From Burkholderiales bacterium (lineage in GTDB: Bacteria > Pseudomonadota > Gammaproteobacteria > Burkholderiales > Burkholderiaceae_E), in the NCBI GenBank assembly GCA_005798775.1, contig SYIM01000043.1, positions 1 to 45,936 of the forward strand: a DNA stretch of 45,936 bases. Direction: 5' to 3'. Below, piece by piece: positions 1 through 45,936 of this stretch. Positions within the stretch are counted from its first letter, which is position 1. Every line of letters begins with the position of its first letter. The notes beneath the pieces were generated by a model. That model was not told the origin of the DNA. It saw only the letters and a list, made by a program, of their open reading frames with translations, and searched no databases. The position numbers and the translations under genes are program-made.

Positions 1-1
1 C

Positions 2-292
2 CGCGTGCTCGCCGGCCAGCCGCGCCTCCTGCTGCTCGATGAAACCCTGGCAGGTCTTGGAAGCGAAGAGGTCGAGGTGATCCTTGCGGTGATCCGCCGA
101 CTGGCTGACGAAGGCCAGACCATCGTCATCATCGAACACACCATGCAAGCGATGGTTCGTATCGCCGACCGCTTACTGGTGCTCGACCATGGCCAGGTGC
201 TCGCTGTCGGTAAGCCTGCCGAAGTCGTCCGCGACCCGGCCGTGATCGAGGCCTACCTCGGCAAGAAGTGGATGGACCATGCTAAGCATTGA
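2..292 (+). CDS. livG: Branched-chain amino acid-type ABC transporter ATP-binding protein LivG, 3' end only
   Basis: Only the last 96 residues are inside the window; the gene enters from the left edge. The visible part has the Walker B strand (LLLLDE), the switch-region histidine (IIEHTMQ) and a C-terminal VIEAYLG segment typical of LivG subunits of the HAAT family. LivG pairs with LivF to power uptake of branched-chain amino acids or aromatic and short carboxylic acids. The residue after the Walker B glutamate is Thr (DET) where the family nearly always has Pro (DEP), a mild oddity. The stop overlaps the start of livF by 14 bases, indicating translational coupling. The permease genes are presumably upstream, outside the window. 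Confidence 0.9.
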   Translation, partial: RVLAGQPRLLLLDETLAGLGSEEVEVILAVIRRLADEGQTIVIIEHTMQAMVRIADRLLVLDHGQVLAVGKPAEVVRDPAVIEAYLGKKWMDHAKH

Positions 293-986
293 GAATCTCA
301 ACGCCGCCTACGGTGGCCTCAAAGCCCTTACCGATGTCTCGGTGACCGTCGGCGAGGGCCAGTTTGTTACGATCGTCGGCCCGAATGGCGCGGGCAAGTC
401 AACGCTGTTCAAGTCGATTTCGGGAACCGTTACACCGGTTTCCGGGCGTATCGCCTGGATGGGGCAGGATCTGCTGTCTATCCCTCCGGCACGGCGGCCA
501 CTGCTCGGCATCGCGCATGTGCCCGAAGGCCGTCAGGTCTTCAAGGAACTTTCGGTGCTGGAGAACCTGGAGATGGGTGCGCAATCCGAGCGCGCCCTCG
601 CCGACTGGGATCGCAACCTCGAGCAAATGTTTTCGCTCTTTCCCATCCTCAAGCAGCGCAGCGGCCAGCTCGCCGGCACGCTCTCGGGTGGTGAGCAGCA
701 AATGGTGGCGATCGCCCGCGGCATGATGTCCTCGCCCCGGCTCATCATGCTCGATGAACCCTCCATGGGGCTCGCCCCCAAGATCACCGACATGATTTTC
801 GAGCGGATCGATGAGATTCACGCCAGTACCGATGTCGCCATCCTGCTGGTCGAACAGCGGGTGGCCGAGGCGCTCAGTTCATGCAACTATGGCTATGTCC
901 TGCAGACCGGCCGCATTGCACTGGAAGGGCCGCCACAGCAACTGATGGAAGACGAGCACGTTCGCGCCATTTATCTGGGCATGTAG
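279..986 (+). CDS. livF: Branched-chain amino acid-type ABC transporter ATP-binding protein LivF
   Basis: This 235-residue protein is a complete LivF-type ATPase. The Walker A motif GPNGAGKST lies at residues 34-42, the ABC signature LSGGEQQ at 135-141, and the Walker B strand LIMLDEPSMGL ends in Asp159-Glu160. The switch position is Gln (LLVEQ), as is normal for LivF, while the partner LivG carries His. It forms the cytoplasmic ATPase pair with the upstream truncated LivG. It starts inside livG and is followed after 33 bases by the periplasmic binding protein, so the three genes form one transport operon. The substrate cannot be read from the ATPase. Confidence 0.95.
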   Translation: MLSIENLNAAYGGLKALTDVSVTVGEGQFVTIVGPNGAGKSTLFKSISGTVTPVSGRIAWMGQDLLSIPPARRPLLGIAHVPEGRQVFKELSVLENLEMGAQSERALADWDRNLEQMFSLFPILKQRSGQLAGTLSGGEQQMVAIARGMMSSPRLIMLDEPSMGLAPKITDMIFERIDEIHASTDVAILLVEQRVAEALSSCNYGYVLQTGRIALEGPPQQLMEDEHVRAIYLGM

Positions 987-1019
987 ATTCAAAACACTTA
1001 CCTCAAGAGGAGACTAGAG

Positions 1020-2255
1020 ATGGTCAATCGTTCAAAACGCAAGATGCTCACCGCATCGTCTGCCGCCCTTGCCGCCGGCGCGGCGCCGGCTATCGTTCGC
1101 GCGCAGGCCAAAGAGGTCAAGATCGGCCTCATCGTTCCGCTGACCGGCCCCTGGGCGCGCAGCGGCGACCTGATGAGGAAAGGCGCCGAAATGGCGATCG
1201 AGGACATCAACGCCGCAGGTGGTATCAAATCGATGGGTGGCGCCCGCATGCGCCTGATCACCATCGACGCCGGTGAAAACGTTGAGAAGGCGAAAAACGC
1301 CGCCCAGCGGATGCTCTCCCAGGAGCCGGATCTCACCGGCGCAACCGGGGCCTGGCTGTCGTCGTTTACGCTCGCCATCACCGAAGTCACCGAGCGCGCC
1401 GAGCTGCCCATGCTCACCCTGTCGTTTGCCGACACGATCACCGCGCGCGGTTTCAAGTTTGTGTTTCAGACCTCGGTCACCGCCGGCACCATGTCCACCA
1501 TGGCCGTTCCGGCACTGGTCGAATTGTCGAAGACCGCCGGCAAGGAAATCAAGAGCGTCGCTATCTTGAGCGACAACACCGCCTCCCCGATGGCTTTCGG
1601 CAAACCCATGCGCGAGGGTGGCCTTGCCAAAATGGGTCTCAAGCTGGTGGTCGACGAGATCTTCACTCCGCCGCTTGCTGATGCCAGCTCCATGATCCAG
1701 AAGGTACGCACTGCGCGCCCCGACCTGCTGATCAACCTCGCCACGTCGCTGCCCGACTTCAAGCTCACGCTTGAGAAAATCAATGAAGTGGGTCTGGGCC
1801 GCGGCCGGATGCCCATTGTCGCGAACAGCGGCGCGATCGGCGCGCCCGAGCTGCTCAGCATCATGGGTAAGGACACGCTGGAAGGCGTGATGAACATCAC
1901 GGCCAACTGGGGCGGCAAGGGCCATGACAAGCTGATTGCCGAGTTCAAGGCGCGTAAAGGCGAGCCCTGGATCCCGCAAGATCCCATGTCCTCCTACGGC
2001 GACATGTGGATCTTCAAGGAGGCCTGTGAAATGGCCAAGTCGGGCGACAAGAAAGCGGTCGCGTCAGCCATCCGCGCCATGGACTTCAACGGTGACGGCC
2101 CGGCGCGTTTCTTCGCAGGCGGTCGCGTCAAGTTCGACGAAAACGGCCGTCGTGTCGGTGCAGTTCTCACCATTTCCCAGTGGCAAAACGGCGTACCGGT
2201 GGCGGTATTTCCCGATTCGCTTGCCGTCGCGCCGGCCATCTGGCCCAAGCGCTGA
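1020..2255 (+). CDS. Periplasmic substrate-binding protein of the LivK/Peripla_BP_6 family
   Basis: The 411-residue product is the solute receptor for the LivGF transporter. The N-terminus has basic residues (NRSKRK) followed by an Ala-rich hydrophobic stretch ending near residue 28 (IVRAQA), an export signal that may be Tat-like. The mature start EVKIGLIVPLTGPWA is the typical first strand of this family, followed by the conserved INAAGG and a ligand-binding lobe. A good Shine-Dalgarno (AAGAGGAG, 1005-1012) lies 7 bases upstream of the ATG. Family members bind branched-chain amino acids, aromatic acids or amides. The following quinone oxidoreductase starts 5 bases after the stop, suggesting a catabolic substrate. 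The exact ligand is unknown. Confidence 0.92.
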   Translation: MVNRSKRKMLTASSAALAAGAAPAIVRAQAKEVKIGLIVPLTGPWARSGDLMRKGAEMAIEDINAAGGIKSMGGARMRLITIDAGENVEKAKNAAQRMLSQEPDLTGATGAWLSSFTLAITEVTERAELPMLTLSFADTITARGFKFVFQTSVTAGTMSTMAVPALVELSKTAGKEIKSVAILSDNTASPMAFGKPMREGGLAKMGLKLVVDEIFTPPLADASSMIQKVRTARPDLLINLATSLPDFKLTLEKINEVGLGRGRMPIVANSGAIGAPELLSIMGKDTLEGVMNITANWGGKGHDKLIAEFKARKGEPWIPQDPMSSYGDMWIFKEACEMAKSGDKKAVASAIRAMDFNGDGPARFFAGGRVKFDENGRRVGAVLTISQWQNGVPVAVFPDSLAVAPAIWPKR

Positions 2256-2260
2256 TCGTC

Positions 2261-3250
2261 ATGTCCGGCACCGCCCGAACGATCGAATTCGATCGGCCTG
2301 GCGGGCCGGAAGTTCTCCAGTGGCGAACCCGCCCGCTTGCGGCTCCGCAGGCGGGCGAGGTGCTGATCGAGCAGTCAGCGGTCAGCGTCAATTACATCGA
2401 TATTCAGCACCGTAGCGGTCGCTATCCGATCGCGTCATTTCCTTCCAGCCTGGGTATTGAAGCTTCGGGCCATGTGCTTGCTGTGGGCGATGGCCTAAGT
2501 GATTTTCGGGTGGGCGATCGGGTAGCCTACATCCATCTGCCCATCGGTGCGTACACCACCCACCGTATCCTGCCAGCGGCACGTGTGGTCCCGGTCCCCG
2601 AAGGTGTTCCGCTCGACTGGGCCGGCGTCACACTCAACCGAGCCCTCACCGCGCAGTATCTGGTGAATGATTCCTTCCCGGTGGGCCCTGCGCACGTCGT
2701 GCTGGTTCACGCCGCGGCGGGCGGCGTCGGGCAATTGCTCGCGCAGTGGGCCACCCACAAGGGCGCACGCGTCATCGGCACGGTCGGTTCAGCAGAAAAA
2801 ATCGCGCTCGCCCGGGCGGCAGGCTGTCAGGAGGTGTTGATCAGCTCCGATCCGGGATGGGTCGCTGCCTGCCGGGCGCTCACCGCTGGCGAGGGCGTCC
2901 ATGCGGTCTACGACGGCATTGGCGGCGCCATGTTTGAGCAGTCGCTCCTTGCCCTGCGCCCGAACGGTGTGCTCGCAAGCTACGGAACGCCCGCAGGCCC
3001 CATTCCACCCTTCGATATTTTCCGGCTGAACCAGTTGGGGTCATTGCACATCACCAGCCCGTCGATCTTCACCTTCAACAAGACCACCGAGGCGCTGCGC
3101 GCGCGCTCAGCCGATGTGTTCGCGCAGGCGCTCGCTGGCGTGCTGCGAACCGATACGCCAAGGCTCTACGGCTTTGATCAGGCACGCGAAGCACATGCCG
3201 ATCTGGCTGCGCGTCGCACCACCGGATCCATTGGTTTGTCTGCGCCTTAA
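2261..3250 (+). CDS. Zinc-independent MDR-family quinone oxidoreductase (NADPH)
   Basis: This 329-residue protein belongs to the QOR branch of medium-chain dehydrogenases, which reduce quinones or alpha,beta-unsaturated carbonyls with NADPH. The N-terminal GroES-like fold begins with IEFDRPGGPEVLQW, typical of QOR. The nucleotide-binding motif AAAGGVG lies at 151-157 and is followed by a Rossmann fold with GTVGSAEK. No zinc-binding cysteine cluster is present. The ATG at 2261 was chosen because it begins exactly at the conserved N-terminus; the open frame runs further upstream but overlaps the binding-protein gene. It is the last gene of the Liv operon. The next gene converges from the other strand. 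Confidence 0.9.
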   Translation: MSGTARTIEFDRPGGPEVLQWRTRPLAAPQAGEVLIEQSAVSVNYIDIQHRSGRYPIASFPSSLGIEASGHVLAVGDGLSDFRVGDRVAYIHLPIGAYTTHRILPAARVVPVPEGVPLDWAGVTLNRALTAQYLVNDSFPVGPAHVVLVHAAAGGVGQLLAQWATHKGARVIGTVGSAEKIALARAAGCQEVLISSDPGWVAACRALTAGEGVHAVYDGIGGAMFEQSLLALRPNGVLASYGTPAGPIPPFDIFRLNQLGSLHITSPSIFTFNKTTEALRARSADVFAQALAGVLRTDTPRLYGFDQAREAHADLAARRTTGSIGLSAP

Positions 3251-3359
3251 CGCGTCACAGGCGTTGGCAGCCGTCAGTTAGGCGAGGCACGGTCGTTCAG
3301 TAGCCGGCGGTCTCCCGGTAACGGGCTGTCGGGGGTTGCCAGATAGCCCGCGCAGGCAC

Positions 3360-4199
3360 TCAACCCAGCATCTGTTCGAGCTCCGGCATCAGATAGCGCT
3401 TGAGCCCGGGCCAGTCTTCGATCATCGGAAAATGCCCCATGCCCTTCATGAGGCTATAGCGCGACCCCTTGATTGACGCGGCCACCGCCTCCGACATGGC
3501 CGGGGTGGCCGAGTAATCGTATTCACCGGTAAGTAGCGACACCTTGCACAGACCGGTATCGATTGTCTTGATCGCCTCGCGGCTGTCCCAGTCGAAACTG
3601 TAGAAGTGCACGTCGCCTGCGTAGACGCCAGGACCGCCCTGCGCGTAGTACCACCAGTTTTCCCGGCGGTTGGTTTCGGGTGTGGTGGGCGCGCACAGAC
3701 CCATGGTGTAGCTCGCGCAGAGCTCACCGCCATGCACCGCCGGGTGATGCAGGAAGTCGTTGTAGCGGCCAGGTGCGTACGCGGCCGCCTCCAGCCCAAC
3801 GATGCCGCGAAGCTCGCTCTGATAATCCACCGCCATCTTGAGCACAATCGCCCCGCCCATCGAGCAGCCCATGATGACCGGACGATCGAGATCCAGCCCC
3901 TTCCAGAAGGCCCGAATCATGTCGGCATAGCACTGCGATGTGAGCTGATATTTGCGCAGCCACCACTGATCGGGCGGGTTTGAGCGCCCGTGATAGGGAA
4001 GATCAAACGCCAGCACCCTGAACTTGCTGGTGACATCGGTATCGTTTAGCAGATGCCGCCACTGTCGCGAATCAGCCCCGGCAGTGTGCAGACAAATGAG
4101 CGGCACGCCCTCGCCCGCTTCCTCGAAAAAAGTGCGATGGGCTTCGCCCTGAATATCGACCGTGACATAACGGCCGCTGATCGGTTCGAGGCGGTTCAT
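3360..4199 (-). CDS. Alpha/beta-fold hydrolase
   Basis: The 279-residue protein has the canonical serine hydrolase arrangement. The nucleophile elbow is GCSMGG with Ser113, the oxyanion strand region is LICLHTAGADSRQW, the acid is probably Asp in TGEYDYSATP, and the histidine is in KGMGHFPMIEDW. It fits esterases, C-C bond hydrolases and lactonases; the substrate cannot be told. Its ATG overlaps the stop of the upstream small gene (ATGA at 4196-4199), so translation is coupled. It is the last gene of a four-gene minus-strand operon beginning with a CoA ligase, so a thioester, ester or ring-cleavage product is plausible. Confidence 0.9.
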   Translation of the reverse strand: MNRLEPISGRYVTVDIQGEAHRTFFEEAGEGVPLICLHTAGADSRQWRHLLNDTDVTSKFRVLAFDLPYHGRSNPPDQWWLRKYQLTSQCYADMIRAFWKGLDLDRPVIMGCSMGGAIVLKMAVDYQSELRGIVGLEAAAYAPGRYNDFLHHPAVHGGELCASYTMGLCAPTTPETNRRENWWYYAQGGPGVYAGDVHFYSFDWDSREAIKTIDTGLCKVSLLTGEYDYSATPAMSEAVAASIKGSRYSLMKGMGHFPMIEDWPGLKRYLMPELEQMLG

Positions 4200-4585
4200 G
4201 CGGCTTCCTTTCGCATCAGGTTCATCATCCGCTGCAGTGCGCGGCCGTTCTGCATGGCAACCAGACCGTCCCCCTCCAGCACAAATTCGGGCACGCGCAT
4301 CAGCATGGCGAAGAAGTCGTTATAAAGCGGCGGCGGCGTGGCGCTCACAAACTTGGCCCAGGTGTCCATCGGCGCCCGGAACCCGAAAGCGGGACGGGCA
4401 TCAAAGCGCGGCGCGAAATTGATCTGGCTGATGCGCCCCTGTTCAACCGTGAACACGCGACGGGTATCACCCACAGTGATCGAGAAACGCGCACTGAACC
4501 AGTTGCCGATCACCGCGAGTTCGCGATCGGCGTTGACGCGGGCCTGATAGGTCCTGAACCAGTCTTCATCAGGAAAGGCTGACAT
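4196..4585 (-). CDS. Small SCP2-like protein of unknown function
   Basis: This 129-residue protein has no signal peptide or membrane segment. The pattern of beta strands (FSARFSITVGDTRRVFTVEQGRI) followed by a central GFRAPMDTWAKF and a C-terminal helix with an EGDGLVAMQNGRALQRMM segment resembles a sterol-carrier-protein-2-like lipid or acyl-CoA-binding domain. That call is by fold pattern only. It sits between a metallo-beta-lactamase-fold gene and an alpha/beta hydrolase, overlapping the latter by four bases. Small SCP2-like proteins in such operons often bind hydrophobic acyl substrates; here that role is inference. Confidence 0.7.
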   Translation of the reverse strand: MSAFPDEDWFRTYQARVNADRELAVIGNWFSARFSITVGDTRRVFTVEQGRISQINFAPRFDARPAFGFRAPMDTWAKFVSATPPPLYNDFFAMLMRVPEFVLEGDGLVAMQNGRALQRMMNLMRKEAA

Positions 4586-4623
4586 GGTGGAGTCCTCGAA
4601 ACAGAATGGAGGGAGCGCTTGAA

Positions 4624-5424
4624 TCAGTCAGCGATCGGATCGGTATCCAGCCTCACTGCTATGCCGCGCAGGGCATCACTGGGCGCCGGATAGCGCTTCA
4701 TGACCAGTGGATCATGGCCAGGAATGACATGCGCAGGAGAACTGGCAAGCGAATACACTCGTCGATAGGCCTCATGCATGTCGGCCTGGTTGTAGATAAG
4801 CGGAAACGGCCGATCGGACTCGATGTTCGCGTAGAAATGCGAGGCATCGCTTGCGAGCACCACCCAGCCGCGGCGGGTATGCACGCGCACGACCTGTAAC
4901 CCCATCGTATGGCCGCCCACCCGGTGGAGCGTGATACCCCGCGCGATTTCATCGTCACCATCATGAAAGCACACACGGTCCTCGAACACCCGGTCAACCA
5001 TGGCTTTCACGTCATTCACATCGAACGGAAAACGCATGGGCTTGAAGCACATGCAGCGCCCGGTTGCGAACTGCATCTCGCGGTCCTGCAGGTGGTAGCG
5101 CGCCCGCCGGAATAGCTGAGCATTACCCGCATGGTCGTAATGCATATGCGAGATGATCACATCGCTCACCGACTCGGGATCGATACCGAGCAGTGACAAG
5201 CCCTGCCCGGGGCAGCGGAGAAAGTCACGCCCGCGTTGCTTGGCGACGTCTTCAGAAAATCCGGTATCCAACACCCAGGTGCGACCACCACCCCGGATCG
5301 CCCAGACGAAATAATCGAGCGGCATGGGTACGTCGTGGCTGTCCCCGCCCACAAAGTTGTCGCGCGAACTACGGTCGTGATGCGCGTACTTGACGGCGTA
5401 GATCTCGTAGTTGGGGAGTGTCAT
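4624..5424 (-). CDS. Metallo-beta-lactamase-fold hydrolase, lactonase-like
   Basis: The 266-residue protein carries the full dinuclear metal set of the superfamily: His93, His95, Asp97 and His98 in HMHYDH, His172 in GGHTMG, Asp193 in ASDAS and His237 in PGHDP. The arrangement and length resemble the AiiA/AttM N-acyl-homoserine-lactonase group, which opens lactone rings, but many relatives in this group have other substrates. There is no signal peptide, so it is cytoplasmic. A GGAG ribosome site precedes the ATG. It lies in an operon with a CoA ligase, an SCP2-like protein and an alpha/beta hydrolase, so a ring-opening step in catabolism is as likely as quorum quenching. Confidence 0.88.
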   Translation of the reverse strand: MTLPNYEIYAVKYAHHDRSSRDNFVGGDSHDVPMPLDYFVWAIRGGGRTWVLDTGFSEDVAKQRGRDFLRCPGQGLSLLGIDPESVSDVIISHMHYDHAGNAQLFRRARYHLQDREMQFATGRCMCFKPMRFPFDVNDVKAMVDRVFEDRVCFHDGDDEIARGITLHRVGGHTMGLQVVRVHTRRGWVVLASDASHFYANIESDRPFPLIYNQADMHEAYRRVYSLASSPAHVIPGHDPLVMKRYPAPSDALRGIAVRLDTDPIAD

Positions 5425-5478
5425 CTGGCAGATCTCCGTTGAGAATTCGATAGAAACCCTGTGCCCGTCTTCAGAAAA

Positions 5479-7074
5479 TTACGTGAAGCGACGGATCAGA
5501 TCGTCTTTGCGTACTTTGCCGGTGATGGTGAGCGGCAGGTCACGCTCCTCGATCACCAAAAATTGTTTCGGTCGCTTATAGCGTGCCAGTTCGCGGGTAC
5601 ACAAAGCCCGCACAGCCCCGAGGTCGATCGTCGCTCCGTGCTTGGGCACCACCACCGCGCCAAACACCTCCTCCAGCTCGGGATCCGGGAGTGGCACACA
5701 GTAGGCGGCCATCACGCCGGGGTGTCCGGTGAGCACCTGCTCCACCTCAACCGGCGACACATTCATGCCACCGGTCTTGATCATTTCCTTGATCCGACCC
5801 CGAAAATAAAGGTGCCCGGTGGGGCCGAACAGACCGAGATCGCCCGTGCGGAAGTAACCGCGCTCATCAAAGGCCTCGCGGGTGCGCTCAGGATCCTTGT
5901 AATACTCCTTGAGCACATGACCCTTGACACGGATTTCTCCGATCTCGCCGGCTGCGCACTCCAGCCCGGAGCTGCTGTCGACCACCCGGATATCGAAGCC
6001 CGTGAGTGGCTGGCCGATGCTGGTCAGCCGAAGCGCCAGATCGTCAGCCGCGTCAGTGACCGTACAGTTGCCATAAGTTTCAGTAAGACCGTAGATGTTG
6101 CAGATTTCGTTGAGACCAGCATCAATCAGCCGCCGGATCTGATCGGGTGTGCCGATCGTGGCGCCACCCCGCATGGTACGAAGCCGCTCTCGCCGATAAC
6201 CGGGCGTGCTGAGGAGCGCCTCGGCCATGTTGGGCGTGCCATAGAAGATCGTGCAGCGTTCACGCTCGATCAGCTGGAGGGCCAGTTCAGCGTCAAAGCT
6301 TTCCTGCAGCACGATGCAACCACCGTGCGTATAGAGGTTGAAGAGCGCGTTTTCACACCCCAGCCCCCAGAAGAGCGAGACGGCCAGCCACAACCGGTCA
6401 TGATGCGTGACGTGCTGGCGCTGACCGATCTGCCACATGTTTTCGATCAGCCCGCGATGCTGAATCACTACCCCTTTGGGTAGCGCGGTGGAACCCGAGG
6501 TGTAAAGGATATAAGCGGGATCGTCGGGCTTTACGGCCGACCGTGCGTCCTCAAGTCGGGTCGCAGCGGCGGAATCGGGTTCGCGCAGCGCATCGGTCCA
6601 GCGCAGATCTTCGTCGCGCACGTCTTCGCCCACCACCAAGAGGCGCTCGAGCTGAGGCAGTCTGGATTCACCTCGCAGTTCGTCGATCATTGCGCGGTAA
6701 TCGTGCCGCAGAAAGCGGCCGGTGGTGATGAGGAGTCGCGCATCAGAATGCTCGAGCACATAGGCGAGTTCCCGTGCGGTCACCCAGGTGTTGACTGCCA
6801 CCATCACCGCGCCCAGGGAGGTGATCGCAAAGTCGGCAATGATCCACTCGGGAAGGTTGCCCATCAGCACGGCCACCTTGTCGCCTTTGCGGATTCCCGC
6901 CTGCAGCAGGAAGGACGCAACCTGGTTCACCGTCCGTTCGACACCTTGATAGGTGAAGCGGTGGTGGACACCCACCACCGCTTCCCGATCCGGATAGCGA
7001 GTCGCCATCTCGGCAATCAGCGCGGGGATGGTCAGGCTCTGTGGAGCCAGTTCGGGCGGGGCAGATTTTTGCAT
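5479..7074 (-). CDS. AMP-forming acyl-CoA synthetase (ANL superfamily)
   Basis: The 531-residue enzyme activates a carboxylic acid to its CoA thioester through an acyl-adenylate. The phosphate-binding loop YTSGSTALPKG is at 191-201, followed by the hinge-region motifs GYFRTGDLG and GRIKEMIKTGGMNVSP, and the C-terminal catalytic lysine region TITGKVRKDDL. The ATG at 7074 begins the natural N-terminus; an open frame 26 codons longer runs into the divergent promoter region. A minus-strand TATACT (7116 to 7111) could be its -10 box. It is the first gene of the 7074-3360 operon. Related enzymes use medium- or long-chain, cyclohexane or aromatic acids. Confidence 0.92.
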   Translation of the reverse strand: MQKSAPPELAPQSLTIPALIAEMATRYPDREAVVGVHHRFTYQGVERTVNQVASFLLQAGIRKGDKVAVLMGNLPEWIIADFAITSLGAVMVAVNTWVTARELAYVLEHSDARLLITTGRFLRHDYRAMIDELRGESRLPQLERLLVVGEDVRDEDLRWTDALREPDSAAATRLEDARSAVKPDDPAYILYTSGSTALPKGVVIQHRGLIENMWQIGQRQHVTHHDRLWLAVSLFWGLGCENALFNLYTHGGCIVLQESFDAELALQLIERERCTIFYGTPNMAEALLSTPGYRRERLRTMRGGATIGTPDQIRRLIDAGLNEICNIYGLTETYGNCTVTDAADDLALRLTSIGQPLTGFDIRVVDSSSGLECAAGEIGEIRVKGHVLKEYYKDPERTREAFDERGYFRTGDLGLFGPTGHLYFRGRIKEMIKTGGMNVSPVEVEQVLTGHPGVMAAYCVPLPDPELEEVFGAVVVPKHGATIDLGAVRALCTRELARYKRPKQFLVIEERDLPLTITGKVRKDDLIRRFT

Positions 7075-7249
7075 GATCGGGTCGGGCAAGACGCCAACTG
7101 GGGCGCTCCAAGTATAGGCAAAGCTGGCGCTAATCGGCCATAACGGAATCACTTTCGGATCGTGGGCTTCTCAAGGCGCGGATCCGATGCGATCCTTCAG
7201 ACTGATTGGCGATGACCAACGGGGTCAGCCGGATATCTCGGAGACTGTC

Positions 7250-8143
7250 ATGAATCTGGGCTTCATCGGATTGGGGGCCATGGGCATACCCATGGCTGAG
7301 CGCCTGCTCGACGCCGGCCATACGTTGATGGTGTTTGATGTCAACCCTGCCGCTGCCCAGGCATTGACCGCCCGTGACGTGAAGATTGCCGCGTCCGTGC
7401 GCGAGGTCGGCGACCAGGTGGGTACGGTGCTCCTGTCTCTGCCCACGCCGCAGATCGTCAACGACGTATGCACCTCGGGCACAGGATTAGTTCAAGGCAA
7501 GGCTGTACGTACCGTGGTGGACCTCTCCACGACCGGTACCGCGATGGCGCGGTCGGTTCAGGCTGCGCTCGCTGCGTGGGGGATCGAGTTCATCGATTCG
7601 CCGGTATCAGGCGGGCGAAACGGCGCGATCAAGGGCACGCTCGCAGTGATGGTCTCAGGGCCGCAGGCAAGCTTTGATCGCCTGTTCGACGTGCTGCGGC
7701 ATATCGGCAAGCTCTTCTACATTGGCGCCGAGCCTGGCATGGCGCAAACCATGAAGCTTGCCAACAATCTGGTATCAGCAGCGGCGATGGCCATCACCTC
7801 GGAGGCTGTGGCGATGGGCGTCAAAGCAGGGCTGGACCCCAAGATCATGATCGACGTGATCAACGCGGGAAGCGGCATGAATACCGCAAGCCGCGACAAA
7901 TTTCCAAAGGCCGTTCTGCCGCGAACCTTCGACTTCGGTTTTGCCACTGCGTTGATGTTCAAGGATGTTGATCTCTGCATGCGCGAGGCTGCGGGTCTCG
8001 GCGCCACCATGCCGGTGGCGGACGCCGTACATGAAATCTGGCGGCAAACCAATGAGGTGTACGGCGGCCCTCACGACTTCACACGGATTGCCCAATTTGT
8101 GGAGGCAAGAATGGGCGTTACGATCAAGCCGAGCGGGGCTTGA
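7250..8143 (+). CDS. NAD(P)-dependent beta-hydroxyacid dehydrogenase (HIBADH/GarR family)
   Basis: This 297-residue enzyme belongs to the 3-hydroxyisobutyrate / tartronate semialdehyde reductase family. The cofactor motif GFIGLGAMG is at 4-12, the substrate-binding DSPVSGG at 116-122, and the catalytic Lys169 lies in MKLANN. Acidic residue Asp30 at the end of the second strand suggests NAD rather than NADP, an inference. The ATG at 7250 has a GGAG site upstream; earlier in-frame starts lie in the divergent promoter region. It stands alone on the plus strand and converges on the TRAP operon, which encodes a second member of the same family. Confidence 0.92.
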   Translation: MNLGFIGLGAMGIPMAERLLDAGHTLMVFDVNPAAAQALTARDVKIAASVREVGDQVGTVLLSLPTPQIVNDVCTSGTGLVQGKAVRTVVDLSTTGTAMARSVQAALAAWGIEFIDSPVSGGRNGAIKGTLAVMVSGPQASFDRLFDVLRHIGKLFYIGAEPGMAQTMKLANNLVSAAAMAITSEAVAMGVKAGLDPKIMIDVINAGSGMNTASRDKFPKAVLPRTFDFGFATALMFKDVDLCMREAAGLGATMPVADAVHEIWRQTNEVYGGPHDFTRIAQFVEARMGVTIKPSGA

Positions 8144-8165
8144 TCGCAAGGCGCCCCGCAGCGGA

Positions 8166-8816
8166 TCAGAGCTCGCGGGTCTCGAACGTGCCGGGAAGAA
8201 TCAGTTCGATCATCTCGCAGTCGTCGGAATAATCAAGCACCGTGTGCGGGATCGAATTGGGCTGGATCCAGCAGGCGCCTGCCTCGAACCGCTCACGACG
8301 GCCGTTGTATTCGCCTTCCATCCAGCCTTTGAGCATGTACAGGAACTGGAACTGGACGCCATGAAGATGACGAATCGACACCACCGCCGGATCGCAGGGG
8401 CCGTGCAGTCGAATCACATGCGCCTGGACTACGCCACCAGTTGCCTTGCTGATCCCAAGATCGCGGTAAGAGGCATAGGAGCGAAGGCCTTTCCGAAACT
8501 GCTGACCCTTGTCACTCGCGTGTGCAGCCATGAATTTTTGCGGCTTCCAGCGGGTGACCGCCGGTACCTTCAGGGTAGGTAGCGCAGCTGGTTTTTTGCT
8601 GGAGGATTTTGATTTGTCGGCGCGCTTCGCAGCGGGCAGCTTGGCTACAGACTGAGCGGCTGCCCGGCTCTTCGCTGCGGGTTTCCTGGCAGCGGGCTTT
8701 TTGGCAGCGGATTTCTTGGCAGCTGGTTTCTTGGCAACGGGTTGCTTGGCGGCGGGCTGCTTGGCGGCGGGCTTCTTCGCAATCGCCTTGCGGGCGGCCT
8801 GGGCTACAGTGGCCAT
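8166..8816 (-). CDS. Cupin-domain protein with N-terminal histone-H1-like Lys/Ala/Pro tail
   Basis: The 216-residue protein has two parts. Residues 1-90 are a low-complexity basic tail: eight near-perfect five-residue units of the type KKPAA (14-53) followed by more Lys/Ala/Ser-rich sequence. Residues about 95-216 form a single cupin with metal-binding candidates in RHLHG, the usual cupin glutamate replaced by Gln, and a later histidine in NSIPHTV. The tail resembles AlgP and bacterial H1-like proteins, which bind DNA. The cupin resembles small-molecule sensing or isomerising domains. It is the last gene of the eight-gene TRAP operon. Function is unknown; another cupin in the same operon carries a basic tail at its other end. 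Confidence 0.88.
   Translation of the reverse strand: MATVAQAARKAIAKKPAAKQPAAKQPVAKKPAAKKSAAKKPAARKPAAKSRAAAQSVAKLPAAKRADKSKSSSKKPAALPTLKVPAVTRWKPQKFMAAHASDKGQQFRKGLRSYASYRDLGISKATGGVVQAHVIRLHGPCDPAVVSIRHLHGVQFQFLYMLKGWMEGEYNGRRERFEAGACWIQPNSIPHTVLDYSDDCEMIELILPGTFETREL
8658..8777 (-). repeat. 15-bp imperfect tandem repeat encoding KKPAA pentapeptides
   Basis: Eight 15-base units code for residues 14-53 of the tailed cupin. Unit sequences vary at the second residue (K, Q or S) and in codons, so this is an old, diverged protein-level repeat rather than a fresh slippage tract. Confidence 0.85.
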
Positions 8817-8837
8817 GTGAGGATCTCCGGGAAAACG

Positions 8838-9560
8838 TCAGACAGAGCCCAGCGGCCTCAGTTCGATAAGATCGGGACAGAGGTTGGGCGTGGATTCAAA
8901 CGCATAGACCACCGCGCTCGCCACCTCATCCGGGGTGAGCGGTGAAAAGCGGCGCGCCTGCATGGCGGCAACGACTGCAGGGTGGTCGCTTCCCTCGCGG
9001 ATGTTGGTGTCGACCATACCGGGTGCCACCTCAGTAACCTTGATGCCAAAACCCTGCAATTCGAGCCGGAACGAGCGTGCAAATGCAGAGAGCGCGTGTT
9101 TGGTGGCGCAGTAACCCGAGGCCAGCCGGTAAACCTCGCGCGCGGCGATGGAGGTCATGAACACGATGTGGCCCGACTGCCTGGCCACCATGTGCCGGGC
9201 AACGCGGCGCGTGAGTTGTACCGCCGCCATGACGTTAGTCTGGAACATCCAGGCGATGTCATCGTCGGACAGATCCATGAGTGGGGCATAACGCAACACC
9301 CCTGCGTTATTGATGAACACGTCGCAGCGGGCGAAATGGCCATCGGCTCGGTCGAGGTAGGCCTTATCGTTCAGGTCGCCTGGAAGAATTTCGATCGAAC
9401 CCGCTGGCGCTTCGTTAGCGAGCGACTGTAGCGCCTCCACACGCCGTCCCATCGCAATCACGGTGTCACCGCGTCGCGCAAGCATCACTGCGCAGGCCCG
9501 GCCGATTCCAGCCGAGGCGCCTGAGACCAGAACGGTTCTTTTCTGCGATGAAGCGGACAT
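8838..9560 (-). CDS. Short-chain dehydrogenase/reductase
   Basis: The 240-residue classical SDR has the cofactor motif GASAGIG (14-20), the structural NNAG (84-87) and the catalytic set Ser137, Tyr150 and Lys154 (YCATK). Arg39-Arg40 after the second strand suggests NADP(H) preference, an inference. Two ATGs are close together; the one at 9560 has an AAGGA site at proper spacing, while for the one at 9566 the same site would be too near, so 9560 is preferred. It is the seventh gene of the TRAP operon, between the hydroxynitrile-lyase-like cupin and the N-tailed cupin. It probably oxidises a secondary alcohol or reduces a ketone of the imported substrate. Confidence 0.9.
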   Translation of the reverse strand: MSASSQKRTVLVSGASAGIGRACAVMLARRGDTVIAMGRRVEALQSLANEAPAGSIEILPGDLNDKAYLDRADGHFARCDVFINNAGVLRYAPLMDLSDDDIAWMFQTNVMAAVQLTRRVARHMVARQSGHIVFMTSIAAREVYRLASGYCATKHALSAFARSFRLELQGFGIKVTEVAPGMVDTNIREGSDHPAVVAAMQARRFSPLTPDEVASAVVYAFESTPNLCPDLIELRPLGSV

Positions 9561-9577
9561 GGGCATTCCTTTCCGGG

Positions 9578-9961
9578 TCAGCCTTTCACATACTGGGCAT
9601 CGGTTACCGGCTCTTTCCAGTCGGTTTTACCGATCGAAATGGCCAGGTGCATCATGAAACTGTTCGTATCAGCGCCATGCCAGTGGCGCTCGCCCGGTCC
9701 GATCCAGACGACATCGCCGGTCCGGATACGCTGGGGTTCGTGGCCATCCTCGCAGACCCAGCCGCTTCCGCCCACCACATGCAGAACCTGTCCCACTTCG
9801 TGCTGGTGCCAGTGTGTACGCGCGCCCGGCGAGAAAAACACGTTGTTGATCTGGACGCCCTGGGTGAAGGGCATGACCGGGTCTCCCCACACACCGCCGG
9901 TGAAGGTACCGCCACGCATTTCCGAATTGGCGCCTTCCTGGCGCGCATACATCACTTTCAT
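9578..9961 (-). CDS. Mn-type cupin, (R)-mandelonitrile (hydroxynitrile) lyase-like
   Basis: The 127-residue single-domain cupin closely matches the bacterial cupin hydroxynitrile lyase group (GtHNL type). The metal site is predicted as His52, His54, Gln58 and His93, and His105 matches the catalytic histidine I recall for that enzyme (His106 in Granulicella). The segments PGARTHWHQHEVGQ and GDVVWIGPGERHWHGA are diagnostic. The physiological role of this family is not settled; cyanohydrin cleavage is a known in vitro activity and carboxymuconolactone-decarboxylase-like roles have been proposed. A strong AGGAG site lies 8 bases before the ATG. It is the sixth gene of the TRAP operon. Confidence 0.88.
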   Translation of the reverse strand: MKVMYARQEGANSEMRGGTFTGGVWGDPVMPFTQGVQINNVFFSPGARTHWHQHEVGQVLHVVGGSGWVCEDGHEPQRIRTGDVVWIGPGERHWHGADTNSFMMHLAISIGKTDWKEPVTDAQYVKG

Positions 9962-9993
9962 TGAGATCTCCTGAAAAACATCAAAAACAAAGG

Positions 9994-10884
9994 TCAGCCG
10001 TTCACCCGGACACCGCCACTGACGTCGCCGATCGCATCAACCACCCGATTACTGATCTGGTCACCGTAGCCCAGCGCCGTTCCAAGGCCAAAGCTTGCCA
10101 GCGGACCCGCTGCGTTGAGCGAAGCGATACCGAGCTCACTCGCCATTTCAGCGTAGAGCACGATGTCTTTGGTCATGAGCTTGCCGGTGAGCCCGCCTTC
10201 CAGATAGTTGCCCCGAATGATATGGGGAAAGCGGTTGAGGCTCGCAAAGTTCACCCCACTACTGCTGTTGATCACGTCGAGAAGCTGCTGAAGATCCAAT
10301 CCGGCCTTGCGGCCGGCGACCATGACCTCGGCTGTCGTAGCGAGCGTGACGGCATTCAGGAAATTATTGAGTAGTTTGGTGGCATGGCCATTACCGGTTG
10401 CGCCCATATGAACCACCTTGGCAGCAAAGTGCCGGAACACCGGATCAAGCGTGCGGTCCACCCCCGCGGGGCCGCCGATCATGAGCGTGAGCGTACCCTT
10501 GTCGGCAGCCGCGGCGCCACCCGAAATGCCTGCGTCGACCAACACCGCGCTGCGCTCTGCAAAGAGGGCTGCAAGCCGACGCGTGGAACGCGGCGCCGCC
10601 GTGGACAGATCAACGATGGTCTGCCCCGCTCGGCAATGCGCGAGAAGGCCAGCATCACCCTCGACCACCTCTTCCACGGCATGGCTATCAGGCAGCGACA
10701 GCAGGATCAGGTCACAGGCCTCGGCGATCTGTGCGATGGACGAAGAAGGCGTTGCGCCGAACTGCTCCGCCTGCCCGGCGCGTACATCAAAACCGCGCAC
10801 ACTCAGCCCACCGGCTACCAGTCGGCGCGTCATGCGCCCACCCATATTGCCCAGGCCTATGAATCCGATCTGCTGCATGCTCAT
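9994..10884 (-). CDS. NAD(P)-dependent beta-hydroxyacid dehydrogenase (HIBADH family), second copy
   Basis: The 296-residue enzyme is a paralogue of the gene at 7250. It has GLGNMG within residues 10-15, the substrate-loop DAGISGG at 118-124 and catalytic Lys170 in ATKLLNN. The family oxidises or reduces beta-hydroxyacids such as 3-hydroxyisobutyrate, tartronate semialdehyde or sulfolactaldehyde-type compounds. The ATG at 10884 directly follows the TGA of the upstream tailed cupin; a second ATG two codons on (10878) is also possible. It belongs to the TRAP operon, so it probably acts on the imported acid or a product of it. Confidence 0.92.
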   Translation of the reverse strand: MSMQQIGFIGLGNMGGRMTRRLVAGGLSVRGFDVRAGQAEQFGATPSSSIAQIAEACDLILLSLPDSHAVEEVVEGDAGLLAHCRAGQTIVDLSTAAPRSTRRLAALFAERSAVLVDAGISGGAAAADKGTLTLMIGGPAGVDRTLDPVFRHFAAKVVHMGATGNGHATKLLNNFLNAVTLATTAEVMVAGRKAGLDLQQLLDVINSSSGVNFASLNRFPHIIRGNYLEGGLTGKLMTKDIVLYAEMASELGIASLNAAGPLASFGLGTALGYGDQISNRVVDAIGDVSGGVRVNG

Positions 10885-11598
10885 TCATCGCCCCCGTGCA
10901 GCTTGTCTGGCCACTTTGGTGGTGCGCTTGGCCGGCGCCTTGGTCGCCTTGGTCGCCTTGGTCGCCTTGGTCGCCTTGGTCGCCTTGGTCGCCTTGGTCG
11001 CCTTGGTCGCCTTGACAGCCGCTGTCGTGACCGGCTTGCCCGCCGACTTTTTACTGGCTGCCGATTTGCCGAGGGGCGCCGCGCTCACCAGCACCGCCGC
11101 AATGACACACGGCACATCGCCGCGAACGCTCCAGGAATGGTTGGTGCCGCGCTGGATGAACACATCGCCAGGCTTGAGCAACACCTCACCCTCTTCCACC
11201 ACAGCGTAAATCTCGCCGGAGATCACGATGATGTAGTCGACCGTATTGGTCTTGTGCATCATGGGGTCCGCCGATTGCTTATCCTTAGCGTGTCCCGCAC
11301 CAATCGATTCGAACGCAGCTTTGGCATCCGCGCTGTCGCGCCAGGCCTTATCAGGCGGGAACTCGACAATACGGAGGATAGAACCACCTCGCGGCGGCTC
11401 TAGCCTCACGGCGCGGTCGGCAGCATCGGCATTGCCGTCGTTCCTCGCAAGCGGTCCGGTGGTTTCCCACAAATCGGTCAGTGCGAGGCCTGGCATCGAC
11501 GCCATCTCTTTGACATTAGGCGCCAGACCGTCCTCGATGATCACCGCTCGACCCCGCTTGTTGTGCCCGGTGTAAACCCTGCGTACTCGCCAGACCAT
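10885..11598 (-). CDS. Cupin-domain protein with C-terminal KAT-repeat basic tail
   Basis: The 237-residue protein has a cupin body (about 1-178) and a basic tail (about 179-237). The body has the family hallmarks VYTGHNKRGRAVI, GLALTDLWETTG, a histidine in MHKTNTVDY and another in RGTNHSW, with Asp in the usual cupin glutamate position. The tail contains eight consecutive Lys-Ala-Thr triplets and ends in KRTTKVARQAARGR, resembling histone H1. The cupin body alone matches a widespread family without this tail, so the tail looks added. An AGGAG site precedes the ATG. It is the fourth gene of the TRAP operon and its stop directly abuts the next start. Confidence 0.88.
   Translation of the reverse strand: MVWRVRRVYTGHNKRGRAVIIEDGLAPNVKEMASMPGLALTDLWETTGPLARNDGNADAADRAVRLEPPRGGSILRIVEFPPDKAWRDSADAKAAFESIGAGHAKDKQSADPMMHKTNTVDYIIVISGEIYAVVEEGEVLLKPGDVFIQRGTNHSWSVRGDVPCVIAAVLVSAAPLGKSAASKKSAGKPVTTAAVKATKATKATKATKATKATKATKATKAPAKRTTKVARQAARGR
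10937..11008 (-). repeat. Eight perfect 9-bp tandem repeats (plus-strand unit GCCTTGGTC) encoding Lys-Ala-Thr
   Basis: Eight identical 9-base copies run from 10937 to 11008, followed by a partial copy. Synonymous positions are identical in all copies, which indicates recent expansion by slippage. Each unit is three codons, so copy-number change alters tail length but not reading frame. Confidence 0.95.
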
Positions 11599-11636
11599 GG
11601 TTCTGTCTCCTGATTTAAAGTTAGGAAGGGCCGCCC

Positions 11637-12959
11637 TCAGAGCAGCGCGGTGGCCAGCCCGGGAAACGCGATCACCAGCAGGAGCACCACCAGCATGATC
11701 GCAGCGAAAGGAAATGCACCGGCAAAGATATCGTTCAGCGTGATGGGGCTGGAATTACCGAGTGTTGCCTTGATGACGAACACTGCGATGCCAAACGGCG
11801 GTGTAAGGAGCCCAATCTCAACCGCCAGCAGCGTCACGATTCCGAACCAGATAAGGTCAACATTGAATGAAACCAGCGCGGGTAGCACCAGCGGGATGGT
11901 GATCAGCATGATTGAACTGGAATCGAGAATCGTGCCAAGCAAAAGCACCACCAGAACAAAGATGGTGAGCAGACCGGGAAAGCCCAGCCCGGTACTCACG
12001 GTAAGCGTACGAAGCAGTTCGGTGACGCCCGAGACCGCCAGCATGCGTGAATAAAGCTGCGCTGCGATGATGAGAAAACAGATTGATGCCGTGATCCGGC
12101 CGGTTTCAACCAGCACCTGCCAGAGCGCCGCCCGGCTCAGTTTGCGCTTGACGATGGCCAGCACCAGCGCGCCCGCTGCGCCCACCGCGCCCGCCTCGGT
12201 GGGCGTGAAGAGCCCGGCGTAAAGCCCGCCCAGCACCAGTAGCACCAGCGCGACCACGGGCGTCATGCGTGCACCCATGTCGCCGGGACTCATCAGCGGC
12301 GCCACCGGCCCGGTGTTGGAAGCCATCCCCCCACCCACAAATTCCGGGGTGAATCGCCCCATGAGCAGAATACCGATGGCGTAGGCGATCGCCAGCACGA
12401 TACCCGGGATAATGCCCGCCACGAACAGATCACCCACCGATTTTTCGGTGAGTACGCCATAGAGGATAAGCAGGAGGCTGGGCGGAATCAGCATGCCCAG
12501 TACCGATGATCCAGCCACCACCCCCACTGCAAAGCGCGCAGAGTAGCCGTGTCGTAGCATCTCGGGCACTGCCACCTTGGTGAAGACCGCCGCCGAAGCG
12601 ATACTGATACCAGTGATGGCCGCAAACACCGCATTGGCGGCGACCGTTGCGATGCCCAGCCCGCCGCGCACCCGGCGGAAGATCTGGTTGGCGACTTCAA
12701 ACGAGTCTTTGCCTACGTCGGCGACCGCCACCAGTAACCCCATGAGCACGAAGAGCGGCACCACCCCGAACACATAGTCGGCGATGGCATCCGTTGCAGC
12801 AAGCGCGAGGAGGTTGGCGGCCATGGTTGCATCACCGCGAATCATCCAGACCCCGACAAACGACAGGAGTGACAGCGCGATGCCCACATGCATGCCGGCA
12901 TAGATCAACACCAGCATGATGGCTACCGACACGAGTCCGATCAGCGTTGGCTCGATCAT
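11637..12959 (-). CDS. dctM: TRAP transporter large permease DctM
   Basis: The 440-residue integral membrane protein has about 12 hydrophobic segments, with the family segments LPLF-like VVPLFVLMG, SGSS-region GVVAGSSVLGMLIPPS, and FTPTEAGAVGA. DctM catalyses sodium-driven uptake of solute delivered by DctP. Its ATG overlaps the dctQ stop (ATGA at 12956-12959). The order P-Q-M is the standard TRAP arrangement. The next gene, the C-tailed cupin, starts 38 bases beyond its stop. The SBP (13536) suggests a carboxylate ligand but not which one. Confidence 0.95.
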   Translation of the reverse strand: MIEPTLIGLVSVAIMLVLIYAGMHVGIALSLLSFVGVWMIRGDATMAANLLALAATDAIADYVFGVVPLFVLMGLLVAVADVGKDSFEVANQIFRRVRGGLGIATVAANAVFAAITGISIASAAVFTKVAVPEMLRHGYSARFAVGVVAGSSVLGMLIPPSLLLILYGVLTEKSVGDLFVAGIIPGIVLAIAYAIGILLMGRFTPEFVGGGMASNTGPVAPLMSPGDMGARMTPVVALVLLVLGGLYAGLFTPTEAGAVGAAGALVLAIVKRKLSRAALWQVLVETGRITASICFLIIAAQLYSRMLAVSGVTELLRTLTVSTGLGFPGLLTIFVLVVLLLGTILDSSSIMLITIPLVLPALVSFNVDLIWFGIVTLLAVEIGLLTPPFGIAVFVIKATLGNSSPITLNDIFAGAFPFAAIMLVVLLLVIAFPGLATALL

Positions 12960-13522
12960 TCTCCGGCTCCCCCCGCAGTCGCCGGTTGCACTCGACCCAA
13001 GGAGCTCTGCAGATCATGCCAGGCAAGGAGCAGAAACTGAAGCGCCATGGCACCGCTCCCTATCAGTACGATGACGTAAAGTGGCCCGGTCGGAATCTGA
13101 ATAAGCCCGGCCGAACCATAGAAATCACTCGCCTTGAAGGCCTCGATCATGATCGGCCAGAGCGCGCCGAACAGGATCAGGAACAGGGCCATGCCGGTTA
13201 GATGAAACAGTCCTTGTAGCAGATAGCCGACCGCTGGCCGCTTGTCGAGCAACCGCGCAAGCAGCACGTCGGAGCGTGTAAGCCCACCAGTGCGCAGCGT
13301 CTGCGGTAGTTGCAGGAACACGATGCCTACGATCGAGAACCTCACCATTTCCGGCACGCCGAGCAGCGGCGCATTGAACGCGCCGCGGCCCACAACATCG
13401 ATCAGGATCAGCACCATCAGAAAAAAGATCCATAAGGTGCCGATTGCAGAAAGTAAAGCGATTGTCCTCGCGTGGAGCGGCGCCGGTTCAGCCGCTGCCG
13501 ACGGGCTGAGCCCGGATTTCAT
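12956..13522 (-). CDS. dctQ: TRAP transporter small permease DctQ
   Basis: The 188-residue protein has four hydrophobic segments and the DctQ hallmarks VVGRGAFNAPLLGVPE and a late TGPLY segment. DctQ bridges DctM and the binding protein. The start at 13522 was chosen because a GGGGG-rich ribosome site lies just before it and it falls 13 bases after the dctP stop; longer in-frame starts would lie inside dctP. It overlaps dctM by four bases. Confidence 0.92.
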   Translation of the reverse strand: MKSGLSPSAAAEPAPLHARTIALLSAIGTLWIFFLMVLILIDVVGRGAFNAPLLGVPEMVRFSIVGIVFLQLPQTLRTGGLTRSDVLLARLLDKRPAVGYLLQGLFHLTGMALFLILFGALWPIMIEAFKASDFYGSAGLIQIPTGPLYVIVLIGSGAMALQFLLLAWHDLQSSLGRVQPATAGGAGE

Positions 13523-13535
13523 CCTGCCCCCGTCT

Positions 13536-14597
13536 CTATTCTTTATCGAAATCGCGTGTGAACTTGTAGCCCGTGGCGCGGACCGAATCCATGTAGGCCG
13601 ACAGCACCTTCTTGCCGTTGGGCCCGGCTTGCTTGATCCAGTCACGCGTGGGGTTAGGCATCGCCTTGACCAACCGAATCTGCTCCTCAGTTGATAGCTG
13701 ATTCACCTTGCCACCGCCTTTTTGCCAGGCTGCATACGAGGCCTCGATACGCTCGGTCTGCTCGCGAAGGTAGTTAGCCTTGTAGGCGTTAGCGCCGCGC
13801 CGGAAAGCGGCCTTCACCTCATCCGGCAGCTTGTCCCAGCGATTCTTGTTGATCGCAACCGCACCCGCGTACATAGCACCCATGTTGGTGACCGTGTAAT
13901 AGGGGGCGACCTCAAACAGCTTGGCTGGAACCGCAGAGGTGGCAAACGCAACCACGCTCTCGTAGACGCCGGTCTTGACGTCGTTATAGAAGGTGTTTAG
14001 GTTTCCCTGAACACCCACCGCACCCGTGCCGCGGAACCACGCCAGGTTCGGACCCGCACCACCGATCTTGCGACCTTTTAAATCTTCCAGCCGGCTGATC
14101 GGAAAGCTGCTGGCGATACCGTAGTTGTCAATGGCAAATCCGGCCAGATACACCGTGGTGTACTTGGTCCATTCGGCCGTGAGCTCGGGCAGTCCCTGAA
14201 CATAGTCAATCGCCTGCGTGACGATACTGGCGTCGGGGGGGCCGTAGGGTACGAAGTACGTGACATTGTTGAGTGGCAGCTTGGCCGACTGGAACACCGT
14301 GGCAACGATCCCCATGTCGGACAGTCCTTGCTGCATGGACTCGAGCTCGGACCCGATCTTGGCAAGCGTGCCACCATAGCTCTCATTCCAATCGATTCGG
14401 TATTTGCCAGTTTTTTTGAGCTCGGCATCCACCGTAGCCATCAAGCTTTCCTTGATGTGCTTTACCCAGAGAAAGATGGGGGGATGGCCTGCGGCAACTT
14501 GCAGGCGAATCACCTCCTGCGCCTGGACGCTCCCCAGCGCGGACGCGCAGACGACCCCGGCAACGAAGGACCTCAGCGATGCTGCATTACGTTTCAT
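13536..14597 (-). CDS. dctP: TRAP transporter periplasmic substrate-binding protein DctP
   Basis: The 353-residue receptor begins with a Sec signal peptide: basic MKRN, a hydrophobic core and a likely cleavage after SVQAQ near residue 26. The C-terminal two thirds contain the DctP-family features, including the GRKIGGAGPNLAWFRGTGA region and the INKNRWDKLPDEVKAAF segment. The ATG at 14597 is favoured by an AGGAGA site 8 bases upstream and by the signal peptide; longer forms start in the intergenic region. It is the first gene of the eight-gene operon that ends at 8166. The ligand is unknown. Confidence 0.93.
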   Translation of the reverse strand: MKRNAASLRSFVAGVVCASALGSVQAQEVIRLQVAAGHPPIFLWVKHIKESLMATVDAELKKTGKYRIDWNESYGGTLAKIGSELESMQQGLSDMGIVATVFQSAKLPLNNVTYFVPYGPPDASIVTQAIDYVQGLPELTAEWTKYTTVYLAGFAIDNYGIASSFPISRLEDLKGRKIGGAGPNLAWFRGTGAVGVQGNLNTFYNDVKTGVYESVVAFATSAVPAKLFEVAPYYTVTNMGAMYAGAVAINKNRWDKLPDEVKAAFRRGANAYKANYLREQTERIEASYAAWQKGGGKVNQLSTEEQIRLVKAMPNPTRDWIKQAGPNGKKVLSAYMDSVRATGYKFTRDFDKE

Positions 14598-14717
14598 ACG
14601 ATTTCTCCTAGTCACACGGACCGCGGGATTAGCAGGCTCTCCAAATCGAATCATCACCCCGCCGCGCTTTCGCTGCAACCAGCCAAGTTTCACTGCGATT
14701 TCGGAACCCCACCACGC

Positions 14718-14746
14718 TTGACAGTCGTACGTCCGCGGCTCTTAAT
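14718..14746 (+). promoter_or_regulatory. Candidate sigma70 promoter for the 14834-18654 operon
   Basis: A perfect TTGACA (14718-14723) is separated by exactly 17 bases from CTTAAT (14741-14746, four of six matches). Transcription would begin near 14753, leaving an 80-base leader before the ATG at 14834. A short inverted repeat (GTCCG at 14731, CGGAC at 14751) spans the -10 box and could be an operator. Confidence 0.55.
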
Positions 14747-14833
14747 CAGACGGACGCCGCGAGGGTCGCGCGCAATCAAGAAACCTCCTGCCCTACACCA
14801 CCTGAAGGGCCAGGAAAAAAATCGGGGGACCGC

Positions 14834-15832
14834 ATGAAACTAGTGACCTTCCAACAAGGCAAAAGAAGGCCCCGCGCTGGGGTTCTTGTTGACGGAGACC
14901 GAAAGGTCCTGGACCTACAGGCCGCGCATCGCCTGCGGTATGGCAAGTCCTCATCCAGGCTTTCGAGCGTACTGGCTATGGCGCAATCGGGTGATGATGC
15001 GCTGGATCTCGCTCGGTCTCTCATCCGCGGCCGCACCCGCCACAAGGCGGCGCTGATTGCCCGAGATGATGTACGGCTGCTGGCTCCCATTCCGCAGCCC
15101 CCGCAGATGCGCGATTTCCTCTGCTTCGAAAAGCATCTCCTGCAAGCGTTCTCCACCGCCCGCAAGGTCCGTGCTGCAGGTGCGTCTGACCCCGCTGCAG
15201 CCATCCGTGACATGGAGGCCAAGGGTATTCTTGCAATACCGCAGGCTTGGTACGAGCGTCCCATGTTCTATCACCCCAACCGGCTCAACGTGGTCGGTCA
15301 CGACACCGACATCGAGTGGCCGTCCTTCTCAACCCTGCTCGATTTCGAGCTCGAGTTCGGATGCTTCATCGGCAAGCCCGGCCGCGATATCAGCCAGGCC
15401 AATGCGCGCCAGCACATCTTTGGCTACACCATCTTCAACGACGTGTCCGCGCGCGACGAGCAAATGAGGGAAATGCCTGGTCAGCTGGGCCCGGGCAAAG
15501 GGAAGGATTTCGATACCGGCAATGTGCTTGGCCCCTGCCTGGTCACCGCCGACGAAATCACCAATCCGTATCGACTCGCGATGGAGGTACGTGTCAATGG
15601 CGAGCGTTGGGGAGGCGGCAACAGCAGTGAAATGCACTGGAAATTTGAAGACTGCATTGCACATGTCTCACGTTCGGAAACGCTGGTGTCGGGCGAGTTT
15701 TTCGGCTCGGGTACCGTCGGGTCTGGTTGCGGACTCGAACAGATGCGGTTTCTCAAACCCGGCGACGTGGTCGAACTTGAGGTTGAAGGAATCGGAATTC
15801 TGCGCAATCGGTTCGTCAGGCTTGAGGCCTGA
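14834..15832 (+). CDS. Fumarylacetoacetate hydrolase (FAH) family protein
   Basis: The 332-residue enzyme has the FAH catalytic core: metal ligands Glu172 and Glu174 in DFELEFG, an Asp in FNDVSARD (Asp203), and the conserved KGKDFDTGNVLGP loop. The family hydrolyses C-C bonds of beta-diketo acids, decarboxylates oxo acids or acts on 2-keto-3-deoxy sugar acids. The ATG follows a GGGGGA site. It leads a plus-strand operon with a lactonase, a TctC binding protein and a DABB-like protein, fitting a route from lactone through keto acid to central metabolism. The exact reaction cannot be assigned. Confidence 0.92.
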   Translation: MKLVTFQQGKRRPRAGVLVDGDRKVLDLQAAHRLRYGKSSSRLSSVLAMAQSGDDALDLARSLIRGRTRHKAALIARDDVRLLAPIPQPPQMRDFLCFEKHLLQAFSTARKVRAAGASDPAAAIRDMEAKGILAIPQAWYERPMFYHPNRLNVVGHDTDIEWPSFSTLLDFELEFGCFIGKPGRDISQANARQHIFGYTIFNDVSARDEQMREMPGQLGPGKGKDFDTGNVLGPCLVTADEITNPYRLAMEVRVNGERWGGGNSSEMHWKFEDCIAHVSRSETLVSGEFFGSGTVGSGCGLEQMRFLKPGDVVELEVEGIGILRNRFVRLEA

Positions 15833-15865
15833 CATGTCACATGCTTTCTTGGCGGTGAACCTCAA

Positions 15866-16897
15866 ATGAGCCCAAACCCATTGTCCGGCTTCTCGGTCGA
15901 CCGTTCAGCCATCGGCTATGTGGGTCGTGATCTGCAGCGGCCCGAATGCATTCTCGCCGAGCCCAATGGCGACCTGTGGTCGGCCGATGCGCGCGGCGGC
16001 TTGATGCACATTCATGCAGACGGATCCCAGGTGTTCGTTGGCCAGAGCGCCAGCGGCGCGTTCGGTGTCACAGCCGATGCGGAGTCCCGCTTTACAAAAG
16101 GAACACTGCCTAACGGGCTCGCATTCGCGCGTAACGGCGACATCCTGATCTCCAATTTCGGCACCGACCGGCTGGAGCTCATGTCCCGCTCAGGTCACAC
16201 GCGCGTGCTCCATGATCGACTCGGTGGCCAACCGATCGGCAAGGTCAACTTTGTGCTCCGCGATTCACGCGATCGCATCTGGATCACGGTCTCCACACAA
16301 GTCAATCCCTGGACCGCGGCAGCGGCCAGCCGTATCCGCGACGGCTTCGTGGCGGTCGCCGATCAGCGGGGTATCCGTATCGTTGCCGACGGCTTTTCCT
16401 TCACCAATGAAATTCGCTTGGATGCCAATGAGGAGTGGCTCTATATCGTCGAGACAACCGGCCCGCACATTACGCGAATGCGGGTTCGTGAATCAGCCAA
16501 TGGCGACGTGGGCCTCTGCGATCGCGAAATCTACGGCCCAGCCCATCTCGGTGGTATGCCCGATGGCATCGCGTTCGACGCCTTCGGCAACCTCTGGTGC
16601 ACGCTTGTCATGATCGACCAACTCATAGCCCTCACTGCCCAGGGCGAACGGCTGATGCTGCTCGATGACAGCACACCGGCGGGCCACGACCTGGTGCGCG
16701 CCTTTGATGCGGGTAAGGCAAACAGCGAAATGATGTTCGCAGCCGCTGGCACCATCGCACCCTGGATGGCCAGTGTCACGTTTGGCGGCCCTGATCTGCG
16801 TACCGCCTACCTGGGCAGCCTGCGCGGCACCCGAATCCCGTTTTTCCAGTCGCCTGTTGCAGGGCTACCCATGGTGCACTGGCCGCGCGCGGCCTGA
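15866..16897 (+). CDS. SMP-30/gluconolactonase/LRE family protein
   Basis: The 343-residue protein is a six-bladed beta-propeller of the SMP-30/gluconolactonase family. The segments RPECILAEPNGDLWSAD, LPNGLAFARNGDILISNF, FTNEIRLDANEEWLYIVET and GGMPDGIAFDAFGNLWCTL mark successive blades, and include the metal-binding Glu (RPE), Asn and Asp positions of lactonases. There is no signal peptide, so it is cytoplasmic. It most likely hydrolyses a sugar or other lactone; in the operon it follows an FAH-family enzyme, so lactone hydrolysis followed by C-C hydrolysis is a plausible pair. The ribosome site is weak. Confidence 0.9.
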   Translation: MSPNPLSGFSVDRSAIGYVGRDLQRPECILAEPNGDLWSADARGGLMHIHADGSQVFVGQSASGAFGVTADAESRFTKGTLPNGLAFARNGDILISNFGTDRLELMSRSGHTRVLHDRLGGQPIGKVNFVLRDSRDRIWITVSTQVNPWTAAAASRIRDGFVAVADQRGIRIVADGFSFTNEIRLDANEEWLYIVETTGPHITRMRVRESANGDVGLCDREIYGPAHLGGMPDGIAFDAFGNLWCTLVMIDQLIALTAQGERLMLLDDSTPAGHDLVRAFDAGKANSEMMFAAAGTIAPWMASVTFGGPDLRTAYLGSLRGTRIPFFQSPVAGLPMVHWPRAA

Positions 16898-16948
16898 ATA
16901 TCAACTGGCTAACGACACCCGTATTGTTCGAACTCACCAGGAGTTTTC

Positions 16949-17929
16949 ATGAGGCTCTCTTTGCTCACTGCTGCGGCGCTCGCCGTACTCGCTTTTTCCC
17001 TGGCAGATCACGCAACGGCCCAGAGCGGCGGCGACAAACCCATCTCGCTCATCGTGCCGTTCAGTCCTGGCGGCGGCACCGATATTCTGTCGCGCATGCT
17101 CGCGCCCAAGCTCGCGGAAAAACTGGGCACCAGCGTGGTGGTGGAAAACCGGCCTGGTGCCGCGGGTGCCATCGCGGCCCAGCATGTGGCGCGCTCCGCA
17201 CCCGATGGGCGAACGCTTCTGGTCGGATCTACCTCCGAGATCGGTGTGAACCCTAGCCTGTATCCGAAGCTGCCCTATGACGTTGCACGCGATTTCGCCC
17301 CAGTGGCTGCGCTTGCTGACACGCCCATGGTTCTGGTGGTGAATCCGGCCTCGCCCATCAAGACTGCGCAGGATCTGGTTGCGCGCGCCAAGGCAAGCCC
17401 GGGGCAGCTCCTATTTGCTTCCGCAGGAGTGGGAAGCGGCGCGCATCTGGCGGCTGAGCTTTTCTTCCATGTCACTGGCACCAAGTTGTCACACGTCCCC
17501 TACAAGGGCGTGGGGCCTGCCATGGCGGAGATTGTCGGCACACAAAAGGACATGATGATCTTCACCACGCTACCGTCGTCAACGTCCTTTGCGCGGTCGG
17601 GACAGTTGCGGGTGGTGGCGGTGTCGAGCAAGGAACGTATGGCGATCGTGCCCGACATTCCCACCTTTATCGAATCGGGTGTGGCGGGCTACGAAGTCTA
17701 TTACTGGTACGGCCTGATGGCGCCATCCGCCACCGCAGTCGATACCCGGCGACGAATTCACGCTGCGGTCACCGAAATCCTGCAGCAGCCCGACACGCTT
17801 GCGAGTCTGTCTCGGCAGGGGCTGCAGCCCACTGTACGCACAGCCGAGGAATTCGACGCGTTCATCAAGGCCGACATGGCACGCTGGGCGGTGGTGGTGA
17901 AGGCGGCCGATATCAAGCCTGACCAGTGA
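16949..17929 (+). CDS. Tripartite tricarboxylate transporter substrate-binding protein (TctC/Bug family)
   Basis: The 326-residue protein has a Sec signal peptide ending near ATAQS (about residue 25) followed by the Bug-family first lobe: ISLIVPFSPGGGTDILSRM, VVVENRPGAAGAI, APDGRTLLV and LPYDVARDFAPV. Bug proteins bind carboxylates or amides with two water molecules and deliver them to TctAB. No tctA or tctB lies next to it, so it is an orphan receptor that may share the TctAB at 43203-45179 or another set. A strong AGGAG site precedes the ATG. The next gene overlaps its stop by four bases. Confidence 0.95.
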   Translation: MRLSLLTAAALAVLAFSLADHATAQSGGDKPISLIVPFSPGGGTDILSRMLAPKLAEKLGTSVVVENRPGAAGAIAAQHVARSAPDGRTLLVGSTSEIGVNPSLYPKLPYDVARDFAPVAALADTPMVLVVNPASPIKTAQDLVARAKASPGQLLFASAGVGSGAHLAAELFFHVTGTKLSHVPYKGVGPAMAEIVGTQKDMMIFTTLPSSTSFARSGQLRVVAVSSKERMAIVPDIPTFIESGVAGYEVYYWYGLMAPSATAVDTRRRIHAAVTEILQQPDTLASLSRQGLQPTVRTAEEFDAFIKADMARWAVVVKAADIKPDQ

Positions 17930-18654
17930 ACTGCACAGGAGATTCCGGTACGCAGGGCGCGCAAGGCGGTGTGACGCCACACCCGGCGGCTGTTGAAACG
18001 GGCGCTCTAATCTACTGGTTCGACATCAATCCATCGATTGTCGACCAGTGGCTGGACTGGTACCTGCGCGATCACATGCCAAGCCGCGTCGGCACCACCT
18101 TCACCACAGGCCGATGCTTCGAGGCGATCGACGGCCCGGCTAGTCACATGGTGCTGTTCGAAACCCTCACTCCGGAAGCCCTGCTCGCGCCCGACTATCT
18201 AAGGCTTCTGGGAACGGTTTCAGATGAGGACCGTAAGCGCCGCGGCTGGTATGCCAATACTTGCCGTATGACCGCGCGCGTTCGCACCCGGGTTCGAACT
18301 GGCATGGGGAACATCCTGGCGGTCATCCGATTTGATCCAGCAACAGGCAATGACCACACTCAGCGCGATGCGCTCGACCACCTGCCCGCCGAGGCGATCG
18401 CTGCACTGGCCGGGGTAGGGTCGATCTGGATCGCCGATCACGACGCCCAGATCCGCGCCCGCCTGGACGCGGTGCGCGTCACCGGTCATCAGGATCGATC
18501 GCCGCAGCGGGCACTCTTTATCGAAGCGGCACGGGACGCCGATGCGTTGCGGGCACAGGCGATTGTGGCCGAGCATCTGCGCGCACACGCGCCTCGCGCG
18601 GCCGACGCGGCCTCGATGGGTTGTTATCGCCTGCTCTACGCGATGGCCGCCTGA
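17926..18654 (+). CDS. DABB/EthD-like protein of unknown function
   Basis: The 242-residue protein is not a recognised enzyme. Residues about 27-105 (YWFDINPSIVDQWLDWYLRDHMPSR, then FEAIDGPASHMVLFETLTPEALLAPDYLRLL) look like a ferredoxin-like dimeric alpha/beta barrel of the EthD/DABB type; the second half could be a diverged copy. The GTG start at 17926 overlaps the TctC stop (GTGA), but another GTG at 17971 is possible, so the N-terminus is uncertain. Its 3' end overlaps the convergent MmgE/PrpD gene by 19 bases. In the operon it follows FAH, lactonase and TctC; such small barrels often act on cyclic ketones or lactones, an inference. Confidence 0.7.
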   Translation: MNCTGDSGTQGAQGGVTPHPAAVETGALIYWFDINPSIVDQWLDWYLRDHMPSRVGTTFTTGRCFEAIDGPASHMVLFETLTPEALLAPDYLRLLGTVSDEDRKRRGWYANTCRMTARVRTRVRTGMGNILAVIRFDPATGNDHTQRDALDHLPAEAIAALAGVGSIWIADHDAQIRARLDAVRVTGHQDRSPQRALFIEAARDADALRAQAIVAEHLRAHAPRAADAASMGCYRLLYAMAA

Positions 18655-19979
18655 GTCACCCGCAACGCGCGCAGCCAACAACTGAGCTTCGTTGCCGGCT
18701 CCTGACTGTTCGTCAGGCGGGGAAGCGCTCGCTCAAGGACAGCCACCGCCTCGGCATCGAGCACGCGCGACGCATTATCGCGGAATTTGGCAAGAACCCG
18801 CACCATCGAGGCCGGACGCGACGGGTTGCCGTCGACATCATCGATCCGCACTGAGCGCTCACTGCCATCGGTGAGCGTACAGCGCACAACCGCCTCGAAG
18901 CGTTCGGGGAACCGCGTACCCGCCAGAGGAATCCAGCGGACACGCTGCGCAAGCGCGCGCACCTCGGGCGAAGCCTGCTGCTCGAAAGTGGCGAGACTGA
19001 CTGAGCCCTCGACGAATCGGGTCGCAACGGTAACGGGCAGACTCCAGCGTGCGGCATGCCCGGTAGAGGGGTTCAGCACCTGCTCCCATGGTTCGCAGAT
19101 CACCGGCGCAGCCCCAGCCGGTACCTCGCAAAGGATGCCGACAATATTTTCAGCCCGGACTCCGGAACCAGCCAGCTCGCCCGCCGCTTCGATGAACGCA
19201 TGCAGGTAGTGGCAGCACGGGAAAAATTTGAACGCGGCGTCGGCCATGTGCCACCTCGTACCCAGCTCGGGCAGCATGGCCCGCAGGCGCGCCGCGGCAT
19301 CGGCCTGATCGCTAAACTGCGCGAACAGGCCCCAGCGCCCTTCAAGCGAGGTCTCGGGACCCGTGATGCCCGCCTGCGCAAGCGCGGCCGCTACCAGCCC
19401 ACCATGCGCGGCCCAGCCCGGGTTAAGCGACTTCACCGACGAGCCATTACTCAGAAATTCCATGACCCCGGCAGACTGACTGAGCGCAATGCCAAGCGCA
19501 TGAACGGTATGCGCTTCATCGAGCCCATCAAGCTCGGCGGCCACCAGCGCGGCAGCCATCGTGCCAGCCACTGACGTCGCCTGAAATCCGGTGGCGTGAA
19601 ACCGGCCAGGGGCGGCGAGCCCGAGAAGGACCAGTGCCTCATAGCCGCGAGCGTAGGCTGCCAGCATGGCCTCACCGCTTGCGTCCACCGACTCGGCTTT
19701 GGCGAGCGCCGCTGCAGCTACGACGGCACTGCCATGCATGATGGAGCCGGTATGCGTGTCATCGAATTCGAGGCTGTGAATCAGCCCGCCGTTGACCATC
19801 GCCGCATCCGCCGCACTTGCCCCAGCCTTCTGTCCCAGAACCGTGGCTCTCCCGCCCTGAGCCAAGGTGCCGCCGGCCCGCCGCCAGCCCTCACCCGAGC
19901 GCGAAACCGACGCTGCCAACCCCACCCCCAGCGCGTCGGTGAAATGGAGCGCGGCCGCGCTCGCTACTGCCGGCGGCAA
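18636..19979 (-). CDS. MmgE/PrpD family protein (copy 1), N-terminus probably starts upstream at CTG 20033
   Basis: This is a 447-residue MmgE/PrpD protein if read from TTG at 19979, but the family N-terminus continues upstream in frame for 18 more codons (LAREWVRALRR, then LPPAV). The first codon of that stretch after the upstream gene's end is CTG at 20033, in a CTGA overlap with the TGA of the neighbouring paralogue, giving 465 residues, against 464 for the paralogue. No ATG or GTG is available in that stretch. Core motifs are FDDTHTGSIMHGSA and an FFPCCHYLH segment. The family dehydrates methylcitrate-like acids or decarboxylates cis-aconitate; the substrate here is unknown. Confidence 0.9.
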   Translation of the reverse strand: MPPAVASAAALHFTDALGVGLAASVSRSGEGWRRAGGTLAQGGRATVLGQKAGASAADAAMVNGGLIHSLEFDDTHTGSIMHGSAVVAAAALAKAESVDASGEAMLAAYARGYEALVLLGLAAPGRFHATGFQATSVAGTMAAALVAAELDGLDEAHTVHALGIALSQSAGVMEFLSNGSSVKSLNPGWAAHGGLVAAALAQAGITGPETSLEGRWGLFAQFSDQADAAARLRAMLPELGTRWHMADAAFKFFPCCHYLHAFIEAAGELAGSGVRAENIVGILCEVPAGAAPVICEPWEQVLNPSTGHAARWSLPVTVATRFVEGSVSLATFEQQASPEVRALAQRVRWIPLAGTRFPERFEAVVRCTLTDGSERSVRIDDVDGNPSRPASMVRVLAKFRDNASRVLDAEAVAVLERALPRLTNSQEPATKLSCWLRALRVTQAAIA

Positions 19980-20029
19980 CGACTCATTGGCTGTCCGGCG
20001 CAGGGCACGTACCCACTCGCGCGCGAGTG

Positions 20030-21424
20030 TCAGGACTGCGCGACGATGCGGGCAGCGGTTTCGCGCCAGGTGCGGGCGAGCGCGAGCGCATCCCCTGTCA
20101 TGAGGGCGGCGAGTTCGTCGGCTGCGCGAGGACAGTCAGCGCCTGCGTTGTCGGCGAGCTTCGCGATCAGACTGGGTTCATCAAACGGCTGATCGGCACC
20201 GCCCCGCGGGTTGAGAACAAACTCGGTGAGCGACGCGCCGTCGCTGAACGTCCAGGTGACCCGGCCGGGCCGGTCACGCGGCGGGGGCCCAGCCTCAGCG
20301 CAAGGCACGAGCCGCACCCGCTCGCGCAGGCGCGAGATGCCGGGATCCGTCAGGGTGTCAAACGTGAAGGCCGATGCCCCGCCGGTTCCGAGCCGGGTGG
20401 TGGCTGCCACGGCATGCGGCATCGAGAACTTCGCCGACAGCACCGTCTCGGGTTCGACCGCGCTCAGTGCCAGCCCGGACGGTCCGGCCTCGACCACAAT
20501 CTCGCGAATGTCGTCCACGCTTCGGCCGTCAAGTCGTTGGCGCAACTGCAGGCAGGCTTCGACCGCCGCATGCGCGTAGTTACAGCACGCAAACATCTTG
20601 TGATAGCCGCTTGCGACCGACCATACATCCCCCAGTCCCACAGTGAGCGCCTCGAGGCGCACCCGCGTGCGAAAGCTGGTGGCAAAGACATCATGAATGG
20701 TGTGCAGCCCCCCGCCGATACCCACCTCGGCCCAGTTGCACGCCTGCATGCCGATCCAGGCGCCCGCCGCGGTCCAGCCATTACGAACCAGCGACCCCTC
20801 TACCGCTGTATCAAACGGACCAGCGAAGGTCATGGACGCTGCCCCCGTGACAGCCGCCTGCATGGTGGCTGCGGAATGCCTGCGAACCAGCGACACTGCG
20901 GCGGCGGCGCCGATCGTGGCAAATGCCGCGTGGGGATGCACGTAGAAGCCCGGAAACGGATAGGCGAGTGCGATCCGGGTCGTCAGTTCGTAAGCGAGCG
21001 CTACCGCACGGACCACCTCTTCCGTGGTGAGATCACGCGCCTCGGCCTCGGCGAGCAACGCCGGAATCGCGTAGGCGCCGCCATGGCAGGAGGCGAGACG
21101 AAAGCCCTCGTCGAGTTCACACCAGGTGATTGCCATGCCATTCGCGCAGGCCGCGGCGGCGCGGTCGGTGACGGCGCCCGTGCGGGCGAATACGGTCGCC
21201 TCGCGTGCCCCGCTTGCGGTGGCAAGAAACCCCGCGCGCGCCTTGACAACCTGCGGCTCACGCGATCCGGCGATGATCGCGCCAATATCGTCTGCAAGGA
21301 TGGTGGCGGCACGGTGCTGCGCAGCCGGCGGCAAGGGACCACCAGCCGCCTCCGCGGTCCAGTCGAACAGTGCCGCGAGCTCGCGCCCCGCTAGCTCACG
21401 GCTTTCCTTCGGGTCGGCATTCAT
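20030..21424 (-). CDS. MmgE/PrpD family protein (copy 2)
   Basis: The 464-residue protein is a paralogue of the downstream gene. It has the family segments PLPPAAQHRAATILADDIGA, CELDEGFRLASCHGG, FYVHPHAAFATIGAA and FACCNYAHAAVEACL, the latter matching the CCHY region of copy 1. Family enzymes include 2-methylcitrate dehydratase and cis-aconitate decarboxylase; this pair is not close enough to assign. The ATG at 21424 begins the natural N-terminus; a longer open frame extends 43 codons into the divergent gene and is not credible. Its stop overlaps the probable CTG start of copy 1. A minus-strand TTGAGG-17-TACCAT upstream could serve as promoter. Confidence 0.9.
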   Translation of the reverse strand: MNADPKESRELAGRELAALFDWTAEAAGGPLPPAAQHRAATILADDIGAIIAGSREPQVVKARAGFLATASGAREATVFARTGAVTDRAAAACANGMAITWCELDEGFRLASCHGGAYAIPALLAEAEARDLTTEEVVRAVALAYELTTRIALAYPFPGFYVHPHAAFATIGAAAAVSLVRRHSAATMQAAVTGAASMTFAGPFDTAVEGSLVRNGWTAAGAWIGMQACNWAEVGIGGGLHTIHDVFATSFRTRVRLEALTVGLGDVWSVASGYHKMFACCNYAHAAVEACLQLRQRLDGRSVDDIREIVVEAGPSGLALSAVEPETVLSAKFSMPHAVAATTRLGTGGASAFTFDTLTDPGISRLRERVRLVPCAEAGPPPRDRPGRVTWTFSDGASLTEFVLNPRGGADQPFDEPSLIAKLADNAGADCPRAADELAALMTGDALALARTWRETAARIVAQS

Positions 21425-21499
21425 CAAGATCACCAGGGTCTGTGAAAACGGCCCCATGGTACAGTCGCCCCGATCCAGCCTCAAGGACTCCCCGCCACG

Positions 21500-22351
21500 A
21501 TGAAGCGCGCCTATCTCAGCACCGGCATCGGTCAGGTTCATCTCTACGAACATGGCCAGGGCGAAGCGGTTCTTATGCTACATGAAACACCGCGCTCGGC
21601 CCGCAGCTTCGCCGCGCTCATGCAGGCACTCGGTTCACGATACCGTTGCGTCGCGCCCGATAATCCGGGGTTCGGCATGTCGGATCCGCTGCCCGAGGAC
21701 GCCACTATGGAGAGTCTGGCGCGCGTCATGGTGGAAGTCCTGGATGGCCTGCAGATCGAGCGCGCACATCTGATCGGCTTTCATACCGGCAACAAGATTG
21801 CCGCAACCATGGCTGCGCACCACCCCGATCGCGTTGCAAAGACTGTGCTCATCGGGATGACCCACAGCCTGGTGGTCTCCAGACGCGCGCGCAATGTCGC
21901 CATCATGGAAATTGTCCGCAGACATTTTGGCGGCTTCGAGCCCACCCCCGACGGTAGTCATCTGCTTCGGACCTGGGGCTCGGATTTTGGCGCGCTTGCC
22001 GCGCTCTGGTGGAAGCCCGCAATGCTGGGCGCTTCTCAGATCGATGATCGGGCGCTTGGCGGTCAGGAGCAGCGCGCGATCGAATCGATTCAATGCCGCC
22101 GGGCCATCCGAAAAATCTACGCGATGAACTTTGATTTCGATCTCGCTGCCACGCTTCGTCGCGTTCGTGCTCCCACGCTCGTGATCGAATGCTGCGTGCC
22201 TGAAGAATTGCACCTGGGCCGCCAGGGCGAGAAAATGGTGGCCCTCATGCGCTCGGCTGAACTGCTCAGCCTTGATCACGCGGGGTTCGATGCCACCGAG
22301 GTGCACGCGGCGACGATCGCGCGCGCGTGCCGGCGCTTCTTCAGCCACTGA
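21500..22351 (+). CDS. Alpha/beta hydrolase-fold protein with His in place of the nucleophile Ser
   Basis: The 283-residue protein has the alpha/beta hydrolase fold (VLMLHETPRSARSF, CVAPDNPGFGMSDP, a DLAATLRRVRAPTLVIE strand). The nucleophile elbow reads LIGFHTGN, with His95 where the catalytic Ser normally stands (GxSxG). A late histidine (DHAGF) is present. Proteins with a GxHTG elbow form a recurrent proteobacterial subgroup; whether they hydrolyse anything is unclear to me, so a lyase, isomerase or binding role is possible. The gene diverges from the MmgE/PrpD pair with 75 bases between starts, and precedes an Asp/Glu racemase homologue by 134 bases. Confidence 0.85.
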   Translation: MKRAYLSTGIGQVHLYEHGQGEAVLMLHETPRSARSFAALMQALGSRYRCVAPDNPGFGMSDPLPEDATMESLARVMVEVLDGLQIERAHLIGFHTGNKIAATMAAHHPDRVAKTVLIGMTHSLVVSRRARNVAIMEIVRRHFGGFEPTPDGSHLLRTWGSDFGALAALWWKPAMLGASQIDDRALGGQEQRAIESIQCRRAIRKIYAMNFDFDLAATLRRVRAPTLVIECCVPEELHLGRQGEKMVALMRSAELLSLDHAGFDATEVHAATIARACRRFFSH

Positions 22352-22485
22352 GACCTGCGCGCGACGGCTTGCGGCTCGACACACTAGCCCTCGCCTGAGG
22401 CGACACCGCTCCGACCTGCGGCTGCCCTGCTCTGAAGCGACACCGGCACCAGCTTCAAGCCTTCCTCGCCCCAAAGGACATTCAC

Positions 22486-23325
22486 ATGGCCCCCATCCGG
22501 ATCTGGCATCAAAGTTTCACCGACCTCACCGTCATGCCCATCTACCAAAAGACCCTCAGCGAGCATGCGCAAACCGTGATGGGGTCCGAGGCTGAAGTTC
22601 GGGTTCATGGCCTTCGGCCTGGCACCTATGCCGAGGCCTGCGCGCCGATCGCTGCAATCCGGCATCGCTGGGTGGCCGCCGTGCAGGAGCTACAGGTGGC
22701 TGACGCCGCGCTGGTGGCCGAGCGCGAGGGATTCCATGCCATGGCGATCGGCTGCTTCTTCGACCCGGGCTTGCGCGAGGCACGCTCGCTGGTTGAGATT
22801 CCGGTGGTGTCGCTAGGCGAGAGCTGCGCGCTCGCTGCGTGCTCACTCGGTCGTCGTTTCGGCATGATCACGCTCTGCGCAGATCAATCAGCCGATTATT
22901 CCGACATGATCCATACTTACGGACTGGAGCGCCGCTTCGCGGGCGCGCTGGCACTTGACCCCGCCATCGACGAATTCGCGCTGGAAGCCGGTGAGGACAC
23001 CGCGCACGCGATCGAAACCCGTTTTGACGAAGCCTGCGCGCGGATGGTCGCCCAGGGGGCGGACATTATCATTCCCGCGGACGGAGTACTCAACGAATTC
23101 CTGGTGCGGCGCGGGCGGCTCAAGGCCCACGGCAACGTGCCGGTGATGGACAGCCTGGGCGTACTGTTTCAGCATGCTGCGTTCATGGTCCGGATCGCTC
23201 GCTCGACCGGCGCGGGCGCAAGCCGCCTGCAGATGTACACCAGACCGCCGGCCGACATGATCGCGCACGTTCGAGGCGCGGCCGGTCTGCGAGCGCTGGG
23301 ACACGATTTTTCAGGCGACCTCTGA
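22486..23325 (+). CDS. Aspartate/glutamate racemase superfamily protein, hydantoin-racemase-like
   Basis: The 279-residue protein resembles hydantoin racemase and arylmalonate decarboxylase relatives. The N-terminal active-site cysteine is present (Cys90 in AIGCFFDPGL). The second cysteine of two-base racemases, usually in a GCAG segment, is replaced by PADG (Ala198). Loss of one cysteine is a known feature of decarboxylases and isomerases in this superfamily, so a simple racemase is unlikely. An AAGGA ribosome site precedes the ATG. It follows the alpha/beta hydrolase gene on the same strand with 134 bases between, which hold no gene. The 36 bases to the convergent oxidoreductase contain no clear terminator. 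Confidence 0.85.
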   Translation: MAPIRIWHQSFTDLTVMPIYQKTLSEHAQTVMGSEAEVRVHGLRPGTYAEACAPIAAIRHRWVAAVQELQVADAALVAEREGFHAMAIGCFFDPGLREARSLVEIPVVSLGESCALAACSLGRRFGMITLCADQSADYSDMIHTYGLERRFAGALALDPAIDEFALEAGEDTAHAIETRFDEACARMVAQGADIIIPADGVLNEFLVRRGRLKAHGNVPVMDSLGVLFQHAAFMVRIARSTGAGASRLQMYTRPPADMIAHVRGAAGLRALGHDFSGDL

Positions 23326-23361
23326 GCGCGCACTGCGAGGTCCGCCCTGCGTCCGGCGCCT

Positions 23362-24429
23362 TCAGCAGCTGAGCACAACCTTACCAAAAAAGGCACGCGA
23401 TTCCACCAGCGCGTGCGCGCGCGCGGCTGCCTCGAGCGGAAACACCGTGTCGATCACCGGTACAAGCCGGCCCTGTGCAATCAGCACCATGACTTCCCGA
23501 AGCTCGGCGATCGAGGCATTTTTTGACCCCACCAGCTTCAGCTGACGGCGAAAGAACGGGATGATGTCAAAGGGCACCACCTCGCCGCCGTGTCCGCCCA
23601 CCGTGACCATCGTGCCATCGATGCACAGACATGCGAGGCTTTCGGTGAAGAGACTCCCTCCTACATGTTCCATCACCAGATCGACACCGCGACCTGCCGT
23701 GATCGCCATCACCTGCTCGGAAAATTTCGGCTCGGTTCGGTAGTTGATCAGGTGGTGGGCGCCGAGTTGACGGGCCCGCTCAAGCTTGTCGGCACTGCCC
23801 GCCGTGGCAATCACCGTAGCGCCTGCGAGCCGTGCCAACTGCACCGCCGCGCTACCGATGCCCGACCCGGCGGCCTGAATCAGTACGGTCTGCCCCGCGC
23901 GCAGCGCCCCCCGTGTGATCAACACATGCCAGGCGGTGCCAAACGCAATCTGGCTGGCGGCAGCCTGCTCAAATCCTACTGCGGCCGCAAGCGGATTGAG
24001 CGTGCTGACCGGCACGGTCACGTACTGCGCGTAACCACCTGGCAGGTCCATGCCAAAGTAGCCTCCCTTCTCGCACAGATTGTCTCGACCACTGATGCAG
24101 AACTCACAGTGGCCGCAGGGAAGGCGACATGACACCCACACGCGATCGCCCTCGCGTAGGGTGACTGGCTGGCGCGACGGCCTGCCGCACCCACTTCCCT
24201 CAAGCGGCTGCCCCATGGCCGCAATCTCGCCCGCAAACTCGCGACCCAGGATGTGCGGAAAGCGGATCGGGACCCGCGAGGTGCCCGCCCGAACATCGAT
24301 ATCGACGTGGTTCACCCCGGTGGCACGTACGCGCACAAGCGCTTCGCCAGGGCCGGGGGCGGGGGTCTGCGTTTCTTCGCAGATCAGCACGTCGGGGCTA
24401 CCGTGCTCGTGAAACCAGCTGACTTTCAT
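23362..24429 (-). CDS. MDR-family oxidoreductase with structural zinc site but no catalytic zinc
   Basis: The 355-residue protein is a medium-chain dehydrogenase/reductase. It has the structural zinc cluster (Cys105, Cys108, Cys111, Cys119) and the nucleotide-binding QAAGSGIGSA (185-194). The catalytic zinc ligands of alcohol dehydrogenases are missing: Asn40 replaces the first Cys and Arg63 the His, so it is better seen as a quinone or enone reductase-like enzyme. Residues about 74-91 form a Gly/Pro/Arg-rich insertion not usual for the family. A strong AGGAGG site precedes the ATG at 24429; the longer open frame is not needed. It diverges from the second TRAP operon. Confidence 0.88.
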   Translation of the reverse strand: MKVSWFHEHGSPDVLICEETQTPAPGPGEALVRVRATGVNHVDIDVRAGTSRVPIRFPHILGREFAGEIAAMGQPLEGSGCGRPSRQPVTLREGDRVWVSCRLPCGHCEFCISGRDNLCEKGGYFGMDLPGGYAQYVTVPVSTLNPLAAAVGFEQAAASQIAFGTAWHVLITRGALRAGQTVLIQAAGSGIGSAAVQLARLAGATVIATAGSADKLERARQLGAHHLINYRTEPKFSEQVMAITAGRGVDLVMEHVGGSLFTESLACLCIDGTMVTVGGHGGEVVPFDIIPFFRRQLKLVGSKNASIAELREVMVLIAQGRLVPVIDTVFPLEAAARAHALVESRAFFGKVVLSC

Positions 24430-24552
24430 GCGCCTCCTGTCGGTAATCGTTCGTACGCCAGCCTGTGGTGCGGCGTTCAATAACCCGCGAGAATACGTGC
24501 AAGTGCGCAGCGCACAAATCCGGGCGAGAAACCCTGGGAGGCGAACGCGTCC

Positions 24553-24581
24553 TTGACATTTTGACGTAGCGCGGTGAGATT
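24553..24581 (+). promoter_or_regulatory. Weak candidate promoter for the second TRAP operon
   Basis: A perfect TTGACA (24553-24558) is followed 16-17 bases later by TGAGAT/GAGATT, only half matching a -10 box. It lies in the 188-base divergent region, about 60 bases before dctP. A second TTGACG starts at 24561. The -35 match is good but the -10 is poor. Confidence 0.3.
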
Positions 24582-24617
24582 GCCGGCAGTCTTGCTAGCC
24601 ACCCATAGGAGTCGTAT

Positions 24618-25649
24618 ATGAAACGCAGCCTCCGCGTGATGCTGAAGTCTGTTGCTGCCGGCGTAATCGGCCTGTCGATCGCGGGCGCCGCAGTTGCCCA
24701 AGCGAAGTTCCAGCTTCGCTGGGGTCACTACCTGCCCGACGGCCCATTCCTGCAGCTTGAAAAAGAATTTGCGGCCAATATCGAAAAGCGCACCAACGGC
24801 CAGGTGAAGATCGACATCACCTTTGCGGAAGGTCTGGGCAAGGGCACCGAACTTCTGATGCTCACCGCGCGTGGCGGCATCGACATGACCGCCACCGCGC
24901 CGGGCTATAACCCGGACCAGCTTCGCTACTGGCGCGCCTTCCAGACTCCCCTGGTGTTTAACAACACCAAGCAGGTGATCGAGGTGCTGGAGAAGGTGGT
25001 CGAGGAGTTTCCGGTCTATCGCGCGGAAATGGACAAGATCGGCGTCGTCTGGCTGTTTCAGCAGCCGCTCGGCGAGTACTTCCTGAGCGGAGCATCGCCT
25101 GCGTGCACGACGATTGCTGATCTCAAGGGCAAGAAGGCGCGCAGCTTCGGGGCCGATATCCCCAAGGCCTTCACCGCCATCGGCGCGGTACCCGTCACGG
25201 TTCCGCCCGTGGGCGTGTATGAAGCGTTGAAAACCAGCAACCTCGATTACTCGTTTATCAACCCAGGCAACATTCAGTCGCTCAAGTTGAACGAAGTGGC
25301 GAAAAACCACTGTGGTCCGGTCATGGCGATTTCGGGCCACAACATCACGATCAGCAAGCGCACCTGGGCGAGGCTCCCGGCCGACATCCAGAAAATCTTC
25401 CTCGAAGAAGGTAAGGCCACTCAACAGGCCTACATGAACTGGGTGACCGATTTTGAAACCAAGGCGGTTGCCAATATCCGTTCACAAGGCGGTAACGTGG
25501 TGCCCATCTCCGCACCCGAACTCGCCAAGTGGCGCGCAGTTGCACCCGACTTCCTCGCTGACTGGGAGAAGGCCACCGCTGCGGCCACGGGCGATGCGGA
25601 GACGCCCCGAAAAGTCGCAGCGCGCTGGCGCGAACTGATCGGCAAATGA
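24618..25649 (+). CDS. dctP: TRAP transporter periplasmic substrate-binding protein DctP (second system)
   Basis: The 343-residue receptor has a clear Sec signal peptide (basic MKRSLR, hydrophobic core, AVAQA cleavage near residue 28) and the DctP-family body: FQLRWGHYLPDGPF, KRTNGQVKID, a DLKGKKARSFG segment followed by the PPVGVYEALKTSNLDY binding region. It is unlike the first DctP in detail. An AGGAG site precedes the ATG. It heads an operon with DctQ, DctM and then a flavoprotein, so the imported compound is likely its substrate. A hairpin after its stop may raise its expression over the membrane subunits. Confidence 0.95.
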   Translation: MKRSLRVMLKSVAAGVIGLSIAGAAVAQAKFQLRWGHYLPDGPFLQLEKEFAANIEKRTNGQVKIDITFAEGLGKGTELLMLTARGGIDMTATAPGYNPDQLRYWRAFQTPLVFNNTKQVIEVLEKVVEEFPVYRAEMDKIGVVWLFQQPLGEYFLSGASPACTTIADLKGKKARSFGADIPKAFTAIGAVPVTVPPVGVYEALKTSNLDYSFINPGNIQSLKLNEVAKNHCGPVMAISGHNITISKRTWARLPADIQKIFLEEGKATQQAYMNWVTDFETKAVANIRSQGGNVVPISAPELAKWRAVAPDFLADWEKATAAATGDAETPRKVAARWRELIGK

Positions 25650-25664
25650 TCCTTCGCTAGCCCT

Positions 25665-25700
25665 TGACCACTGCCCAACCCGGCAGTGGTCATCTTTCTT
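25665..25700 (+). terminator. Intra-operon hairpin with T-rich tail between dctP and dctQ
   Basis: An 11-base-pair perfect stem (25665-25675 with 25682-25692) with a 6-base loop is followed by TCTTTCTT. It lies directly after the dctP stop and overlaps the untranslated region before dctQ. It looks like a partial terminator, which would give the binding protein more transcript than its permease. Confidence 0.65.
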
Positions 25701-25711
25701 GGCAGTCACTG

Positions 25712-26248
25712 ATGAAATCTTTCAACCAACTGGTGCAGACCTCAGCCCTGGTGCTGCTACTGCTCGGTGCCGTTGGACTGATCCTGTCGATGTGTCTGGG
25801 CTTTGCCGATGTGGTCGGTACCAAATTCCTAGACTACCCGGTGCCGGGTACCCTTGAATTCACCGAAAGCACCATGGTCCTGGTGGTGTTCGGCGCGCTC
25901 GCTTTCACGCAATCGAAGCGAGGCCATATCCGGGTGGAAATTCTCTACAACTTTGGCGGTCCGCGAACCCGTGCCCTACTCGACGCTTTCACGCACCTGT
26001 TGGCTTTCATCTATTTCGGACTACTCTGCTGGCTGGGCATTCAGGAAGCGATTTACAGTTGGGAGATCTCAGAGGCTACGATGGGTTCCATCCGGTTCCC
26101 GCTATTGCCTGCGCGTGTCCTGCTTGCGGTTGGCACGGCACTGCTTCTACTCCAGCTGGCCCTCGATATTGCGAATGACCTGGTACGTGCCCTTCGGGGT
26201 GGCGAGGGATTGAGCGCGCCCTCTCCCGACTCGCAAGCGTTCCAGTAA
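25712..26248 (+). CDS. dctQ: TRAP transporter small permease DctQ (second system)
   Basis: The 178-residue protein has four hydrophobic segments with the DctQ pattern (FADVVGTKFLDYPVPGTLEFTE, RRG-like KRGHIRVEILYN, and a late LLPARVLLAVGTALL). The ATG at 25712 is preferred because the earlier in-frame TTG at 25664 lies at the base of the terminator-like hairpin. The ribosome site is weak. It sits between dctP and dctM. Confidence 0.9.
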   Translation: MKSFNQLVQTSALVLLLLGAVGLILSMCLGFADVVGTKFLDYPVPGTLEFTESTMVLVVFGALAFTQSKRGHIRVEILYNFGGPRTRALLDAFTHLLAFIYFGLLCWLGIQEAIYSWEISEATMGSIRFPLLPARVLLAVGTALLLLQLALDIANDLVRALRGGEGLSAPSPDSQAFQ

Positions 26249-26298
26249 ATCTGCCACAGGCGGTTTGATCCGCCGTCCAATTTTCCTCGGGACTGTTC

Positions 26299-27621
26299 AT
26301 GGCCACATTTTCCCCCGAAATCACCGGCTACATCGTGGTGAGCGGTCTGCTGCTCGCGCTCATGATGGGTGCCCACATTGGCGTGGCGCTGGGGCTTGCA
26401 GGATTTGCAGGCATCTATCTTTCGGTGAGTCCCGATGCTGCCTTCGCCCAACTTACCGCGATTCCATTCGGGACTACCAACTCATTTACCTTGGCGGTGA
26501 TCCCGCTTTTTATTTTGATGGGGTCCTTCGCAACCGTCTCGGGGATCACCACAGAACTGTTCCGGATGGCCTATGTGTGGCTGGGCTCGCTTCGCGGCGG
26601 GCTTGCAATGGCTACTGTCATGTCGTCGGCCGCCTTTGGTGCAGCGTCTGGCTCCACGATCGTGAATGCTGCGGTATTCACGCGCATGGCGATGCCCGAG
26701 ATGGCTCGCTTCGGCTACGACGTGCGATTGAATGCAGGCTGTATTGCGGCAGCTGGCACGCTGGCCGCACTCATTCCGCCCAGCATCCTGATGGTGGTCT
26801 ATGCGGTCATCACCGAACAATCCATCGGCAAGCTCCTGATCGCAGGCATCGTGCCTGGCATCCTGACCGCGATCATTTATTGCGCCGGCATCTACATCCT
26901 CGCGCGCGTGCGTCCGGACCTGGCCCCACTCGCGAACCTGCAGTTCACCTGGACGCAGCGTTTCGAGTCGCTCAAGGGTGTATGGGGCATCCTGATTCTG
27001 TTCATTCTGATTGTAGGTGGCATTTATGGCGGCTACTTCCCCGCCACCTACGCTGGGGCGGTCGGCGCGTTCGGCGCGTTCGTAATCGCTCTACTGAAGC
27101 GTCGCATTACCGGCAAGGCCATGTCCGAGGTCCTGAAAGAAGCCGCGGTGACCACGTCCGTCATTTTCATCATTGTGATCGGCGGCATTCTCTTCGCGCG
27201 CTTCCTCACCTATTCAGGGTTGGTCACCACCATCTCCACGTCCATTCTCTCGCTGGGCGGCACCAAATACATGTACCTGCTTGGCTTCATCGTGCTATTC
27301 CTTATCCTGGGCTGCTTCATCGAACCGATTGCGATCATGGTGATGACGCTCCCCATCATGTTCCCCGTGATGAAGGAAGCCGGGTTTGATCCGATCTGGC
27401 TAGGTGTCGTTTCGGTGAAGCTTGCCGAGATTGGGGTGCTCACGCCACCGGTCGGACTCAATGTATTCGTAGTTCGAAGTTCCTCGCCCATCCCGGTCAC
27501 CTTGGGTCAGGTTTTCGCGGGCGTCACGCCCTTCATCGTGCTCGATTTTCTGTCGCTGGGGCTCTATGTCATTTTTCCCGAGATGATCACCTGGCTGCCT
27601 AATCTGATGTCGCCTCACTAA
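26299..27621 (+). CDS. dctM: TRAP transporter large permease DctM (second system)
   Basis: The 440-residue membrane protein has the DctM topology and motifs: LAVIPLFILMGSFA, FGAASGSTIVNAAVFTRMA, PPSILMVVYAVITEQS, the FPATYAGAVGA turn, and a late GVLTPPVGLNVFV. It works with the DctP and DctQ just upstream as a secondary, ion-gradient-driven uptake system. Its family relationship to the first DctM is clear but the sequences differ throughout, so the two cassettes are not a recent duplication. A flavoprotein gene follows 61 bases downstream. Confidence 0.95.
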   Translation: MATFSPEITGYIVVSGLLLALMMGAHIGVALGLAGFAGIYLSVSPDAAFAQLTAIPFGTTNSFTLAVIPLFILMGSFATVSGITTELFRMAYVWLGSLRGGLAMATVMSSAAFGAASGSTIVNAAVFTRMAMPEMARFGYDVRLNAGCIAAAGTLAALIPPSILMVVYAVITEQSIGKLLIAGIVPGILTAIIYCAGIYILARVRPDLAPLANLQFTWTQRFESLKGVWGILILFILIVGGIYGGYFPATYAGAVGAFGAFVIALLKRRITGKAMSEVLKEAAVTTSVIFIIVIGGILFARFLTYSGLVTTISTSILSLGGTKYMYLLGFIVLFLILGCFIEPIAIMVMTLPIMFPVMKEAGFDPIWLGVVSVKLAEIGVLTPPVGLNVFVVRSSSPIPVTLGQVFAGVTPFIVLDFLSLGLYVIFPEMITWLPNLMSPH

Positions 27622-27682
27622 GGGCAGACGCCCCAGAGCGAATGTGCGATTTCGTTATCCGGAATTTGATACAGGATTTCCC

Positions 27683-29089
27683 ATGCCGATTGAAGCCTTT
27701 CGCGGACAGACATTTGCCTCGCGCGTCCAGGTGCTGATCATTGGGGCGGGTGCCTGTGGCACCATCGCCGGCCTGGCGGCCACCGAGCGCGGTGCTGAGG
27801 TGTTGATTCTCGAGCGCGATGCCAAGCCCTCTGGAAGCACTGCGCTGTCGGGTGGCCAGATCCCGGCTGCAGGCACGCGTTTTCAGCGTGAAGCGGGGCT
27901 GATGGATGACACGCCAGACCTGCTGTTTCAGGATATCGTCAACAAGGCGCACGGCGAGTGTGACCATGCCATCGCACGGCTCATGGCGGAGGAATCAGCC
28001 AACACGGTGACGTGGCTGATCGACCGGCACCGTATCCCGCTTGCGCCGGTGCTCGACTTTCAATACCCCGGTCACAGCCGGCCGCATATGCACGCCACGC
28101 CGCGGCGACTTGGCGACGAGTTGCATACCGCACTGCTCGCGGCGATCGATCGCGAGGGCGTACCGATCGCCACGTCGGCGCAGGTCACCGACCTGTTTGC
28201 TGATGACCAGGGTGCGGTTCACGGCATACGGGTGCAACGGCCCGATGGCTCGATTGAGGAAATCGGCTGCGACGCTCTGATCCTTGCCTGCAACGGCTAT
28301 GGCGGTAACCACGAGATGCTTTCGCGCTATATCCCCGAGGGCGCCGATCTTTTTTACGAAGGCCATGTCGGCAATCAGGGTGATGCGGTCCACTGGGGCG
28401 AGGCGATGGGGGCATCGGTACGCGATATGGGTTCGTTTCAGGGGCACGGTGCAGTCGCATGGCCTGCGGCCACCCACCTTAGCTGGCCTACCGTCACCGA
28501 GGGCGGTTTCCACGTGAACCGGAGCGGAAAGCGTTTCTCGAATGAAAATTCTGGGTACTCGGAGCAGGCGCTTCATGTGCATCGGCAGCCGGAGAAATTC
28601 GCCTGGGCGATCTGGGATCAGCGTGGTGAAATCATCGCGTATCGGCAGGAAAGCCATGTCAAGGCGGTGGAATCGGGCTGCGTGAAACGCTGTGACAGCA
28701 TCGCGGATATCGCCCGCGTGACCAGCTGCGACCTAGCTGCGCTCGAGGCGACATTCGCCAAAGTGGCAGCCTGCGCCGCCGGCTCTAAGACTGATGAGTT
28801 AGGGCGCGATTTCACCAAAAAGTCCATGTTGAGCGCGCCCTATTTCGTGTGCCGGATCGTGGGTGCGCTTACCCATACGCAGGGCGGCCTCGAAATCGAT
28901 ACCGGCATGCGGGTACTGCGAACTGACGGTACGCCTTTTCCCAACCTATTTGCGGGCGGTGGCGCGGCGCGCGGCCTGTCAGGGCCCGCTGACTGGGGCT
29001 ATATGTCGGGCTCTGGCCTACTGATGGCTACCAGCACCGGCAGGTTAGCGGGCGAGGCGGCGGCTCGCCTTGTGCTCGGCCGCGGCTAG
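27683..29089 (+). CDS. FAD-dependent oxidoreductase of the fumarate reductase/succinate dehydrogenase flavoprotein type
   Basis: The 468-residue flavoprotein has the FAD-binding GAGACG (21-26) with Glu44, the GSTALSGG segment (51-58) and the C-terminal FAD-binding FAGGGAARGLSGPADWGYMSGSG. A DELGRDFTKK segment (371-380) resembles the substrate-arginine region of the fumarate reductase family. The group includes fumarate reductases, 3-ketosteroid dehydrogenases and tricarballylate dehydrogenase TcuA. There is no haem or export signal. The ATG at 27683 with AGGAT upstream is preferred over the GTG at 27644. Following a TRAP transporter, it may desaturate an imported dicarboxylate. Confidence 0.9.
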   Translation: MPIEAFRGQTFASRVQVLIIGAGACGTIAGLAATERGAEVLILERDAKPSGSTALSGGQIPAAGTRFQREAGLMDDTPDLLFQDIVNKAHGECDHAIARLMAEESANTVTWLIDRHRIPLAPVLDFQYPGHSRPHMHATPRRLGDELHTALLAAIDREGVPIATSAQVTDLFADDQGAVHGIRVQRPDGSIEEIGCDALILACNGYGGNHEMLSRYIPEGADLFYEGHVGNQGDAVHWGEAMGASVRDMGSFQGHGAVAWPAATHLSWPTVTEGGFHVNRSGKRFSNENSGYSEQALHVHRQPEKFAWAIWDQRGEIIAYRQESHVKAVESGCVKRCDSIADIARVTSCDLAALEATFAKVAACAAGSKTDELGRDFTKKSMLSAPYFVCRIVGALTHTQGGLEIDTGMRVLRTDGTPFPNLFAGGGAARGLSGPADWGYMSGSGLLMATSTGRLAGEAAARLVLGRG

Positions 29090-29108
29090 GCCCGCCCGAG
29101 CGGCGCCC

Positions 29109-30047
29109 ATGACACCCGAGGTACCCGGCATACCCACGCGGCGGGCGCTGTCGCGGCGCCCCCTGGTGCTGTGCGAAAACATGCGCGCGGTACCCTATGT
29201 GCCGTTTTATCTCGCCCTCGCCGGCGGCTTCTGGGAAAGCGAAGGGCTTGCGATCCAGCATGTGGTGTCACCCGCCACCACGAACACGCCAGTAAAGCTG
29301 CTCGAAGGCAGCGCCGATGTGTCGTGGGGCGGCCCGATGCGGGTGATGATGCATCACGACGCTGATCCGCGCTGTCCGCTCGCCTGCTTCGGTCAGGTGG
29401 TGGCGCGCGACCCCTTTGTGCTGGTTGGCCGAGGCCCGCAGCCGCTGTTCCGATTCGCAGACCTCGCGGGCCTCAAGGTAGCCCCGGCAGGCGACGTCCC
29501 CACCCCCTGGATGACCTTTCAGGATGATCTGCAGCGGGCCGGACTCGCGCCTGCAAAAATCGCCGGGCGACGCGTTCGGCCCATGGCCACGAATCTGCGC
29601 GCTTATGTTCGCGAGCAGGTCGATGTCATCCAGGTGTTCGAGCCGTATGCGAACCAACTGGTGGCTGCGGGTCAGGGCGAGATCTGGCATCGGTTTTCCG
29701 AGCGCGGCGACATCGCCTACACCACGTTTTACGCCACCCGACAGACCATGAACCGGCGGCGCGATGAGTGTCATCGCCTGGTCGCTGGCATCGCGCGCGC
29801 ATTGAAGGCTTTGCAGCGCTCGGCGGCGAGCGATATCGCCCGGGCGGTTCAGCCGTTTCTGCCCGACCTCAATCAGGAGGCGCTGGCATCAATCATTACG
29901 GACTATCGGTCAGCCGGGTTGTGGGCCACGACGCCCGATCTGCCACCCGCCGCGCTGCTGCGGCTGAAGGCTGCGCTGATTTCGGGAGGGCTGATCAGCC
30001 GCGATCCGTCGTATGAGACGCTGGTGGACAGGGAGCTTTCAACATGA
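29109..30047 (+). CDS. NMT1/THI5-like domain protein without signal peptide
   Basis: The 312-residue protein has the SsuA/THI5-like fold of ABC-type sulfonate/thiamine-precursor binding proteins: VPYVPFYLALAGGFWESEGL, LLEGSADVSWGGP and DLAGLKVAPAGDVPTPW. Unlike a transport receptor it has no signal peptide: the region from the ATG at 29109 (and from an earlier GTG at 29070) is basic and polar. No ABC permease genes are adjacent. It overlaps the following oxygenase by four bases (ATGA at 30044-30047), so it is likely made with that enzyme in the cytoplasm. An enzymatic or sensory role, as in THI5 or PBP-fold decarboxylases, is possible. Confidence 0.85.
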   Translation: MTPEVPGIPTRRALSRRPLVLCENMRAVPYVPFYLALAGGFWESEGLAIQHVVSPATTNTPVKLLEGSADVSWGGPMRVMMHHDADPRCPLACFGQVVARDPFVLVGRGPQPLFRFADLAGLKVAPAGDVPTPWMTFQDDLQRAGLAPAKIAGRRVRPMATNLRAYVREQVDVIQVFEPYANQLVAAGQGEIWHRFSERGDIAYTTFYATRQTMNRRRDECHRLVAGIARALKALQRSAASDIARAVQPFLPDLNQEALASIITDYRSAGLWATTPDLPPAALLRLKAALISGGLISRDPSYETLVDRELST

Positions 30048-31039
30048 CCGAACGAATCGACGTCCCGACCATCGACATTGCACCGTTTCTTGCCGGCATG
30101 CACGATGAAGCCGATCGGATCGCCCGTGCGGTAGCGCGCACATGCGAGCAGACTGGCTTCCTGATCATCTCCGGTCACGGCTTCCCGCAAGGGCTCATGG
30201 ATCGGGCCATGCGTGAACTCTATGCGTTCTTCGATCTGTCCACCGAGACCAAAAACCGCTGGCATCCGACCGGCCCCGCCAAGCAGCGCGGCTATCACGG
30301 AATGGCCACGCGCGGGCTCGCCAACACGCTGGGGCACAAGGCGCCGCCCGATCTGCGCGAGTCGCTCTTCCTCGGCCCGGTTGACGATCATCGCGCCTAC
30401 TATGCCAGCCTGCGCGAAGCGGCCACCAGCTATGCGCCCAACCTGTTACCCGATCAACCTGCCGGAATCGATCGCACGCTGGCAGAGGTGTATCGGGCCT
30501 ATGAGGCGCTGGCTGCGAACATGATGCGACTGTTTGGTGCGGCGCTCCAGTTACCGCCCAACGCGTTCAACGGCGTGCTGGATCGGCACTTCAGTATTCT
30601 TTCGTGCCATCACTATCCGATGCTCGAGTCCGAGCCGATCCCGGGCCAACTGCGTACCGGCGCGCACACCGACTACGGTGCCATGACACTGCTCGCCGCC
30701 TCCGACGCGCCGGGCGGGCTGGAGGTGCAGATGCCCGATGGGCGCTGGGCCGGGGTGCAGCCACGCGCGGGCGAGTTCGTGGTGAACCTGGGCGACATGA
30801 TGGCGCACTGGACCAACGGTCGATGGGCGTCCACGCTGCATCGCGTGGCCAACCCGCCCCTGGGCGTGGCACGCAGTCGCCGGCTCTCGATCGGCATGTT
30901 CGTGCATCCGAACTATGACCAGAGCATCGCCTGTGTACCCAGCTGCGTTTCCCCAGGCGAGCAGGCGCGCTTTCCGGCGATTACCGCAGGCGAGCACATC
31001 AGGCGAAAGATCGAGGCCAGCCACGCGGCGGCGGCCTGA
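30044..31039 (+). CDS. Fe(II)/2-oxoglutarate-dependent oxygenase of the isopenicillin N synthase family
   Basis: The 331-residue enzyme has the double-stranded beta-helix metal triad His208, Asp210 (HTD) and His266 (STLHRV), and the 2-oxoglutarate anchor Arg280-x-Ser282. The N-terminal DIOX_N domain is present (VPTIDIAPFL, TGFLIISGHGFP). Relatives hydroxylate or desaturate small molecules such as flavonoids, gibberellin precursors and ethylene precursors. It is the last gene of the 24618-31039 operon and overlaps the NMT1-like gene by four bases. The substrate is unknown. Confidence 0.93.
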   Translation: MTERIDVPTIDIAPFLAGMHDEADRIARAVARTCEQTGFLIISGHGFPQGLMDRAMRELYAFFDLSTETKNRWHPTGPAKQRGYHGMATRGLANTLGHKAPPDLRESLFLGPVDDHRAYYASLREAATSYAPNLLPDQPAGIDRTLAEVYRAYEALAANMMRLFGAALQLPPNAFNGVLDRHFSILSCHHYPMLESEPIPGQLRTGAHTDYGAMTLLAASDAPGGLEVQMPDGRWAGVQPRAGEFVVNLGDMMAHWTNGRWASTLHRVANPPLGVARSRRLSIGMFVHPNYDQSIACVPSCVSPGEQARFPAITAGEHIRRKIEASHAAAA

Positions 31040-31139
31040 TTGCGATAGGCGAGGGGCCGCTTGAGCTCCAAGGTATGCGGCGGTGGCCTGAGCGCCGCGG
31101 CACGCACTGATCCGCAATGCCCGAGACGCCGCGCGGTCG

Positions 31140-32117
31140 TCAGTCGACCCGGGCGCCGGTGAGTTGAATCACCCGCCCCCATTTCTCCATCTCGGCTTTG
31201 ACAAAACTCGCGAATTCCTGGGGCGATGAACTGACGGCTTCCACCCCGATACTACTCATCGCGGCCCGATAACCAGGATCACGTGCGGCTTTGACAAGCT
31301 CGGCGTTGATGCGATCGACGATTGTGGTGGGAGTGCCCGCCGCGACAAATAAGCCGGTCCAGCTGTCGACCTGATAACCGGGTACGCCGGCTTCCGAAAA
31401 CGTGGGCAGATCAGGCGCCGTGGCCCAGCGGCGGCTGCCCGAGTTTGCAATGGCTCGCACTTTGCCCGTCTTCACCAGCGTCATGGCGTTGGTGATGGTT
31501 TCAATCATGAGGGAAATATTGCCCGCCAGCAGGTCGGTGGAGGCTGCGCCACCGCCCTTGTAGGGGACGTGCAGCATATCGATCTGAGCGCTGGTCTTCA
31601 GGAGTTCGGTGGCCAGATGTGAAATCGACCCGTTGCCCGCCGAGGCATAGCTGAGCTTGCCCGGGTTCGCCTTCGCATAACGGATGAGATCATCGAGCGA
31701 CTGAATCGGTAGCGCCGAGTTTACGATCAGCACGCTTGGATTGAGTGCGAGGATGGAGACCGGCTGAAGATCGCGGACGGGATCCACCGGCATATTCCTG
31801 AAGAGCAGCGGCGCAACGCTATTGGTACCAATGGTGCCGTAGAGCAGCGTGTGACCGTCGGCGGGCGACGACACCACAGCCTGCATCGCCGGCCCGCCTC
31901 CGCCCCCGGGCCGGTTCTCCACCACCACCTGCGCGCCCATCTGCTCGGCGAGTTGCTTGCCGAGGCCACGCGCCATGATGTCGGATGAGCCTCCGACCGC
32001 AAACGGCACGATGATACGGACGGGTTTGCTGGGGTAGGTCTGCGCCGGAGCGTAAACCGGCAGCGCGGCCAAGATACCTCCTGCGGCGATTGTGCTGATC
32101 CAGTGTCTGCGTGTCAT
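31140..32117 (-). CDS. Tripartite tricarboxylate transporter substrate-binding protein (TctC/Bug family)
   Basis: The 325-residue protein has an N-terminal export signal (RRHW, then a hydrophobic core with cleavage near PAQT) and Bug-family motifs VRIIVPFAVGGSSDIMAR, VVVENRPGGGGG, ADGHTLLYG and VPYKGGGAA. It is an orphan receptor with no adjacent TctAB. Its ATG overlaps the stop of the upstream flavin monooxygenase (ATGA at 32114-32117), so it is the third gene of a MarR-FMO-TctC operon. That suggests it imports the monooxygenase substrate. No signal of decay is seen, unlike the TctC at 35040. Confidence 0.95.
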   Translation of the reverse strand: MTRRHWISTIAAGGILAALPVYAPAQTYPSKPVRIIVPFAVGGSSDIMARGLGKQLAEQMGAQVVVENRPGGGGGPAMQAVVSSPADGHTLLYGTIGTNSVAPLLFRNMPVDPVRDLQPVSILALNPSVLIVNSALPIQSLDDLIRYAKANPGKLSYASAGNGSISHLATELLKTSAQIDMLHVPYKGGGAASTDLLAGNISLMIETITNAMTLVKTGKVRAIANSGSRRWATAPDLPTFSEAGVPGYQVDSWTGLFVAAGTPTTIVDRINAELVKAARDPGYRAAMSSIGVEAVSSSPQEFASFVKAEMEKWGRVIQLTGARVD

Positions 32118-33295
32118 GGCGTATTCCCTGTGCTGATGTGCGAGCCGAGACGCTCGAGCTGCGCATAAAAGTCGTCCACCCGCTGCTGAGCAGTGGATCC
32201 CATGGCGTGAAGAATCTTCGCATGTTCCAGCGCGTCGGCTTGAGCACCGCTCACGCCCACCTGCCTGGACACATCCTGAACGAAGCGGCAGACGGGCGGC
32301 CTCAGTTCACTGAACCGGTCGAGCGCACTGTCCACCGGCAGCCCCGAGGCAAGGAGGCAACCCAGCACCACTGCATCCTGGACAGCCATGGCACCACCCT
32401 GCCCCATGAATGGCGTGCTGGCATGCGCTGCATCGCCAATGAGCAGCACCCGGTGATGGTGCCAGGGGCCCGCCATCACCACCTCTTCAACCGCCGTATA
32501 AAGCACCTCGGACTGGACGGTGAGCTCATCGAGAAACTGCGCAGCGGGACCGTGAAAGACAGCAAACCGCGAGCGCATCAGGGCTGCCCAGTCTTCGCGG
32601 GCAAACCACGCCCCTGCGGGTTCGGGTACCGTTCCGAACAGATACAGCTGACGCTGCGAGATGGGCATGATGCCAAGCCGCAGGCCCGGCGCCATCATCA
32701 TGATTTTGTCGGTCAGATCAGCCGGGCGCCGATGTACGCTTCGCCAGACACCAAAACCGCTGTAGCGCGGTTCAATATCGGGCCAAAGCAGTTGCCGCAC
32801 CCGCGACCGGATGCCGTCTGCGCCAAGGAGCAGATCGCAGACCAGGCGACTGCCATCAGAGAGTTGTGCATCGACCCTCGCGGGCTGGGCGTGAAGCTCG
32901 TCGACCGTGCGCCCCAGCCTCACTTCCACGCCGAGTTCGCTCAGATGCCGCGACAACACGCGGTACATGTCGGCCCGACGAATGCCAAGAATGGGGATCT
33001 GGTCGTCGCCTTCGAATCGCGCCGGATAAAACGTTTCCAGAAACGATGAGCCGTCGGCATTGAGGTAGACGTTACGTCCATCGGCGATTTGAAAGCCCGC
33101 CGCTACCATCTCATCCATGACACCGAGCGTGCGGAACTGCGCGAGGCCATTGCTGTAGACAAAAATCCCCGAGCTCTGAAACTGCCAGGCCGACTGCTTT
33201 TCAATGAGCGTGACAGCCCAGCCGATCCGCGCCAATGCGATGGCTGCGCAACAGCCGGCGATGCCGGCGCCCACGATCAGGACACGGGGTTTCAT
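32114..33295 (-). CDS. FAD-dependent aromatic-type monooxygenase (group A flavin hydroxylase)
   Basis: The 393-residue enzyme has the three hallmarks of PHBH-type monooxygenases: the FAD-binding GAGIAG (9-14), the NADPH/FAD loop GADGIRSRVR, and the ribityl-binding GDAAHASTPFMGQGG. Such enzymes hydroxylate aromatic or N-heterocyclic acids using NAD(P)H and O2. A GAGG site precedes the ATG. It lies 28 bases downstream of a MarR regulator gene and is coupled to a TctC receptor, so uptake and hydroxylation of an aromatic acid controlled by MarR is a likely role. Confidence 0.92.
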   Translation of the reverse strand: MKPRVLIVGAGIAGCCAAIALARIGWAVTLIEKQSAWQFQSSGIFVYSNGLAQFRTLGVMDEMVAAGFQIADGRNVYLNADGSSFLETFYPARFEGDDQIPILGIRRADMYRVLSRHLSELGVEVRLGRTVDELHAQPARVDAQLSDGSRLVCDLLLGADGIRSRVRQLLWPDIEPRYSGFGVWRSVHRRPADLTDKIMMMAPGLRLGIMPISQRQLYLFGTVPEPAGAWFAREDWAALMRSRFAVFHGPAAQFLDELTVQSEVLYTAVEEVVMAGPWHHHRVLLIGDAAHASTPFMGQGGAMAVQDAVVLGCLLASGLPVDSALDRFSELRPPVCRFVQDVSRQVGVSGAQADALEHAKILHAMGSTAQQRVDDFYAQLERLGSHISTGNTP

Positions 33296-33323
33296 TGACC
33301 GCCTCGGATCGATTGTCTGTTAT

Positions 33324-33806
33324 TCATACGTCGGCGAGTGAATCGCGAACTTTTTTGAGCAAAAGCTTCAGCAGCACCGCTTCGGCCTGCGACAGATCCC
33401 GGACCATCCGCTCATTGACTGTCTGGGCGACCTGCATCAGGGTGGGCTCGATCGCACATCCCTGTCGGGTGAGATGAATCCGCACCTTGCGTCGGTCTTG
33501 CGCATCGCGGACGCGGGTGACAAGCCCATCTTTTTCGAGTGCCCGCACCATTTCAAGCACCGAGGCCTCCATCAGACCCAACCGCTGGGCGAGTTCGCGG
33601 TGGGTGATGCCCTCATCCTCCCAGAGCGCGCGCAGCACGTACCAGCCACCGCGACGCACGCCATACTCCGCGATCCGAGCGAACAGCACGCGCTTGGACG
33701 CGCGCTCCGCCTCGGCGATCAGGAACCCCAGGCTTTGTTCGAGCCGGGCGGCAGAGCGGACGCGGCGCCGGAGTTGAGCAGCGGGAGTGGAATGCTTAGG
33801 AACCAA
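33324..33806 (-). CDS. MarR family transcriptional regulator
   Basis: The 160-residue protein has a winged-helix core (ITHRELAQRLGLMEASVLEMVRALEKDGLVTRVRDAQDRRKVRIHL, read as segments) and a C-terminal dimerisation helix. MarR repressors are usually released by aromatic or phenolic ligands. The only nearby start in this frame is TTG at 33806, since an in-frame stop lies two codons upstream; the AGGTGAG site before it is close. It heads the operon with the flavin monooxygenase and TctC and diverges from the TauD-type gene, so it probably controls both through the 100-base intergenic region. Confidence 0.9.
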   Translation of the reverse strand: MVPKHSTPAAQLRRRVRSAARLEQSLGFLIAEAERASKRVLFARIAEYGVRRGGWYVLRALWEDEGITHRELAQRLGLMEASVLEMVRALEKDGLVTRVRDAQDRRKVRIHLTRQGCAIEPTLMQVAQTVNERMVRDLSQAEAVLLKLLLKKVRDSLADV

Positions 33807-33870
33807 AGCTCACCTGAATCTTGTTATACGAAAATCACCCACAATGATATTTGCATACCCTGTTCCAAAA

Positions 33871-33886
33871 ACATAGGATCCTAAGT
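33871..33886. promoter_or_regulatory. Candidate MarR operator palindrome
   Basis: ACATAGGATCCTAAGT is a 16-base palindrome with one mismatched pair around a perfect TAGGATCCTA core. It lies in the divergent region, 20 bases before the TauD-type start codon. MarR proteins typically bind such palindromes between their own gene and a divergent target. The sequence is the only strong palindrome in this gap. Confidence 0.4.
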
Positions 33887-33906
33887 ACCTTTTGGAGACG
33901 ATCGCC

Positions 33907-34776
33907 ATGTTTACCAGTACCGTCGGCGCGCCAATCTCGGCCCGCACCCCTGACCAGCTGGCCGCGTGCTACACCCACATTACGGTCACGCCTGCATCGC
34001 CCCACATCGGCGCCGAAATCACTGATATCGATCTCACGCGCGAACTCACTGCCGAGCAGATCACCGAGGTGAAAGACGCGTTCGTGCGCTATCAGGTACT
34101 GTTCTTTCGCGACCAGAAAATCAGTTTTGACGATCACATCCGGTTCGCGAGTCTGTTCGGAACACTCGGTCGGCACGCGGGCGCGCAGACCATCAGCAAG
34201 CCCACCGACCATCCGCTGGTTCGCAAATTTCATTATGACGAGACCTCACAGCGCATCTCGGGCGAGAGCTGGCACAGCGATCAGTCGTGCGCCCCCTTTC
34301 CGCCGCTTGGCAGCATGCTTTACAACCATACGGTGCCGCCCGATGGCGGCGGTGACACCATGTTCGCAAGCACCTATGCCGCCTTTGACGCGCTCTCGGA
34401 CCGGATGATGGCCTATCTGTCCGGGCTCACCGCCACCCACGACGGCTCACGCGTGTTCGGGCCTGGTACGCCCAAGTCATCTCATCCGGTCATCATCCGG
34501 CACCCGGAGAGCGGGCGCCGGGGCATTTTTGTGAATTGGGACTTCACCAGCCATATCAACGAGCTGCCACGCAACGAAAGCGATGCGGTGCTGAAGTTTC
34601 TGTACCGGCATATCGGCCGCGACGAGTGGGCCTGCAGGTTTCGCTGGCGGCCGCACTCCATCGCCTTTTGGGACAACCGATGCGCGCAACACAAGGCGCT
34701 GTGGGACTACTGGCCCAATGTGCGCTCAGGCTTTCGGGTACAAATCGAGGGGGCTGCGCCGCCGGTTGCGGGCTGA
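33907..34776 (+). CDS. TauD/TfdA family Fe(II)/2-oxoglutarate dioxygenase
   Basis: The 289-residue enzyme has the TauD-type triad: His123 and Asp125 in WHSDQS, His262 in AQHKALWDYWP, and the 2-oxoglutarate/substrate arginines Arg273 and Arg277, spaced as in TauD. Relatives release sulfite from taurine, cleave aryloxyalkanoates such as 2,4-D, or hydroxylate carboxylates. The ATG at 33907 is used because a GGAG lies 9 bases before it; the open frame upstream begins with TTG. It diverges from the MarR-FMO-TctC operon. Downstream lie degraded TctC sequences, so its own transporter receptor may have been lost. Confidence 0.93.
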   Translation: MFTSTVGAPISARTPDQLAACYTHITVTPASPHIGAEITDIDLTRELTAEQITEVKDAFVRYQVLFFRDQKISFDDHIRFASLFGTLGRHAGAQTISKPTDHPLVRKFHYDETSQRISGESWHSDQSCAPFPPLGSMLYNHTVPPDGGGDTMFASTYAAFDALSDRMMAYLSGLTATHDGSRVFGPGTPKSSHPVIIRHPESGRRGIFVNWDFTSHINELPRNESDAVLKFLYRHIGRDEWACRFRWRPHSIAFWDNRCAQHKALWDYWPNVRSGFRVQIEGAAPPVAG

Positions 34777-34858
34777 GGCGCCCCCGCCGCTGGAGCTGTC
34801 ACAGGTGCCTCACGACCAGCGAAGTTCAAGCGCGCGGGAAGCGCTCGGCCAGCCCACT

Positions 34859-35041
34859 TCACTTGCCCTGGATACCAAACGACTTGACCAGATCGGCCAC
34901 GCGAGTGGCATCGCGCTCCATCAGGCGCCGGAACCCATCCGGACCGCGATCAGCCGCCGAAGGGATCTCTGAGGCGAATTGCTTTTCCACCCGCTCGATG
35001 TACTCCGGGCTGTCCATGACCTGCGACACGGCTGCCGCTAG
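34859..35041 (-). pseudogene. C-terminal remnant of a TctC/Bug substrate-binding protein
   Basis: On the minus strand an open frame of about 60 codons ends in TGA (34861-34859) and reads as the C-terminus of a Bug protein: VSQVMDSPEYIERV, then ADRGPDGFRRLMERDA and VADLVKSFGIQGK. No start, signal peptide or first lobe is present; homology stops near 35041, where plus-strand TctC sequence begins. It is a truncated gene left by a deletion or inversion. Confidence 0.75.
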
Positions 35042-35995
35042 CCGACTTGTTATCGCCGCAGCGGCCGGCCTCGCCAGCCTGCTTGTCGCCAGCGCCTACG
35101 CGCAGGACCTGCCCGATCGGCCGATCCGGCTGGTGGTGCCTTTTGCCGCCGGCGGCGGTGTGGACGTGCTCGCGCGCGCGCTCGCTGTTGAACTCGGCAA
35201 GGCGGTCAATCGATCGGTCGCAGTGGAAAACCGTCCCAGCGCCACCGGCCAGATCGGCGCCGCCGAGGTGGCCAAATCAACCCCTGACGGCACCACGCTC
35301 CTGATCAGCTCGGCAGCCTTCGGCATCACGCCCTCGTTCATTGCCAAACTGCCTTACGATATTTTCAAGGATTTCGAGCCGATCACCATCGTGGCCTAAA
35401 CCCCGCAGGTGCTGGTGGCACCGGTGAGCTTCAAAGCAAACACGTTTGCCGAGGCGCTCCAGATGGCGCGCTCGGGCACGTCGATCAATTTCGTATTGCC
35501 TGGCAGCAGTGGCATTCAGCGCCTGGCCACCGAACTGCTGACTACCAATGCACAGATCAACGTGAGCAAGGTTCCCTACAATGGCGCGGGCGTGGCGTTC
35601 ACCGATCTGATCGCAGGTCGGGTTGTCTGATGTTCGACAATCCGGGGTCGTCGATGGTGCATGTGCGAAGTGGCCGGCTCAAGGTGCTTGCCACCACGGG
35701 TTTGAAGCGCCTGTCTACGCTGCCCGATGTCCCCGCGATAGCCGAAAACCTGCCAGGCTTTGAAGCACTCAACTGGTTCATCCTCACCGCCCCCGCAGGA
35801 ACCCCAGCTGCAGTGCTTGATCGGCTAAACAACGGCACCGCGCAGGCCATGAAGACAGATGCCATGCGACAGGTGCTGGAGCGCGACGGGCTCGAAGCGG
35901 TCGCCAACCCCCGTGCAAGCACGAGCGCCTTTCTGCGCAGCGAATTCACCAAGTGGGACAAGATCATCAAGGATCGTAATCTGAGCGCGGACTGA
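35040..35995 (+). pseudogene. Degenerate TctC/Bug substrate-binding protein: nonsense plus frameshift
   Basis: Plus-strand sequence encodes a nearly whole Bug protein in pieces. A signal-peptide-like stretch (from about 35043, ending SAYAQ) leads into IRLVVPFAAGGGVDVLARAL, VAVENRPSATGQIGA and LPYDIFKDFEPITIVA. A TAA at 35397-35399 then interrupts; in frame beyond it the protein continues (TPQVLVAPVSFKA), so the TAA most simply replaces CAA. A second lesion near 35620-35629 shifts the frame; the C-terminal third resumes at 35630 (MFDNPGSSMVHVRSGRLKVLATTG) and ends at 35995. The native N-terminus is lost at the junction with the antisense remnant. Function is almost certainly gone unless the lesions are sequencing errors. 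Confidence 0.85.
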
Positions 35996-36069
35996 CCGCG
36001 GGCGCGCTCGAAGGCGCCCGATCAGGCCGCGACTGAACGGCTTCGTCACCGCGGCGAACGGGGTGAAGC

Positions 36070-36897
36070 TCAGGCCCTGCCTGAGTGAGCGGCCGGGATC
36101 AGCTCGGCACGCGCCGCATGCCAACGCTCCATGGCCCGCCTGTGCACACCGAGAGCAGCCGAATCGAAGTCGGCCTGCGGCGGAGGATCAAGATCGAAAT
36201 GACCAAAGCGATCTTCCCCTCGAACAAGCGTCGCCGATAGTCTTACGCTTGCCGAACATTGGCAGCGCGTGGGGATATAGCTGATCCCCAGACCAATCCG
36301 CCGGTCGTTCGAACCGTTGGGCATCGAGTTGTGGAAAGTGTAGGTGTGATGGAGCGAAAACTCACCAGGCTCAAGCACCATTGTGTCGAGGGTTTCCTGC
36401 TCCGCCACGGTAACGGTTTGCCCGGTGACAAAAAGATTGGCCGAGCGTGTGAGCTGATCATGCGGCACCTGACCACGCCGATGGCTGCCCGGCACCACCT
36501 GCACACAGCCGCTCTCCTCACTGGACGGCGAGAGCGCCACCCACGCTGTGACATGCTCAGCCGGGCTCAGACCGAAGTAGGTGGAGTCCTGGTGCCAGCT
36601 CACGAAAGCATCGGTGTGTGGCTCCTTGATCCAGAGCGTCATGTGGTGGACGAGGATGTCGGGGCCGATCAGATCTTCCACTGCGTCGAGCACGCAGGCG
36701 TTGCGCACAATATCGTCCATCCACTTGAGATACAGATACATTTTCCGCCGCTGATCCGGAGCGAGCCCGCGCTCGCGCTCGCCTGCTTCGAGCAGTGCGC
36801 GATAACGGGCGGCTTCCTCTGCACCGAAAGCGCGAACCGGACTCAGATAGCCCTGGTCCTGGTAAAAACGGACCTGTTCGGCGGCAAGCTGTTTCAT
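36070..36897 (-). CDS. Phytanoyl-CoA dioxygenase (PhyH) family Fe(II)/2-oxoglutarate oxygenase
   Basis: The 275-residue enzyme has the PhyH pattern: His102 and Asp104 in SWHQDSTY, the distal His189 in TFHNSMPN, and the 2-oxoglutarate-binding Asn194-x-Ser196-x-x-x-Arg200. A VVPGSHRRG segment is typical of this family. The ATG at 36897 is preceded by a GGGGAG site and starts the normal N-terminus; a longer frame runs into the divergent SDR gene. Relatives hydroxylate ectoine, phytanoyl-CoA, phosphonates and polyketide-like compounds. It diverges from the SDR with 41 bases between, so the two promoters must overlap. Confidence 0.92.
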   Translation of the reverse strand: MKQLAAEQVRFYQDQGYLSPVRAFGAEEAARYRALLEAGERERGLAPDQRRKMYLYLKWMDDIVRNACVLDAVEDLIGPDILVHHMTLWIKEPHTDAFVSWHQDSTYFGLSPAEHVTAWVALSPSSEESGCVQVVPGSHRRGQVPHDQLTRSANLFVTGQTVTVAEQETLDTMVLEPGEFSLHHTYTFHNSMPNGSNDRRIGLGISYIPTRCQCSASVRLSATLVRGEDRFGHFDLDPPPQADFDSAALGVHRRAMERWHAARAELIPAAHSGRA

Positions 36898-36926
36898 GAC
36901 TCCCCTTCGCGGCGCTGACCCGCTCC

Positions 36927-36932
36927 TATAAT
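36927..36932 (+). promoter_or_regulatory. Consensus -10 box six bases before the SDR start codon
   Basis: A perfect TATAAT ends 6 bases before the ATG at 36939, and no Shine-Dalgarno lies in between. If used, transcription begins at or next to the A of the ATG, giving a leaderless mRNA. No good -35 match is seen at the normal distance. Confidence 0.45.
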
Positions 36933-36938
36933 GCTTCG

Positions 36939-37694
36939 ATGAATGCTTCACATTGTCTCGACGCACGTATTGTGCTCGTCACCGGCGCAGCGGGTGATCT
37001 GGGTCATGCACTTGTGATGCGCTGCCGCGCAGCCGGCGCCCGCATGGCCGCGCTCGATCACGCGGGCAAGGCCCTCAGGAAACGTTACGCAGACCATGCC
37101 GATGTTCTGTTGATCGACTGTGATATCTCAAATCGCGACGCCAGCCTTGCCGCGGTCGAACAGGTCGTAGCGCATTTTGGAGCACTGCACGCGCTCATCA
37201 ACAACGCAGCGGTCGCGACGCCGCGTCATCGCGTTGCCGACATCCCGCTCGATGACTGGGATCGTGCAATCAGCGTCAATCTCACCGGGTCGTTCCTGAT
37301 GTCCCGTTGGGCCATCCCTCATCTCATCGCGGCTGGCGGAGGCGTGATCCTCAACATCGCCTCACAACTCGGACACGTCACGGCGCGCTCGGGCGCCGCC
37401 TACAGCGCAAGCAAGGCAGCGTTGCATTCGCTCACGCGCACGCTGGCGGTCGACTATGCTCAAGACAACATCCGCGCGGTGAGTCTGTCTCCCGGCGCCA
37501 TCATGACCAGCCGGCTCACCGACCGTTATGGCGATGAGGCTGCGGTCAATGCGGCACTTGCGCCGCTTCATCCCGCTGGCCGACTGGGGCGGCCCGAAGA
37601 AATCGCCGAAACCGCGCTGTTTCTTCTAAGCGACGGCGCATCGTTCATCACCGGATCGGATGTGCTGGCGGACGGCGGGTATACGGCGGTCTGA
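36939..37694 (+). CDS. Short-chain dehydrogenase/reductase
   Basis: The 251-residue classical SDR has TGAAGDLG (15-22), NNAA at about 88-91, Ser142, Tyr155 and Lys159 (YSASK), and the C-terminal FITGSDVLADGGYTAV typical of FabG-like enzymes. Asp40 after the second strand suggests NAD(H). It is the first gene of the long 36939-45936 run and probably oxidises a hydroxyl on the substrate or an intermediate. The next gene starts 58 bases downstream. A consensus -10 box lies immediately before the start codon, which may make the message leaderless. Confidence 0.93.
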   Translation: MNASHCLDARIVLVTGAAGDLGHALVMRCRAAGARMAALDHAGKALRKRYADHADVLLIDCDISNRDASLAAVEQVVAHFGALHALINNAAVATPRHRVADIPLDDWDRAISVNLTGSFLMSRWAIPHLIAAGGGVILNIASQLGHVTARSGAAYSASKAALHSLTRTLAVDYAQDNIRAVSLSPGAIMTSRLTDRYGDEAAVNAALAPLHPAGRLGRPEEIAETALFLLSDGASFITGSDVLADGGYTAV

Positions 37695-37752
37695 TGCTCG
37701 ACCTGCCCTTCCTTGACGCCTCCCACCCCCCTACCTAGACTTGGCTGACATC

Positions 37753-38925
37753 ATGCTCGCCTCGATTGCCACCCTGGAAACGCTTCTCGTCCATCTGCCC
37801 ACGCGACGCGTGCACAAATGGACCGGTCTCACAGAACCCATTGGCCGCTATGTGCTTGTGAAGCTTGGCGACGGCTCAGGCCGCTTTGGCTGGGGTGAGT
37901 CGCCCGCACTGAAAGACTGGGGCGGCGAATTTGGCCGATATTTCGGCGAATCACCTGCCATCGCGCGGCTGGTGATTGAGCGCTATCTTTTGCCTGCCAT
38001 CCAGGGCCACCCGCTGGGCGACTTCGCCGGACTGCACCGCCGGATGGACGCTGCCATCAAAGGCTATCCCTACGCAAAATCGGCAGTCGACTTTGCCTAC
38101 TATGACCTCACCGCGCAGGCACTCGGTGTGCCCGCCTACACGCTCCTGGGCGGCCTCGCCCGCAGTCGGGTACCGGTCACCCACTCAATCGGGCTGCTGG
38201 CGATCGATGAGGCGGTCGCCGAATGCGCACGCGTGGCGGCAGAGGGTATCCGCACCATCAAGATCAAGGTCGGACAGGACCCCAGGCGTGACATCGAAAT
38301 CGTTCGTGCCATTCGCGAAGCAGTCGGACCGGCAGTCGATCTGTGCGTCGATGCCAACGAAGGCTACGCCACACCGGGCGAGGCGATCCGCACCCTCCGT
38401 GCCATGGAGCCCTACGGTCTCAAATATGCCGAGCAGCCGGTGATGGGAATCGAGCGTATCGCGGAGGTCTCGCGCGCCATCGATACGCCCGTAATGGCCG
38501 ACGAAAGCGCATGGAACGCGCATGACGTGATCCAGATCATCGAGCGTCGCGCCGCCGAGATCGTTTCCATCTACACGACCAAGCCGGGAGGTCTTTATCG
38601 TGCAATGGAAGTGGCTGCGGTCTGCAGCGCCGCTGGCATCATCTGTAACGTCAATGGCTCGGTGGAAACCGGCGTGGGTAACCGCGCGAACCTCACCCTG
38701 GCGGCGGCCGCACCCGTGGTCACGCTCTCAAATGTCATTCCGGTGTCCACGCCCGCTGAGGCCAACACCGGACAGATCGGCGGCATTTACTACAAGGACG
38801 ATCTGCTGGTTGAACCCATGCGTCTGGTTGATGGGTTCATTGAAGTGCCCACCACGCCCGGCCTCGGCACCGCCGTGGATGAAGCCAAGATCGCCCGCTA
38901 CCGCGTTCCCGAATCGGAGACCTGA
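37753..38925 (+). CDS. Enolase-superfamily enzyme, muconate cycloisomerase/MR-like
   Basis: The 390-residue enzyme has the muconate lactonizing enzyme (MLE) subgroup signature: Lys170-x-Lys172 (KIKVG), metal ligands Asp200 (VDANEGY, with Asn202), Glu227 (AEQP) and Asp250 (MADES), and Lys277 on the opposite face. The subgroup includes cycloisomerases, dipeptide epimerases and N-succinylamino acid racemases, all starting by removing a proton alpha to a carboxylate. A C-terminal NGSVETGVGNRANL segment closes the barrel. The ATG at 37753 is used rather than the TTG four codons earlier. Its stop overlaps the start of the M24 gene (TGATG). Confidence 0.92.
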   Translation: MLASIATLETLLVHLPTRRVHKWTGLTEPIGRYVLVKLGDGSGRFGWGESPALKDWGGEFGRYFGESPAIARLVIERYLLPAIQGHPLGDFAGLHRRMDAAIKGYPYAKSAVDFAYYDLTAQALGVPAYTLLGGLARSRVPVTHSIGLLAIDEAVAECARVAAEGIRTIKIKVGQDPRRDIEIVRAIREAVGPAVDLCVDANEGYATPGEAIRTLRAMEPYGLKYAEQPVMGIERIAEVSRAIDTPVMADESAWNAHDVIQIIERRAAEIVSIYTTKPGGLYRAMEVAAVCSAAGIICNVNGSVETGVGNRANLTLAAAAPVVTLSNVIPVSTPAEANTGQIGGIYYKDDLLVEPMRLVDGFIEVPTTPGLGTAVDEAKIARYRVPESET

Positions 38926-40058
38926 TGCGCGAGGAAATCGTCAACCGCTGGAAAGCGGCCTGTCACACCCACGGGCTCGACGCCATGGTGTCATGCTCTC
39001 CTGAAAACTTTGCTTACCTCACAGGCTTTGTGGTGCCGTCGCAGCCCCTCATGCGACATCGTCACGCCATGGGTATCGTCACTGCCGACGGGCAGACCGC
39101 CATCCTGGGTGTGGACATGGAGGCCACAACCATCGGGCGCCGAGAGCCCGGCACGAAAACCCGGATCTGGGCAGAGTTCAGCGACAACGCCATGGCGGTG
39201 TGCGCCGAGCTACTCACCGAAATGGGACTGGCCCGCGCCCGTATCGGCATCGAACTTGATTATTTGCCTGCGAGCGAGTTCGAAAAGCTCCGGGCAGCGC
39301 TCCCCGGCGCCACCTTCGTCGCCAACCAGCAGATCGTCGCGCGGCTTCGCCAGATCAAAACCGCCGATGAAATTGCGTTGCTGCGACGCCTGTCCCGCAT
39401 CGCCGATCAGTCAATCACCGATGCGCTTCGGGCCGTTCAGGCGGGCGATACCGAAATGGATCTCGCAGGCCATCTCACGCGCAATGTCTATTCGCTGGGC
39501 GCCGAGCAGTTCAAGCTGCTGATCGTGGCCACCGGCGAGCGCAGTCAGCTCCCGAATGTAGGGCCGTCGCTGCGCAAGCTCGAGTCAGGAGACGTCTGCA
39601 GGGTCGAGATCTTTTCGGTGATCTCAGGCTATCAGGCAGGGGTCTGCCGGACCGCGGTGGTGCAGAAAGCGCCGCCACACGCCGAGCGCATCTGGAAGCA
39701 TCTGGTCGACTGCAAGTACGAACTGCTCGAGCGGATCAAACCGGGCGCGAGCTGCCGTGAAATTTACGAGCGTTTCATCCGCAAGCTCGATCAACTCAAG
39801 CTTCCACCCATTTCGTTCGTCGGTCACGGCATCGGACTCTTCCTCCATGAAGATCCGTATCTGGGCAAGACACCCGAGATCGGTCGCAAGGGCGATGCGC
39901 AGCTTGAGGCGGGCATGGTGCTGGGGGTTGAGCCGCTCTGCTATCAGACCGGGTATGGCTATGGCATGCAGCTGAAGGACATGCTGCTGGTCACCGACAC
40001 CGGCTCGGAGATGCTCTCCGACTACTGCTCGAACGACGAACTGATCGTGGTTCGCTGA
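38925..40058 (+). CDS. M24-fold (creatinase/aminopeptidase P-like) protein with degraded metal site
   Basis: The 377-residue protein has an N-terminal creatinase domain and the C-terminal pita-bread fold. Of the five M24 metal ligands only two remain: His301 (GHGIGL) and Glu336 (GVEPLCY). The two Asp positions are Glu228 (VEIF) and Gly239 (GYQAGVCRT), and the last Glu is Lys351 (QLKD). It therefore resembles creatinase, which is metal-free, more than a dipeptidase. It overlaps the enolase gene by one base and is followed 4 bases later by the opine dehydrogenase homologue. Hydrolysis of a C-N bond in an amidino or N-substituted amino acid is an attractive but unproven role. Confidence 0.88.
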   Translation: MREEIVNRWKAACHTHGLDAMVSCSPENFAYLTGFVVPSQPLMRHRHAMGIVTADGQTAILGVDMEATTIGRREPGTKTRIWAEFSDNAMAVCAELLTEMGLARARIGIELDYLPASEFEKLRAALPGATFVANQQIVARLRQIKTADEIALLRRLSRIADQSITDALRAVQAGDTEMDLAGHLTRNVYSLGAEQFKLLIVATGERSQLPNVGPSLRKLESGDVCRVEIFSVISGYQAGVCRTAVVQKAPPHAERIWKHLVDCKYELLERIKPGASCREIYERFIRKLDQLKLPPISFVGHGIGLFLHEDPYLGKTPEIGRKGDAQLEAGMVLGVEPLCYQTGYGYGMQLKDMLLVTDTGSEMLSDYCSNDELIVVR

Positions 40059-40062
40059 CGCC

Positions 40063-41166
40063 ATGCGCGTCGCCGTCATCGGTGCGGGAGCAGGCGGCGC
40101 AGCAGCCGCGGTGGAGCTCACGCTCGCCGGCCATCAGGTCCGGCTGTGGAACCGTTCACCCGATACGCTTGCGCCTTTCATGGCGCGGGGCGGCATCGAC
40201 TACGAGGGTGTGCTGGGCGAAGGCTTTGTTTGTCCCGAACGGATCACGCCCGATCTCGTTGAAGCAATGCGGGACGCAGACGCTGCGTTGGTCTGTCTGC
40301 CCACGATCTCACACGCACCCGTGGCACGGGCCCTTGCGCAGGCCGGACTGCATCAGGTGCCGGTGGTACTCAACCCTGGGCATACCGGCGGCGCGCTCGA
40401 GTTCACCACCGCGTTTCGCGCGGCAAGCGGTGGGCCGGTGCCTGCGGTCGCTGAATTCCATACGCTCAGCTACATCGCGCGGAAATATCGACCCGGGTCG
40501 GTCACCATTTCAGGGGAAGCCCGGTTTTTGCGGCTCGCTGCACTGCCTGGCGGAGAGGCCGCGGCAAACGCTGCGCAGACTCTCTATCCGGTGAGCGAGC
40601 GGGTCCCCGATGTCCTCAATTCCAGCCTTGCCAACCTCAACATGGTGCTGCACGCGCCCGGCACCATCCTGGGGGCTGCCTGGATTGAGGCCACGCGCGG
40701 CGATTTCACGTTTTATGTACAGGGTATGACGCCGGGTGTAGTGCGTGTGATGCAAGCCCTGGACGCCGAGCGACTCGCGGTGGCGTGCGCCTTCGGTCAT
40801 GAACTGCCCGCGCTCGGCGCCGAGATGCAACGCTATGGCACGGTCGAGGCCTCTGTCACCGACACCACGGATCTGGTGAGTGCCATCAGCGGCGGCAAGG
40901 CCAATCAACGAATCAAGGCACCCGACTCCCTTTCCCACCGCTACTATCTCGAAGACTTTGGTCACGGTCTGCTGCCTTTCATCGAATTGGCAACCATTGC
41001 CGGTGTCCCTGTTCCAACGGCAGGCTCTCTCCTGCAATTGGGCATCACACTCACCGGCACCAACTATCGTGAAGGCGGCCGCACGGCCGGGGCAATGGGC
41101 ATCGCCGGCATAAGCTGTTCCGAACTCCTCGCGCATGTGCGCGGTCCAACTTCCAATCGCTCCTGA
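40063..41166 (+). CDS. NAD/NADP octopine/nopaline dehydrogenase family protein
   Basis: The 367-residue protein has the dinucleotide motif GAGAGG (7-12) and the opine dehydrogenase C-terminal domain: active-site His197 in LNMVLHAPG, and the HRYYLEDFGHGLLPFIELA segment (292-310). Opine dehydrogenases reversibly join an amino acid and an oxo acid by reductive amination; oxidation would split an opine. It directly follows the M24 gene and precedes a luciferase-like gene. Its place in a transporter-bearing catabolic run suggests the oxidative direction, an inference. Confidence 0.9.
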   Translation: MRVAVIGAGAGGAAAAVELTLAGHQVRLWNRSPDTLAPFMARGGIDYEGVLGEGFVCPERITPDLVEAMRDADAALVCLPTISHAPVARALAQAGLHQVPVVLNPGHTGGALEFTTAFRAASGGPVPAVAEFHTLSYIARKYRPGSVTISGEARFLRLAALPGGEAAANAAQTLYPVSERVPDVLNSSLANLNMVLHAPGTILGAAWIEATRGDFTFYVQGMTPGVVRVMQALDAERLAVACAFGHELPALGAEMQRYGTVEASVTDTTDLVSAISGGKANQRIKAPDSLSHRYYLEDFGHGLLPFIELATIAGVPVPTAGSLLQLGITLTGTNYREGGRTAGAMGIAGISCSELLAHVRGPTSNRS

Positions 41167-41180
41167 TAACGGCTTCCACC

Positions 41181-42164
41181 ATGCAGATCGGTGTCAGTTT
41201 TGATGGCTTTGCCCCCTACGACGAGGCGCTCACTTTCGCCCGCGAAGCCGCGACTGCGGGCGCGAGCAGCCTCTGGATGGCTGATCATCTCGGCTATCGT
41301 GAGCCCATCGTGTCCTGCCTGGGCTTTACCAGCGCGATCCCAGGCGTACGCGTGATTCCCACCGCGGTCAGCCCCTATCTGCGCCACCCCATGCCAACCG
41401 CCATGCAGATGGCCACGCTCGCGGAGGCTGCGCCCGGGCGCGTCGCGCTCGCGCTTGGTACCGGCAACCCGCTGTTCCTGGGCGAGTCGGGCGAGTCGAT
41501 CGACAAGCCGATCGGGGTGACGCGTGATTTCGTCAATGCGCTTCGCGCACTCTGGACGGGCGAACCGGTGCACCAGGAGGCCCAGCGCTTTCGGCTGCGC
41601 GGCGCACGAATGATGTTCACGCCACCACAGCCGATTCCGCTTTATCTCTCGCCGATGAAGCCACAGATGCTCGCCCTGGCCGGCAAGATTGCCGACGGCG
41701 TAGTGCTCTCGGCGGGCATCTCAGCGGGCTTTGTGCGGGAGTCGCTTGCCATCACGCGATCCGGTGCAGAAGAAGCTGGCCGCAGTTATGAGGCGCTTCA
41801 CACGGCAAGCTACATCTCCTTCGTGGCGGCGGCCGACCGCGGACGCGCGATCGAACAGGTACGAATGAAACTCGCGTTCATTCTTCGCAACCGCTTCATC
41901 GATGATGCCATTGCACACTCCGGCATCAAGGTTGATCAGGCCGGGATCATCGAAGCGATGGGGCGGCGCGACTACGCGGCAGCCGCCCGTCTGGTCTCCG
42001 ATGAAGCCGTTGATGCGTTCGCCGTGGCCGGTACGATTCAGGAATGCTGCGACAAGCTGATTGCCTACCACGACGCGGGGCTCAGAGAACTGGTGCTGCT
42101 CCTGGCAGGTGACCTGTCGGATCAGCGCTATGGTCTGTCGGTCATCCGCGAACTTGGCAGCTGA
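41181..42164 (+). CDS. Luciferase-like (LLM class) flavin- or F420-dependent oxidoreductase
   Basis: The 327-residue protein is a TIM-barrel LLM oxidoreductase close to the MER/F420-dependent branch: ASSLWMADHLGYREP, VALALGTGNPLFLGESG and FTPPQPIPLYLSPMKPQMLALAGKIADGVVLSAG. These enzymes use reduced FMN or F420 to oxygenate or reduce substrates. The cofactor cannot be decided from sequence reading alone. It is 15 bases downstream of the opine dehydrogenase homologue and 45 bases upstream of tctC. A second LLM protein with clear F420-type features begins at 45220. Confidence 0.88.
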   Translation: MQIGVSFDGFAPYDEALTFAREAATAGASSLWMADHLGYREPIVSCLGFTSAIPGVRVIPTAVSPYLRHPMPTAMQMATLAEAAPGRVALALGTGNPLFLGESGESIDKPIGVTRDFVNALRALWTGEPVHQEAQRFRLRGARMMFTPPQPIPLYLSPMKPQMLALAGKIADGVVLSAGISAGFVRESLAITRSGAEEAGRSYEALHTASYISFVAAADRGRAIEQVRMKLAFILRNRFIDDAIAHSGIKVDQAGIIEAMGRRDYAAAARLVSDEAVDAFAVAGTIQECCDKLIAYHDAGLRELVLLLAGDLSDQRYGLSVIRELGS

Positions 42165-42209
42165 CATCCTCTCACCCACCCTCTTCACCCATCCCAGCAG
42201 GAGCTCGCC

Positions 42210-43181
42210 ATGAATAAGCCGTTGATCCTGAAACTCGCTGCGTTGTGTGTGGCGCTTGCCCCGGCACTCGCTCAATCTCAGGCGTTTCCGTCGCAGCCGA
42301 TCACGCTGGTCGTCCCCTGGCCTCCGGGTGGCGGTAGCGACACCGCCATGCGAATGACTGCCGAGGCGGCCTCCAAGCGAATGGGCGTGCCCGTTGTGGT
42401 GGTGAACAAGCCGGGGGCGGGCGGCACGGTGGGCATCAAGGAAGTCATGTCATCCAAGCCCGACGGCTACACCCTCGCCATGATCGCCACGGGCGCGGTG
42501 TTCGCGCAGTACAACAATCCCAACGCCAACGCTCTCGACGACATGGAACCGGTGGTGTTTTTTGGGGATGATCCTTCCGCGATCACGATCAACCCGAAGC
42601 TGCCTTTCAAGAACCTCAAGGAACTGGTGGATCACGCCAAAGCCAATCCGGGCAAGCTGAAAAACGGTAACGATCAGCCGGGCGGTTCCTCGCACGTCGC
42701 GGCCTCGGTCTTCGAAAAAGGCCTGGGAATCCGCCTCACCAAGGTTCCCTACGCGGGCTTTGCGCCCACCGTGCAGGCCCTCTTGTCCGGCGAGGTCGAT
42801 ATGGCCTCGATCGCCTTGCCGGATGTGATCGAACAACATGCTGCAGGCAAGCTACGCGTGCTCGGTGTCGCGTCGTCCACTCGTCATTTCAAGGCGCCTG
42901 ATGTTCCCACCTTCGCCGAGCAAGGCTTTCCAGTCATCTCGGGACTCTGGCGCGTGATTGCTGCGCCCAAGGGCATTCCCGCTGATCGACTCAAGACGCT
43001 CGAAACCAAGTTCATCGAAACGCTCTCCGACAAGGAGTTTCAGGAGAAAGCCCGAGCGGTCGGTTTCCTGGTCACGCCGGGTGGCAATGACATGGCGAAG
43101 AAACGCTGGGCAGAGGATGACGCTGCGATGTATCCGGTGTTTCTCGAAGCCGGTCTGGTCAAAACACGGCAGAAGAAGTAA
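42210..43181 (+). CDS. tctC: Tripartite tricarboxylate transporter substrate-binding protein TctC
   Basis: The 323-residue protein has a Sec signal (ending near LAQSQA) and Bug-family motifs ITLVVPWPPGGGSDTAMR, VVVVNKPGAGGTVGI, KPDGYTLAM and KVPYAGFAPTVQALLSGEVD. Unlike the other TctC genes here it is directly followed by tctB and tctA, so it is the cognate receptor of a complete transporter. A GCAGGAG site precedes the ATG. The ligand is unknown; neighbouring genes suggest an amino-acid-derived carboxylate. Confidence 0.95.
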   Translation: MNKPLILKLAALCVALAPALAQSQAFPSQPITLVVPWPPGGGSDTAMRMTAEAASKRMGVPVVVVNKPGAGGTVGIKEVMSSKPDGYTLAMIATGAVFAQYNNPNANALDDMEPVVFFGDDPSAITINPKLPFKNLKELVDHAKANPGKLKNGNDQPGGSSHVAASVFEKGLGIRLTKVPYAGFAPTVQALLSGEVDMASIALPDVIEQHAAGKLRVLGVASSTRHFKAPDVPTFAEQGFPVISGLWRVIAAPKGIPADRLKTLETKFIETLSDKEFQEKARAVGFLVTPGGNDMAKKRWAEDDAAMYPVFLEAGLVKTRQKK

Positions 43182-43202
43182 CCCCGCGCCGCGCAGGCCG
43201 TC

Positions 43203-43664
43203 ATGAACCGCCTGGACGATCGTGACCTGTGGGCCGGTATCGTCCTGGCGGCCATCGGCGTCGCTGCGCTTCTCCTCGGGGCCGATCTCACGCAGGGTAC
43301 GGCGGCCGATATGGGTGAAGGCTATGTGCCTCGCGCGATGGCGCTCGCGATGATCGCGCTCGGCGCCCTGATCAGCGGACTCGCACTGCGACGCGGGCCG
43401 GGCAAGCCTCAGGATCGGTTCGAGGGCGTCCGACTGCGGCCTATCGCGTTCGTCTCTGCGGCGGTGCTGGTGTTCGCCGCCACGCTCTCCAGCCTGGGCG
43501 TCGTGGTTGCCATCGCGGCCACTGCGTTCACGGCCAACTTCGCCGGCCAGCCGCTCTCCTGGCGTTCGTTGACCGCACTCGTTCTGGCACTCACCACTGG
43601 CGTCATCGCGATTTTCGTGTGGGGGCTGGGGCTGCCGCTGCGGATTCTGCCGCCCCTCGCCTGA
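43203..43664 (+). CDS. tctB: Tripartite tricarboxylate transporter small permease TctB
   Basis: The 153-residue protein has four hydrophobic segments and the TctB pattern (LWAGIVLAAIGVAALLLGADL, YVPRAMALAMIALGALI). It starts 21 bases after tctC and ends 3 bases before tctA. TctB stabilises TctA in the inner membrane. Confidence 0.9.
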   Translation: MNRLDDRDLWAGIVLAAIGVAALLLGADLTQGTAADMGEGYVPRAMALAMIALGALISGLALRRGPGKPQDRFEGVRLRPIAFVSAAVLVFAATLSSLGVVVAIAATAFTANFAGQPLSWRSLTALVLALTTGVIAIFVWGLGLPLRILPPLA

Positions 43665-43667
43665 CCG

Positions 43668-45179
43668 ATGGAAGCGATTCTCTCAGGGCTGATTGCCAAT
43701 ATCGGCCTCGGGTTCTCGGTGGCACTGTCGCCCCTCAACCTGGCGCTCTGTCTGGTCGGCTGTCTGCTGGGCACCCTGATCGGGGTACTCCCCGGCATCG
43801 GCCCGTCGGCCACGGTGGCGATGCTGATGCCGCTCACCTTTCACCTGCCGCCGGTGGGTGCGCTCATCATGTTGGCGGGCGTGTTTTATGGCTCACAGTA
43901 CGGCGGCTCAACGACTGCGATCCTGGTGAATCTCCCTGGCGAATCGTCGTCGGTGGTCACCACACTGGATGGTCACGCCATGGCCCGGAACGGCCGTGCG
44001 GGCGCTGCGCTTGCGGTCGCCGCGCTCGCCTCGCTCTTTGCCGGCACGGTCACCACCCTGGTGATCGCAGCGGCTGGCCCCCCCGTTGCCAAGCTCGCGC
44101 TTCTTTTCCAGTCACCCGATTATGTGGCCGTGATGGTGCTTGGCCTGGTGGCGGCGGTGGTGCTTGCACAAGGCAGCCTGGCAAAAGCACTGGCCATGAT
44201 TGCACTCGGCGTATTTCTGGGGCTGGTCGGTACCGACGTGACCACAGGCATGCAGCGCTACACGCTGGGCGTGAATGCGCTCTTCGACGGCATCGGCTTC
44301 GTGCCGGTTGCCATGGGGCTGTTTGGACTGGCCGAGATCATGCTGAACCTGGAGGCGACCCAGGGTCAGGGACGGGTGGTACGGCCGGCCGATCGGCTAT
44401 GGCCTTCCCGCGAAGACTTCAAACTCGCCACGCCGGCTGCGGCGCGAGGCACTGCCATGGGGGTGGCACTTGGCATCCTGCCCGGCAGCACCACCGACAT
44501 TCCCGCTTACGCTGCCTACAGTCTGGAGAAAAAACTCTCGCGCGAGCCTGAAAAGTTCGGGCACGGGATGGTGCAGGGTGTGGCCGCGCCAGAGGCTGCG
44601 AACAATGCGTCGGCGCAGGCGGGCTTCATCCCGATGCTGTCGCTTGGCATTCCGCCTAACGCCATCATGGCGATGATGATCGGCGCCATGATGATTCATG
44701 GTATCGCTCCGGGCCCCCAGATCATCGACAAGCAACCCGCGCTCTTCTGGGGACTGGTCGCGAGCATGTGGCTGGGGAACGCACTTCTGGTGGTGCTCAA
44801 TCTGCCGCTGATCTGGGTATGGGTGCGGCTCCTCACCATTCCCTACCGGGTGTTGTTTCCCGCGATCATCATCTTTTGCTGCATCGGCTGCTATAGCCTC
44901 AAGAACAACCTGTCCGACGTGGTGATCATGGCGATTTTCGGCGTGATCGGTTACGGCCTTAGAAAAATGCGCTTTGAGCCTGCACCGCTCCTCCTGGGTT
45001 TCATCCTGGGCCCGATGCTGGAAGAAAATTTCCGCCGGGCCATGCTGATTTCGGAAGGCGATCTGTCGGTCTTTGTCACGCGACCGATCAGCGCCGGGTT
45101 CCTGGCGGTTTCAGCGGCGTTATTGATGATGGTGCTGGTGCCTTCAATACGGCGAGCGCGCGGTGAAGGGCCGGTATAG
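43668..45179 (+). CDS. tctA: Tripartite tricarboxylate transporter large permease TctA
   Basis: The 503-residue membrane protein has about 12 hydrophobic segments and the conserved TctA motifs: GVLPGIGPSATVAMLMPLTF, FYGSQYGGSTTAILVNLPGE, an internal repeat of that motif (LGILPGSTTDIPAYAAYSLEKKLS), and the GVAAPEAANNASAQAGFIPMLSLGIP segment. TctA is the ion-driven translocating subunit. The gene lies 3 bases after tctB. It is the only TctA in the window, though several TctC receptors are present, so it may serve more than one of them. Confidence 0.96.
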   Translation: MEAILSGLIANIGLGFSVALSPLNLALCLVGCLLGTLIGVLPGIGPSATVAMLMPLTFHLPPVGALIMLAGVFYGSQYGGSTTAILVNLPGESSSVVTTLDGHAMARNGRAGAALAVAALASLFAGTVTTLVIAAAGPPVAKLALLFQSPDYVAVMVLGLVAAVVLAQGSLAKALAMIALGVFLGLVGTDVTTGMQRYTLGVNALFDGIGFVPVAMGLFGLAEIMLNLEATQGQGRVVRPADRLWPSREDFKLATPAAARGTAMGVALGILPGSTTDIPAYAAYSLEKKLSREPEKFGHGMVQGVAAPEAANNASAQAGFIPMLSLGIPPNAIMAMMIGAMMIHGIAPGPQIIDKQPALFWGLVASMWLGNALLVVLNLPLIWVWVRLLTIPYRVLFPAIIIFCCIGCYSLKNNLSDVVIMAIFGVIGYGLRKMRFEPAPLLLGFILGPMLEENFRRAMLISEGDLSVFVTRPISAGFLAVSAALLMMVLVPSIRRARGEGPV

Positions 45180-45219
45180 TCCGCACCTGCCTAATCCGTC
45201 AACATCATGCGGAGTCCTC

Positions 45220-45936
45220 ATGCTCAGAATCGGTTACAAGGCTTCGGCCGAACAGTTCACGCCCACACAGCTGCTGGAGTTCACCTGCCTTGCCGAAGAT
45301 CTGGGCTTTGACTCGGTCTTCATCAGCGATCACTTTCAGCCCTGGCGTCACACAGGCGGCCATGCGCCCTACTCGTTTGCCTGGATGGGGGCGGCGGGCG
45401 CGCGAACCCGGCGGATCGTGATCGGCACCAGCGTGGTCACGCCCACCTTTCGCTACCACCCTTCCATCGTGGCCCAGGCGATGGGCACGCTGGGCGCCAT
45501 GTTTCCAGGCCGGATCATTCTGGGCGTAGGCACCGGCGAGTCACTCAACGAAGTCCCCGCCATTGGTATCAAGTGGCCAGGCTTCAAGGAACGCTTCGGA
45601 CGCCTTCGGGAATCGATTGTTCTGATGCGAAAACTCTGGACCGAAGACCTGGTGAGTTTTGAGGGCGAGTATTTCAGGACCGAGCGCGCAACCATCTACG
45701 ACCGCCCCGACGAGCCCGTTCCCATCTATGTTGCAGCCGCCGGGCCCAGCGCAGCCGCACTGGCCGGGGAAATCGGCGATGGCTTCATCTGTACGAGCGG
45801 CAAGGCGCCGGAACTCTATCGCGAAACGCTGCTGCCCAATGTGGCGTCGGGCCTCCAGACATCGGCCCGCGCAACCGATTCCATCGACCGCATGATCGAG
45901 GTGAAGGTGTCCTTCGATACCGAGCTCGAACGCGCC
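45220..45936 (+). CDS. F420-dependent glucose-6-phosphate dehydrogenase-like LLM oxidoreductase, 5' part
   Basis: The first 239 codons are present; the gene runs off the right edge. The sequence closely matches mycobacterial FGD1 as I recall it: GYKASAEQF, SDHFQPWRHTGGHAP, GTSVVTPTFRYHP, GVGTGESLNEV, WPGFKERF and GDGFICTSGKAPELY. Allowing for a two- then three-residue offset, His38, Trp42, Glu107 and Lys195 align with FGD1 His40, Trp44, Glu109 and phosphate-binding Lys198. This implies coenzyme F420 and possibly a sugar phosphate. A GGAG site lies before the ATG, within one arm of a 6-base inverted repeat (45180-45185, 45208-45213) that may mask it. It follows tctA by 40 bases. Confidence 0.88.
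   Translation, partial: MLRIGYKASAEQFTPTQLLEFTCLAEDLGFDSVFISDHFQPWRHTGGHAPYSFAWMGAAGARTRRIVIGTSVVTPTFRYHPSIVAQAMGTLGAMFPGRIILGVGTGESLNEVPAIGIKWPGFKERFGRLRESIVLMRKLWTEDLVSFEGEYFRTERATIYDRPDEPVPIYVAAAGPSAAALAGEIGDGFICTSGKAPELYRETLLPNVASGLQTSARATDSIDRMIEVKVSFDTELERA

Follow-up and report, generated by a model that had tools for sequence, protein, structure and literature searches.

Lysine- and alanine-rich tails at opposite ends of two cupins encoded in one bacterial TRAP transporter gene cluster

Lysine-rich tails resembling histone H1 have been reported in bacteria on an actinobacterial topoisomerase I (PMC7398561) and on granule proteins (PMC9049629, PMC9239181). In the granule proteins PhaF and PhaM a disordered or Lys/Ala-rich terminal region is joined to an unrelated folded part, and PhaF and the lysines of the PhaM PAKKA motifs are described as attaching granules to the nucleoid (PMC9049629). 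AlgP of Pseudomonas aeruginosa has an H1-like, KPAA-repeat tail that is predicted to be disordered, and KPAA peptides from it are reported to bind DNA (PMC9239181). The HC2 and related bacterial H1-like proteins (PF07382, NF038053) have the same kind of basic sequence.

Here we describe two cupins, cupA and cupC, that carry tails of this type, Lys/Ala/Pro-rich and acid-poor by composition and terminal in position, as in PhaF and PhaM. The differences from the described systems are clear: the folded part of PhaF and PhaM is not a cupin, and the described link to granules is theirs; AlgP bears a repeat region of 154 aa on a predicted helical domain and is reported to act on the spacing of polyphosphate granules (PMC9239181); and the HC2 proteins are like the tail of cupC, but the remainder of cupC is a cupin barrel. 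Within the open-access literature searched, judged by titles and the beginnings of abstracts, we found no tailed cupin, and within that scope the combination can be called undescribed, as it had been at first sight. Because the same protein occurs with and without the tail (cupA with tails of 0 to 88 residues in several families; cupC tailed at every locus read over 18 genera of the distant proteobacterial family f256, and tailless in other homologues), these cupins constitute a natural experiment on the contribution of a polycationic tail to a metabolic protein.

The gene cluster and its three cupins

The window, by which we mean the whole stretch of 45,936 nucleotides analysed, contains a minus-strand cluster of eight co-directional genes, dctPQM-cupA-HIBADH-cupB-SDR-cupC (14597..8166), in which the intergenic gaps from dctM through cupC measure 0-38 bp, a spacing that points to co-transcription of all eight as a single operon. 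The transporter genes encode a TRAP solute-binding protein (dctP, 13536..14597, minus strand; Pfam PF03480, E=1.3e-21), a small permease whose start is approximate (dctQ, 12956..13525, minus strand; Pfam PF04290, E=2.5e-16) and a large permease (dctM, 11637..12959, minus strand; TIGR00786, 280.5 bits against a cut-off of 268.45). Between the cupin genes lie a HIBADH-like dehydrogenase (9994..10884, minus strand), with PF03446 and PF14833 matches above cut-off and NCBIfam matches all below it, and an SDR oxidoreductase (8838..9566, minus strand; PF00106, E=1.9e-45). A divergent FAH-like hydrolase (14834..15832, plus strand), whose NCBIfam FAH-type matches all fall below cut-off and whose homologue at locus L176 exceeds the Pfam PF01557 cut-off, is the usual neighbour of tailed cupA in the neighbourhoods compared. 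The operon consists of two modules that are also found apart elsewhere, the tail being retained on each.

All three cupins belong to the Cupin_2 superfamily. PF07883 (cut-off 27.2 bits) scores 30.7 bits for the cupA barrel and 35.8 bits for cupB; for cupC, at 24.9 bits slightly under the cut-off, membership is further suggested by a match in sequence (3.5e-21) and in fold to the solved cupin 2o8q (Bxe_C0505), a protein of 134 aa, too short for a cupC-like tail, whose title assigns no function. The tailless cupB (127 aa; 9578..9961, minus strand) resembles cupin-type hydroxynitrile lyases (structures 4bif, 4uxa), its top NCBIfam match being (R)-mandelonitrile lyase NF049940 at 128.3 bits, below the cut-off of 140.

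The preliminary description had noted Lys/Ala-rich tails on two cupins of one operon, C-terminal in cupA and N-terminal in cupC, and this arrangement was confirmed. In cupA (237 aa; 10885-11598, minus strand) the barrel occupies residues 1-178 (11065..11598) and is followed by a basic tail of 59 aa plus stop (10885..11064), a KAT array whose DNA, at 10936-11014, repeats a 9-bp unit 8.8 times with 100% matches. In cupC (216 aa; 8166-8816, minus strand) a KKPAA-like basic tail of about 85 aa (8562..8816), with a 15-bp DNA array of 79% matches (8669-8781), precedes the barrel (8166..8561). Residues H150, H152, Q157 and H191 of cupC are invariant in an alignment of 30 rows, in the expected pattern, and H115, D121 and H154 of cupA in one of 25 rows, in a pattern less canonical than that of cupC; both sets are putative metal ligands of cupin motifs 1 and 2. 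The nearest solved relatives of the cupA barrel, by sequence and by fold with a weak cupA model, are 3es1 (172 aa, too short for a cupA-like tail) and StrC (8x0u), a protein of Stachybotrys. These relatives gave no enzymatic assignment for cupA, the title of 3es1 giving no function and no paper on StrC being found in the literature searched.

The cupC tail matched the Pfam model HC2 (histone H1-like, PF07382) at E=2.5e-7 and 31.4 bits, below its cut-off of 40, and NF038053 at 1.5e-4, below the curated cut-off; cupA had no match to HC2 at E<=0.001. Composition and low model confidence suggest that both tails are disordered, the AlphaFold pLDDT (48-52 for the cupA tail, 50-69 for that of cupC) being a weak sign because most rows of the input alignments had little or no tail.

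Lys/Ala-rich tails are rare in the window's own genome (G000). A composition scan found no lysine-rich, acid-poor stretch in the window besides these two tails, none in 20 evenly spaced contigs of the genome (179,288 bases), and none in two additional stretches of it. The strict motif KKxAxKK occurs in the genome at three loci, namely cupC, a gene at a contig edge labelled H1-like from its similarity to a tested gene of genome G004, and a SWIB-domain gene; the motif is blind to the KAT tail, so other tail types may go unseen. Similar tails elsewhere in the genomes compared belong to an H1-like HC2 protein, a SWIB protein and, in G170, the ribosomal factor RsfS.

Retention and drift of the tails

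Tails are present in 15 of the 21 members of the cupA clade that includes the window and named GTDB loci, some of them in other families; six members are tailless. Among 45 distinct loci read, all seven with identity >=70%, window included, were tailed and all 38 with identity <=48.6% were tailless, and the named GTDB loci divided into 14 tailed and seven tailless. The 15 tails range from 15 to 88 aa, five having only 15-24 residues; pooled, their 631 residues comprise 32.6% A, 28.8% K and 11.1% R, with zero D/E. Some orthologues have basic tails that are non-repetitive, and two short ones (L177, L182) terminate in lysine runs. Since its 9-bp repeat is perfect, the KAT array appears to have expanded recently, and since cupA orthologues outside the genus have KKPA- or KKAP-like tails rather than KAT, it seems to be a young variant of a more ancient basic tail; the earlier proposal that the two tails arose independently needs qualifying in this respect. 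The best cupA tree requires four changes of tail state, with two forced by the starred branches alone, and fits gain as well as loss.

Copies of cupC from the same genus were tailed in four of four cases, and in the distant f256 all 34 loci read, from 18 genera, carry a basic N-terminal extension; the other homologues first read were tailless (39/39), and the cupC subclade, with 45 rows, includes eight that lack a tail. A quick tree of these 45 rows, built on few columns, gives no resolution at their base and fits transfer of tailed cupC between f256 and the window's genus as well as its absence. A plasmid collection yielded 127 records matching cupA and 20 matching cupC, every one at <60% identity.

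The sequence and length of the tails drift fast while their composition holds. In eight of nine pairs (one undefined) tail dN/dS was 0.09-0.38, computed on repeat alignments, which favour matches, against 0.009-0.042 for barrels. Slippage confined to the window's genome is ruled out, because orthologues elsewhere keep basic tails of differing sequence; the absence from all close homologues that was to have refuted the original observation was not what we found, the tails persisting in 15/21 cupA and 34/34 cupC loci.

A link between the tails and TRAP operons, which the preliminary description had proposed to test, was not borne out. TRAP genes lie near cupA in eight of 15 tailed and one of six tailless loci (Fisher p=0.18), no TRAP homologue being nearby in the other seven tailed loci; tailed cupC has no TRAP genes next to it in G001 and G004, and none of five f256 regions inspected has a TRAP homologue near it. 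With the modules also found apart, the tail as a TRAP-operon trait is not supported; comparison with relatives assigns the tails to the lineages of cupA and cupC and not to the operon.

Candidate roles of the tails

We favour, tentatively and at a little under even confidence, the reading that the tails are disordered polycationic tethers to a polyanion, most likely chromosomal DNA, on otherwise ordinary cupins. Each tail, intrinsically disordered, would bind this polyanion without sequence specificity and so hold its cupin on the nucleoid, much as the PhaM and PhaF tails are reported to do for granule proteins; the barrel would retain its own catalytic or ligand-binding role, here probably the handling of an imported compound, and selection would act on charge and flexibility, not on sequence. 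Analogy with PhaF, PhaM and AlgP makes DNA or polyphosphate binding plausible, and the tails may also affect metabolism. We count in favour of a tether the retention figures given above, the lack of acidic residues, tail dN/dS below 1 and the similarly tailed HC2, SWIB and RsfS proteins; we count against it the five shortest cupA tails, short for H1-like compaction, and the tailless members of the cupA clade (6/21) and cupC subclade (8/45).

Tails of this chemistry are also able to attach to RNA, ribosomes, polyphosphate or acidic membranes. It is possible, though less probable than DNA tethering, that their target is a polyanion or surface of a different kind, be it polyphosphate granules, ribosomes or their rRNA, or the acidic inner membrane, where cupA would lie near the TRAP permease. 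Polybasic membrane anchors resemble the lysine-run ends of the short L177 and L182 tails, but tailed cupA without a nearby TRAP homologue (7/15) and tailed cupC that needs no TRAP genes mean that a membrane role tied to the transporter does not hold generally. The polyphosphate and ribosome variants, against which nothing in this analysis speaks, draw on the tailed RsfS of G170 and on AlgP, which is reported to sit on polyphosphate granules (PMC9239181).

We consider it unlikely that the tails lack a specific role and represent near-neutral expansions of repeats at termini that tolerate them. The perfect KAT array, the wide range of cupA tail lengths, the tailless minority of its clade and a rate of change far above that of the barrels would all fit such expansion, but zero D/E in 631 residues, basic tails at every distant cupC locus read, non-repetitive basic tails in orthologues, the lack of any such tail in 179 kb of the genome's other contigs and tail dN lower than dS argue against it. 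A further reading, in which tailed cupins of both lineages are ligand- or metal-sensing nucleoid proteins, each a barrel for small molecules fused to an H1-like tail, and metabolite binding alters local chromosome structure or expression, seems to us improbable. Least credible is that the tails join both cupins in one metabolic assembly of the operon, or bind one of them into it with a partner enzyme that is acidic: both tails do share one operon in G000 and G003, but two positive tails should repel each other, and either tail is found where the other is missing. G004 has a tailed cupC and top cupA homologues of 40-42%, and G038, G087, G170 and G207 have tailed cupA and top cupC homologues of only 38-48%.

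Operon architecture and gene neighbours

The minus strand of the window, part of a draft genome (G000) of 78.5% completeness, carries the genes dctP-dctQ-dctM-cupA-HIBADH-cupB-SDR-cupC in that order (8166-14597), where HIBADH is a dehydrogenase, SDR an oxidoreductase and cupA, cupB and cupC three cupins. A basic tail is C-terminal on cupA and N-terminal on cupC, and cupB has none; the preliminary description of the operon and both tails, coordinates included, proved correct. The entire operon, with both tails, is also found in G003, a genome of the same genus; its locus (L169) belongs to a MAG titled Bordetella parapertussis, a title that is probably wrong. In same-genus genome G001 (contamination given as 8%), dctPQM-cupA and a broken HIBADH copy lie on one contig, and HIBADH-cupB-SDR-cupC on a second. 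Within the first (L042, G001:C151, ~6583-7157), HIBADH following the tailed cupA matches in two overlapping frames with an early stop; together with the intact set on the other contig, this suggests a split or duplication of the operon, or else a mixture of two strains in G001.

Further layouts include HIBADH-cupB-SDR-cupC with TRAP and cupA absent at that place (G004); dctPQM-cupA with a divergent FAH-like hydrolase (FAH; G170); FAH-dctPQM divergent from cupA, the TRAP set being more distant at 37-50% identity (G087); and cupA with divergent FAH, adjacent TRAP genes being absent (G038, G207). Because of these layouts, we regard the operon as two modules that stand together in G000 and G003 and separately in the other genomes. 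Searches of five same-genus genomes found no close cupA in G004 and neither cupin at high identity in G002.

The neighbour most regularly paired with tailed cupA is FAH, which lies within ~1 kb of cupA, or across TRAP genes, at 12 of 15 tailed loci; FAH was not seen at two (L186, L187), and L175, which stops at a contig edge, falls outside both counts. In the window, 14834-17929 holds FAH and two further genes divergent to the operon, presumably SMP-30-like and TctC-like; an NCBIfam search of these two returned no match. A link between tails and TRAP operons, which the preliminary description had raised, was not supported. TRAP genes were near cupA in 8/15 tailed vs 1/6 tailless members of its clade of 21 (p=0.18); these calls come from tblastn queries of the available flanks with the window's proteins, where TRAP genes that are distant or cut off could escape. 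In 5/5 regions (~8 kb each side of cupC) from f256, a distant proteobacterial family with tailed cupC, a search at 1e-8 gave no homologue of DctP, DctQ or DctM. One f256 cupC locus (L240) is surrounded by genes for an MFS protein, a nucleoside transporter and a TPR/glycosyltransferase-41 protein.

Distribution of tailed cupins

Local slippage alone, envisaged earlier if close homologues lacked tails, is not what we found: tails are kept in 7/7 cupA homologues at >=70% identity and in 4/4 same-genus cupC copies at 97-100% identity (window included in each). For cupA, we searched 61 relatives together with 399 genomes from the order, and matches outnumbered loci; of 45 distinct homologues read, all 38 at <=48.6% identity were tailless. 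A titled GTDB genome scan gave 23 loci, comprising 14 tailed (six identical with loci of the former set), seven tailless (one at just 41% identity), one cut by a contig end and one fragment. A tree of 59 cupA barrels, whose bootstrap had not settled, placed the window in a clade of 21 rows (support 99/92), 15 tailed and six tailless; every row outside it is tailless, and tail presence needs four changes. Among the tailed members are records bearing the titles Xanthobacteraceae and Enhydrobacter; if these are right, the cupA tail extends beyond the window's order. The KAT array was found in the window's genus only, other cupA tails being of KKPA, KKAP or short lysine-run type.

All 39 other distinct cupC homologues read (<=53% identity) lack a tail, as judged by rule or by eye. 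Upstream of the barrel in one of them, L090, is a basic open frame; a start codon adjoining the barrel led us to place this frame outside the gene. Same-genus paralogues L146-L148 are also tailless. Matches to cupC occurred in 7 of 74 genomes of the family (E<=1e-30); 369 genomes of the class yielded the window's own gene alone (1e-33), and among 398 genomes of the phylum ten others passed, all f256. At 1e-25, 36 of 110 f256 genomes match and 74 do not, counts that cover matches past the cut-offs, weaker ones lying outside them. A basic N-terminal extension is present at 34/34 f256 loci read, from 18 genera (10 from the phylum search and 24 from the f256 search, with six of the 36 matching genomes unread; L206 and L227 are identical in tail and barrel). 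A quick tree of 82 cupC barrels confined tails to one 45-row subclade (SH-aLRT 98; base poorly supported) with eight tailless and 37 tailed rows, one Arg-rich row being added by eye.

Tail composition, barrels and a possible role

Fifteen cupA tails, 15-88 residues long, total 631 residues (A 32.6%, K 28.8%, R 11.1%, P 7.3%, T 6.0%), among which no D or E occurs. Four same-genus cupC tails, linker included, have three acidic residues in 301, and 34 f256 cupC tails seven in 1794 (K 22.2%, R 13.5%). Between same-genus pairs, dN/dS was 0.009-0.042 for barrels (9/9 pairs) and 0.09-0.38 for the aligned part of tails (8/9 pairs, one undefined), the tail values being rough owing to alignment of repeats. 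We read the tails as probably selected for charge and flexibility, not sequence.

Barrel residues H150, H152, Q157 and H191 of cupC, which from cupin motifs we take to be a metal site, are kept in 30/30 rows, as are H115, D121 and H154 of cupA in 25/25. AlphaFold 10-residue mean pLDDT was 78-97 for the cupC barrel and 50-69 for its tail, and 36-94 and 48-52, respectively, for cupA. The cupA model is weak overall (mean 68.4; best Foldseek matches with rmsd near 15); for this cupin, sequence similarity to 3es1 and StrC is therefore the better evidence.

Judged from composition, retention and the cases reported for PhaM and PhaF (PMC9049629) and AlgP (PMC9239181), each tail would most likely be a non-specific polyanion tether, to DNA first, on a cupin that stays working meanwhile; the path leading from tail through binding to function is inferred. 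The tails may instead bind polyphosphate, a ribosome or a membrane, or may be weakly selected ornament. H1-like tails joined to an unrelated domain are already known; such tails on two cupin lineages were not found among the papers listed by our open-access searches, whose scope left out subscription papers and preprints.

Basic stretches elsewhere

We scanned open frames for K-rich, acid-poor stretches of 30 residues. Across 857.8 kb (five sets, with some loci counted twice and most chosen for holding cupins), these fell on cupA and cupC only; none occurred in a near-unbiased subset, 20 G000 contigs taken at even spacing (179,288 bases). The rule is strict, missing tails plain to the eye in L171, L173, L182, L186, L187, L241 and L242. 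A KKxAxKK DNA motif marked one or a few loci per genome in nine genomes, and the scan confirmed a K-rich protein stretch in 13 of 14 examined (absent in L204). These loci include H1-like proteins (HC2 55.5 bits vs a cut-off of 40, tested on L199). At L198 (G170:C158), the ribosomal silencing factor RsfS has a long Lys/Ala-rich C-terminal tail whose HC2 match is below cut-off. In several of the order's genomes, SWIB-type proteins, assigned by Pfam at L192 and by eye at L194, L196, L200, L202, L203 and L205, carry a KKPAA-like tail at the N-terminus.
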